A program made the position numbers and the translations under genes. The notes beneath the pieces were generated by a model. The model did not search any database, was not told the DNA's origin, and saw nothing but the letters and a program-made list of their open reading frames with translations. Below, piece by piece: positions 1-45,225 of a DNA stretch of 45,225 bases. Where the stretch lies: IMG/VR virus record IMGVR_UViG_3300032018_000008, positions 1 through 45,225 of that record. The stretch is one strand, 5' to 3'. Position 1 is the stretch's first letter; every line of letters begins with the position of its first letter. This DNA comes from a virus.

Positions 1-3000
1 CACTTGTGCTTCTATCGTAGGCCTGTGGCGATGGGGCGGTGATTACTCCACTAAACGCACCTGTTGTGGCCGATATCGCTGCTAATGTTGATGCTCCTGA
101 TATAGATAACCCACCAGTTACTGAAAGACTACCTGTATGAACAGCATTAGTACCATCGTGTTGGTATTTAATAACTCCTGTACCGTTAGCAAGAATAATA
201 TTGTTAGTTAGCCCTGCTGCAAGTGCTGTTACGTTTGCACCAATAATTGTGTTTCCATTACCTGAGACAATACCTCGACCTGTATTATATCCAAACAGTG
301 TATTATTGTCTGTTACAAGTCCAACAGTACCTGTACCTGTACCTGCACCATTTGCTGTGAACTGAAGACCTAGTGTGTTAGACGCTGCACCGTATGTCAT
401 AAAGTTTGTAGTGCCTAACGTACTGATGCGATAAACAGTACCATTCACCATCGATGTAGCTGTTATAGATGGGTTTAGGTCATAACCAGCATATATTCCA
501 AAGAATGAGTTTTGATATCCAGTAGTATTACTAAAACCAGCCTGCAATCCATGGAATGAGTTGCCAATGCCAATAGTATTACTATAACCAGCACTCAATC
601 CATTGAATGAGTTGTTATACCCAGTAGTATTACTAAAACCAGCCTGCATCCCATAGAATGAGTTTTGATATCCAGTAGTATTATAATAACCAGACTGATA
701 CCCATTGAATGAGTTGTATGAACCAGTAGTATTATAATAACCAGCCTGCCCCCCAAAGAATGAGTTGTTAATTCCAGTAGTATTACTATAACCAGCCACA
801 GTCCCATTGAATGAGTTGTTGAAGCCAGTAGTATTACTAAACCCAGCATTCGTTCCATTGAATGAGTTGTTGAAGCCAGTAGTATTACTAAACCCAGCAT
901 TCGTTCCATTGAATGAGTTGTTATACCCAGTAGTATTTAAATAACCAGCCTGAAATCCAAAGAATGAGTTGTATGAACCACTAAATGCATTTACCCCATC
1001 ATACGCGACTAGTTGTCCGCCGCTACCTATGAACAGGTTGTTACCGGTAGTAGACGCAGCAAATTTAGACGACATAAGCCTAAGTTGAGATTCACCGAAT
1101 GAGACTGTTCCTGTAACAGTAATCCCTCCTGTATGAACAGCATTAGTACCATCATGCTGGTATTTAATAGCTCCTGTACCGTTAGCAAGAATGATATTGT
1201 TAGTTAGTCCTGCTGCAAGTCCTGTTACGTTTGCACCAATAATTGTGTTTCCATTACCAGATATAATACCGCGACCTGTGTTATATCCAAACATTGTATT
1301 ATTGTCTGTTACAAGTCCCACTGTGCCTGTACCTGTACCTGCACCATTTGCTGTGAACTGAAGACCTAGTGTATTAGATACAGCACCGTATGTTACGAAG
1401 TTTGTAGTACCTAGCGTACTGATGCGATAAACAGTACCATTCACCATCGATGTTGCTGCTATAGATGGGTTTAGGTCATAACCAGCATATATTCCAAAGA
1501 ATGAGTTTTGAGACCCAGTAGTATTACTATAACCAGCCTGCATCCCATAGAATGAGTTTTGATATCCAGTAGTATTACTAAAACCAGCATTCCATCCAAA
1601 GAATGAGTTGTAATACCCAGTAGTATTAAAATAACCAGCCTGAAATCCATTGAATGAGTTGTTTGACCCAGTAGTATTACTATAACCAGCACTCATTCCA
1701 AAGAATGAGTTTTGAGACCCAGTAGTATTTAAATAACCAGCACTCGATCCAAAGAATGCGTTGTTTGTCCCAGTAGTATTACTATAACCAGAATTCAATC
1801 CAAAGAATGAGTTTTGATATCCAGTAGTATTAAAATAACCAGACTGAAATCCATTGAATGAGTTGTTATACCCAGTAGTATTACTAACACCAGCATTCCA
1901 TCCAAAGAATGAGTTGTAATACCCAGTAGTATTACTATAACCAGCACTCGTTCCAAAGAATGAGTTTTGAGACCCAGTAGTATTATAATAACCAGCCCCA
2001 GTCCCATTGAATGAGTTTTGATACCCAGTAGTATTACTATAACCAGCATTCATTCCAAAGAATGAGTTGCTATAGCCAGTAGTATTTAAATAACCAGCCT
2101 GATATCCATTGAATGAGTTGTTATAGCCAGTAGTATTAAAATAACCAGCATTCGCCCCATAGAATGAGTTGTATGATCCACTATATGCATTTACCCCATC
2201 ATACGCGACTAGTTGTCCGCCACTACCTATGAACAGGTTGTTACCTGTAGTAGATGCAGCAAATTTAGACGACATCAACCTAATTTGAGATTCGCCGAAT
2301 GAGACTGTGCCTGTTACAGAAAGTCCACCTGTATGAACAGCATTAGTACCATCGTGTTGGTATTTAATAGCTCCTGTACCGTTAGCAAGAATAATATTGT
2401 TAGTTAATGCTGCTGCAAGTCCTGTTACGTTTGCACCAACAATTGTGTTTCCATTACCAGATATAATACCTCGACCTGTATTATATCCAAACATTGTGTT
2501 ATTGTCTGTTACAAGTCCAACAGTACCTGTACCTGTACCTGCACCAGTTGCTGTGAACTGAAGACCTAGTGTATTAGATACAGCACCGTATGTTACGAAG
2601 TTTGTAGTACCTAGCGTACTGATGCGATAAACAGTACCGTTCACCATCGATGTTGCTGCTATAGATGGGTTTAGGTCATAACCAGCATTCATTCCAAAGA
2701 ATGAGTTTTGATTCCCAGTAGTATTACTAAAACCAGCCTGCAATCCATGGAATGAGTTTTGATATCCAGTAGTATTACTATAACCAGCACTCAATCCATT
2801 GAATGAGTTGTTGAAGCCAGTAGTATTACTAAAACCAGAATTCAATCCAAAGAATGAGTTGTTAATTCCAGTAGTATTTAAATAACCAGCCTGAAATCCA
2901 TTGAATGAGTTTTGATATCCAGTAGTATTTAAATAACCAGCATTCACTCCATAGAATGAGTTGGTATACCCAGTAGTATTACTATAACCAGAATTCAATC

Positions 3001-4786
3001 CAAAGAATGAGTTTTGATATCCAGTAGTATTACTAAAACCAGCATATATTCCAAAGAATGAGTTTTGATATCCAGTAGTATTAAAATAACCAGCCTGAAA
3101 TCCATTGAATGAGTTGTTAAAGCCAGTAGTGTTACTAAAACCAGCCTGCACCCCATAGAATGAGTTGTATGATCCACTATATGCATTTACCCCATCATAC
3201 GCGACTAGTTGTCCGCCGCCACCTATGAATAGGTTGTTACCGACAGTAGACGCAGCAAATTTAGACGACATCAACCTAAGTTGAGATTCACCGAATGAGA
3301 CTGTTCCTGTTATACTGAGACCTAAAGGAGTGATGCTTAATGGTGTTATTTGTGCTCCGGTACCATTCATGTATTGAAGCTGAAAGGAATCGGTTACATT
3401 ATATAGTGTTTTTGTGACCATTCCAGACAATGACCATGCGCTAATAGAGGTATCGTCTCTAGTTAATGCTCTATTGTATTGTGTTGTTTCATTAGCATTA
3501 ACACCAAACCCACATTTAAAACCATTAACATCATCTACAAAAGAGAAAAGATTTACTCTTCCTGTTGTTGTGCTAACGGAAGAAACTGTTAGTTTATTGT
3601 TATTTGCTGTTGTACTGAATGCATTTACGTTACCATTAACTATTAATCCAGTAGTAGATAGTCTTGCTTTAAGTGATACCCCACCATCGGTAGAAAAAGA
3701 TATACCACCGTTACCTGACCTAACGATCATATCGTATGCAGATGAGCCTGTTATGACTGCTCCACCAATAGAAGAATCGACACCGATATAGGTATTATTT
3801 CCGGTATTATTAACTAATATAAGGTTTTGGGCAGTCGTTGTTCCACCAACTGATATTGATGTTGATGGAACACCAGCAGAACCGTTAACGCCAATACCAC
3901 CAGATCCTACTGTCAGACTAGATAAAGATGCAGTTGATAGCGTTATATTTTTATTCGAAATAGTTTCTGCACCAACCAAGGTAGCAAGAGTACCAGTTGT
4001 TGGTAAAATAAGAGCTGTAGGTGCTGTTGCGGTAAATGACTGAGAAAATGCTCCAAGATGGGATATGTTTCCAGCTAGTGTAAGAGTATTAGCACCATTA
4101 TTGACCCCAGTACCACCAAAGGTAGCACTAATGATACCGGCAGACCAAGTACCAACAGTAACATTACCAACGGAATTTAATGAAGATGATAAAACCGATG
4201 CCCCAAGAGTTGTAGAAGACAGGACGGATGTCCCATTAATTGAAAAAAGTTTACCTGAAGCGATATTAATATTTTCGGAAGAAGTCCAACCATTAGCAGG
4301 AGTCCACAAAATACTTTTATCTGTTGTTCCTTTTAATATAACTCCGCCATTAGTAGCAGCAATATCACTATTAGAGAAATATATGGTTGTTGATGCTACT
4401 GTTTGTGTTGGGGTTATGACCCAGGAATTAGCTGATCCAGAGACCACAGTTGTACCTGGTGTTACACCAACACCAGTTACAAATTGTCCAACAGCGATGC
4501 CTGTAGTAGTACCAGCAGATATAGTTAAAGTAGTGCCTGCAATAGCACCAGTAACCGATGCCATGACACCTAAAAGAGATTGTGTCGATACGTTGGTGGT
4601 TGCTCCTGTATTTGTGATACCACCTGAAACTACTAACGTACCAGTAACGTTAACATTACCTGAAAATACACCAGAACCAGCAGATATCGAAGGTATATTC
4701 GACATTGCACCGAGATTATCTATGATATTTAGTGGTGTTGTACCTACTGATATACCGTTTCTTGCGTTAAACTGTATTCCTGCCAT
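1..4786 (-). CDS. Giant repeat-rich tail fibre protein, 3' end outside window
   Basis: An open frame of 1595 codons runs from ATG at 4786 to the left edge without a stop that I could find. The N-terminal part (MAGIQFNARNG...) is rich in G, S, T and V, like phage fibre shafts. From about residue 530 onward it carries three arrays of a 17-residue unit of the form NTTGxxNSFxGxxAGxx. Conserved linkers of about 165 residues separate the arrays. The last visible residues (ITAPSPQAYDRSTS) match the common fibre motif that leads into an ATTAFV-type segment, so more protein lies off the window. The unit resembles beta-roll repeats of fibres and trimeric adhesins. The likely role is host-surface contact. 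A late promoter motif and a G-rich stretch (AGGGGATAGGGA) precede the start. Length and receptor are unknown. Confidence 0.85.
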   Translation of the reverse strand, partial: MAGIQFNARNGISVGTTPLNIIDNLGAMSNIPSISAGSGVFSGNVNVTGTLVVSGGITNTGATTNVSTQSLLGVMASVTGAIAGTTLTISAGTTTGIAVGQFVTGVGVTPGTTVVSGSANSWVITPTQTVASTTIYFSNSDIAATNGGVILKGTTDKSILWTPANGWTSSENINIASGKLFSINGTSVLSSTTLGASVLSSSLNSVGNVTVGTWSAGIISATFGGTGVNNGANTLTLAGNISHLGAFSQSFTATAPTALILPTTGTLATLVGAETISNKNITLSTASLSSLTVGSGGIGVNGSAGVPSTSISVGGTTTAQNLILVNNTGNNTYIGVDSSIGGAVITGSSAYDMIVRSGNGGISFSTDGGVSLKARLSTTGLIVNGNVNAFSTTANNNKLTVSSVSTTTGRVNLFSFVDDVNGFKCGFGVNANETTQYNRALTRDDTSISAWSLSGMVTKTLYNVTDSFQLQYMNGTGAQITPLSITPLGLSITGTVSFGESQLRLMSSKFAASTVGNNLFIGGGGQLVAYDGVNAYSGSYNSFYGVQAGFSNTTGFNNSFNGFQAGYFNTTGYQNSFFGIYAGFSNTTGYQNSFFGLNSGYSNTTGYTNSFYGVNAGYLNTTGYQNSFNGFQAGYLNTTGINNSFFGLNSGFSNTTGFNNSFNGLSAGYSNTTGYQNSFHGLQAGFSNTTGNQNSFFGMNAGYDLNPSIAATSMVNGTVYRISTLGTTNFVTYGAVSNTLGLQFTATGAGTGTGTVGLVTDNNTMFGYNTGRGIISGNGNTIVGANVTGLAAALTNNIILANGTGAIKYQHDGTNAVHTGGLSVTGTVSFGESQIRLMSSKFAASTTGNNLFIGSGGQLVAYDGVNAYSGSYNSFYGANAGYFNTTGYNNSFNGYQAGYLNTTGYSNSFFGMNAGYSNTTGYQNSFNGTGAGYYNTTGSQNSFFGTSAGYSNTTGYYNSFFGWNAGVSNTTGYNNSFNGFQSGYFNTTGYQNSFFGLNSGYSNTTGTNNAFFGSSAGYLNTTGSQNSFFGMSAGYSNTTGSNNSFNGFQAGYFNTTGYYNSFFGWNAGFSNTTGYQNSFYGMQAGYSNTTGSQNSFFGIYAGYDLNPSIAATSMVNGTVYRISTLGTTNFVTYGAVSNTLGLQFTANGAGTGTGTVGLVTDNNTMFGYNTGRGIISGNGNTIIGANVTGLAAGLTNNIILANGTGAIKYQHDGTNAVHTGGITVTGTVSFGESQLRLMSSKFAASTTGNNLFIGSGGQLVAYDGVNAFSGSYNSFFGFQAGYLNTTGYNNSFNGTNAGFSNTTGFNNSFNGTNAGFSNTTGFNNSFNGTVAGYSNTTGINNSFFGGQAGYYNTTGSYNSFNGYQSGYYNTTGYQNSFYGMQAGFSNTTGYNNSFNGLSAGYSNTIGIGNSFHGLQAGFSNTTGYQNSFFGIYAGYDLNPSITATSMVNGTVYRISTLGTTNFMTYGAASNTLGLQFTANGAGTGTGTVGLVTDNNTLFGYNTGRGIVSGNGNTIIGANVTALAAGLTNNIILANGTGVIKYQHDGTNAVHTGSLSVTGGLSISGASTLAAISATTGAFSGVITAPSPQAYDRSTS
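490..986 (-). repeat. 51-bp tandem repeat array A, 9 units
   Basis: The sequence ccaRtagtatt (NTTG on the minus strand) recurs every 51 bp at 519, 570, 621, 672, 723, 774, 825, 876 and 927. A degenerate unit at 978 encodes SGSYNSF. Each unit encodes 17 residues. The NTTG, NSF, G and AG positions are constant. The two residues after NTTG and the residues around the inner G vary within a small set. Confidence 0.93.
1486..2186 (-). repeat. 51-bp tandem repeat array B, 13 units
   Basis: Thirteen units in perfect 51-bp register have anchors from 1515 to 2127, with a degenerate terminal unit at 2178. The unit and constant residues are as in array A, with four more copies. Confidence 0.93.
2686..3182 (-). 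repeat. 51-bp tandem repeat array C, 9 units
   Basis: Nine units have anchors from 2715 to 3123, with the degenerate terminal unit at 3174. The copy number equals that of array A. Confidence 0.93.
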
Positions 4787-4835
4787 GATCTCGGTTCCCT
4801 ATCCCCTGAGCGGTTTGATTTATATTGCTTTTAGA

Positions 4836-4843
4836 TATTTATC
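4836..4843 (-). promoter_or_regulatory. T4-type late promoter for the giant fibre gene
   Basis: The minus strand reads GATAAATA, one base off the T4 late consensus TATAAATA. It lies just after the stop of the upstream gene (4847). The predicted start near 4830 leaves a 44-nt leader. A second near match, TATAAATC, lies at 4817-4824. Confidence 0.6.
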
Positions 4844-4846
4844 ATA

Positions 4847-6535
4847 TCATATCTTCGTTGCGGTAATTGTTATTTTGAATACTGTTGAATTAGCTGATGA
4901 AGGAGTAACTAATATTCTCATAAGTCCACCTGATACATCAGCAGAAAACAGTCCTGTGACTCCACCAATATCAATAGACGAATATTCTGTTGAATTAGCT
5001 ATGGTACCATTATGTACCGCAATCATTTTTGCTGTATGAAATTTACTGCCAATTGCATCATATCCTTGAATGATACATTCCGCCGAACGATAGACTGCTG
5101 TTGATAATGAATATATTACTTGTGCAGGGGTCACCGCGGCAGTAGTAACAGTACCAGTAGCAATGAATGATTGTGGTAATGATAATGTAGCAGTAGAAGT
5201 ATCAGTTGTGGCCGATATTGCTCCAGTAACAGCAAGCCCTGTTGCTGATACTGTGGTAATTGGTGATGCTGATGAATAAGTAATAACTGTATTCACTATA
5301 CCTACTACTGCATCGCTACCTATTCTTAATATATTTGCTGATCCTGTATTGGTCACAAGTGCCGGAGTTGTACCAAGATAATACCCAAAATTTTGATTAA
5401 CACCACCACCATTTATTACCGCCCTATGGGTACCACTTACAGAACCAGTGCCGATAGTTAGAACTGAATCACCACTACCAGCAGATACTGTTAAATTACC
5501 ATTAAACACGCTTGGAGCAGTACCAGTCCAAATTGAGTAATTATTGACCCCTTGTGTTTGGTTTGCAATATAGAGGCCATATTGATTTGTTATTGTACTA
5601 CCCGCACCTTTAACTGCATTGTCTACCCAAGCACCGTATACCGCAGCGCATGTAAATGCTGCCGCAGCCGTAGAAGGCTGTAAGTATATACCAGCGACAC
5701 CTAAAGTGGCTGATGCATTTCCGATGATACTACTTTGGACGCCTACTTGGTTTCCAGAAGTCAATGAGGATGTTTGTACAAGAAGACCAATACTAGCAGA
5801 AGAATTGGTACCTATACCTATTGTACCAGTCGTTTGCAGACTGCCTGTCACTGAAATACTATTACCGAATGATGCTCCTCCAGTTGTTGAATCGATAATC
5901 AATCCAGTAGTCAATGTTGAATTAAGTAAAGATATACCTGAAACTGATGAAAGTATATGTCCATATTGGGTTGTTCCGTTATTCGCATAGAAACCAATAC
6001 GACCAGAATTATCTGCTGCCCTACCTATTATTTTAATTGCTTCTTTAGTAGCATTATTGGATGTGATGTTTATTTGGTCTGCTGTTTGTAATGTAGAGCC
6101 TAAAGTAGTTGCTCCTGTCGCCATTAGAGTAGAAGAGAAAGTAGCTGCACCGGTAGCAGAAAATGCTGCAACAGAAGTAGTTGATAAAGTCGATATCCCT
6201 GCCACGGACAGCGATCCGCCCACAATAGTATTTCCTGATAATGATGCTACTGAAAATTTATTGGTATTGACTAAGAGGTCGCCTGTCACCCCTAAAGTTG
6301 AAGAGAAAGTAGCTGCTCCTGTAACGCCAAGAGTACCTGAAACAGAAATGTTACCAGTTATTGGCCCGCCGGTGGTATTAAATTTTCTAGTATTTAAATC
6401 ATTAGCAGCAAGCACCAAAGAAGTTTTGCTTACATCGTATATGTTTGATAGATCGCCGATAGAAGTAGCAACGGTATTGGTAATTAATCTCCAATCATTA
6501 AATGAATTTGAAACTGCGACTTGTGGGATGGCCAT
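4847..6535 (-). CDS. Tail fibre-like virion protein (562 aa)
   Basis: The N-terminus ([20 protein letters not shown]) and the following LNTRKFNTTGGPITGNISV stretch resemble the first segment of fibre and adhesin proteins of marine T4-like phages. The middle is low-complexity, with repeated V(S/T)GTLGVTGAATFSSTL-like elements typical of beta-rich shafts. The last 80 residues, with ECIIQGYDAIGSKFHTAKM and a final GGLMRILVTPSSANSTVFK segment, resemble a C-terminal domain seen in T4-like cyanophage structural proteins. The ATG overlaps the stop of the 66-residue gene (TAATG), so translation is probably coupled. The exact fibre type is unassigned. Confidence 0.75.
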   Translation of the reverse strand: MAIPQVAVSNSFNDWRLITNTVATSIGDLSNIYDVSKTSLVLAANDLNTRKFNTTGGPITGNISVSGTLGVTGAATFSSTLGVTGDLLVNTNKFSVASLSGNTIVGGSLSVAGISTLSTTSVAAFSATGAATFSSTLMATGATTLGSTLQTADQINITSNNATKEAIKIIGRAADNSGRIGFYANNGTTQYGHILSSVSGISLLNSTLTTGLIIDSTTGGASFGNSISVTGSLQTTGTIGIGTNSSASIGLLVQTSSLTSGNQVGVQSSIIGNASATLGVAGIYLQPSTAAAAFTCAAVYGAWVDNAVKGAGSTITNQYGLYIANQTQGVNNYSIWTGTAPSVFNGNLTVSAGSGDSVLTIGTGSVSGTHRAVINGGGVNQNFGYYLGTTPALVTNTGSANILRIGSDAVVGIVNTVITYSSASPITTVSATGLAVTGAISATTDTSTATLSLPQSFIATGTVTTAAVTPAQVIYSLSTAVYRSAECIIQGYDAIGSKFHTAKMIAVHNGTIANSTEYSSIDIGGVTGLFSADVSGGLMRILVTPSSANSTVFKITITATKI

Positions 6536-6735
6536 TACTGATTAACCTTTTGAAGTATTAATTCGAGCATATCTTTAATATTAGATACGTCTTTTTCTAT
6601 ATTATTTATTCGTTCCTTTTCTTGGAGATCATTGATTGCTTTTGCTTTCAATCTTGTATATTCATCTCCTTTATCCGTATTAGTAAACACACCACGGCTA
6701 ATTGCATTGATACCTTGTATGTCTGTCTTATACAT
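6535..6735 (-). CDS. Small coiled-coil protein (66 aa), unknown role
   Basis: The N-terminal half is polar. Residues 28-66 (from about [20 protein letters not shown] to [10 protein letters not shown]) have a heptad pattern of I, L and V expected of a coiled coil. The gene overlaps the upstream structural gene by 8 nt and the next gene by the TAATG junction, so it belongs to the virion operon. Small proteins of this kind sit between structural genes in marine T4-like phages. It may be an oligomerising virion component. I recognise no known function. Confidence 0.6.
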
Positions 6736-8731
6736 GGCTAATAATTCTTAGATTTTTCATACGTGGAGTTACTGCTTTGTTGGTGCTCAAGAAAACAAAT
6801 TTGAATTGGAACTCATCGAAACTTTGAAGTCCAGTGATGATGTATTCATAATCGATAAACTCTTCATTTGTCGGTGATTTCTTGTATGTAATCGGGTAGT
6901 TAGTCCATACAGTATCTGAAAGTTTAGTTGAGGATGATTTAACTGCTGTTCTATAATACATTTGGACTTCAGCATCAGGTTTAACATTTAATGAAACCAT
7001 AACTCTAAATGAATAATTAGGAGTTGTGAGCAGAACTGGTAATGTGATGTGTTTGCTTTCAGATGAACCGCCATTGAATGTTTCTGACATGAACATTGTA
7101 TACTGTGTCAATATTGCGCTTCTAGTTGCTGAATCGATCAATGTTGGGCCAGTTAATTTTATAATATTGTTTATTGGATCGACTGATGATATATACCCAG
7201 CCAATCCATTATTTCCTTGAACAGCCGATATGGTAGTTGAAGGTACCAATTGAGAAGATGAAATAGTATATGTACCTGCTGCTCCTGTTGTACCTGTCAA
7301 TTGTGAAAGAATTTTAGTGCCTGTTAAAATACCTGTACCAGAAATTATTTGTCCTCTATTTAAAGAACCAGATGTCACAGATGTAACAGTAAGAGTAGTA
7401 TTAGCGACACCTGTACCATTTACAGTACCAACATATCCTGTTACTACTGCTGGGTTATTGTCAGATATAACACACCAAGCGCCCAATTGAATTTTCGTAT
7501 AATCGGTTGTAGCTGGTACTGTTATTGAATTAGACACCGAATCGAATGACATATTTGCGACCCCTGTAGAGATAGCAACTCCATCCAAATCGACATCAAT
7601 ATCCGCTGATGATGGATTATTAATACGATTTCCGTATAATTGAACAGTCAATCTATCCAGATTTATTGCAGGAGAAATAGCATCATTTAGTGAACTTAGG
7701 ACACCATTAAGAGTAAATGAGTTTGCTCCTGATAATTTAGCTTTTCTATTGACCGAATTATGTACATATTTCATTCCACCTAATTCTTGGATAATTCCAG
7801 GATAAAGTGTATTTGGTGAGACATCTATTGCGGTATCTGATGCGGATTTAAGAGAAAGTTGTAGTCCTGCATCTCTCCCAGTTTTGTGGTGTGGTATACT
7901 GATAGCACTATACCTCACTACTTTTTCTGTCATGACCTTTGCACCACCAACGAAATTTGATGCTGTTTGGTTGGCAGCGGTGATAACATAGTAATCCGAA
8001 TTGATAACACTTAATACAGTAAATGTGCCATTAAATTGAGTATCTGATGAATTGGTATAACTAACTAACATATTAGCAGCCATACCATGATTAGGCTGGT
8101 GTACTTTAACTTTAGTTTTACCTGTAACCGTCATGAATGGGTTTGGTGGCAATTGTTGAAATGTAGAAGAAGGAGCCTCTACCAGATTTACTTTACCAGG
8201 AGCTAAGATATTAAACAGGGCGCGATTAATATTAAATGTCAAATCTTGTGTTTGTTCTGGTGTCCACGTTGAACTATTTTGCGATTTAAACAACGATCCT
8301 AATGCTGGTTGTTGTGAAATTAGGATAGCAGGATTATCTATTTTTGGTTTTCCCATAACCGCAGTCCACAAACTATATCCTTTTGTGGTTAGGGGTAGAT
8401 TGGCAGATGAAGAAGAATTCGATTTAACTAATATTGCATATTCTGTTCCTGGTTGAAGCATAATCGGGACAGGGAACGAAAATTTAGTTGCTACTAAACC
8501 TAGAGAATTTGCTGTTATATTTTCTGGTTGTAGAACACTACTTGCTCTTGGTAATTGATTTTCGGTTGGATATCCGTTCAAAACTTCCACTAGTTGTACT
8601 TGGACAGGATTAACTTCTGTTGGCGATTTATACGAAAAGAATAAATCAACAGAAGTAATAAAACATCCTTGTGTCAAAGAGGGTAATACTGTAAATGTTT
8701 CTGCTATTGCGCCTGAAATTGGGATTGCCAT
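6728..8731 (-). CDS. Large virion structural protein (667 aa)
   Basis: The protein begins [19 protein letters not shown]. An early segment, [20 protein letters not shown], followed by [19 protein letters not shown], is found in virion proteins of T4-like phages, often within one long protein that starts with a DUF4815 domain. The C-terminal half is beta-rich and ends in a compact region with [19 protein letters not shown]. An AGGA ribosome site lies 8 nt before the ATG. It follows the 319-aa and 1409-aa genes with gaps of 9 and 6 nt. The three may be pieces of what is one polypeptide elsewhere. A peripheral baseplate or adsorption structure is likely, but no specific role can be assigned. Confidence 0.65.
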
Positions 8732-8740
8732 TTTTATATC

Positions 8741-9700
8741 CTAGTAATTAAAATAAGGATTTTGTCCTAATGTACCGCTAACGAGGTTATTTGTTGTATT
8801 AGTTATCGTTGTTACTGTTTGTTGTTGATTCATTATATTAGTTGTATTATCGAATTCCGCTCCATTGGAATTATATTTTGTAGCAGCAAAAGTTTTAGCA
8901 GATAATGGATCTGAAGAAACAGAATCGCTTATTAGGATTGTATTATTTCCTGCCGGGAATGAGTGATGTGGTATGGATATAGTGCCATAGATATTACCAA
9001 GAGAATTGGTATCTTTTCCACCATGAGAAACACTAATAACTGTGCTTAAAATTTGTGATGTTAGACCTTTTATGGTATTTCCCGCTATTATAGTAGGATT
9101 GAATCCTGCCATACCTTGAAACCAATCCTTAATAGCAGTTAACCACCCAGATAAGGAAGAATAATTTGTAACTGGTTCTTTATAATTAGCAACATATAAA
9201 AACCTTCTATTTGCATTCGTTGTTTTATCAGATACAGTTTCATCTGCTATTACTATTGCTGATGCTCCTGATGTTATAGATGTCGGGTATCCTTGAAGCA
9301 TACTGACAGCACCAGTAGACCATGTCATATTTTGATCTGCCCATACTGCTGGCCCAGTGCTGACATTTTGAACGGTTATTATCTCACCAACCATTATATT
9401 ATCATGTGTTCCCAGTGGAGTTGCTCTATATACAAGATTATCTGTTTGTTGACCAGATTCACAACCGGTATATTTACCTGGAGTATTAACTGCAATTTCT
9501 AATCGAAGACATGGGGTAAATAACCCATTTATATTTTGGGTATTAAGATAAAAGTTCATTGTTGTATTGGGTTGTAATTTCTTCCCAGATACCACTAATG
9601 TTCTTGACCTCATTGTACCTTGCTGAAACTGTACCTGTGTTTTAAAGCTGGCCAGTTGTTTAGTTGTAGTATTTGATGATGTAGTTGTAGTTGTTACCAT
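8741..9700 (-). CDS. Virion structural protein (319 aa), DUF4815-neighbour type
   Basis: A Thr-rich start (MVTTTTTSSNTTT) leads into a segment with FQQGTMRSRTLVVSGKKLQP, NTTMNFYLN. That pattern, two Arg before a strand and then 'LxPNTxMxFYL', occurs in the middle of long DUF4815 virion proteins of related phages. The centre holds GWLTAIKDWFQGMAGF, and the C-terminus is Asn/Thr rich. No strong ribosome site precedes the ATG, which starts 6 nt after the upstream stop, so it probably depends on coupling. Its exact location in the virion is unknown. Confidence 0.6.
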   Translation of the reverse strand: MVTTTTTSSNTTTKQLASFKTQVQFQQGTMRSRTLVVSGKKLQPNTTMNFYLNTQNINGLFTPCLRLEIAVNTPGKYTGCESGQQTDNLVYRATPLGTHDNIMVGEIITVQNVSTGPAVWADQNMTWSTGAVSMLQGYPTSITSGASAIVIADETVSDKTTNANRRFLYVANYKEPVTNYSSLSGWLTAIKDWFQGMAGFNPTIIAGNTIKGLTSQILSTVISVSHGGKDTNSLGNIYGTISIPHHSFPAGNNTILISDSVSSDPLSAKTFAATKYNSNGAEFDNTTNIMNQQQTVTTITNTTNNLVSGTLGQNPYFNY

Positions 9701-9706
9701 ATTAGT

Positions 9707-12700
9707 TTACCATTTCGATGTCTTTGATAAAAACTTTGCAGCAAATAAAAATACCAATAAAATATAAGTTTTGAGTATATTAAGATTTTTCTTAGGTTTA
9801 ATTCCTAATTTTCTATGGTACACACCAAGCAATTTACATATAGGTATAGCTATAAACATGAATACTTTTGATGATATTGGTGATGAAGAAGAGTACCCTA
9901 GAATTCGGCTCATTTCTGGTGTCCACATTTCGACTAATTCTACTCCTAAAGTAGTGAATACTTTTGATGTGTATTCACGTCTTTTTATGTCATCTTTTAT
10001 CCAGAAGAATACATTTGGCCCACGCCCATCCATCAAACTTACTACTGTTCTCGCCCATGATAGATAGCCAAGGTAAACATCTGGATTGTTATCTAATAAA
10101 TATTCACCAAATTTAGAATCGATAAGGAATGTTTCTTTTGACACTAATCCTTTTTGATATGTCTTTGTGCATATAACAGAACCAAAAGCATCCGCAATAC
10201 CACCGATGAGACCACCAACAGCATCCGCAACACCACCGAGGGCACCACCAACAGCACCAGCAAGACCACCAACCAAATCTAATGCGCTACAAGCGATGAA
10301 TGGCAGAAGAGCTTGATTGCAGTCGCCACCCGGCTGATTGATAGTAACATTATTAGTTTTCACAATGTCATTAGCTACATAAGTGTTAATAATTGTATTG
10401 TCTACGTTATCTACAAATGCATCAGAATTAGGATAAATATCCAACTGCCCAGTAAAATCTGTATGCTTATATTGATTTATATCTTCAGGAGTCGATGCCA
10501 TCGTTTGAGATATCATTGCTACTTCTGTATATGGTAAAGTAACCACATTACCTGTTATTTGATATCCGCTGGCCAATCTAGCAGCAGCAGTAGTGCCCTC
10601 TGGTTCTACAAGATTGATCGCCTCTTTAGTCATCAAAGAATGACAAATTCTAAGCCTTGTACTAATAGCAGACTTCCAATCGGGATTATTTACATCAGTT
10701 ACATCGAATGAATGAAACCCATCAACAAGGAAACCATTTTTAGTTACTGGCAATCCAAATTTATCTAATATTGGTTTATTAATAGTTTCTTTTTCAACTT
10801 CGTTCAATGCTACATAATATTCCACATTCTCAACACGCTTATCGATATTTTGGATATCTTTCATCGTATATGTCATTGTTTGCATATCGTTGAACGTGAC
10901 ATCGATTGCAGGATCGAACGTATATGGGTTTACCGTTATCTGTGCCAATTGCATCCCGGACTTAAATGATTCTCCTACGTTATAAGTCATACCAGAACTG
11001 ATATCTATTCCAGAAGTATCTACTCTTGGTAAGAAATACGAATAACTGGTGCTCATTGTCAATGTTGACACTAATGGATCAGACAATGATGTACCAGCAC
11101 TAGCAGAATTGAAATTAGTACCATCATTAGAGATAGCATTTCTAAAATCTAGGTAATCAGGGAGATATATATCTGTCCCCCCAATAGACACATTACCAAT
11201 TAATGACCTTGGTATTGATGAATAAGAATCGACACTGAAATAATCGCCAGCAGAATGTTGAAGATAATCGTATGTTATTCTTATTGGTCTTGTATTATTT
11301 CGTGTAGTGAATAATCTACCAATATCATAAAATTCACTTCTTTGTCCAGTATCTATTGTGAAATATTGCGTGATATCAATTTCCCCTGTGGCGACATATG
11401 CTGTTTTATTAGTCGCATCGCCAGATTCTGTCACTTTAATCAGCCTGATGCAATCGCTATTAGGTAGAGCAATATTTTTACTAGCAAACGTTTGAGTACC
11501 GGTATTAGTAAGTATTAGTGTATTAGTAGCAAGAGTTTTCGTTTTTTCTTTTGCGAATGACCCTACTCTTCTGACTAAACATAATGCGGTGTAAGATGCT
11601 CCATTAGTGAGACCACCAATAGTCAAACTAGTGGCACCGACATTCAATGAATACGTTACATTTACTGGTACGCTATTATTTAAAGTTGTATTGAGGACAA
11701 CTATGTGATTAGTTGTACCAATAAATGTTTCGCCACCAGCAAGAGTAATAGTATTAGTTGTACCAGTAGCTGTAAATGGTGGATAATATTTCGATATTGT
11801 ATAAGCTGTATCAATATCACCAACAGAATTTCTTATAGAGTGGACTGCTGGTGCTGCCAAAGGAACAACATAATTGCCCAATTTAACAAGTGTAGATACT
11901 CCACGGTACATGATAGTACCTGCTGCTGCTGTAATCGTTGCAGACACGGCCGATACGGTATAAACTTCACCTGTACCATCACCAGATATAACCACGGTAT
12001 CTGCTGTAGTGTAACCGTGTCCCGGATTAATAATTGATATTGATGATATTGTCCCACCTGTGAGATTAGCTTTACCGATGAAACCAGAACCAGTTGCAGA
12101 GGTAATAGAGATATTGGCCCAAGTATACGGAGTGGGTGTTACTGGCGTTCCTCTTAAAAGAGTAGTGATCGAACCTGACGAAACGGTCATAGTTGTCGGG
12201 GAATTTATTGAAACGACATTCGTCCATGTTGTTCCTATTCTTACTCTGTCACCAACGTCTAAATCGAAATCGAAATATGATCCAACTCCTGTAATAGTAG
12301 AGCCAGCGGCACCAGATGCTGTTGCAGAACCACTTATAGCAATTAAGTCAGCTACTATTGATGCAGAGAATCCGCTAGAATAGACAGAATGAACACTCTC
12401 ATAGAAATTGAATCCTGGAATAACCGATATATTAAATAAAAACAATTTATATTGGACAGAAGATATTACTGTAAAATCTCCTTTATAGAATTCCAATGCT
12501 CTAACCCATGCGCTACCGATGACCAACCCATCTACACTCAATAGTTGTACTTGAGTTAAGTTGGTCGTTACATTAGGTAGTCCTTTAAGAGTATCAACAA
12601 CCACATACATTCCAATAGGCTCATATAATTGAGCATTAGAAATTTGTTTGGTATTTCTTGCTTTTGGTACTACTGCAACAGTTGCAGAAGGGAAATTCTT

Positions 12701-13936
12701 CTCGAATCCTTGAACGAATGCATTACCGGCTGATGTAGTTATTGCCATCATATCATCTGCTTTATCATGATCTGTGATTATTGCTGATGAGACATTTGTT
12801 ATACCACCGTTGATAAAATTTATTTTATTCGGTAATTGTCCCCAATAAATTGCACCATCTGATTGCACATTAAAGGTTTGTGTTGGTGCAGTTGTACCAG
12901 AGTATCCTCTATTTTGGGCGATATAATAATTGCCTGCATTGGATACCACATCGCCTTGTAGATATGGTGTATTAGATAGCCATTGCCCACGGTCATTATT
13001 ACGATAATTTGCGGCGGCTAATTTAAATTTTGTAGTTACGAAATCGCCTGATTCTTCGTATGTTCTTCTAGCCAACCAAGATTCTATTTGCGCGAATTTA
13101 GTGTCATTTGATAATAGCTCAATACCACCGGATTTTATTCTAATGAGTTCTATGAAATTTATTTCTGATGTATTAGTAGAGACATAGTTATAATCTTTTA
13201 CTGTCAATGCCAACGATACTTTTAATCTATGTGATCCAGGAGCATTATAATTTGAGAACCCAAACGCATTATCATTCAATGATGGGTCTTCGTTTTCGGT
13301 TATAATAGATTCTGTATAATTGAGTCCTACTACTGCTGATTGTGTATTAGAATATTTAGAAACTGTTTTTGTTTGTTTAGCAACACCGACATAGTACCCA
13401 TTGACATAGAATACTCCTTCGCCTATATTACATATAGCTGCTTTACCTGTATAATCAGTCAATTGTCTAACAACACCACGGAGACCTGATATACTTTGTG
13501 AAGTGAATGTCTCGCCAGCCATAAATGTATTTGTGGTACCAGAACCCGATATATATTTTATATAAAGAGTGGTCGGTTCTGAATCGCTTACATATGAATC
13601 ATACCATACTATGGTTGCTTTAATGCCATTTGTATCTCCAATAATAGTAGTACCGACTAATTGAGACAGATATGATTCGATGTTGATATTAGAGAAGGTT
13701 TTTTCTATTTTCAGATAGATAACTTTATCATCATAGAACACATGACCTGGGATGACCATAGTACCATTCTTAAAGGTGAAGTCTCCATTCTTTTTGATTT
13801 GCTCTTGAAGAATACTTTGTATCTGTGTCAATTCCCTCGCTTGTACTGGTTTAGCTGGATTGAAGAGAATCTTCTGATATCCTTTAACGGGATCAAAATC
13901 GTCAAAATACGGAAAACTGTTTAAGTTTAATGCCAT
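9707..13936 (-). CDS. DUF4815-domain virion protein (1409 aa)
   Basis: The N-terminus, with FPYFDDFDPVKGYQKILFNP and RELTQIQSILQEQIKKNGDF, is the hallmark of the DUF4815 family of large phage structural proteins. A beta-rich centre follows. It includes one GHGYTTADTVVISGDGTGE unit of the kind repeated in the gp7- and gp8-like proteins. Near residue 1230 a glycine-zipper-like run (GGLAGAVGGALGGVADAVGG) precedes a domain with WARTVVSLMDGRGPNVFFWI. The last 30 residues are hydrophobic then basic (LLVFLFAAKFL). The start is supported by AGGA 10 nt upstream and by a late promoter. It probably lies at the baseplate periphery or fibre attachment region. The membrane-like C-terminus is unusual for this family. 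Confidence 0.7.
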   Translation of the reverse strand: MALNLNSFPYFDDFDPVKGYQKILFNPAKPVQARELTQIQSILQEQIKKNGDFTFKNGTMVIPGHVFYDDKVIYLKIEKTFSNINIESYLSQLVGTTIIGDTNGIKATIVWYDSYVSDSEPTTLYIKYISGSGTTNTFMAGETFTSQSISGLRGVVRQLTDYTGKAAICNIGEGVFYVNGYYVGVAKQTKTVSKYSNTQSAVVGLNYTESIITENEDPSLNDNAFGFSNYNAPGSHRLKVSLALTVKDYNYVSTNTSEINFIELIRIKSGGIELLSNDTKFAQIESWLARRTYEESGDFVTTKFKLAAANYRNNDRGQWLSNTPYLQGDVVSNAGNYYIAQNRGYSGTTAPTQTFNVQSDGAIYWGQLPNKINFINGGITNVSSAIITDHDKADDMMAITTSAGNAFVQGFEKNFPSATVAVVPKARNTKQISNAQLYEPIGMYVVVDTLKGLPNVTTNLTQVQLLSVDGLVIGSAWVRALEFYKGDFTVISSVQYKLFLFNISVIPGFNFYESVHSVYSSGFSASIVADLIAISGSATASGAAGSTITGVGSYFDFDLDVGDRVRIGTTWTNVVSINSPTTMTVSSGSITTLLRGTPVTPTPYTWANISITSATGSGFIGKANLTGGTISSISIINPGHGYTTADTVVISGDGTGEVYTVSAVSATITAAAGTIMYRGVSTLVKLGNYVVPLAAPAVHSIRNSVGDIDTAYTISKYYPPFTATGTTNTITLAGGETFIGTTNHIVVLNTTLNNSVPVNVTYSLNVGATSLTIGGLTNGASYTALCLVRRVGSFAKEKTKTLATNTLILTNTGTQTFASKNIALPNSDCIRLIKVTESGDATNKTAYVATGEIDITQYFTIDTGQRSEFYDIGRLFTTRNNTRPIRITYDYLQHSAGDYFSVDSYSSIPRSLIGNVSIGGTDIYLPDYLDFRNAISNDGTNFNSASAGTSLSDPLVSTLTMSTSYSYFLPRVDTSGIDISSGMTYNVGESFKSGMQLAQITVNPYTFDPAIDVTFNDMQTMTYTMKDIQNIDKRVENVEYYVALNEVEKETINKPILDKFGLPVTKNGFLVDGFHSFDVTDVNNPDWKSAISTRLRICHSLMTKEAINLVEPEGTTAAARLASGYQITGNVVTLPYTEVAMISQTMASTPEDINQYKHTDFTGQLDIYPNSDAFVDNVDNTIINTYVANDIVKTNNVTINQPGGDCNQALLPFIACSALDLVGGLAGAVGGALGGVADAVGGLIGGIADAFGSVICTKTYQKGLVSKETFLIDSKFGEYLLDNNPDVYLGYLSWARTVVSLMDGRGPNVFFWIKDDIKRREYTSKVFTTLGVELVEMWTPEMSRILGYSSSSPISSKVFMFIAIPICKLLGVYHRKLGIKPKKNLNILKTYILLVFLFAAKFLSKTSKW

Positions 13937-13962
13937 GATTGTTGTGTCCTAATTTATTCTAT

Positions 13963-13970
13963 TATTTATC
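13963..13970 (-). promoter_or_regulatory. T4-type late promoter before the DUF4815 gene
   Basis: The minus strand reads AGATAAATA, with the 8-mer at 13963-13970. The same 9-mer precedes the divergent late genes at 33.7 kb. The predicted start near 13957 gives a 21-nt leader that contains AGGA. Confidence 0.65.
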
Positions 13971-13976
13971 TCTACC

Positions 13977-15446
13977 TTAAAACTTCACAATTATTTTTAA
14001 GTCTTCCGTTTGTGAAACACTTCTAAAAATTGGAGATCGATATTCAGAATAAAGAATATCACCCGAGTATTTTTCGACTCCTGGAGAAGTTATAGATACT
14101 ATTGATGCTGTTCCTGTACCTGGATTTGTGTTGAGTGTTTCGCCAACGATGAAGCTATTACTTGAACCTATATTACCTATATTCTCATATGATGTTCTGA
14201 TGATACGGATGTTGCCAGTAACTGTGTTAAAATCTACAATTCTACCTTTAGCTCCTGATGATGAACCAGTAACAATAGAATCATATGGATACGCTGCTGC
14301 ACTCAGACCGACCCCAACATTTATGGTATATGAGGCATCGAGAAATGCTGATGTTGCTATTGTACTTGTACCGAAATTGTACGGATTAATAATTAACATC
14401 AACTTGCGGAAATCGTTTGATACTGTAAATACACCGTTGCCTTCGGCGCCAGTCAATGATGTATCGATTATCATATATCTAGCAACAATATCTCTATCAG
14501 GAGAAACGCCCAATCCAGTTAATGGAGTATAAACAATATCGAATGATGCACCTGTCCCACCAACAGCAGTGATAGTCGCATATGTGTATCCATGCCCAGG
14601 ATTAGTAATTTCTACATCCATAATAGAACCAGATGCACCATATGTTACTGTATATTGGAGACCGATACCATTACCAATTACCTTAAAATTACCATCATTG
14701 ATAGAATCAGTTACTGTCACAACTCCAGCTACGTTACCATGATACCCAGTACCTGCTGATGTTACGTTAATAGTATATATTCCACCTTTGAATAAAGCAC
14801 TAGTTACTTGAGATGTCCATTGTGGGTAATATGGGTCAGATGGTGCAGGTGCAGTTAACACAGTTTCTATCGGGTGATAATATGTACTAGAAAATTTAAC
14901 TAGGTCTGCTGGTGATGTAACTGCTATAAATTTCCAGTAATACCCATCTGCTGTTTTAACTACTCCTGCTGAACCGACTGGGGTTCCTGTCTTTGGTGAA
15001 TATATCGATGGTTGAACGATACCATTGACTATTGGTTGTTTCAAGCAGATATATATACCGAATGTATCAGTTATTACTACGCATTTCACATCACCAATTG
15101 ATGTTGGGAGAGTAGGTGCAATATTTGGGCCATTGTAAACTATTGGTCGTGATCCATTCCAATCATGTCTGTATGTATCGTATTTTACATTAGCTTGCCA
15201 CATTTCTTTATATATGGCTGCTATTGCATCAGATATAGTTATTTTCTTGAGCGCAAGCATATCTTCCCAGTCTAAATTGACTGATGCAACGGTATTATCA
15301 GGTATCGGAATTGTAACGTCATTTGAACTAACAGTATCCCAATATTCTGGTCTTGCTATACCAAGATAAAGAGATTGGGTTGCTAATGAATTTATAAAAC
15401 TTGAAAGAGTATTAACTCTGAAAATGTCTCTAATAATTGCGCTCAT
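13977..15446 (-). CDS. 8: Baseplate wedge protein, gp8-like
   Basis: The C-terminus, with SPIFRSVSQTEDLKIIVKF, matches the T4 gp8 ending (RPPIIMAMDQTEEINILFTF), and DGYYWKFIAVTSP corresponds to the gp8 segment DGYVWEYLFEIPP. The order gp6, gp7-like, gp8 matches T4. At 489 residues it is longer than T4 gp8 (334). The extra length includes two glycine-rich units (SAGTGYHGNVAGVVTV and NPGHGYTYATITAVGG) of the type repeated in the neighbouring gp7-like protein. gp8 is part of the baseplate wedge. The ATG lies 1 nt after the gp7-like stop, with AAAGG upstream. Confidence 0.8.
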   Translation of the reverse strand: MSAIIRDIFRVNTLSSFINSLATQSLYLGIARPEYWDTVSSNDVTIPIPDNTVASVNLDWEDMLALKKITISDAIAAIYKEMWQANVKYDTYRHDWNGSRPIVYNGPNIAPTLPTSIGDVKCVVITDTFGIYICLKQPIVNGIVQPSIYSPKTGTPVGSAGVVKTADGYYWKFIAVTSPADLVKFSSTYYHPIETVLTAPAPSDPYYPQWTSQVTSALFKGGIYTINVTSAGTGYHGNVAGVVTVTDSINDGNFKVIGNGIGLQYTVTYGASGSIMDVEITNPGHGYTYATITAVGGTGASFDIVYTPLTGLGVSPDRDIVARYMIIDTSLTGAEGNGVFTVSNDFRKLMLIINPYNFGTSTIATSAFLDASYTINVGVGLSAAAYPYDSIVTGSSSGAKGRIVDFNTVTGNIRIIRTSYENIGNIGSSNSFIVGETLNTNPGTGTASIVSITSPGVEKYSGDILYSEYRSPIFRSVSQTEDLKIIVKF

Positions 15447-15447
15447 A

Positions 15448-18400
15448 TTATACCTTTGTTAAGATTCCTACTGAACCAGTAGTTATTGTATTTTGCAACA
15501 TAAAGTTGCTATTTGTTGTATTTACTATACCAGAGGATGCGTTACCTACTAGCATAATAGTAGATGTAGCCGATCCAACAGTTCCAACTGATCCGTTGCC
15601 TGATGTTGAGACATTAGATGTTGTTGAAGAATTCCCAACCACTCCATTTGTATTAGTATTAGATATACCATATGCGAATGTACCACCTGGGCCTAATAAT
15701 GTACCATAAGAACTGACCGAACCAGAAGACACATTACCTGATATATTATATATAGAAGTACCACCAATCACTGATGTTATGAATGAACCAATTGTACCAT
15801 TCATTACATTGCCTATCATACCTTTAAGCAAGAATATGTCAGCTTCGGTATCGCATATATTAAATCTAGTAGGGATATATTTAGAATTTGTTGCCCTGAT
15901 TATTTGAGGATTTGATGAAAGTCCAGTAATATTTTTCACTATTACTTCTGATATTTCCACCTGGCCAATTGCTGCTGAATTTGTTATTGCAATATTTGAA
16001 GTAAAACCAGCAGCTGGTACAATAGAAACAGATGAAGATATTGTAGTAGCAGATGGTACGCTTGGGTCTGTATACGCTATTCTAATAAACCAATAATCAC
16101 CCATATCAATGATGTCTAGTGGCGCTACTGAAGATACATATGTTCCAGTATCAAGATTTATATTGAGAATAGTTGTACCAAGCCCAACTTGAAGGAATGA
16201 TTGTGGATTTATCTGTTTAGCTACAAAGAATTCTGCTGTTACTGTATCCCCTTGATGCATAGAGAAGGTATTAAAGACACTTGAACTGCTCAATGTATTA
16301 TTATCGCCAACTTTAGTCAATGAAATAGTATTATTTGGTGCCATGCTAAAATTAGTTACTATTTGTGTGGCATTAGATATCGACCATGAAGAAACATATG
16401 GAGATAATAACGCAGGAGCATTATAATTATTGTAAGTATTATAAAGAACGTCTGATGTTTGAAATATTGTAAAGTTACTTACAAATGATATTGGTAAAAA
16501 TTTGAATTTAAATTTGGATATGTCTCCAAATATATCAGACATATAAGACCATTCTGGTCCTGCTTGATATATTGCTGATACACTGAATATGTACAATATT
16601 GTTGTTAATGCATTGTATCCTATTTCATTGAGTATATTAAAATCTATATTTGTTTGGGTACCAACATCACCGAACATCATAAACCCTGCTGGATGAACAG
16701 TTTCTTTTATTAATTTCTCATATTTTTTTAATGATAGTCCAGCTTTTATGACATATGCATAATCTTGATATCGTTGATTGTCAGCAACAACGGATTTTTT
16801 GTTATTGAGCATACCTGTGTCACTAGAATATGCCATTCCACTCCACCCATTACCACCTTTAACACATTTACCGCTTGCTCTATTGATAAATTTTATGGTC
16901 GATGCTACTTTTGATTTACTACCAATTATCACATCACCCACACCAACGGAAGTAGAGGCTTGGTCGACCAAATTTATATCGTTTTCTGATGATATTTTTA
17001 AACCATCTTCTGAATTTAAGAAAAAAATATCATATGAAGAATCAAGAATTATTTGATTGCGTTCGAAATCGAAGTCCAACACTGTAGCGGTTTCGCCAAT
17101 ATCAAACATAGTTGAATCGAGGTCTTTTATTGATCTTGTCGCATCTTCAAAGTTTAAAAAATCTCCATTCTCTAATAGGATAAAATTAGTTGAAATAATA
17201 TCCTTATACACCCCGGTTCTGATGGTGATTTGTTCGCCTATTTTAAATTCGGTGTTTGTGTCTAGTGTTGCTATTAGTGGGAATATAGGGACAGGCAAAT
17301 CATTATACCTAGCGCCATTATTATTGAATAATATATTACGAACTCCGCCGATGGTAGCACCTGAACAATATAATTTAGCACCATAACCTATTAACCCACC
17401 GACACTATTATATTTGTCTTTAATTTGTACTATTGGTGTTTGTGTATAACCACTTCCTGGTGTAGTTATTTTTATTGCAGAAATAGAACCATATCCACTT
17501 GTATCAGTGATAATTACATTTGGTGTCGAGGTATATCCATTACCAACATACGGTATTGTTATTGTATCAATTGAACCATTCGATCCAGTGATAAGTGATG
17601 CTTGTGCATTATGTCCATCTCCTATTATCAATAAATCAGCCTTATTGAATCCGCTACCTGCTGATATTATATTGACTCCGGAAATATTTCTAATACTTCT
17701 CGCTACTATACTTGCTCCTGTACCAAGTCCAAAATTAGATATACTCAACAGAGGATTAGTATAGTTGACCCCTTTGTTAGATATTGTCAGACTTGTGATA
17801 ACACCATTTATTATGGTTGGTCTAATATCTGCTCCAGTACCTGTTGGGTCAGTGACTATGATTGTTGTTGTTGATGGATAATTTGATCCACCTAATATAA
17901 CATCAGCATTTGTTATTCCTGTTTCGACTGTTGGTATAACAGAAGCATTAATACCATCTCCTAGGACGATTGCAGACGTTCCATATTTGTAATTGAGTCC
18001 ACCATTCAAAACTAAAACGTCCGTAATGATACCATTGAAAACGATTGGTTGAAGGACAGCTTGAGTCGGAATAATTGATGGGAATAGCGAACCATATCCA
18101 CCTGTTACTGATATTGTTGATGTATTAGTATAACCAGCACCACCTGTAATAACTTTTACACTTTGTATTGTACCATTTGCATCTATAGTTGGTAGAAATA
18201 ATGCACCAGATCCTATGGATGCTGAGATATTGATTGGTGTTATTTCTGATGTTGAATAATAACCAAATCCATTATCTGTAATATTATAGCCAGATATTAG
18301 ACCTATACCATTAGAGGTAGCAGAAAGAACAGCCTTGGCTCCTCCTAAAACGGCGAGAACATCAGATTGAAGATACCCAGAACCACCTGATACAATATTG

Positions 18401-20874
18401 ACGCTTGATATAACGCCATTGTTTATTATTGGGGTAAATGATCCTGTTATAGCCCCAATAGATGCTGGATATTGTATTGTTGTGCCATAATAATAATTAG
18501 TGCCACCATTTATTACGCTGATGTTTGTTATTCTACCATTTGCGAGGTTCCCTACTCCTAATAGATCGAATGATTCACCAGAACCATCTCCCATAATAGT
18601 GACTGTATCGCTAGTGAGGTAACCAGAACCACCGTTTATGATTTGAATAGAAGGTATCACTCCACCAGATATGATGCATTTACCGACAAATCCTATACCG
18701 GTTGTTGAATTGACAATAACAGATGCATAGGTATATGGCGTAGCCCCAAGACTGGGTGTATTTCTTCTAATACTAGAGATAACCCCATTAGAGATAGTGG
18801 GTATTAAAACAGCCCCAGAACCTATTCCAGGTACATCGGTTGTTATTGAACGATAAGAAGAGCCATTATTGATGATATTTGTCGAATTAAGTCTAAAATC
18901 CAGTGCTAATACCGCCCCATAACCACTACCTATTCTAGTGATTGATTTATTACCAAAACAATATGGTAATGATGTATACAATCCTCTACCATTTGTTATT
19001 ATTGATAGACCTGTTATTGGGCCTTTACCAGTAGTTTGGTTTTGTATAAGAGGAGTAGCAGCAAAACCACTTCCATTTTTTTCATATATTACAATATTAG
19101 GTGGTGTTGTGTATCCTGCACCACCTGATATAACCATCACTCCTGTTATTGTACCATTAGAAACGACTGGGACAGCAGAAGCACCTGTACCAACTCCAAT
19201 TATTGAGATAGCTGGATTTACATAATTGACACCAACATTATTGACAACCACTCCAGTAAAGAGGCCACCAGCAACTATTGCTGTCATACTTGCCCCATAA
19301 CCATTAGCAATTACGGTCATATTAGCATTTGGTGATGTTGGTGGGGTTGTTATTGATATTGATGATATCCCACCAGCAGATATCGTGGGGATGGCAGAGA
19401 ATCCTGCCATATTTGCGTATGGTTGAACTGTTGTATCGATAAGTGCTATTTTTGTATATAGCGGATACCCAGAGCCTGAATTAGTTACATTTATACCTTG
19501 AAGTAGCCAAGTAGACGCAACGGATGTTACTCTTAATCTTGCTGCTGGTGTCCCTGCTACTACTATTCCAGTAGACAATTCTATTTCATCATTTACTGCA
19601 AAGTTATATCCACCATTTACAATACTAAATGTATTTAATTCAGATACAGTTTGGATTGTGGCACCAATACCATCTATTGCTGATACTTCTGCTGTTGCAG
19701 ATAACGCTCCTGGAGACCCCTCATTGATGAAGTTAAGTTTGTCACCTATTGTATAACCGGTTCCTTTATTGTTTATTGATATTGTATCAATACCACCTGA
19801 TGTTACTTCACTAATATAACCATCGACTAATTGGCCATTACCACCAACAAATTTTACTTGTTGGCCTGGGACATATGACGTTCCTTGTGTTTCTATCACT
19901 ACATCAGTAATGCTATTGGATACAAATCCTGTTTCGAAATTTGATTTAGTATATACCGAATTTTCTAATGATACTGGCACAATATAGAGTTCGTTTCCAG
20001 GCACAAATGTATTTGGAGTTCCTGTAGTAGTAGAGAGTGTCACTACTGTATATCCTGTACCTTGATATCTCGAAACGAAATCGGTAATTACAACTCGGAA
20101 TGTAGAATTTAATTGCCTAACAATCAGTCCAATATATGGTCTAGGTGTTTCTGTTACCGCTGAGAATTGAATAGAATTATTAGTGACAGAGATGGGAGTA
20201 TAATATTCAGTTACTCTCGTCATACTTCTATCTATATTAGAATGAAGAACTTCGACTGATGCCCCAGGAGTGAAAGCATTTCCATTAGCGTCCCCTGCAA
20301 CAGAAGTTGGGTCTAGTTGTAGCCAATTGAGAATTGTGTTATCGAATGTGGTAGTAGTACAAGATATTATTGTTGCGGTTGATACATTTTGTCCAATTTG
20401 GGTAATAGTAGCACCTTCGACATTAGTCCAAGGGGATAAAGATTCGATTACCACTTGTGCTTTTCTATTATATGAGTTTGCTGATGCGCGAAGCAATTTT
20501 TCGGAATTCCATTCCAAATCTATAGTTTCCCCATATACCGCATTCATGATATATTTGAACGATTCAGAGCTACCTTTAGATGCGAGGAATTGTTTTAGAT
20601 GTTTGGTTATAATACTTCTATCGGCGGCAGTTGTTAGCGGCAAATCACTCAACAAAGAAGATAATATACGTGTTTTGAAATCTGGTGTAGTAGTATCTAT
20701 ATCCCGATACTTAATTAGATTGTGAATAAATTCTGTTGGTTGACCTGTTTGAACTGCCCATTCATAATAGCGTTTAACAAATGAGACGAATTGACTATTG
20801 GCCGATTCCCTAACGATATCTGGTAACTGATATTCAACTATATCGGGTAATGTCAACGCCATTTCTACAGTCAT
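15448..20874 (-). CDS. 7: Enlarged gp7-like baseplate wedge protein (1808 aa)
   Basis: It sits between gp6 and gp8, the place of T4 gp7. Residues 1-150, with VSFVKRYYEWAVQTGQPTEF, NLIKYRDIDTTT and KQFLASKGSSESFKYIMNAV, form the conserved helical N-terminal module of this wedge family in marine T4-like phages. Residues of about 340-1160 hold some 16 or more glycine-rich units of the form GGxGYxxxxxIxIxGxGxGA, probably a long beta-strand repeat. A segment near residue 1550 (FSMHQGDTVTAEFFVAKQ) looks like a beta-sandwich module. The tail is a low-complexity GNVSSG-type repeat. It is much longer than T4 gp7 (1032). The assignment rests on synteny and the N-terminus. Confidence 0.7.
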   Translation of the reverse strand: MTVEMALTLPDIVEYQLPDIVRESANSQFVSFVKRYYEWAVQTGQPTEFIHNLIKYRDIDTTTPDFKTRILSSLLSDLPLTTAADRSIITKHLKQFLASKGSSESFKYIMNAVYGETIDLEWNSEKLLRASANSYNRKAQVVIESLSPWTNVEGATITQIGQNVSTATIISCTTTTFDNTILNWLQLDPTSVAGDANGNAFTPGASVEVLHSNIDRSMTRVTEYYTPISVTNNSIQFSAVTETPRPYIGLIVRQLNSTFRVVITDFVSRYQGTGYTVVTLSTTTGTPNTFVPGNELYIVPVSLENSVYTKSNFETGFVSNSITDVVIETQGTSYVPGQQVKFVGGNGQLVDGYISEVTSGGIDTISINNKGTGYTIGDKLNFINEGSPGALSATAEVSAIDGIGATIQTVSELNTFSIVNGGYNFAVNDEIELSTGIVVAGTPAARLRVTSVASTWLLQGINVTNSGSGYPLYTKIALIDTTVQPYANMAGFSAIPTISAGGISSISITTPPTSPNANMTVIANGYGASMTAIVAGGLFTGVVVNNVGVNYVNPAISIIGVGTGASAVPVVSNGTITGVMVISGGAGYTTPPNIVIYEKNGSGFAATPLIQNQTTGKGPITGLSIITNGRGLYTSLPYCFGNKSITRIGSGYGAVLALDFRLNSTNIINNGSSYRSITTDVPGIGSGAVLIPTISNGVISSIRRNTPSLGATPYTYASVIVNSTTGIGFVGKCIISGGVIPSIQIINGGSGYLTSDTVTIMGDGSGESFDLLGVGNLANGRITNISVINGGTNYYYGTTIQYPASIGAITGSFTPIINNGVISSVNIVSGGSGYLQSDVLAVLGGAKAVLSATSNGIGLISGYNITDNGFGYYSTSEITPINISASIGSGALFLPTIDANGTIQSVKVITGGAGYTNTSTISVTGGYGSLFPSIIPTQAVLQPIVFNGIITDVLVLNGGLNYKYGTSAIVLGDGINASVIPTVETGITNADVILGGSNYPSTTTIIVTDPTGTGADIRPTIINGVITSLTISNKGVNYTNPLLSISNFGLGTGASIVARSIRNISGVNIISAGSGFNKADLLIIGDGHNAQASLITGSNGSIDTITIPYVGNGYTSTPNVIITDTSGYGSISAIKITTPGSGYTQTPIVQIKDKYNSVGGLIGYGAKLYCSGATIGGVRNILFNNNGARYNDLPVPIFPLIATLDTNTEFKIGEQITIRTGVYKDIISTNFILLENGDFLNFEDATRSIKDLDSTMFDIGETATVLDFDFERNQIILDSSYDIFFLNSEDGLKISSENDINLVDQASTSVGVGDVIIGSKSKVASTIKFINRASGKCVKGGNGWSGMAYSSDTGMLNNKKSVVADNQRYQDYAYVIKAGLSLKKYEKLIKETVHPAGFMMFGDVGTQTNIDFNILNEIGYNALTTILYIFSVSAIYQAGPEWSYMSDIFGDISKFKFKFLPISFVSNFTIFQTSDVLYNTYNNYNAPALLSPYVSSWSISNATQIVTNFSMAPNNTISLTKVGDNNTLSSSSVFNTFSMHQGDTVTAEFFVAKQINPQSFLQVGLGTTILNINLDTGTYVSSVAPLDIIDMGDYWFIRIAYTDPSVPSATTISSSVSIVPAAGFTSNIAITNSAAIGQVEISEVIVKNITGLSSNPQIIRATNSKYIPTRFNICDTEADIFLLKGMIGNVMNGTIGSFITSVIGGTSIYNISGNVSSGSVSSYGTLLGPGGTFAYGISNTNTNGVVGNSSTTSNVSTSGNGSVGTVGSATSTIMLVGNASSGIVNTTNSNFMLQNTITTGSVGILTKV

Positions 20875-22640
20875 TATGTGTTATCCTGGATTAAATCTAT
20901 TGTTATATCTTCTTGAAGAGTACTTAAAATTATATTTTTTGAGGAATAAATATCGTTGCTTTCTGGAGTTGCTATGATAGTAAAATCTTTTCCATCCAGA
21001 TAAGATATGCTCAGATTATTTATAGTGACATATCCTGTAGTATAATTGATCGTACCGACATTTGTTTTATACAAAGTTTCTACTCCGCCAACAGAATGGT
21101 ATATATTGATTGTTCCATTAGATGTACTTTTCAGATATAGTTTGTCGCCTGAAACACCATCATAAAATTTAGTGCTATACATTGTGCTAGGAATAATAGT
21201 ATTAGCAAATGAAAAAACATAATTATTTTTAGCAAAAGAATTAACTTTCAATTCTACGTCAAGTAAAATAATGGTTTCATTGCTTATAATTGCATAGTCT
21301 GTAGAATCTATTACACCTAGAAGTGGAGAATATCTAAATACCCCATTGAATTTCATTGCGGATGTTTTAATGTAGTTAGTTATTGCGGATTGAATATTTG
21401 TTTTTAGAATGTATTCGTTTGTTGTCAACTTATTTGCATTATATTTTATTTTGCTATAGACCAACACACTTACATAAGCAGGGTCTTGAAATACAACTTT
21501 AGTATTACCGACAGATTTTTTCTTTAGGAATGTAGAAATAACATCTTTTTGTGATTGAGACAGTACATCTCCAACAGACGGGATAGCACATAAAACTACC
21601 TGGCCGAATTTAGGTGGTATATTATCAGCTCCATCCCAAGACAATACCGAACTTACTGATGGGAAATTTTGAGATGCGATAACGGCGTAGTCGCTCGCTG
21701 TTACTGCTCTATTTTGTACATTGAATGTGCTTTTTGTATTCAGTTTTATGGATTCTATTGATTCTTCCATTTGTCCACCGGCAGCAGCCAATGTAGCAGT
21801 TATTATTTTTGTTGTTGTTGGTATTTCGTCTTGAAGAGAAGATGTCATTGAGAAAGTAGCAGCACCATTTGCTACCGAACCAGAAGTAACGATATAAGTT
21901 ATGATAATAGCAGTACCATTTGCTGGTTTTTTGCCTAATACCCCATCCCCAAAATATATCTCGAATCCTTTTAGACCTTCTTGAATCATATAAACTTGAG
22001 ATGTTGAATTTATAGTCAGGAAATTTTGTGGTAATACGAATTGTAACCATTGGCCATTATCAAGGACAGACACAGATAAGGTAGAAGTATCTATATCTGT
22101 ATTTGGTATTGCGATGATATTATTGACTGAATTATAAGTAAATGAATTTTGGACAAGCATACCTTCGTACACGGTAGTATTACCATTATAAACAATACTA
22201 CCATCAGATAAAATTTGTTTTGTTAGTGATGTTGGGTTGAGGGTAGTAAAAGTAAAAGTCCTAGCATCCACTTTAGAAGAAAATGTAGAACCAGCTGGTA
22301 GTGGTTCGTTTCCCAATTGAGATTGGTTTGATAGGTTTGATACTGATATATTAAGAGTGGTTGTTGCTGCCCTGCGGCTTCTACTAACGTATCCTAATTC
22401 TTTTGCACGAGATACAACTGAACTTCTTAGTGTTGCTGTATCGAGGAATACTTCATTTGCTAGAAAATTAGCTGCTAAGGAATCATAATGTGAATTATAA
22501 GCAAGAACATTTATCAACTGTGTTAGTCCTGACCCTTCGAAATTATAATCTGAAAATTCTGTTTGGTTTTTTAGATATGTTTTAATGGAAGTTTTTATGT
22601 CATTGAAATCCAAATTACCAATGCGAGTTAATTGCGTCAT
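20874..22640 (-). CDS. 6: Baseplate wedge protein, gp6-like
   Basis: The 588-residue protein begins MTQLTRIGNLDFNDIKTSI and contains NYNFEG-type and LINVLAYNSHYDSLAANFLA segments typical of the gp6 (baseplate J-like) family. T4 gp6 has 660 residues. In T4 it forms the dimeric ring that joins the wedges. It directly follows gp25, as in many contractile tails. AGGATAAGATGAT lies before the ATG, which is 1 nt after the gp25 stop. The stop overlaps the next ATG (TAATG). Confidence 0.87.
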   Translation of the reverse strand: MTQLTRIGNLDFNDIKTSIKTYLKNQTEFSDYNFEGSGLTQLINVLAYNSHYDSLAANFLANEVFLDTATLRSSVVSRAKELGYVSRSRRAATTTLNISVSNLSNQSQLGNEPLPAGSTFSSKVDARTFTFTTLNPTSLTKQILSDGSIVYNGNTTVYEGMLVQNSFTYNSVNNIIAIPNTDIDTSTLSVSVLDNGQWLQFVLPQNFLTINSTSQVYMIQEGLKGFEIYFGDGVLGKKPANGTAIIITYIVTSGSVANGAATFSMTSSLQDEIPTTTKIITATLAAAGGQMEESIESIKLNTKSTFNVQNRAVTASDYAVIASQNFPSVSSVLSWDGADNIPPKFGQVVLCAIPSVGDVLSQSQKDVISTFLKKKSVGNTKVVFQDPAYVSVLVYSKIKYNANKLTTNEYILKTNIQSAITNYIKTSAMKFNGVFRYSPLLGVIDSTDYAIISNETIILLDVELKVNSFAKNNYVFSFANTIIPSTMYSTKFYDGVSGDKLYLKSTSNGTINIYHSVGGVETLYKTNVGTINYTTGYVTINNLSISYLDGKDFTIIATPESNDIYSSKNIILSTLQEDITIDLIQDNT

Positions 22641-22641
22641 A

Positions 22642-23022
22642 TCATCTTATCCTAGATATTGTGAAATTGAATGTATGTTGTGTTTGATTGCCAATAACAT
22701 GAAACAGAATACCAATATTCACACCATCTTCTGACCCATCGCTACCAATATAAATGTCTTCTATAATTGCTCTTGGTTCATACTCTGAAAGAGAATATAT
22801 TATTTTGCGTTTAGTAACAGCGATAATCGAAGGGACTAATGGTTCGAATAGAAGAGATTTAATAGCACCACCAAAATTAGGATCAAATGGAGAATCGAAT
22901 GGCCCTGATAAAAGTATCAACTTCATTGATGCTATAACATCAGAAATATCTATTTTTTTTAGAACGTCTTTAGTTCCGGGATGTTTTTGGAATGTCAGAC
23001 TGACATCGGTATAAGTAGACAT
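22642..23022 (-). CDS. 25: Baseplate wedge protein, gp25-like
   Basis: The 126-residue size and the conserved SLSEYEPRAIIEDIYI segment with its EPR motif identify the gp25 family. This protein links the baseplate core to the sheath. The N-terminus (FQKHPGTKDVLKKIDISDVI) fits. It is the first late gene of the leftward baseplate operon. It has no good ribosome site, and the A and U of its ATG fall in a 12-bp inverted repeat. Confidence 0.88.
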   Translation of the reverse strand: MSTYTDVSLTFQKHPGTKDVLKKIDISDVIASMKLILLSGPFDSPFDPNFGGAIKSLLFEPLVPSIIAVTKRKIIYSLSEYEPRAIIEDIYIGSDGSEDGVNIGILFHVIGNQTQHTFNFTISRIR

Positions 23023-23052
23023 AGTATCATAACAGTTAAATTATGATACTAT
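23021..23052 (-). promoter_or_regulatory. Start-codon-sequestering hairpin of gene 25
   Basis: ATAGTATCATAA at 23021-23032 is perfectly complementary to 23041-23052, with an 8-nt loop. On the minus strand the distal arm contains the first two bases of the gp25 start codon. RNA read through from upstream would hide the start. RNA begun at the overlapping late promoter would lack most of the first arm. Confidence 0.6.
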
Positions 23053-23057
23053 TTATT
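23050..23057 (-). promoter_or_regulatory. Late promoter of gene 25 overlapping the hairpin
   Basis: The minus strand reads AATAAATA, one base off TATAAATA. With T4 spacing, transcription would begin near 23044, inside the first arm of the inverted repeat, leaving a leader of about 22 nt. Confidence 0.5.
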
Positions 23058-23086
23058 GAATGATCTTTGAAAATATTATTTCTTAC

Positions 23087-23104
23087 ACCCCTATACTATG
23101 GGGT
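23087..23104 (-). terminator. Possible terminator between early and late blocks
   Basis: ACCCC at 23087-23091 pairs with GGGGT at 23100-23104 around an 8-nt loop, directly after the last small early gene. No clean T-run follows on the minus strand (TGTAAGAAATAATATTTTC). On the plus strand TATTTT follows. It is weak as an intrinsic terminator. Confidence 0.3.
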
Positions 23105-23114
23105 TATTTTGCGT

Positions 23115-23264
23115 TCATTCTTTAAAATCCGCAAATGCTACCATTATAATTGCGTAAAGAAAGAAAATAGCAACAACATACCCATTATTGCATAACATGG
23201 GTTGTTGTAGTAATACAATACAAAACATAACAAATGCACCACGGACGATCGCATACGTTTTAAT
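23115..23264 (-). CDS. Small two-helix membrane protein, apparent ATT start (49 aa)
   Basis: The frame has no ATG near its 5' end but encodes two clear hydrophobic segments, AFVMFCIVLL and YVVAIFFLYAIIMVAF, with a basic start (KTYAIVR) and acidic end (ADFKE). GGAG lies 7 nt before an ATT codon at 23264. An upstream in-frame stop limits the ORF to this stretch. The next in-frame ATG lies inside the first helix. It follows the 318-aa gene by 16 nt and precedes the hairpin at 23.09 kb, so it would be the last gene of that operon. Start use is an inference. Confidence 0.45.
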   Translation of the reverse strand: MKTYAIVRGAFVMFCIVLLQQPMLCNNGYVVAIFFLYAIIMVAFADFKE

Positions 23265-23280
23265 TTTGTTTCTCCAATAC

Positions 23281-24237
23281 TCAGTAGTTATTAATGGAAC
23301 AGTTTAAATCATATTTAAATGGTCTAAGTTCTCCTCTTGCTAATGCTGCATTGAACCTGTTAACAAGAAACACAGAATCAATATGTTTTTCGATCAGGTC
23401 ATAATTTTCCCAGCACCATTCACGAAACCACCCAGAAGTAATGCTAGTACATACTTTCATCAATGCTATTCTAATAGCCCCATATGCGTCTGGTTTAAAT
23501 CCATTTGGTATTAATGACCTCTCTAATGCCAGAACATATGATTCTTCAAGCCCACATTTCATACGACCATATTCATTTAATTGCATGAAATTTTCTTTAG
23601 AGCATTTAACTTGCGCTCCTTTATCAAGAATATCCATATAAGCTGGATGATGTTCTAAAGCAACTGCTAAATGTAAATCGTCGTGGTCGTATTTATAAAA
23701 CGATTCATCCTTGAAGAAATCATTTTTTACGGTGTCGAGATTGGGATGTTTATAATAATAAGTCTCATTCATCCTCGTTTCGTACCATGTAGAAAAATAA
23801 TCACTAACTTTATGTTCTTTAATGTCACCAAAAAGAAATTTACGAATTATCATTATATCATTTCTTGTTTTCATGAAATGTGGGCTATTACGAAGATATC
23901 TGTGGCTCATTTTCATTGCATAAAGAGCATCAAGCTCAGGATAAATCAACCCATCGATATAACTAGATTCTTGACTATTTGTGACCAATAACATGAATGA
24001 TTCTGCCGAACTTCCAGGCCAAGCTATTTCAATTTCGTAAATATTGCCTTCACATTTTACAACCATTTTCTTACCGTTACTGATTGGATAAACAGATTTG
24101 ATATTCTCGCATTCTTTAACTGCATCAAGCCAAATTTTATAGTCAGCATAAGTCATGATGTAATCAGTATCATTACCTTGAATCCTTGTCGGGATATGAT
24201 TATTTAATGCTTTCCCACCAATAACGATAATATTCAC
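23281..24237 (-). CDS. Phage protein with nucleotidyltransferase-like N-terminus (318 aa)
   Basis: The start codon is GTG, with AAAGGAG 8 nt upstream. The N-terminus, IVIGGKALNNHI followed by QGNDTDYIMTY, has the 'GGxAL...DxD' look of small nucleotidyltransferase folds, and a later strand (YEIEIAWPG) could supply a third acidic residue. Residues 125-150 (YAMKMSHRYLRNSPHFMKTR) resemble the helix that follows the catalytic core in such proteins. Related proteins of unknown function occur in T4-like phages (I think DUF7275, unverified). It lies in an early operon downstream of a TNTG-repeat gene. Activity is an inference only. Confidence 0.5.
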   Translation of the reverse strand: MNIIVIGGKALNNHIPTRIQGNDTDYIMTYADYKIWLDAVKECENIKSVYPISNGKKMVVKCEGNIYEIEIAWPGSSAESFMLLVTNSQESSYIDGLIYPELDALYAMKMSHRYLRNSPHFMKTRNDIMIIRKFLFGDIKEHKVSDYFSTWYETRMNETYYYKHPNLDTVKNDFFKDESFYKYDHDDLHLAVALEHHPAYMDILDKGAQVKCSKENFMQLNEYGRMKCGLEESYVLALERSLIPNGFKPDAYGAIRIALMKVCTSITSGWFREWCWENYDLIEKHIDSVFLVNRFNAALARGELRPFKYDLNCSINNY

Positions 24238-24254
24238 GAAATTACTCCTTTATG

Positions 24255-24518
24255 TTAACAGTTATCAGATGATGAAGTCCACCCATAATCTTCATCTGAT
24301 GTTTCCCATGATTCCTCCTCACAATTCACATTAGGGGGTTTACCTTTATATGTGCCTCCCATACCATAACCCGGCCCTTCAAAATAAAAATAAATACCAT
24401 ATTGGTCGGCTATTTTTGTTGCATTTTGAATTGCCGTTTGTGCTGTAAGAATGAGTGAAGCGATTTCTTCATTTGCTTCCTGCTCATTTGTAATTGTTGA
24501 TACTGTTTTATTTGACAT
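24255..24518 (-). CDS. Conserved hypothetical phage protein (87 aa)
   Basis: AAAGGAG precedes the ATG by 8 nt. The sequence IADQYGIYFYF, then GPGYGMGGTYKG, resembles a motif (A-D-x-x-G-I-x-F ... YGMGG.Y) in small proteins of many phages. The C-terminus is rich in Asp, Glu, Ser and Trp. It lies 17 nt before the GTG of the 318-aa gene and shares its operon. No function is known to me. Confidence 0.65.
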   Translation of the reverse strand: MSNKTVSTITNEQEANEEIASLILTAQTAIQNATKIADQYGIYFYFEGPGYGMGGTYKGKPPNVNCEEESWETSDEDYGWTSSSDNC

Positions 24519-24582
24519 ACTTTTCTCCTTTATATTAAACCACTTTTTGTTTCAATTGTAAACGAATAACACGAAAATGTTT

Positions 24583-25140
24583 TTATTCCTCAATTTCTAC
24601 GATTGTTCCATTTTCATTGTAAGCATACCAAGTATTATCTTTTATACCATCTTTGCCAACCATCAAAAAAACGCCGTCTATGAGGTCACCAGACTTCGAA
24701 TAATGACAAAGCACTATTGCTGACCCTAGAGAAGCTTTAGCTTTGCTATGCATGCCTGTTGCAATTGCTACGGAATTCACTCCTTCAACACTAGCAGCAG
24801 ATTTATCACCTGTATTAGTAGCAGCAGATCGGAGACCTGTGGTAGTAGCAACAGATCGGAGACCTGTGGTAGTAGCAACAGAATTATTCCCTGTATTAGT
24901 AGCAGCCGATTGACTTCCGGTATTAGTAGCAGCCGATCGGTAACCTGTATTAGTAGCAGCAGAATAATCCCCAGTATTAGTAGCAGCCGATTGGCGACCT
25001 GTATTAGTAGCAGCCGAAGTATTACCAGTATTAGTAGCAGTAGAATAATTCCCTGTATTAGTAGCAACAGAAAAATCTACTGTATCGGCTACACAATTAC
25101 ACAAAGAGAGATTTTGCTCAGATTCGTTAACAGTTTTCAT
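24583..25140 (-). CDS. TNTG-repeat protein, short form without DUF7666 domain (185 aa)
   Basis: A short unique N-terminus (MKTVNESEQNLSLCNCVADT) is followed by ten 9-residue units of the form xxSAATNTG, then a cap, SAASVEGVNSVAIATG, and the C-terminal domain KAKASLGSAIVLCHY... ending TIVEIEE. Repeats and C-terminus match the 302-aa and 278-aa paralogues in this window, but the N-terminal DUF7666-like domain is missing. The ribosome site is strong (TAAGGAG). It is served by its own sigma70 promoter. The repeats probably form a beta-solenoid-like stack. Function is unknown. Confidence 0.75.
   Translation of the reverse strand: MKTVNESEQNLSLCNCVADTVDFSVATNTGNYSTATNTGNTSAATNTGRQSAATNTGDYSAATNTGYRSAATNTGSQSAATNTGNNSVATTTGLRSVATTTGLRSAATNTGDKSAASVEGVNSVAIATGMHSKAKASLGSAIVLCHYSKSGDLIDGVFLMVGKDGIKDNTWYAYNENGTIVEIEE
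24793..25073 (-). repeat. 27-bp tandem repeats of TNTG protein (10 units)
   Basis: The core plus-strand string gtattagtagcagc recurs every 27 bp. Two units use gtggtagtagca (TTTG in place of TNTG). The two codons before the conserved Ser vary (DY, YR, SQ, NN, LR, RQ and others). Confidence 0.9.
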
Positions 25141-25174
25141 TTTGTTGCTCCTTAGTTGTTGTTCGATGATTTGA

Positions 25175-25202
25175 ATTATACAGAGTAATAATTAAATGTC
25201 AA
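25175..25202 (-). promoter_or_regulatory. Sigma70 promoter, copy 1
   Basis: A perfect TTGACA (25197-25202) and a perfect TATAAT (25175-25180) are 16 bp apart. Transcription would start near 25168, 28 nt before the TNTG gene. The -35 box overlaps the last codons of the 55-aa gene. The same block is found three more times in this window. Confidence 0.88.
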
Positions 25203-25359
25203 CTTTATTTTTCAATTCTTCGAACAATTCTGTTTCCTCTAACACATCATCTTTCTCAGACCTGATATTTGTTACATTTTCAGGGTTTTCATGCCATACA
25301 GTGAATGGGAAATATAATTTGTTTCTTGTGTTTTCTGATGATATATTATTTGGTCCCAT
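25192..25359 (-). CDS. Small hypothetical protein (55 aa)
   Basis: ATG at 25359 lies inside the 3' end of the 98-aa gene (14-nt overlap) with GGTGATAT upstream. The protein starts MGPNNISSENTRNKLYFPFT, contains VWHENPENV, and is acidic toward its end (DDVLEETELFEELKN). The final codons GTT GAC ATT TAA form the -35 box of promoter copy 1. It is the last gene of the operon that begins at 26553. No function is recognised. Confidence 0.5.
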   Translation of the reverse strand: MGPNNISSENTRNKLYFPFTVWHENPENVTNIRSEKDDVLEETELFEELKNKVDI

Positions 25360-25642
25360 ACATATCACCAGAGAAATAGTTCAAACAAGAGCAAACATCA
25401 GATTGTTCGTTGAATATCGAAAATCCTAGTTTATCCTCATCATTCATAGGATATTGTCTTGACAAATTATTATCATCGAGGAAAAAAGTCAAACATTTTT
25501 CCTGTATTGAATAATCTGTTCTACATCTATTTTTGAATTCTTCGATTAAACCAATATTTTCGTAATTTTTTCTTTGGTCAAATAAGATTTTGAATTGCTC
25601 GTGACCATAAGTAGTTTTTAATTTTATAGGATGTGTACTCAT
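25346..25642 (-). CDS. Hypothetical protein (98 aa)
   Basis: The start MSTHPIKLKTTYGHEQFKIL has its ribosome site (GAGGAA) inside the last codons of the upstream TNTG gene, whose stop is only 2 nt before the ATG, so the two are translationally coupled. The protein is polar with a Cys pair near the end (SDVCSCLNYFSG). I see no recognisable domain. It lies between a DUF7666/TNTG gene and a 55-aa gene. Confidence 0.6.
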   Translation of the reverse strand: MSTHPIKLKTTYGHEQFKILFDQRKNYENIGLIEEFKNRCRTDYSIQEKCLTFFLDDNNLSRQYPMNDEDKLGFSIFNEQSDVCSCLNYFSGDMYGTK

Positions 25643-25644
25643 TT

Positions 25645-26553
25645 TTATTCCTCAATTTCTACGATTGTTCCATTTTCATTGTAAGCATACCAAGTATTAT
25701 CTTTTATGCCACCTTCACCAACCATCAAAAAAACTCCACCAATAAGATAACCAGACTTTGAATAATGACAAAGCACTATTGCTGACCCAAGAGAAGCTTT
25801 AGCTTTGCTATTCACACCTGTCGCCATTGCAACCGAATTTACTCCTTCGACACTAGCAGTTGAATAATGACCTGTATTAGTAGCAGCAGATCGGTAACCG
25901 GTATTAGTAGCAGCCGAATTATTCCCTGTATTAGTAGCAGCAGAATAAGCCCCGGTATTAGTAGCAGCAGAATAATCCCCGGTATTAGTAGCAGAAGATC
26001 GGCCACCTGTATTAGTAGCAGCAGATTGATCTCCTGTATTAGTAGCAGCCGATTGGTAACCTGTATTAGTAGCAACAGAATAAGCCCCGGTATTAGTAGC
26101 AGCCGATTGGTAACCTGTATTAGTAGCAACAGAATTATTCCCTGTATTAGTAGCAACAGAATAATCCCCGGTATTAGTAGCAGCAGATCGGAGACCTGTA
26201 TTAGTAGCAGCAGATCGGTAACCTGTATCAGTTTCTGTATCAATTACATTATTCAGGATATACTCTGCACCATAATTACACAATTCGGCCAATGACAATT
26301 CTTTAACAATATCCAATATCGATGATGCGATTTTCGAATCATCTTTGTGCGTTTCAATATCACCACTAGATTCAGTCAAACAGAAGCGCGAATTAGCAGG
26401 GGGATAATATGTAAATATATCGAGAGGATTTTCGCAAGCATGAAACCCAGAAGCGCAAGCTTCTACATTTCCTGTATGAGTGAATGTCTCACCGATATTA
26501 AATTGAAAATCCATACAAGAGAGATTTTGATTAAAGCCTTTAAACGTTTTCAT
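25645..26553 (-). CDS. DUF7666-like plus TNTG-repeat protein, 302 aa
   Basis: Residues 1-105 (MKTFKGFNQNLSCMDFQFNI, then EACASGFHACENPLDIFTYY) match a domain common in phage and bacterial proteins, probably DUF7666. Thirteen units of xxSAATNTG follow, from about residue 112 to 230. The C-terminal part (VNSKAKASLGSAIVLCHY to TIVEIEE) is almost identical to that of the 185-aa protein. The ribosome site TGAGGAG and a promoter 35 nt upstream support the start. Similar proteins end in a small domain of unknown role, so any function here is open. Confidence 0.78.
   Translation of the reverse strand: MKTFKGFNQNLSCMDFQFNIGETFTHTGNVEACASGFHACENPLDIFTYYPPANSRFCLTESSGDIETHKDDSKIASSILDIVKELSLAELCNYGAEYILNNVIDTETDTGYRSAATNTGLRSAATNTGDYSVATNTGNNSVATNTGYQSAATNTGAYSVATNTGYQSAATNTGDQSAATNTGGRSSATNTGDYSAATNTGAYSAATNTGNNSAATNTGYRSAATNTGHYSTASVEGVNSVAMATGVNSKAKASLGSAIVLCHYSKSGYLIGGVFLMVGEGGIKDNTWYAYNENGTIVEIEE
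25862..26226 (-). repeat. 27-bp tandem repeats of TNTG protein (13 units)
   Basis: Units recur every 27 bp (for example ccYgtattag at 25871 and 25898). Conserved codons are nearly invariant while the two codons preceding Ser switch among a few pairs shared with the other two arrays (YR, LR, DY, NN, YQ, AY, DQ, GR). Confidence 0.9.
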
Positions 26554-26587
26554 TTAGTTGCTCCTCAGTTGTTGTTCGATGATTTGA

Positions 26588-26615
26588 ATTATACAGAGCA
26601 ATAATTAAATGTCAA
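26588..26615 (-). promoter_or_regulatory. Sigma70 promoter, copy 2
   Basis: TTGACA (26610-26615) and TATAAT (26588-26593) are 16 bp apart, in the same 45-bp block as copies 1, 3 and 4. It drives the 302-aa TNTG gene and its two followers. Confidence 0.88.
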
Positions 26616-26633
26616 ATGATTTGAGTTTTATAC

Positions 26634-26711
26634 CTAATGTGATGTTATGACTGCTGCTTCGAGGATACCTAAACCAGTAAGAAACGCAATCAGATAAACG
26701 AATTCTCTAAT
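26634..26711 (-). CDS. Possible tiny membrane peptide, apparent ATT start (25 aa)
   Basis: GAGGAG lies 4 nt before an ATT that opens a frame encoding one hydrophobic helix (REFVYLIAFLTGLGILEAAV). An in-frame GTG 12 nt earlier is an alternative start. The leader resembles that of the TNTG genes (GAGGAGCA). I see no promoter. It may be a decayed gene. Confidence 0.22.
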   Translation of the reverse strand: MREFVYLIAFLTGLGILEAAVITSH

Positions 26712-26793
26712 ACTGCTCCTCACTAAAAACAGAATAATCATTTACTTTAGCATTGATGTGCATTCTCCAAGAATTGCATTAGTTTCCTTTGAA

Positions 26794-26827
26794 TGTAGAA
26801 AAGCCCATGCATTTCTACATAGGCTTT
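26794..26827 (-). terminator. Possible terminator after the DUF5675 gene
   Basis: Two alternative stems overlap. One is TGTAGAAA (26794-26801) with TTTCTACA (26812-26819). The other pairs AAAGCC with GGCTTT across a 16-nt loop. On the minus strand the second is followed by TTTTC. It lies 20-55 nt beyond the stop at 26848. Confidence 0.35.
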
Positions 26828-26847
26828 ATAGTTGACAGTTGATTATA

Positions 26848-27267
26848 TTATTTTACATCTATTTCGATATTTTCACCTGAATCGAATGCTGCTTTCATCA
26901 TTGGGAATAGTTTATCGAATGCTGTTCTTGATCCACCAATAGTGTCTCCTAGATTGGTCGAGCCGACTAATAAACATCCTTCTGTATCATCTGCTTTGTT
27001 GCCGCAATGGATTCTGACTCCTTCGAATCCAGGAACATTTAAAATTTGTGGTAATTCTTTATTGAAATGGGCACTATGATTGATTACTACCTTATAAGTG
27101 CCACGTGGAATAGCTGTTTGGTTTTGAATCTTCCATTGACTTACTGGTTGACCAATTACTTCTCTAACTATATCTTCAAGGACTAAACAAATAAATTCCC
27201 CATCAATTGATAAGTCACTTATAGTTGATGTTTGGTTGAAGTGATTTCTATTAACTTGTATTTTCAT
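26848..27267 (-). CDS. DUF5675 family protein (139 aa)
   Basis: The pattern IDGEFICLVLEDIVREV, then PVSQWKIQNQTAIPRGTY, VPGFEGVRIHCGNKADDTEG and CLLVG matches the DUF5675 family over its whole length. Family members occur in phages and in peptidoglycan-active systems, but the reaction is not established to my knowledge. The invariant-looking H, C, D and E residues (RIHCGN, DDTEGC) could be a catalytic site. It has its own late promoter and an AAAGAG ribosome site, and lies downstream of the PAAR/spike operon. A role in lysis or entry is a guess. Confidence 0.8.
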   Translation of the reverse strand: MKIQVNRNHFNQTSTISDLSIDGEFICLVLEDIVREVIGQPVSQWKIQNQTAIPRGTYKVVINHSAHFNKELPQILNVPGFEGVRIHCGNKADDTEGCLLVGSTNLGDTIGGSRTAFDKLFPMMKAAFDSGENIEIDVK

Positions 27268-27294
27268 TTTATACTCTTTTATTACTAAGTATAA

Positions 27295-27302
27295 TATTTA
27301 TT
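27295..27302 (-). promoter_or_regulatory. Late promoter of the DUF5675 gene
   Basis: The minus strand reads AATAAATA. The predicted start near 27289 gives a 22-nt leader, the same geometry as the gp25 and DUF4815 genes. Confidence 0.5.
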
Positions 27303-27369
27303 AATAGATTAACTTAAATCAACGACTACTCATAATCACATACCGTGTCAACTGTGTCAAATCCGCAAG

Positions 27370-27654
27370 TCATCCAGCGAAAACATTTTGTGATCCTTGT
27401 GCAATCATATCTCCGCAACTAATAGAATCGCCTATTCTAGCCACAACTCTACCATTAGCGAAAACAGAAGGGCTACCACTAGCATCAACTCCATCGTGAC
27501 ACGAGTGAGAATCACAATGTGTTATCCAATGATCTCCCAATCTATGAATAGGCATACTATTGACAAATACATTTGGTGAACCAGAATCATTTACTCTAGG
27601 TGGGAACGAACCATGTCCTGTGCTAATATCACCTAATCTACATATTGCTGCCAT
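27370..27654 (-). CDS. PAAR-repeat tail spike tip
   Basis: The 94-residue protein starts MAAICRLGDISTGHGSFPPR and has GSPNVFVNSMPIHRLGDHW, GSPSVFANGRVVARIGDSIS and GSQNVFAG, the repeated 'GSxxVFxNG..xxRxGD' pattern of PAAR proteins. His and Cys residues (HCDSHSC) could bind a metal ion at the tip. In T4 the equivalent (gp5.4) caps the gp5 spike. The gp5-like gene is two genes upstream. The ATG lies 2 nt after the preceding stop. Confidence 0.88.
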   Translation of the reverse strand: MAAICRLGDISTGHGSFPPRVNDSGSPNVFVNSMPIHRLGDHWITHCDSHSCHDGVDASGSPSVFANGRVVARIGDSISCGDMIAQGSQNVFAG

Positions 27655-27656
27655 TT

Positions 27657-28130
27657 TTAGTATGCTTTCGTTAATATTTTTTGAATATCGAATTTATTAC
27701 TATCCCAATTGTTATAAACCATAATAGAAAACGTGATAGGAGTGAAAGTATTAGTTGGGCCTAAACTAATACCCTCATACACATTAGCAGTGAATGTGTA
27801 TATTTGGGAAACTGTAGAATCTACGTGGAAAAAATAAAGATCGGCTTCTTTAGGTATATCTACTATCGAGAATGCAGTACCAGTTACCCCCTTGATTGTG
27901 TAATCCATCTGTTTACGTCCGAATGCCGAAGATGAATCGCCTTTAATGTAAATAGCTGAATTATCAGCAGAAATTACAATAGAATTAGGTAAATTTGCAT
28001 CTTGAGCTACTATGGTATACTTTGTAATGATATTACCTATAACATCTGTTGCAGCAGTGATTGTAAGAGTTGTGGCCGCTGGCTTTGTAACAGTTAGAAC
28101 GAGACCTGCTGGTGGAGTGCATGTTATCAT
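27657..28130 (-). CDS. Unassigned tail or spike-associated protein (157 aa)
   Basis: It lies between the gp5-like and PAAR genes, with AAGGAT before the ATG and a 1-nt gap to the previous stop. The sequence is beta-rich (LVLTVTKPAATTLTITAATD, FTANVYEGISLGP) without Cys beyond the start. The position suggests a spike or hub accessory. I recognise no family. Confidence 0.6.
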   Translation of the reverse strand: MITCTPPAGLVLTVTKPAATTLTITAATDVIGNIITKYTIVAQDANLPNSIVISADNSAIYIKGDSSSAFGRKQMDYTIKGVTGTAFSIVDIPKEADLYFFHVDSTVSQIYTFTANVYEGISLGPTNTFTPITFSIMVYNNWDSNKFDIQKILTKAY

Positions 28131-28131
28131 G

Positions 28132-30645
28132 TTAAATCCTTAATTCTAGTCTATGGATATATTCCTGCCCATAAAAAGACATAACACCAGTACCATCTGT
28201 TCTTGGGAGATTTGCGTTTTCGTTATATGAAACATGCAACCAAACAGTACCTTGGGCTGGGTCTGTTTCGAATATAAATTGATCTATTGGAAGCCCCATT
28301 GATACTATTTCTTTCGCAATATTATAAAATGATGTCACTTGTTCTTTGTATGTGCCTATTCCTCTTATTGTAGTGAAAGAAATATCTGCTGCCTGTCCTA
28401 GATTGTGTTGAGACTTTCCAGACCCCAATCTAAATCCACTATTGATCTTCATACCTAATTGTGAGTATTTTTCTCTTAATGGTTCTAGTATATTCACGCA
28501 TAATTTTTTCAGGTTACAAGCTATTTCATTATCCGTTAATCCATTTTGTCCAATACCGAATGGGAAGGGTGTGCCTCTAGCCTTCACCAAATCTGATAAT
28601 TTATAATTAGTAGATAATTGAGTTGACATACTCAATGTCCCGAAATCACACGTTGTTGTTTTCTTTGATATTATAGCTGATGTGCTTTTTGGTGTAGTAT
28701 CAGCTATAACAGTCGGCACTTCGTTTTCTGGAATTACTCCATCTGAGAGAGAAGTACGCATATCAACATTCTCGGGGCCTTCTAATGATGATGTGTATGA
28801 TTCCAGTTGAGTTGTTGGTTTCGGAACCACAATAGGATTTGATGTATTGTATACTATTGGTGATATTGGAACAGAAACGGCACCAGAGGCGAGACCATCA
28901 TTTAGATGGATTTGAATGCCATCTAAATTGACCATACTACCACTTCTGATATTAAATGTCCCAAGCGATTCATTTGTTGAAGCGCCATTTGACTTTATTG
29001 ATGAGGAACCTGATTCAATATTATATGCACCACCAACATGAATAGAATAATTACCATCCACTTTGGTCTTCATGTCTCCTGATACTTCGAGATTAACATT
29101 TGCTGCTTTAATATTAGCATCGCCGATTATTTCGACACTACATTTCTGTCCTATCCTAATACTTAAATCGCCATCTATATTGACATGTCCTGATCCTTTT
29201 ATGTAGACCAATTCATCTTTACCGACGATAACTGTTCTACAACCAACGATTTTATTTGTTTCGTGTCCAGAATTATCTATCTCTAAAAAAGTCCCCGACA
29301 TATGATGTAAATTAATTCTCTCATTTTCTGATGTATCGTCGAATTCTAAAACGTGCCCAGATTCACTTATATATACCTGATTGAATGGGTATTCTGCGTT
29401 ATATGGTATTGGTGATTGATTCCAAGTTTGTGTTGAATTTGCGACTGGTATATTCAAGTCTCTATCGTATACTTTTTCACTTACTATCGTTTCAGATATT
29501 TTTTGTCCAGTAGCCAATCTAGGTATATCTGATTCATTGATATGAGACTTTAACGGATATTCGCCATTTGGGTCTGTAAAACCTGTAGATTGTTTTGGTA
29601 CAGTAATTGATGATGTCGCTACATCAGAATGCTTATCTATTGCTGGTGAGTTTATATTTTCTGAGGTTGGTACTTCATTAGTCGATATACCGATTATTGA
29701 CGCATATCCTTTTCTGTAATATGTTTCTGCTGTTGTACCATTTGCATCTGCGCCATTATCGTTCTTTTTAATGTACCTTGAAGCACCTGTAGCACCAACG
29801 AGATGAGCGGCCATTAATGCACCAGCAACTTTCTCAGGTGGGGTGGTCATAGATACTGCTTCGGTTCTAGCTAACGTTGTAAAGTTCCGTTTAAGCATTG
29901 TATCCATTGCAGATTCTTGAGTAGATTTGCTATTCAGGAATCCATCCATTGAAGTTATACCATCTTTACCAGTCCAATTAGTATTTGATGATACGACCTT
30001 CATATTATTTTTTGTTTTTTTGTAACTCCCACGAACTATGTATCCAGATTCTTCTAATGCTTCTGCTCCTAATTGATATTTACCTAAAAAGCCACCACTA
30101 CTTTTTCCGTTTGGTTTGCTAACCTTCGAGTAATCATTTGATGATTCAGATAATGCAATAGCAGATTTTAATTGATTTACTTGAGAAAAAGTAAGTGTAC
30201 CAATATAAGGTAATTCTATTACTGTTGCTCCTGGTTGAACCATGGCAGATTGTGTTATTGGTACTATATCACCAGACATCAATGCTACTTTATCCTCAGG
30301 TGGTGTTTTCGCTGGAATCAATGCTAACAAATCTGAAACAGGATCGAACGAACCTTTGCTTATATCACCAGAGTATCCTGCTATCGCACCTAGTATAAGT
30401 GGGATTTGTAAGTCTTCATCTGCAAAAATAATAGCAACTCTTGATCCTTGAAGATACCCAGTAGCAGAAGACCCAACACCACTGATAGCTGCGGAATTGT
30501 TTTGAATTGGTGTTGCCCATGGCAAATCTTCTGTTGGTAATTCTGATAATAATGGGGAATGAAGACCAACAACTCTTACTTTGTATCTTGCAATTCTAAA
30601 TGGATCGCTACTTCTATCTTCAACAGTACCTATATATAATTCCAT
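28132..30645 (-). CDS. 5: gp5-like baseplate hub/spike with two cell-wall-enzyme domains
   Basis: Residues 1-110 (IGTVEDRSSDPFRIARYKVR, DLPWATPIQ) are the OB-fold of gp5. Residues of about 150-325 look lysozyme/SLT-like: ALSESSNDYSKVSK has the candidate catalytic Glu, followed by GGFLGKYQLGAEAL. Residues of about 390-585 have gp5-type beta-prism repeats (VNIDGDLSIRIGQKCSVEI). The last 150 residues resemble M15 peptidases: SGFRLGSGKSQHNLGQAADI and WLHVSY provide His, Asp and His zinc ligands. T4 gp5 has only the lysozyme. ATG at 30645 is preferred, 10 nt after AAAGG; a GTG at 30651 overlaps the gp27 stop. Confidence 0.82.
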   Translation of the reverse strand: MELYIGTVEDRSSDPFRIARYKVRVVGLHSPLLSELPTEDLPWATPIQNNSAAISGVGSSATGYLQGSRVAIIFADEDLQIPLILGAIAGYSGDISKGSFDPVSDLLALIPAKTPPEDKVALMSGDIVPITQSAMVQPGATVIELPYIGTLTFSQVNQLKSAIALSESSNDYSKVSKPNGKSSGGFLGKYQLGAEALEESGYIVRGSYKKTKNNMKVVSSNTNWTGKDGITSMDGFLNSKSTQESAMDTMLKRNFTTLARTEAVSMTTPPEKVAGALMAAHLVGATGASRYIKKNDNGADANGTTAETYYRKGYASIIGISTNEVPTSENINSPAIDKHSDVATSSITVPKQSTGFTDPNGEYPLKSHINESDIPRLATGQKISETIVSEKVYDRDLNIPVANSTQTWNQSPIPYNAEYPFNQVYISESGHVLEFDDTSENERINLHHMSGTFLEIDNSGHETNKIVGCRTVIVGKDELVYIKGSGHVNIDGDLSIRIGQKCSVEIIGDANIKAANVNLEVSGDMKTKVDGNYSIHVGGAYNIESGSSSIKSNGASTNESLGTFNIRSGSMVNLDGIQIHLNDGLASGAVSVPISPIVYNTSNPIVVPKPTTQLESYTSSLEGPENVDMRTSLSDGVIPENEVPTVIADTTPKSTSAIISKKTTTCDFGTLSMSTQLSTNYKLSDLVKARGTPFPFGIGQNGLTDNEIACNLKKLCVNILEPLREKYSQLGMKINSGFRLGSGKSQHNLGQAADISFTTIRGIGTYKEQVTSFYNIAKEIVSMGLPIDQFIFETDPAQGTVWLHVSYNENANLPRTDGTGVMSFYGQEYIHRLELRI

Positions 30646-30647
30646 AA

Positions 30648-31937
30648 TCACGATACCTTTATTTTAGTGAAGCTTGAATCTTTTATGCATTGAATATTTT
30701 GTTGATATTTAGCCATGGTGAACCTATGCTGAATAGCCGTTATCAGATATTTTCCAGAATATATTGGGTCTACTGTATCTGTAGTATGAATATCTGATTG
30801 GTCTGCGACCTTTGCTATTGGTAACATTACATTGATTGTGTCACCTACTTCTAAATCCGATCTACCATTTACAACGATATCTATTTTCCATGTTTCTAAC
30901 TGCGCCAACAAAGATATTCGTTTAGCTAAAATATCTGCTGATATATCTATTACCCCATTAAACAAATTAGGATAGGTATGATGAATTGAATATAACCCAG
31001 CAGATTTAGTTGTTGGTAGAACGGTCAATGGATTTTTATCAGTATGGTCTGTACTATTAAAACTATCAGTGAAGGAGTATGTTTTTATTGTTACGCCTCT
31101 ATCAAATAAGTTTTCAGTAAACACGATATGGTTATATGCCCCATTCATCATATTTTTAATATAATCTTGAGATGCAACAAACGTAAGTTCTTTTATTGAT
31201 TTGTATTCTCTATCAATATCTCTTGTTGATGATCCGTCAGGTGTTGTTAATCTAGCTGGATTTTTATCGAAAAAATATTCTGTCTTTGGTTTTTGTAATA
31301 ATAGATTGCTTAACGATTTAAACTTGTGACCTTTGTTTGTTTGATAAAAAAGATAATTTGGTATAGTTATTTTATTGCTTGGATATGTTGCTCTGCATGT
31401 AGCGTGATTTATTATTTTCATTGGCCCCCAATAAGGACTTACGAATTTAATTGAATTACCTGATTTATCTGCATCCAATAATTGTTTACCAAAGTTTTTT
31501 TTGTATGTATTTTTTATGATATCTCCTGTATTCCCAGAAAACGCCATACTTAGTCTTGTGTTTATATCAATATAACCATCATATGAAATGAATTCCAAGG
31601 TATACATATTTTTGTGGTCTTGATGATCTCTTATTCCTACTTTAGTTATATGAAACACCCCTGATATTTTGACCATGGTTGGTGTATTAAATTCAGCATA
31701 CAACATTTCTTCACCAGTAACCGGCAAGAGAGATAGAAGATTTTGTGTTTCTACTATTGCAACATACCCAGATAATATGGGTGAGAAAAGGTCTTCATAC
31801 AATGTAAAATCGACAAAACTACCAAGAAGGTTATATCGTTTGTTTGAATCTTTGGTATCAATCAATTCCAATTTATGGAATTCTACATCTCCAGCTTGTA
31901 TTATGCCAGGTGTTTGATTATTGTCTATAGTTGACAT
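30648..31937 (-). CDS. 27: Baseplate hub protein, gp27-like
   Basis: The 429-residue protein lies immediately before the gp5-like gene, and T4 gp27 (391) binds gp5 directly. Features of the gpD/gp27 tube-like fold include FHKLELIDTKDSNKRYNLLG, the strand MVKISGVFHITKVGIRDHQD and the C-terminal region LEVGDTINVMLPIAKV ... GKYLITAIQHRFT, which resembles the second barrel. It probably forms the trimeric hub ring under the tube. The ATG follows the gp53 stop after 3 nt. Confidence 0.75.
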   Translation of the reverse strand: MSTIDNNQTPGIIQAGDVEFHKLELIDTKDSNKRYNLLGSFVDFTLYEDLFSPILSGYVAIVETQNLLSLLPVTGEEMLYAEFNTPTMVKISGVFHITKVGIRDHQDHKNMYTLEFISYDGYIDINTRLSMAFSGNTGDIIKNTYKKNFGKQLLDADKSGNSIKFVSPYWGPMKIINHATCRATYPSNKITIPNYLFYQTNKGHKFKSLSNLLLQKPKTEYFFDKNPARLTTPDGSSTRDIDREYKSIKELTFVASQDYIKNMMNGAYNHIVFTENLFDRGVTIKTYSFTDSFNSTDHTDKNPLTVLPTTKSAGLYSIHHTYPNLFNGVIDISADILAKRISLLAQLETWKIDIVVNGRSDLEVGDTINVMLPIAKVADQSDIHTTDTVDPIYSGKYLITAIQHRFTMAKYQQNIQCIKDSSFTKIKVS

Positions 31938-31940
31938 CTA

Positions 31941-32483
31941 TTATTTCACCTGAGCAGCTTGCCACATTTGGACAAATGATGCGATATACAACGGATTTAT
32001 TGCTTTAATGAAACGTTTAGATTCATTGAGGTCTGTTTCATAATCGTAATTGGTTACGATTCTAGCTACTTGTCCATAAGTCGAATAACAAAATGTCGGA
32101 TCTATTGTTATTCTTTCTGGCATTTTTTCGTAGTGATGGGTCAAGTTTTCATTGCCTGCACCATACTTTTTAGTCACAAATGCATAAAGGGCGCTTTCAT
32201 TTATTGGCCATTGAGTGGTGATATCTGTAATATCATTAATGTATAAAATTGTCCAATGCAATTGTGGGTCATTATATAGTTTTGATGCAATTTGTTCCGG
32301 TTTAATGCCGGTCGGTATTAAATATTCTATTGTCAAATTCTTTAAATCGTCATCAGAAATAGACAGTTGAGTTCGTTGTGTTAGATTGACAATGTTTTCT
32401 ATTATTGGTACTGTATCCTTACCTCTAATGGTATAGTCGTATGGGATAATATCGAAGTTTGAAAAGAAATGTTTATTTGCCAT
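31941..32483 (-). CDS. 53: Baseplate wedge protein, gp53-like
   Basis: The pattern NFDIIPYDYTIRGKD, then PEQIASKLYNDPQLHWTILY and INDITDITTQWPINE is that of the gp53 family ('...LYxxPxxHWxIlxINDIxDpxxxWP'). T4 gp53 (196) and this protein (180) have similar lengths. gp53 helps join wedges around the hub. The start is 2 nt after the gp48 stop. Confidence 0.88.
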   Translation of the reverse strand: MANKHFFSNFDIIPYDYTIRGKDTVPIIENIVNLTQRTQLSISDDDLKNLTIEYLIPTGIKPEQIASKLYNDPQLHWTILYINDITDITTQWPINESALYAFVTKKYGAGNENLTHHYEKMPERITIDPTFCYSTYGQVARIVTNYDYETDLNESKRFIKAINPLYIASFVQMWQAAQVK

Positions 32484-32485
32484 GT

Positions 32486-33682
32486 TTAGAATCCATATTG
32501 TCTAATCATTGATCTATTGATTGGTTCCATCTCGACAAATCGTAAAGTAAGTGATATGGCTACCGGATTATCTGTGTTTTTAAATGCAATGAATTCACCA
32601 ATAGAAGTATAATCCACGTCCATCCCTGCCAAGGCACATGTTGCTATTCTATGTACAGATTTATTTTCTTCATATTTAAATCTAAATTCAATGTCGAATT
32701 CTGCTGGCGTTATGAGCATTGAACTACCTTTACCTTCATTCAATTCTGGATGCATGTATAACTTAAAAGAATGAATGATATTTTTTATATTTTCGCTTTC
32801 TTCTTTATTTCTTGGTATAAACAAATAAGTGAAAGTATGGCTTCTAAATTCCATATTATGGAATAGTTGTTCTTGCCTTTTATTTAATACTGTTCCAGAC
32901 AGTTTTGAAACAAGTTGTTCTGTTTTACTTGCTATAGATTTAGAATCACCGACTAATGAATCACCCAATGATGATCCTAATACGCCTTTTGCTAATTCTG
33001 CTCCCATGGTAGCTATAGCTGGAGCCATACCAAATTTAGCTGTTGCTAATGCATCGCTACCTTCACCACTTAATGCTGCCAATATCACACCACCCACTGC
33101 ACCAATAGCATCAGTTTGTCCATATGTTGCGCCATAATTAGCGACAATATGTACTGGCATAGGGAGGCAGATAGAAAGTTTAAGTCTTTTCTTTGTGGCG
33201 CTGAATTTAGCTAATGCACCCTTCAAATAGTCAGCACTATCAACCACAACATCGCCTATTCCTTTTGAGAATTTGCTTAATGCTGTATCTGCGGAAGCAT
33301 CGTCTATAGTTTTTTGCAAAGCAGAAGTGTCACTAGTTTTAGTTGTTAGGGATTTAGACATAGAAGATCCGGCTGTTCGTTGATTCAGTGCGACATCAAC
33401 AGTTGATTCACCCGATTTTGCTACAGATTTTTCATAGTCATTAATATGGAAAATAGTGTAATGTGGATATTGGTCGCCACCTAAACCTGATACTGGATAT
33501 TCTATTGTAGAATATTCTATACCTGCATCTTGCTTACCAGTAGATTCATTTCCCTGCGGACTGAACACTCTTATCTGTTTTGATAATTTCATCTGCATAT
33601 CTGACTGATACCCAGAATTCTCAGGCCCAAGAGCAGGTGGTATTGGTACAACTTGTTGGGCTGGTAATTGTATTTGGGCCAT
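32486..33682 (-). CDS. 48: Tail tube cap/baseplate junction protein, gp48-like
   Basis: The C-terminal half, with KRQEQLFHNMEFRSHTFTYL, FIPRNKEESENIKNIIHSFK and LYMHPELNE ... ITPAEFDIEF, fits gp48 and related tube-like caps on top of the hub. Residues 195-240 form an Ala/Gly-rich hydrophobic stretch (GAVGGVILAALSGEGSDALA). It is the first gene of the leftward gp48-53-27-5 operon and has its own late promoter, which faces the one for gp4. T4 gp48 has 364 residues against 398 here. It lacks a clear ribosome site. Confidence 0.78.
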   Translation of the reverse strand: MAQIQLPAQQVVPIPPALGPENSGYQSDMQMKLSKQIRVFSPQGNESTGKQDAGIEYSTIEYPVSGLGGDQYPHYTIFHINDYEKSVAKSGESTVDVALNQRTAGSSMSKSLTTKTSDTSALQKTIDDASADTALSKFSKGIGDVVVDSADYLKGALAKFSATKKRLKLSICLPMPVHIVANYGATYGQTDAIGAVGGVILAALSGEGSDALATAKFGMAPAIATMGAELAKGVLGSSLGDSLVGDSKSIASKTEQLVSKLSGTVLNKRQEQLFHNMEFRSHTFTYLFIPRNKEESENIKNIIHSFKLYMHPELNEGKGSSMLITPAEFDIEFRFKYEENKSVHRIATCALAGMDVDYTSIGEFIAFKNTDNPVAISLTLRFVEMEPINRSMIRQYGF

Positions 33683-33685
33683 GAT

Positions 33686-33694
33686 AGATAAATA
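33686..33694 (+). promoter_or_regulatory. Late promoter for the rightward gp4 operon
   Basis: AGATAAATA on the plus strand. The predicted start near 33700 gives a 24-nt leader to the gp4 ATG. It is the mirror image of the promoter at 33711-33719. Confidence 0.65.
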
Positions 33695-33710
33695 TTTAAT
33701 TAACTATCTC

Positions 33711-33719
33711 TATTTATCT
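33711..33719 (-). promoter_or_regulatory. Late promoter for the leftward gp48 operon
   Basis: AGATAAATA on the minus strand. The predicted start near 33705 gives a 23-nt leader to the gp48 ATG. The two divergent motifs form an inverted repeat in a 41-bp intergenic gap, and each start would lie between the motifs. Confidence 0.65.
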
Positions 33720-33723
33720 GACA

Positions 33724-34164
33724 ATGAAGTATCTTCAAGGGACATTTGTGCCAGCCAATCCAAGTAAGTATTCTGGTGATGTGACTAAAATTTATTTTCG
33801 AAGTTCTTGGGAAAAGAAGGCCATGGTTTTTTTTGATAATAATCCAAGCATACTTAAATGGTCATCAGAGGAAGTGATAGTACCTTACATAAGTCCAATA
33901 GATGGAAAACAACACCGATATTTCCCGGATTTTTTGATAATGGTTAAAACGATTGATGGCACCATAAATAGAATAATGGTAGAGATAAAACCAGCTATAC
34001 AATGCTCTCCACCCAAGCAAGGAAAAAAGACAAAACGAATGATAACCGAAATGCATACATTTATGGTAAATCAAGCTAAATGGATAGCAGCAAAATCATG
34101 GTGTGATAGAAACAATATGAAATTTCAGATTATCACGGAAAAAGAATTGGGTATCAAGAAATGA
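33724..34164 (+). CDS. 4: Head completion nuclease, gp4-like
   Basis: The 146-residue protein matches T4 gp4 (150) along its length. It has NPSKYSGDVTKIYFRSSWEK, NPSILKWSSEEVIVPYISP, HRYFPDFLIM and IMVEIKP. The PDF and ExK residues in the last two form a PD-(D/E)XK-type nuclease core. gp4 acts on filled heads before tail joining. The ATG is set by the divergent promoter. The stop overlaps the next start (ATGA). Confidence 0.88.
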   Translation: MKYLQGTFVPANPSKYSGDVTKIYFRSSWEKKAMVFFDNNPSILKWSSEEVIVPYISPIDGKQHRYFPDFLIMVKTIDGTINRIMVEIKPAIQCSPPKQGKKTKRMITEMHTFMVNQAKWIAAKSWCDRNNMKFQIITEKELGIKK

Positions 34165-34724
34165 CAATTGATCTACGAAAAATAGTACATAAAGAAGCAA
34201 AAAAAGAAACTAAACGTAGTTGGGAATGGTACCAGACTAATGTACGCAATGCAGCCGCTGGTATGTCTGCTCAAAGATTTCTAGGCGATAATATAGCACA
34301 TCAGGGTAAAAATATAATACCTGGGCAAATGGTAATGTATTTCTATGACCCAAAGACCAAAGATAAATTGCCTTACTATGATACGTTCCCCCTTTTATTG
34401 CCATTTGCAGCAAATGATACCCATTTTACTGGATTGAATTTGCATTATATACCACCACTTATTAGAGCAGCATTATTAGACAAACTGATGAAATATGCAT
34501 CGGACGATAAGTTATCAGCAAAGACTAAATTGAACATTAGTTGGCAGATATTAAAAGGTGCATCGGATATAAAGGATATTAAACAATGTGTCAAGCAGTA
34601 TCTATTCGGACATGTTAAAAGCAACTTCATAATTATACCACCAAAAGAATGGGAGTTTGTAGTTTGGTTGCCGTTAGAAAAGTTCAAGAAGGCCGATAAT
34701 GCTACTGTTTGGAGAGGGAAATAA
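34161..34724 (+). CDS. Conserved T4-like phage protein, unassigned (187 aa)
   Basis: It overlaps gp4 by ATGA and the next ATG by one base (TAATG), so all three are coupled. Residues 60-115, with YDPKTKDKLPYYDTFPLLLP and FTGLNLHYIPPLIRAALLDK, look highly conserved, and I recall similar proteins next to gp4 or hub genes in marine T4-like phages. The basic N-terminus (RKIVHKEAKKETKRS) could contact DNA. T4 places gp2 (DNA end protector) beside gp4, so gp2 is one possibility, but I cannot support it from motifs. Confidence 0.6.
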   Translation: MTIDLRKIVHKEAKKETKRSWEWYQTNVRNAAAGMSAQRFLGDNIAHQGKNIIPGQMVMYFYDPKTKDKLPYYDTFPLLLPFAANDTHFTGLNLHYIPPLIRAALLDKLMKYASDDKLSAKTKLNISWQILKGASDIKDIKQCVKQYLFGHVKSNFIIIPPKEWEFVVWLPLEKFKKADNATVWRGK

Positions 34725-35551
34725 TGGACTTCAATGATATTAAAATAAAGAATATAACGAAACCGTTTACTGATGCCGCCACTAGTATATCAGACAAATA
34801 CGGATCGTTATTTAATGCATCGAATAAAGAATTGAATGCTAGTGTATCACAGGCAGAACAAGACCCATTCAAAGTATCCAATTTTATAGCAAAACTTAAA
34901 CGAGATGGACAGCGTTTAACAAAGGGATATTATTATACTGTATATATGTTCACACCAGATTTAGGTATCAATGAATTAGTTGGATTTCATTGCAATAAGA
35001 TAAATTTACCAGGATGGAGAGCAAAAACACAGAGCGGTAAAATTTATGGTATTTCGTATGAAATAACGACATCAATAGAACAAGACCCATTGTGGATGTC
35101 TTTCAGTAGCGACATATACCATAAATTAGAATCTTACTTCATGAATACAATGAAGATAGGATCAGATATTCGTACATTTGGAAGGTTGACATATTCTCCC
35201 TCATATAAACATGATGCCCAATTTCAGATATTGATTAACGTAACTGATGAAAATTTCATACCGGTTTATCAATACAGATTTGATAATTGTATTCTCAAAA
35301 CAGTACAACAAATAAATTATAGTGCTGATGCTTCCGGGTTTCAAGAGATAACTATAGAAGTTGTTTATGAGAAAGTTGTAATGGATTCCATGTCTGGTAT
35401 AACAAGAGATCATCCTGTTGATAATCCCGAAGTGGTAAATAAAAATCAGATAAGAGTTGGCCCATTCTCTTCCGATATAAGTAATGTAAATCTATTTACC
35501 GATGCAGTAAATAAGATACCAGACTGGTTCAAAGGCCCAATCAAAATTTAA
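34724..35551 (+). CDS. 54: Tail-tube-fold protein, gp54-like tube initiator candidate
   Basis: ATG at 34724 is chosen over an in-frame TTG at 34709 because GGAGAGGG lies just upstream and the ATG overlaps the previous stop. The first 70 residues are polar. The rest has the gp19/gp54 tube-fold pattern: LVGFHCNKINLPGWR, SGKIYGISYEITTSIEQDPL, a central segment on fibre-like strands, and a final FQEITIEVVYEKV. At 275 residues it is too long for tail tube gp19 (163) and closer to gp54 (320). gp54 starts tube polymerisation on the gp48 ring. It precedes the gp26-like gene. Confidence 0.6.
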   Translation: MDFNDIKIKNITKPFTDAATSISDKYGSLFNASNKELNASVSQAEQDPFKVSNFIAKLKRDGQRLTKGYYYTVYMFTPDLGINELVGFHCNKINLPGWRAKTQSGKIYGISYEITTSIEQDPLWMSFSSDIYHKLESYFMNTMKIGSDIRTFGRLTYSPSYKHDAQFQILINVTDENFIPVYQYRFDNCILKTVQQINYSADASGFQEITIEVVYEKVVMDSMSGITRDHPVDNPEVVNKNQIRVGPFSSDISNVNLFTDAVNKIPDWFKGPIKI

Positions 35552-35567
35552 TATGTGGAGATAAAGC

Positions 35568-36254
35568 ATGATAGTAGAGTTGAAATTACCAAAATATAAA
35601 GTGACATTACCAATATCGGGTATCTCTGTCGAATTTAGGCCATTTACGGTAAAAGAAGAAAAAATTCTTCTATTAGCCAAAGAGGAAAATGATGTGGCGG
35701 ATGTTATACGGTCAATTGGCCAAATTATATCCAATTGTACTTTTGGTAAATGCGATATAGAGACATTAAAAAAAGTAGACGCGGAATATCTATTCATCCA
35801 AATAAGAAACAAATCTATGGGTGAAGGAGTAGACATTACTGCAACATGCAAAGAATGTTCTGCTAAGACTGAAATGACTATAAATTTCGATAACATTAGA
35901 GTAAAAAATATCGACAAAGTAGAAAACAAACCTATCCAGATAACAGAGGATGTATGGATTACTGTTACATATCCATCTATAAAAGAATCAATGTCGCTTC
36001 CAGAAAATGATGGTATATCTGCCTTAGCGTTAGCATTGGATACAATTATCGAAGGAGAGGATGAAAAGAAAGCTTCTGACTACACCATGGCAGAAAGGGT
36101 TGAGTTAATTGAATCTTTTACCAGTGAACAATTGAATCTATTTAAGCCATTCCTTGATGGTTTCCCTACTCTTATTCTTGATATAGTATTCACTTGTAAA
36201 TGTGGATATAAGAATGAGATTGCAATTGAGGGTATTGAAAGTTTTTTCGTATAG
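35568..36254 (+). CDS. 26: gp26-like baseplate hub chaperone
   Basis: The 228-residue protein matches the T4 gp26 family (T4_baseplate, PF12322). It has YKVTLPISGISVEFRPFTVK, EEKILLLAKE and two CxxC-type pairs (CKEC near residue 98, CKCG near 217) that could form a zinc site. Such proteins assist hub assembly and are not expected in the mature tail. GGAGAT precedes the ATG by 7 nt. Its end carries a frameshift signal leading into a second frame, so both this form and a longer form are expected. The tape-measure-like gene follows, as for tail chaperones in general. Confidence 0.83.
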   Translation: MIVELKLPKYKVTLPISGISVEFRPFTVKEEKILLLAKEENDVADVIRSIGQIISNCTFGKCDIETLKKVDAEYLFIQIRNKSMGEGVDITATCKECSAKTEMTINFDNIRVKNIDKVENKPIQITEDVWITVTYPSIKESMSLPENDGISALALALDTIIEGEDEKKASDYTMAERVELIESFTSEQLNLFKPFLDGFPTLILDIVFTCKCGYKNEIAIEGIESFFV

Positions 36255-36273
36255 GCCTCTCAGAAGAGGGGCT
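36242..36273 (+). promoter_or_regulatory. Programmed -1 ribosomal frameshift signal
   Basis: The heptamer T-TTT-TTC at 36242-36248 is in the X-XXY-YYZ register of the gp26-like frame. Five nt later an 8-bp stem, 36254-36261 with 36266-36273 around an AGAA loop, contains two G-U pairs. The zero-frame stop TAG (36252-36254) lies between slip site and stem. Confidence 0.8.
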
Positions 36274-36415
36274 TTCTGATTACTTTAGAACAAATTTCAA
36301 TTTGATGTATCACCATAATTACTCATTAACGGAATTAGAAGATATGCTCCCGTATGAACGAAGCATATACATTGGATTGCTTGAATTGCACTTAGAGAAA
36401 GAAAAACAAAAATGA
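36248..36415 (+). CDS. Frameshift extension of the gp26-like chaperone (gp51/T-like segment)
   Basis: In the -1 frame after the slip site 55 codons stay open to TGA at 36413-36415, which overlaps the next ATG. The segment reads LSEEGLSDYFRTNFN, then YHHNYSLTELEDMLPYERSI, YIGLLELHLEKE. This 'YHxxxSLxELxxMxxxExxxYxxLLxxxxxKE' pattern is that of the second half of tail assembly chaperones (lambda GT type). The fused product would have 282 residues. An internal ATG at 36305 has no ribosome site, so frameshifting is the better explanation. Confidence 0.75.
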   Translation, partial: RIGLSEEGLSDYFRTNFNLMYHHNYSLTELEDMLPYERSIYIGLLELHLEKEKQK

Positions 36416-38070
36416 GCATTTTGTCGGACATAAACAAGAAGATTATATCGAAAGAAAAAGATAAAATCGTAGAGGCTATTTTTCAAGTAGCCTCACATCT
36501 TGTCACTAAGGCAATGGCAAATCTACCTTTAAGTCAAGAAGATTATGATATTGCTTTCGATAGAGAAGTTAAGGCATTAGTTGTAGAATTTAAAATATTA
36601 CTATCAAGAAATGACCATTCATTTGACAAATATGTCGATGAATATATTGACGATTTGAGAAATAATAACGTAGAATCCCCAAAGAATAGAATTTCTAAAG
36701 AAACACTCAGACAATTGGGGGTCGAAACAGAAAAAGGAAAGATAACTGCCCGAGCAGCAACACACATGGCGAGCCGTCTAGGTAAAGCATCGAGCAAAGT
36801 ATCATTTTCTGATTTTGGTATAAAGATAAGCCCAAAAACAGAAAATGAAACGAAAATACCAACTAGCACCATTGGTAAAGCATTCTCAGTCTTTTCTAAA
36901 AAGATATTCGACCCAAACATAGACAAAACATCATCAACGTTTGGGTCAGCACAAAAATTAGATAGGGGAGCATTTAATAAGGACGATCAATATCAAAAAG
37001 AAATGTTAATGGTATTGAAACATATAGAAGATAACATTGGTGATGCGACTAAAGAAGAGAAATTGCTAGCCAAAGAAATAAAGAAATTAGCAGGTGTAGA
37101 TGAAATAAAAAGTAAAAGAAAAGAAGCTGAGGAAGAATATAAATCATTAGAAGGAACCAGAGCCAGAATGACTCCTGGAGCCAAAGCAATACTAGATGTC
37201 TCTGTTGGTTTGATTGGATTAAGTAAAAAGGGATTTGGTGCTATTGGTAATAGATTAAAGAAAAAGAAAAATGTAGATACAACCACAAATGAAGAAGAAC
37301 AAATAGACACCACAGCAAATAAAGAACAAATAGAACCGAAATCTGCCAGTGGGGTTTCGTATAAGATGGATCCAAATGATTCAGCATTGGAAGAAGCAAA
37401 TTACGAAGATAAAGTTAAGAATGAGGTGGAATTGGTAGAGTTCCACAAAAAAGAGATAGAACTATTAACGAAGATATCTGAGAAAGAACCAGAAACGAAA
37501 AAGGATGGTGGTATCATGGACGGTATAAAGACCGCCATAACGGCTGCCATATCGGGAGCATTAGGTGCTGGATTAATTGCTATGGGTGGTACTATCGTTG
37601 GTGCTATGAAAACAGGAATGTCTTTTCTCGGTAAAGGGGCTGGAGTATTAGGTGCGGCTGGTGTAGGGTATGAAATCGGTACAAAAGTATACGAGAATTT
37701 AGACGAGGATACTAAAACTAACATAGGTGGTACAATAAACACAATCGCAAATAAGTTTGGATTAGGTGTCGATGAGGATGAAATTAGAGAAACAAATAGA
37801 AAGCATAATGAAGATGCTGCTAGAGTAGCAGCAGCCTACAAGAAAAAAAGAGCGGAAAATTTAGAAGAGAAAACAGCAAAAAATATAGAAAACAAAGAAA
37901 ATAAGGAATCTGAAAAGATGTCCAAAGCTTTGTCTCCTATAATAAGTCAATCATCTAACAATAATGTTAGTGCGCCAGTAATACAACAAATAAAACCAAA
38001 AGATGCCCCTCGAAATCCAGATAGTAGCTTGATGCTATATCTAAATTCGAGGGTAGCAAAGTTCTTTTAA
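36412..38070 (+). CDS. Tape-measure/hub protein candidate, gp29-like position (552 aa)
   Basis: It follows the tail chaperone genes, the usual place of the tape measure (T4 gp29, 590 residues). Residues 1-340 are mostly helical and charged. Residues of about 370-425 are hydrophobic and Gly-rich (AAISGALGAGLIAMGGTIVG), as in many tape measures. A Lys/Glu helix (NKENKESEKMSKAL region) precedes a Ser/Asn-rich end. I see no enzymatic domain. The start overlaps the frameshift-frame stop (ATGA) and lacks a strong ribosome site. The stop overlaps the convergent gp32 stop. It could instead be another hub protein. Confidence 0.55.
   Translation: MSILSDINKKIISKEKDKIVEAIFQVASHLVTKAMANLPLSQEDYDIAFDREVKALVVEFKILLSRNDHSFDKYVDEYIDDLRNNNVESPKNRISKETLRQLGVETEKGKITARAATHMASRLGKASSKVSFSDFGIKISPKTENETKIPTSTIGKAFSVFSKKIFDPNIDKTSSTFGSAQKLDRGAFNKDDQYQKEMLMVLKHIEDNIGDATKEEKLLAKEIKKLAGVDEIKSKRKEAEEEYKSLEGTRARMTPGAKAILDVSVGLIGLSKKGFGAIGNRLKKKKNVDTTTNEEEQIDTTANKEQIEPKSASGVSYKMDPNDSALEEANYEDKVKNEVELVEFHKKEIELLTKISEKEPETKKDGGIMDGIKTAITAAISGALGAGLIAMGGTIVGAMKTGMSFLGKGAGVLGAAGVGYEIGTKVYENLDEDTKTNIGGTINTIANKFGLGVDEDEIRETNRKHNEDAARVAAAYKKKRAENLEEKTAKNIENKENKESEKMSKALSPIISQSSNNNVSAPVIQQIKPKDAPRNPDSSLMLYLNSRVAKFF
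38007..38053. terminator. Long hairpin at the convergent gp29-like/gp32 junction
   Basis: An 8-bp perfect stem (38007-38014 with 38046-38053) is continued by 5-bp and 4-bp stems separated by small bulges, with loop TTGAT. It lies inside the 3' coding end of the rightward gene. On the plus strand TTCTTTT follows 10 nt later. The two stop codons overlap, so there is no other space for a terminator. Confidence 0.45.
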
Positions 38071-38924
38071 TCGTCGTTGGCTAATCCTTGAATCATAGCC
38101 ATAATATCATCGTCATCGTCCGATTGTGTCGGTGTTTCTATGCGAGTTGATTCTTTAGGTGGCCGTCTATTCTCTGCATCCTCTTCTTTAAGTTCCGATA
38201 CTTGAGCAACACGAATTGTATTACCCAATACAATATCCAAACGTTTTTGAAGTTGCTCAACAGTTTTGAATTTGCTTTCATCCAAAAACTTTGAGATATC
38301 GTTTTCGTCGGAATATTGCGATTTGAAGTCTACAGATACTTTACTTTCTGTCTTTTCGAATTCGGACTTATCGTAATTTGTTTCATTATCAACCTTACGA
38401 ATCTTCAATTTAAAATTAGTCCATGGTGCATCATCTTCCTTAAGACCGAACACGTCCAACTTTTCGTCATCTTCATCAACTGGTTGAAGACCATCAACTA
38501 ATTTATCGAAAATCTTCTTACCGAATTTGAACATGAAAACCTTGCCTTCATTTTCTGGAGTCTTTTTATCTTCAATCACCAGAATACGGGCGATGAATGA
38601 TGTCTTGCGATTCATTCCATGTTTGCGAGCTTCGTCTTTGGTCAGTTGGGCATAAAGTTTTGAATTTGCTTCGCATACTGGACAATCTTTTTCGATTGTT
38701 GTTGGGCACTCTTCAATAAGCCATTTATTAGTAGCTGACTTGAATCCATGATTATATGTTTTTACGAAATGAACGCCATCTACTCCAGGGAGAAACTTGA
38801 TTGTAGCACCACCATTACCAGCGGCGTCCCGTTGAGGGTAATAAAATACTTCTTTATCTTCTCTGTTACCGCCTGATTGTTTTGCTTTATTTACTGCTGA
38901 TATCAATTTATCAAATGCACTCAT
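38067..38924 (-). CDS. 32: Single-stranded DNA-binding protein gp32
   Basis: ATG at 38924 is preferred because AAAAGGA precedes it; an in-frame ATG 30 nt upstream lacks a ribosome site. The 285 residues follow T4 gp32 (301). They have an N-terminal basic segment, a core with GNGGATIKFLPG, a zinc site made by His in TYNHGF and Cys in ECPTTIEKDCPVC, then RKTSFIARILVIED and GKVFMFKFGKKIFDKL. The acidic tail ends SDDDDDIMAMIQGLANDD and would bind partner proteins. gp32 coats single-stranded DNA in replication and recombination and loads gp59. The order gp33-gp59-gp32 is as in T4. Confidence 0.9.
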   Translation of the reverse strand: MSAFDKLISAVNKAKQSGGNREDKEVFYYPQRDAAGNGGATIKFLPGVDGVHFVKTYNHGFKSATNKWLIEECPTTIEKDCPVCEANSKLYAQLTKDEARKHGMNRKTSFIARILVIEDKKTPENEGKVFMFKFGKKIFDKLVDGLQPVDEDDEKLDVFGLKEDDAPWTNFKLKIRKVDNETNYDKSEFEKTESKVSVDFKSQYSDENDISKFLDESKFKTVEQLQKRLDIVLGNTIRVAQVSELKEEDAENRRPPKESTRIETPTQSDDDDDIMAMIQGLANDD

Positions 38925-38971
38925 TTTTTTTCCTTTTATTGTGGCATCTGGCATTCGCCTAATATTGCCTA

Positions 38972-38977
38972 ATTATA
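38972..38977 (-). promoter_or_regulatory. Possible gp32 promoter (-10 TATAAT)
   Basis: CGGTATAAT lies on the minus strand about 48 nt before the gp32 ATG. No good -35 box is visible 16-18 bp upstream (ATGAAT), so it may need an activator, as middle promoters do, or may be inactive. Confidence 0.4.
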
Positions 38978-39008
38978 CCGATAGAATCACTTTATTCATA
39001 ATGTAATT

Positions 39009-39042
39009 ATTAGAGAATCGGCAGTCTCTAATTATATTTATC
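39009..39042 (-). promoter_or_regulatory. Late promoter plus hairpin upstream of gp32
   Basis: The minus strand reads AGATAAATA at 39035-39043, and an inverted repeat ATTAGAGA/TCTCTAAT (39009-39016 with 39025-39032, 8-nt loop) lies directly downstream. With T4 geometry transcription would start at 39029, inside the first arm. The TAA of the 50-aa gene is part of the promoter. Confidence 0.45.
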
Positions 39043-39190
39043 TCAAAAAAAACCGTATCTCCGAAAGTAAATCTTCATCGACTTCTTCTAAGTCTAATGA
39101 TTCGTCATATTCTTGCTCTTTTTGTTTTTTGTATAATGAAGACCTATTTGTTTCTTCGTCGGAATGTTTGTTATGTAATTTTTTGTCCAT
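39038..39190 (-). CDS. Small acidic protein between gp59 and gp32 (50 aa)
   Basis: ATG at 39190 lies 20 nt inside the gp59 end. The protein starts MDKKLHNKHSDEETNRSSLY and ends in an acidic then hydrophobic stretch (LDLEEVDEDLL, SEIRFFLR). No ribosome site is evident, so coupling to gp59 would be needed. I recognise no family. The hydrophobic C-terminus after an acidic run could be a protein-binding tail. Confidence 0.45.
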   Translation of the reverse strand: MDKKLHNKHSDEETNRSSLYKKQKEQEYDESLDLEEVDEDLLSEIRFFLR

Positions 39191-39752
39191 GTTTAAATTT
39201 TAGCATAAATGGTGTATATTTTGAAATCCTAAATCCTTCTTCTTTTACCAAAGGGTCTATTGATTTTGTCCAACTATCAGTAAAACTATGCACACTATTA
39301 AGAAGGCAACAGCACTCAATACTGACATAATTCTGAAGATATAACTGTAGAATAGGAGCTGCGTTTCCTGTTCTAGTCGGTGCCATAATTTGTTCGAGTG
39401 ATATGGTTTTACTTTTTCTAAGTTCTCTGACACAGTTTAAATCCTTTTCGATATTTTCAGAAAATCTTGAATAAAATTTATTATGCTTTGATGCTATTAC
39501 TTCTGCGTCTTCGAATTTCCCATAAACCCAATTATTTGAATACAGAAAATTGAATACGCATAACCTTAACGCCCTTTCTTGGCTATCCAGTTTCTTGGCA
39601 CCATAAACAAAAACATCTTTGTCTATCCTCTCATTGAATATATCTTTAGATATTGATTTTATCGTACCATTATATTTAAAAAAATCAAACTGAGAAGAAA
39701 AATGCAAATGGCATGTATGGTAGATATAAAAAAACTGATATGGACTTAACAT
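39171..39752 (-). CDS. 59: DNA helicase loader gp59
   Basis: The 193 residues follow the layout of T4 gp59 (217): an N-terminal HMG-like region with YQFFYIYHTCHLHFSSQFDF, the central 'ALRLCVFNFLYSNNWVYGKF' and FEDAEVIASKHNKFYSRFSE stretch (T4: ALIFISNLVANQDAWIGDIS...), then a C-terminal QLYLQNYVSIECCCLLNSVH. gp59 loads helicase gp41 on gp32-covered forks. The gene lies between gp33 and gp32, as in T4. The ATG is 1 nt after the gp33 stop. Confidence 0.8.
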   Translation of the reverse strand: MLSPYQFFYIYHTCHLHFSSQFDFFKYNGTIKSISKDIFNERIDKDVFVYGAKKLDSQERALRLCVFNFLYSNNWVYGKFEDAEVIASKHNKFYSRFSENIEKDLNCVRELRKSKTISLEQIMAPTRTGNAAPILQLYLQNYVSIECCCLLNSVHSFTDSWTKSIDPLVKEEGFRISKYTPFMLKFKHGQKIT

Positions 39753-39753
39753 T

Positions 39754-40023
39754 TTACAGCATAGGCAAAGTCGATTCTGGTTTTAGCATCCCGTTTTCCA
39801 TTGCTTCGATATGCAATTTAGACCTGAGAAGAGGCGATATTAATTTATTCTTTACCAACTCTTCTGGGTCTATACCATTTGTGTCACAAACTTGCATAAC
39901 AGCATCTATATATGAAATATCATCTGATACAACTACATTATTGACATATACATAGAACTTTTCGGCAGTAAGAAATAGTGATTCTAATTCGGATTTCTCT
40001 ATCATACTATTCTGTACCCTCAT
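39754..40023 (-). CDS. 33: Late transcription co-activator gp33
   Basis: The core SYIDAVMQVCDTNGIDPEEL, then SPLLRSKLHIEAMENGMLKP aligns with T4 gp33 (SYLEATTAFLEENSIPETQF ... EKIQSEAIDENLLRP). gp33 bridges RNA polymerase and the sliding clamp at late promoters. It is 89 residues against 112 in T4. The T4 C-terminal clamp-binding tail (TLDFLL) is not present; this protein ends ESTLPML. ATG at 40023 overlaps the upstream gene; ATG at 40005 is an alternative. Neither has a strong ribosome site. Confidence 0.78.
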   Translation of the reverse strand: MRVQNSMIEKSELESLFLTAEKFYVYVNNVVVSDDISYIDAVMQVCDTNGIDPEELVKNKLISPLLRSKLHIEAMENGMLKPESTLPML

Positions 40024-40438
40024 CTTGATTATTTAGCCATTTTTTTAGAGGAAACTTGAACCTATGTTTTGATGCATCAGATAACCAAACGATGTTATCT
40101 CTACCAGCAGCGAACAACAAATTTGTTTGGATATCTACCTCACTATCGAGAGGAATTATAAATCCCAAACCAAGATGTTTTGCCAAATTGGCATAATACT
40201 TGCCAATTGACTTACAGAAGTTATCACCACTAGAACAAAATGAAGGATACATCGTGATTGTCATAGTTGAGTAATTCAATACACAAATAGATGTCATAAC
40301 ATTGGTGTTAGACCATTGTTGATATTTGGTATCGTATGTACGGAAATATCTAACAACTTCGACTTTATGTTTATCGGCAATACTTTTAATCGGCCACGCA
40401 CGTTCTAGTGCTATTCCTTTTTCTAATGTCTTTCTCAT
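40007..40438 (-). CDS. Hypothetical protein (143 aa)
   Basis: ATG at 40438 is chosen because AAGGAG lies 7 nt upstream and the previous gene stops 1 nt before it. The protein starts MRKTLEKGIALERAWPIKSI and has VEVVRYFRTYDTKYQQWSN, then ICVLNYSTMTITMYPSF and a Cys pair. The pattern looks like a small alpha/beta protein. I do not recognise it. It sits in the early/middle replication operon ahead of gp33. Confidence 0.65.
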   Translation of the reverse strand: MRKTLEKGIALERAWPIKSIADKHKVEVVRYFRTYDTKYQQWSNTNVMTSICVLNYSTMTITMYPSFCSSGDNFCKSIGKYYANLAKHLGLGFIIPLDSEVDIQTNLLFAAGRDNIVWLSDASKHRFKFPLKKWLNNQDEGTE

Positions 40439-40439
40439 T

Positions 40440-40634
40440 TCACAACTCCTTGTAATATAATCCGACATTTTTAATGCTATCGGTACGAACCATTACTGAC
40501 CGTTTAAAGTCTGTTGTCACTTCAATAAAAGGAACACCGTCAATATTCTTCCGTACTGGATCATTTTCTAGTGCATACATGATAAGAGATTCATCATATA
40601 TTGATTCATATTTAATAAACGTATACTTTTTCAT
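40440..40634 (-). CDS. Conserved small phage protein (64 aa)
   Basis: GGAG precedes the ATG by 7 nt. The segment YALENDPVRKNIDGVPFIEV, then RSVMVRTDSIKNVG, occurs in small proteins of many T4-like phages as far as I recall, with no assigned function. It is one of a run of tightly packed genes from 42726 to 38067. Confidence 0.65.
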   Translation of the reverse strand: MKKYTFIKYESIYDESLIMYALENDPVRKNIDGVPFIEVTTDFKRSVMVRTDSIKNVGLYYKEL

Positions 40635-40635
40635 T

Positions 40636-41685
40636 TTAGAACTCCAATTTACTCATAACAAAATCCCTAACAATTTTACAGATAGGACTATTTAAATCTT
40701 TACCTGTAAATCCAGATGCTGCTATTGTATCTAATTCTTCCTTGAAGATATCTGACATAGTCCATTTTATCATATCACCCATTTTTTTCAAGTCAACTTC
40801 CCCTCCGTTAAGAGTATCGAAAACAATCTGGCATCCTTGTTCTAGTCTACCATTGTTTGCTAGAGTGTGCGCCAAAATTTGTATATCAGAAATACGATCA
40901 ACATCGACATTTGCTAGAGTTTTGACCTTGGTATTGCTATGCTTTTCTCCTTTTACTTTGAACCAATATACAGAATCTTCATATCTGGGAGTTACACATC
41001 TCCAAACTATTCCTTCTCCAATTCCCTCTATACCAAAAGAAAATCCCACAGGACATTTTTCTTCAACAAGTTTTGTTAGTTCGTTAAGTTCATTCTGTAT
41101 CAGATGTGGCTGGTCGAAGTCAATATCTACTTCAAATGACTGGAATTGCCAAATATTATATATTTGATATCTATTTCCTGTATGCCCAGACATGATACTG
41201 GATACTTGTTTAGCAGTCAAGTAATCCTTATTGCCATATTCGTCAACCAATGCGATACCAAACACTACAAACATTTTATCCAATTGGGAAATAGCAACAC
41301 CCTTTTGAATGTTGCCACCACAATATTCTCCAAATACGATGACTGTTTTGTCCGCTCTATCAGTAACAATATGAGTGGTCTCGATTATAGATTCGGCAAT
41401 TTCTTTTCGTCCTTCGATAAACATAGCAAACCCAGCGTTATCGTGCATAGGTGTGATTATATTCGTTCTTGATTGACACCAAAATTCGCCATTGGGAGAC
41501 CTAGCAAATCCTGCATTAGTTCCATGTAGTTTTACTGTCCCTTCGAACTTCAATGTTGGTGCCTTCCTACTCTTATCGAATATAGGCTCTCCGTTTTCAT
41601 CAACACCAACATATGCTGTTTGGTGTGTAACATGCTTAACAACGTTACGGAATTGTTCTATGCTAGGCCACGGTATATGTTTCAT
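40636..41685 (-). CDS. RNA ligase, Rnl2-like
   Basis: All nucleotidyltransferase motifs are visible: motif I KLHGTN with the adenylated Lys near residue 52, motif III VIVFGEYCGGNIQKGV, motif IV FGIEGIGEGIVWRC, and motif V VYWFKVKGEKHS. The N-terminus FEGTVKLHGTN is the usual entry. The C-terminal domain is helical and ends FTGKDLNSPICKIVRDFVM, comparable to the Rnl2 end. The length (349) is close to T4 Rnl2 (334). It would seal nicked RNA, for example after host tRNA cleavage. It starts 5 nt after the 77-aa stop. Confidence 0.85.
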   Translation of the reverse strand: MKHIPWPSIEQFRNVVKHVTHQTAYVGVDENGEPIFDKSRKAPTLKFEGTVKLHGTNAGFARSPNGEFWCQSRTNIITPMHDNAGFAMFIEGRKEIAESIIETTHIVTDRADKTVIVFGEYCGGNIQKGVAISQLDKMFVVFGIALVDEYGNKDYLTAKQVSSIMSGHTGNRYQIYNIWQFQSFEVDIDFDQPHLIQNELNELTKLVEEKCPVGFSFGIEGIGEGIVWRCVTPRYEDSVYWFKVKGEKHSNTKVKTLANVDVDRISDIQILAHTLANNGRLEQGCQIVFDTLNGGEVDLKKMGDMIKWTMSDIFKEELDTIAASGFTGKDLNSPICKIVRDFVMSKLEF

Positions 41686-41690
41686 GATAA

Positions 41691-41924
41691 TTACTCAAGA
41701 GTTATTTTACCATTATAGTCCACAAGTAAATCTTCATCCCATGATTCTCCAGTATACTTGCTGATGGTTTTCCCTACAGTAAACCCATCAGCAGAAACGC
41801 CATGTATCAATGTACCATATGCACCATCGTCATCGATGTCTGTTATTAAAAATACAGCATCCTCTGCTACGGTTGATACCATCAACTTAGGAAATCCATC
41901 ATTATCGATTCTTTTGGTTTTCAT
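41691..41924 (-). CDS. Hypothetical acidic protein (77 aa)
   Basis: AAAAGGA lies before the ATG within the end of the upstream gene, and the gap is 1 nt. The sequence LMVSTVAEDAVFLITDIDDD, then GTLIHGVSADGFTVGKTISK, suggests a small beta-barrel. No known family. Operon position is between the 266-aa protein and the RNA ligase. Confidence 0.6.
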   Translation of the reverse strand: MKTKRIDNDGFPKLMVSTVAEDAVFLITDIDDDGAYGTLIHGVSADGFTVGKTISKYTGESWDEDLLVDYNGKITLE

Positions 41925-41925
41925 A

Positions 41926-42726
41926 TTAAATCCTTTTCACTCTGTTAATTTTAGTTTGTGTTTGACCAAGATAAACATCGTGGTCTTTAATTGTTGCTTT
42001 GATATTCAGAATTTCACCGACATCAGCGATAAATGTGCCCATTGCCACAATACATTCTTTTTCTTTGGTGACCATTGTAATTACGTTGACATATCCATAA
42101 TATCCCATAAATCCTTTTTTGCTGATAACAGTAACACCATATAACTCAACCTTTTCTTTTTCCTTACCAAACTTTGCATCGATCTTAGCAACTGGAAGTT
42201 TCATATCTGAACAATTAGCAATAACTGCATCTTGAATAGCTAACATAATAACATCATTAAACACAGATGTCAAAATCCAATTAACATATCCGATTGGAGC
42301 ATCACGAAATTCCTTATCAGCATATGATCCAATCGGATATTTTCCCATCGCTATTACATTTAACAACTCATTCAGCCGTTCTTTTCTTCCATTTGCCCAT
42401 TGTTCTTCGCGGGCATCGATAGCTTTTTGTCTTTCTGCCATTTGCTCAGCATTACACCGAGTAATTTCTCTCATTTCCTCTTTGAGTGAATCAAATGTTG
42501 TTTGTAGTTGAATACCCATCGCCTCGGATGCTGATACTGCTTTATCGAATGCATCAGAGGAGTCTTGAGATAAGTTATAATGATGGAATGAACGGAGTTC
42601 TGTCACTGTTTCACCAGCACCGCCAATATAAGAACAATGTAGATATGTTTCCCTGAGGGTGAAATATGCTCCAGTTGCACCGACACCAATAATAAGCTTA
42701 GGGATAAACGTTGTGTGGTTATACAT
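41926..42726 (-). CDS. Phage protein with central helix and C-terminal beta domain (266 aa)
   Basis: The N-terminus contains LIIGVGATGAYFTLRETY. Residues of about 65-130 form a charged helix (FDSLKEEMREITRCNAEQMA) likely to be a coiled coil. The middle MGKYPIGSYADKEFRDAPIG, YVNWIL resembles the short 'G.y.g...ip..Yi.Wl' motif at the C-terminus of some exonuclease-X-like and phage proteins. The last 45 residues (GEILNIKATIKDHDVYLGQT ... NRVKRI) recall a small domain at the end of many phage proteins. Function is unknown. It has promoter copy 3 and AGAG upstream. Confidence 0.6.
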   Translation of the reverse strand: MYNHTTFIPKLIIGVGATGAYFTLRETYLHCSYIGGAGETVTELRSFHHYNLSQDSSDAFDKAVSASEAMGIQLQTTFDSLKEEMREITRCNAEQMAERQKAIDAREEQWANGRKERLNELLNVIAMGKYPIGSYADKEFRDAPIGYVNWILTSVFNDVIMLAIQDAVIANCSDMKLPVAKIDAKFGKEKEKVELYGVTVISKKGFMGYYGYVNVITMVTKEKECIVAMGTFIADVGEILNIKATIKDHDVYLGQTQTKINRVKRI

Positions 42727-42759
42727 TTCTTGCTCTTCAGTAGTGGTTCGATGATTTAA

Positions 42760-42787
42760 ATTATACAGATCAATAATTAAATGTCAA
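42760..42787 (-). promoter_or_regulatory. Sigma70 promoter, copy 3
   Basis: TTGACA (42782-42787) and TATAAT (42760-42765) are 16 bp apart. It is the same block as the other three copies with small changes. It starts the operon from the 266-aa gene toward the RNA ligase and the replication genes. Confidence 0.88.
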
Positions 42788-42911
42788 ATTTATTATCATT
42801 GGCGGAGATGAAATTAGTAGAAAGTGCTTGTCGATATGCTTGAATTACGTTCATGTTTTTATATAACATTCCGCTTATACCACACCAGATATGCATTGGT
42901 ATATTTTCCAT
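42777..42911 (-). CDS. Small hypothetical protein (44 aa)
   Basis: The ATG overlaps the stop of the TNTG gene (TAATG), with GAGGA 6 nt upstream. The protein MENIPMHIWCGISGMLYKNM continues with VIQAYRQALSTNF. Its last codons, TTT GAC ATT TAA, overlap the -35 box of promoter copy 3, the same arrangement as the 55-aa gene at promoter copy 1. Confidence 0.5.
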   Translation of the reverse strand: MENIPMHIWCGISGMLYKNMNVIQAYRQALSTNFISANDNKFDI

Positions 42912-43747
42912 TATGCTTCCTCAAATTCGCAATTGCTATTTAATGTATAAAAAATATTTTCTTTTAGTTCAATACCATCTACAATTGCTGCCTTTATACA
43001 AATAAGATCACCAGACGTTGAATAATGACAAAGCACTATTGCTGACCCAAAAGAAGCTTTAGCTTTGCTATTCACACCTGTCGCCATTGCAACCGAATTT
43101 ACTCCTTCGACACTAGCAGCAGATTGGCGACCTGTATTAGTAGCAGCAGATTGGCGACCTGTATTAGTAGCAGCAGAATAATCCCCGGTATTAGTAGCAA
43201 CAGATTGATAACCTGTATTAGAAGCAGCAGATCGGAGACCTGTGGTAGTAGCAACAGATTGATAACCTGTATTAGTAGCAACAGAATAAGCCCCGGTATT
43301 AATAGCAGCCGATTGACTTCCGGTATTAGTAGCAGCAGATTGGCGACCTGTATTAGTAGCAGCAGATTTATCCAGGGTATTAGTAGCAGCAGATCTGTGA
43401 CCCGTATTAGTAGCAGCCAAATGATCTCCGGTATTAGTCCCATTATTCAGGATATAATCGACCCCTGCATTACATAATTCAGCCAATGATAATTCTTTAA
43501 CAACAGTTAATATCGATGAGGCTATTTTCGAATCATCGTTGTGCGTTTCAATATCACCACTAGATTCAGTCAAACAGAAGCGCGAATTAGCAGGTGGATA
43601 ATATGCAAATACATCAATAGGATTTACACAAGCATGAAACCCCGAAGCGCAAGCTTCCACTTTTCCTGTATGAGTGAATGTCTCACCAATATTGAATTGA
43701 AAATCCCTACAAGAGAGATTTTGATTAAAGCCTTTAAAAGTTTTCAT
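42911..43747 (-). CDS. DUF7666-like plus TNTG-repeat protein, 278 aa
   Basis: The N-terminal 105 residues are almost the same as in the 302-aa paralogue (MKTFKGFNQNLSCRDFQFNI, EACASGFHACVNPIDVFAYY). About 11 units of xxSAATNTG follow; one unit has TNTL, one AINTG and one ASNTG, so this array is more diverged. The cap ASVEGVNSVAMATGVNSKAK and GSAIVLCHYSTSG are shared, but the last 30 residues (IKAAIVDGIELKENIFYTLN) differ from the other two. The ribosome site TGAGGAG and promoter copy 4 support the start. Function is unknown. Confidence 0.78.
   Translation of the reverse strand: MKTFKGFNQNLSCRDFQFNIGETFTHTGKVEACASGFHACVNPIDVFAYYPPANSRFCLTESSGDIETHNDDSKIASSILTVVKELSLAELCNAGVDYILNNGTNTGDHLAATNTGHRSAATNTLDKSAATNTGRQSAATNTGSQSAAINTGAYSVATNTGYQSVATTTGLRSAASNTGYQSVATNTGDYSAATNTGRQSAATNTGRQSAASVEGVNSVAMATGVNSKAKASFGSAIVLCHYSTSGDLICIKAAIVDGIELKENIFYTLNSNCEFEEA
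43109..43437 (-). repeat. 27-bp tandem repeats of TNTG protein (11 units)
   Basis: The 27-bp units have the core gtattagtagcagc and the same small set of variable codon pairs (RQ, DY, YQ, LR, AY, SQ, DK, HR) as in the two arrays near 25-26 kb, which suggests sequence exchange between loci 17 kb apart. Confidence 0.88.
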
Positions 43748-43778
43748 TTAGTTGCTCCTCAGTAGTTCGATGATTTGA

Positions 43779-43806
43779 ATTATACAGAGCAATAATTAAA
43801 TGTCAA
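43779..43806 (-). promoter_or_regulatory. Sigma70 promoter, copy 4
   Basis: TTGACA (43801-43806) and TATAAT (43779-43784) are 16 bp apart, in the same 45-bp block. It drives the 278-aa TNTG gene. Confidence 0.88.
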
Positions 43807-43966
43807 ATGATTATTTTCCATGAGTTGTTTGTTTCGAGTAAAACGTAATTCCTATACCATACCGGCGATAATGGAGTTAAATGTAATTCCGAAAGAAGAC
43901 CGAATTCTAGTAAAGATTGTTTGATATGCGGAATGAGAGACCTAAATATGCCTGTACCTCGCCATG

Positions 43967-44182
43967 TCAACTACTGCACGCGACTAAAGATCGTGCAGCT
44001 TGCCCACTCCCATGACTAACTGACAATAATATGCCAGACCTCTCGATTTTACTAGTCATTTTCTGTAGGGCCAATGGGATTTCTCCCAAGTCGCCTATTG
44101 CATACGACTTTATTGCTTCCCCGTAGCAGTCAAATTGACCAATACGAAGGACATTATTTATGTAATTCTTTTCCTTGTTATA
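43967..44182 (-). pseudogene. Possible 3' remnant of a tnpB-like gene
   Basis: An open frame without a start codon begins after TAG at 44183-44185. It reads NNVLRIGQF, then EAIKSYAIGDLGEI and finally GSGQAARSLVACSS before TGA. The end is encoded by a hairpin with a CTTTAGTCGCG loop. Peptides of the ARSLVA type encoded by such hairpins occur, to my knowledge, at the 3' ends of IS200/IS605-family tnpB genes, where the sequence also belongs to the guide RNA. The zinc ribbon and RuvC motifs are absent, so only a tail could remain. Confidence 0.35.
43974..43998 (-). repeat. tnpB-end-like hairpin, copy 1
   Basis: CTGCACG (43974-43980) pairs with CGTGCAG (43992-43998) around an 11-nt loop. The core gcgactaaagatc is shared exactly with copy 2 at 44292-44314. 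Confidence 0.6.
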
Positions 44183-44204
44183 CTATTATTTATGTAATTC
44201 TTTT
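44153..44204. repeat. 20-bp direct repeat, two copies
   Basis: attatttatgtaattctttt occurs at 44153-44172 and 44185-44204. Each copy holds CATAAATA on the minus strand, one base off the T4 late consensus. The rest of 43807-44322 holds no gene I can support apart from the remnants listed. Confidence 0.75.
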
Positions 44205-44291
44205 GGTTAATTTGTTTGTTCTACGGGTTATGAGTCAACCGAAACAATAGCTAAATACATAGCAGAACAAGGATAATTTGTTCGCTTACAT

Positions 44292-44314
44292 CTGCGCGAC
44301 TAAAGATCACGCAG
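44292..44314 (-). repeat. tnpB-end-like hairpin, copy 2
   Basis: CTGCGCGA (44292-44299) pairs with TCACGCAG (44307-44314), with one G-T wobble, around a 7-nt loop. In the frame equal to copy 1 it reads A-stop-SLVA, with TGA where copy 1 has CGA. Confidence 0.6.
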
Positions 44315-44322
44315 TTTTACGC

Positions 44323-44373
44323 TCAATGATAAATCGTTCCGTTCACTAAAAAATCAGCTTTATTGTGTGCCAT
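44323..44373 (-). pseudogene. Very short frame cut off before hairpin copy 2 (16 codons)
   Basis: GGAGG precedes an ATG at 44373, but the frame MAHNKADFLVNGTIYH stops after 16 codons, 9 nt before hairpin copy 2. A good ribosome site before such a short frame suggests a gene truncated by insertion or deletion at the hairpin. Confidence 0.35.
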
Positions 44374-44374
44374 T

Positions 44375-44518
44375 TTAGCCTCCAATTCTTCCAATTTGCA
44401 CGAATGTGGTTTTGACGATAGGGGATTGATATACGGCAACATTTGCAAGTTTTAAAGTACACACCCAGCCTAAACCGTCATATTTGGCACATAAGGCATT
44501 AAATTTCTTTTTGCTCAT
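44375..44518 (-). CDS. Small hypothetical protein (47 aa)
   Basis: GGGAG lies 8 nt before ATG 44518. The protein is basic at the start (MSKKKFNALCAKYDGLGWVC) and continues TLKLANVAVYQSPIVKTTFV. No family recognised. Its stop is 1 nt before the next ATG. A sigma70-like promoter lies 190 nt upstream. Confidence 0.5.
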   Translation of the reverse strand: MSKKKFNALCAKYDGLGWVCTLKLANVAVYQSPIVKTTFVQIGRIGG

Positions 44519-44535
44519 ATCTTTCTCCCTATAAT

Positions 44536-44716
44536 TTAATTTTTTGGTTGTGGACGGCTGCCAGCTTTACTATCTGCTTCCACCGATTTAACACTTTCAT
44601 CGTATTGGGGAAATTCATCTAACTGCTTTACCCATTTGCCTTGCCTCTACTTGGATATACCGTTCGGGCTGACCTTTCCTTTACTCGCTACCTCAACCAA
44701 CGATTGAATTATGACA
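44536..44716 (-). pseudogene. Gene remnant with in-frame amber stop
   Basis: A frame without ATG reads QSLVEVASKGKVSPNGISK, then TAG (44647-44649), then RQGKWVKQLDEFPQYDESVK and AGSRPQPKN before TAA. A second overlapping frame reads GQPERYIQVEARQ over the same bases, so a frameshift is an alternative to the amber stop. Both ideas point to a decayed gene after the broken prs. Confidence 0.35.
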
Positions 44717-44736
44717 CGTCTAAATCAGGAAGTCAA
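44708..44736 (-). promoter_or_regulatory. Sigma70-like promoter at the end of the broken prs
   Basis: TTGACT (44731-44736) and CATAAT (44708-44713) are 17 bp apart. It lies across the end of the prs fragment and would serve the 47-aa gene. It is unrelated in flanking sequence to the four-copy promoter block. Confidence 0.5.
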
Positions 44737-45134
44737 GTATATAATTCACATAATTTACTTGTGTTACATCGCTATGCGGATCGTAAACCACCACGCTACT
44801 AAATTCTAGGCTATTAATAATCCGAGAAAATGCTTTAATACTAAATGCTTCTCCAGGATTACACACACGATCTTGCCGAGCATAAGGCACATATGGCATA
44901 GTTAAGAGTATCTCCTTGACATCCATTTGTCGCAATGCATCACTAATCATAACTAATGTCATTACATCATCAGCAGAAGTCAAAATAGCCTCAATTCTAA
45001 TAACATCAGATACAGCAATGATTGTGTCTAGGGTCTAGGGTCTAGTTGACTCTAATCTCTCCTCCCGGGAACTTTGCAATTTCCGGGAAGAATTGTGTTT
45101 TACCGACTGGTAAAATCTTGAATTTTGGTTTCAT
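44720..45134 (-). pseudogene. prs: Broken ribose-phosphate pyrophosphokinase (prs)
   Basis: ATG at 45134 opens MKPKFKILPVGKTQFFPEIA and KFPGGEIRVN, the Prs N-terminus, then stops at TAG beside a 7-bp repeat. The reading continues in another frame as IIAVSDVIRIEAILTSADDV, MTLVMISDALRQMD, PYVPYARQDRVCNPGEAFSI and VVVYDPHSDVT, clear Prs motifs including the YARQDR loop and the DPHSD segment. After DPHSDVT the match ends and the frame stops within 14 residues. The ribose-binding C-terminal part is missing. An intact enzyme (about 290-310 residues) would make PRPP for nucleotide and NAD synthesis, as in some T4-like phages. Confidence 0.8.
45027..45045 (-). repeat. 7-bp tandem repeat disrupting prs
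   Basis: TCTAGGG TCTAGGG TCTAG on the plus strand. If the ancestral reading was RVN-LDTI, the insertion adds 13 bp, a shift of +1. Confidence 0.75.
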
Positions 45135-45135
45135 A

Positions 45136-45225
45136 TTAACCACCAAACAATTTCTTAACCATTTTACGTTGTGCCAGTTGTTTATCAGTGTGTTCTACTG
45201 ATACAGGGTCCCCCGATTCTGTATA
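45136..45225 (-). CDS. 3' end of an upstream gene, start outside window
   Basis: Twenty-nine codons from the right edge read YTESGDPVSVEHTDKQLAQR then KMVKKLFGG before TAA. The stop is 1 nt before the prs ATG, so the two were an operon. Too little is present to identify it. Confidence 0.5.
   Translation of the reverse strand, partial: YTESGDPVSVEHTDKQLAQRKMVKKLFGG

Follow-up and report, generated by a model that had tools for sequence, protein, structure and literature searches.

The raw sequence supports lambda-style chaperone frameshifting in an uncultured T4-like virus: a gp26-like gene in the window (the whole 45,225-nucleotide stretch analyzed, from IMG/VR record IMGVR_UViG_3300032018_000008) very probably encodes a tail assembly chaperone that is expressed both as a short form and as a −1 frameshifted long form (probability about 0.92). 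This arrangement is already published for T4-like phages, and the window is an additional case. Most ribosomes would stop at the zero-frame TAG to give the short TAC-N, while at T_TTT_TTC a fraction would move back by one base, both Phe tRNAs then pairing anew with TTT TTT, and would continue for another 55 codons to give TAC-NC, a predicted 282-aa fusion that carries a small T domain. On the model of lambda G/GT, the N part would bind the product of the next gene, the probable tape measure protein, and tail-tube subunits would be recruited by the T domain. The slippage event, its rate, and the chaperone role we infer, whereas the anatomy, conservation, coding constraint, and homology described below derive from sequence.

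Anatomy of the gp26-like gene and its −1 frame

The zero frame of the gp26-like gene ends GAA AGT TTT TTC GTA TAG. The features of the gene and its junction are:

35568..36254, + strand: gp26-like tail assembly chaperone, short form (TAC-N), 228 aa; PF12322, PHROG 150
36228..36232, + strand: Shine-Dalgarno-like GAGGG, possible stimulator, 9 nt upstream of the slip site
36242..36248, + strand: slippery heptamer T_TTT_TTC, X_XXY_YYZ register
36248..36415, + strand: −1 frame, T domain (TAC-C), 55 sense codons (36248-36412) and TGA (36413-36415)
36252..36254, + strand: zero-frame stop codon TAG
36254..36273, + strand: 8-bp hairpin with AGAA loop, possible local stimulator; stem 36254-36261 with 36266-36273
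36412..38070, + strand: probable tape measure protein, 552 aa, named from its position after the chaperone

An earlier note on this DNA had described an in-register T_TTT_TTC at the end of the gp26-like frame, a 5-nt spacer leading to an 8-bp stem with an AGAA loop, and 55 open −1 codons ending on the next ATG; we found each of them in place, the TGA of the −1 frame overlapping the ATG of the next ORF (36412-36414). Of the 53 window ORFs, on either strand, that reach 100 aa, only the gp26-like ORF has a slippery heptamer within its last 15 codons followed by at least 50 open −1 codons.

Domains encoded by the two frames

The gp26-like protein matches PF12322 (T4_baseplate) over residues 8-227 (E 2e-49) and PHROG 150 (E 7e-50), and 722 phage records match it. 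Its AlphaFold model has a mean pLDDT of 90 and Foldseek matches to gp26-type proteins; the hits in a viral structure library were gp26-type proteins together with other phage proteins. Sequence and fold searches of the PDB with the chaperone family gave no significant relative. Because no solved structure matched the family, gene order, homology to T4 gp26 and gp51, and the literature are the basis for the chaperone role.

PHROG 634, named "baseplate hub assembly catalyst" and represented by the short "gp51" of cyanophages, is the family matched by the −1 frame (E 7e-20); the tail-chaperone T pattern noticed earlier in this frame is thus real. The frame also has a weak match to the final part of the PHROG 150 profile, and its domain is conserved in an alignment of 31 sequences (A2). 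In T4 gp51, residues 1-201 match PF12322 (E 4e-52) and residues 147-246 match PHROG 634 (E 1e-23), so that the protein consists of a gp26-like domain and a T domain. When the −1 domain alignment was compared with T4 gp51 by hhalign, residues 200-244 were aligned (probability 65%, pairwise E 6e-5); by these sequence comparisons, the window's T domain is homologous to the gp51 C terminus.

T4-type phages with two chaperone genes

T4 gp26 and gp51 share the N domain family and the C-terminal T domain of the window gene. They differ from it in that T4 has two divergently transcribed genes, a gp51 in which the gp26-like part is fused to T and a gp26 lacking the slip site. The contrast with T4 and its separate genes 26 and 51 had been drawn before; it is right and can now be sharpened: since gp51 of T4 combines a gp26-family domain with a T domain, each chaperone form, short or long, has a gene of its own in T4-type phages. 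In-register T6 is absent from gp26 in ten phages that carry full-length gp51 as a separate gene (T4, JD18, Thanatos, Aeromonas phage 25, Octan, Phi1, PSTRCR_121, Aes508, phiR1-RT, and Miro); the T4 and JD18 proteins keep Phe-Phe, coded TTC TTT. Slip-site phages and two-gene phages offer a clean natural comparison of the ways in which frameshifting and gene duplication can serve the same end. Among the proteins scanned in the 45-kb record, which is a part of the genome, there is only one gp26-family gene.

Conservation of the slip site

A scan of viral contigs yielded 80 loci; isolate genomes were added, and 69 distinct loci were read. Scans seeded with gp26 of Mendera, OLIVR5, ValKK3, and T4 gave few further loci. 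One of the 69 ORFs, from Aeromonas phage 25, is not gp26, and the gp26 of that phage was read separately. An in-register T6 heptamer lies at the end of the gp26 ORF in 62 of the 69 loci, exactly one codon ahead of the stop in 55 of the 62; 36 heptamers are T7, 25 are T6C, and 1 is T6A. Elsewhere in the gp26 ORFs, in-register T6 occurs at 2 of 14,625 codons. From codon usage alone, X-Phe-Phe residues would be expected to be encoded by the heptamer in ~28% of cases; the 62 loci are related and do not represent 62 independent events, and we claim no formal probability.

The T6 heptamer followed by a T-domain frame occurs in cyanophages, in Methylophilales phage Melnitz, and in phages of Stenotrophomonas, Agrobacterium, Aeromonas (Aeh1), Vibrio, and Pseudoalteromonas; the slip site and the −1 domain are both retained by Aeh1 and ValKK3 (both Straboviridae) and by Vibrio phage D480. 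The seven loci without T6 belong to four Straboviridae and three Ackermannviridae phages. In the latter (ECML-4, VP-1, and 3M; loci L094, L095, and L099), the −1 T domain is present and the T runs at the junction are shorter (GAA ATT TTC ATT TAA, CAC GTT TTT CGC TAA, and CAG GTT TTC ATC TGA, respectively), which suggests a different or weaker slip site. The earlier note had looked to an alignment of relatives for slip site, stem, and −1 frame varying together: slip site and −1 frame are indeed conserved together across several phage families, but the stem is not their conserved partner.

Coding constraint and start codons in the −1 frame

Codons of the −1 frame with a single change, counted in 24 independent close pairs, were synonymous in 207 cases and nonsynonymous in 79; the same pairs read in the other two frames gave ratios of 46:272 and 24:280. 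For six pairs whose members lack a start in codons 1-14, the −1 stretch upstream of any start gave 17:5. Judged by these counts, the −1 frame is under purifying selection, including upstream of any possible start codon, and this upstream stretch must therefore be reached from gp26.

The constraint bears on the strongest of the alternatives, in which the T domain is a separate small protein made by reinitiation near the gp26 stop, as annotated ("gp51") in many cyanophage records. Those records do give the T domain its own CDS, and in 31 of the 62 T6-bearing loci ATG, GTG, or TTG is found among −1 codons 1-5, several of these starts overlapping the gp26 stop (TAATG, TGATG). We nevertheless consider reinitiation improbable as the source of the domain: 21 of the 62 loci, including the window, run through 14 codons without a start, and the frame there is nevertheless under purifying selection. 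In the window, −1 codons 1-18 contain no start; the earliest ones, TTG then ATG at codons 19-20, lie inside the conserved domain, and initiation there would remove the conserved N-terminal part. In T4-type phages, moreover, the T domain is fused to a gp26-like part. Since the slip site is kept with or without a start, an early start does not replace the frameshift. A separate start for the second frame had been raised earlier as evidence against frameshifting; an early start is found in half of the T6 relatives, but all of these keep the slip site and the window has no such start. Relatives with an early start may make some free T protein too.

Slippage of RNA polymerase on the T run, which would give mRNAs with an added U that opens the −1 frame, seems less probable still. 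Runs of 6-8 T are present at the site, but the window and 25 of the 62 T6 loci have just six, and bacterial transcriptional slippage usually needs T runs longer than six; in addition, the run is always in the ribosomal slip register. A sequencing or assembly error that split one gene, as the homopolymer at the junction might suggest, is already refuted by the relatives, in that the same arrangement recurs in dozens of independent contigs and in sequenced isolates of several families and relatives usually have one extra zero-frame codon before the stop. Ribosomal −1 frameshifting of the lambda G/GT type, as proposed at the outset, is the reading supported by slip site, register, −1 domain, and gene order.

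Candidate stimulators

The hairpin begins 5 nt after the slip site, and two of its 8 bp are G-U. The 59 nt from 36242 to 36300 fold at −16.4 kcal/mol (z −3.2), with none of 200 shuffles equally stable. Identical stem bases are found only in the nearest relatives (L002 and L006), with no varying pairs; across the 62 loci, the mean folding z is −0.9 and most lack a significant stem, and several lineages have strong stems of other sequence. The stem, which had been taken as part of the device, is not conserved with the slip site and shows no covariation. We rejected the idea that the device generally includes a conserved 3′ hairpin; in the window, the stem would be at most a local stimulator.

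The upstream GAGGG is likewise only a candidate stimulator and unproven. Relatives show a position-specific anti-Shine-Dalgarno peak whose start lies 13-17 nt before the slip site, but a synonymous-codon null is nearly as strong (−5.1 versus −4.4 kcal/mol); the peak is largely explained because the Glu-Gly codons at this site are conserved.

Relation to known systems

As in lambda gpG/gpGT, the putative −1 frameshift is at the end of the gene, just ahead of the probable tape measure gene, and adds a short T domain; unlike in lambda, the N domain is PF12322 and the phage is contractile tailed and T4-like. The lambda slip sequence differs from that of the window. Cyanophage (Kyanoviridae) gp26 and short "gp51" resemble the window in gene order, slip site, and −1 T domain; on the other hand, the records read annotate two separate genes, and protein identity to the window gp26 is at most ~38%.

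The 2022 abstract of Vladimirov, Gautam and Davidson is said to describe frameshifting as conserved in several T4-like groups, with T4 using genes 26 and 51. Passages of PMC10885494 and PMC12846349, citing Vladimirov, Gautam and Davidson 2022 (Virology 566:9-15), state that poly-T slip sites are known in T4-like TAC-N genes and that some T4-like phages have one short and one long fused chaperone gene instead of a frameshift. As far as these passages describe them, such chaperones share with the window a gp26-type TAC-N, a TAC-C in the −1 frame, and a poly-T slip site; the window differs as a further, uncultured member with a 3′ hairpin common to its nearest relatives.

Sullivan et al. 2010 reported that gp51 is lacking from Aeh1 and that in cyanophages it has only ~20% of its length (PMC3037559). 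We found an unannotated −1 T domain after gp26 in Aeh1 (locus L090, 2495-2674), and both reports fit unrecognized −1 extensions of gp26, which is how the short cyanophage "gp51" genes and Aeh1 gp51 would best be read. A speculative and rather doubtful extension is that T4-like phages mix three chaperone modes: frameshift only, as in the window; frameshift plus a start at the stop codon, giving free T; and duplication with fusion. If so, phages of the second mode would make free T protein as an additional product, one that lambda is not known to have.

Gene neighborhood

The gene order of the window (head closure, PHROG 218; DNA end protector, PHROG 429; tail tube-like, PHROG 45; gp26; T; large ORF) resembles that of cyanophages and Melnitz. 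The 552-aa product of the large ORF is probably the tape measure protein. At the same position in some relatives, ORFs match tape-measure PHROGs, with 4 of 10 matching PHROG 1272; the window's 552-aa protein matched no tape-measure PHROG, and no similarity was detected between T4 gp29 and the profile of the downstream ORF. This ORF and the gene for a single-strand binding protein (PHROG 224) converge with a 4-base overlap at 38067-38070.

Elsewhere in the window, positions 1-4000 hold few ORFs of at least 90 aa, and the gp4-like head closure protein (33724-34164) matches the TnsA-like endonuclease domain PF08722 (E 8e-21). On the − strand, at 6728-9700, two adjacent ORFs match different parts of PHROG 358, as if one long protein had been split.
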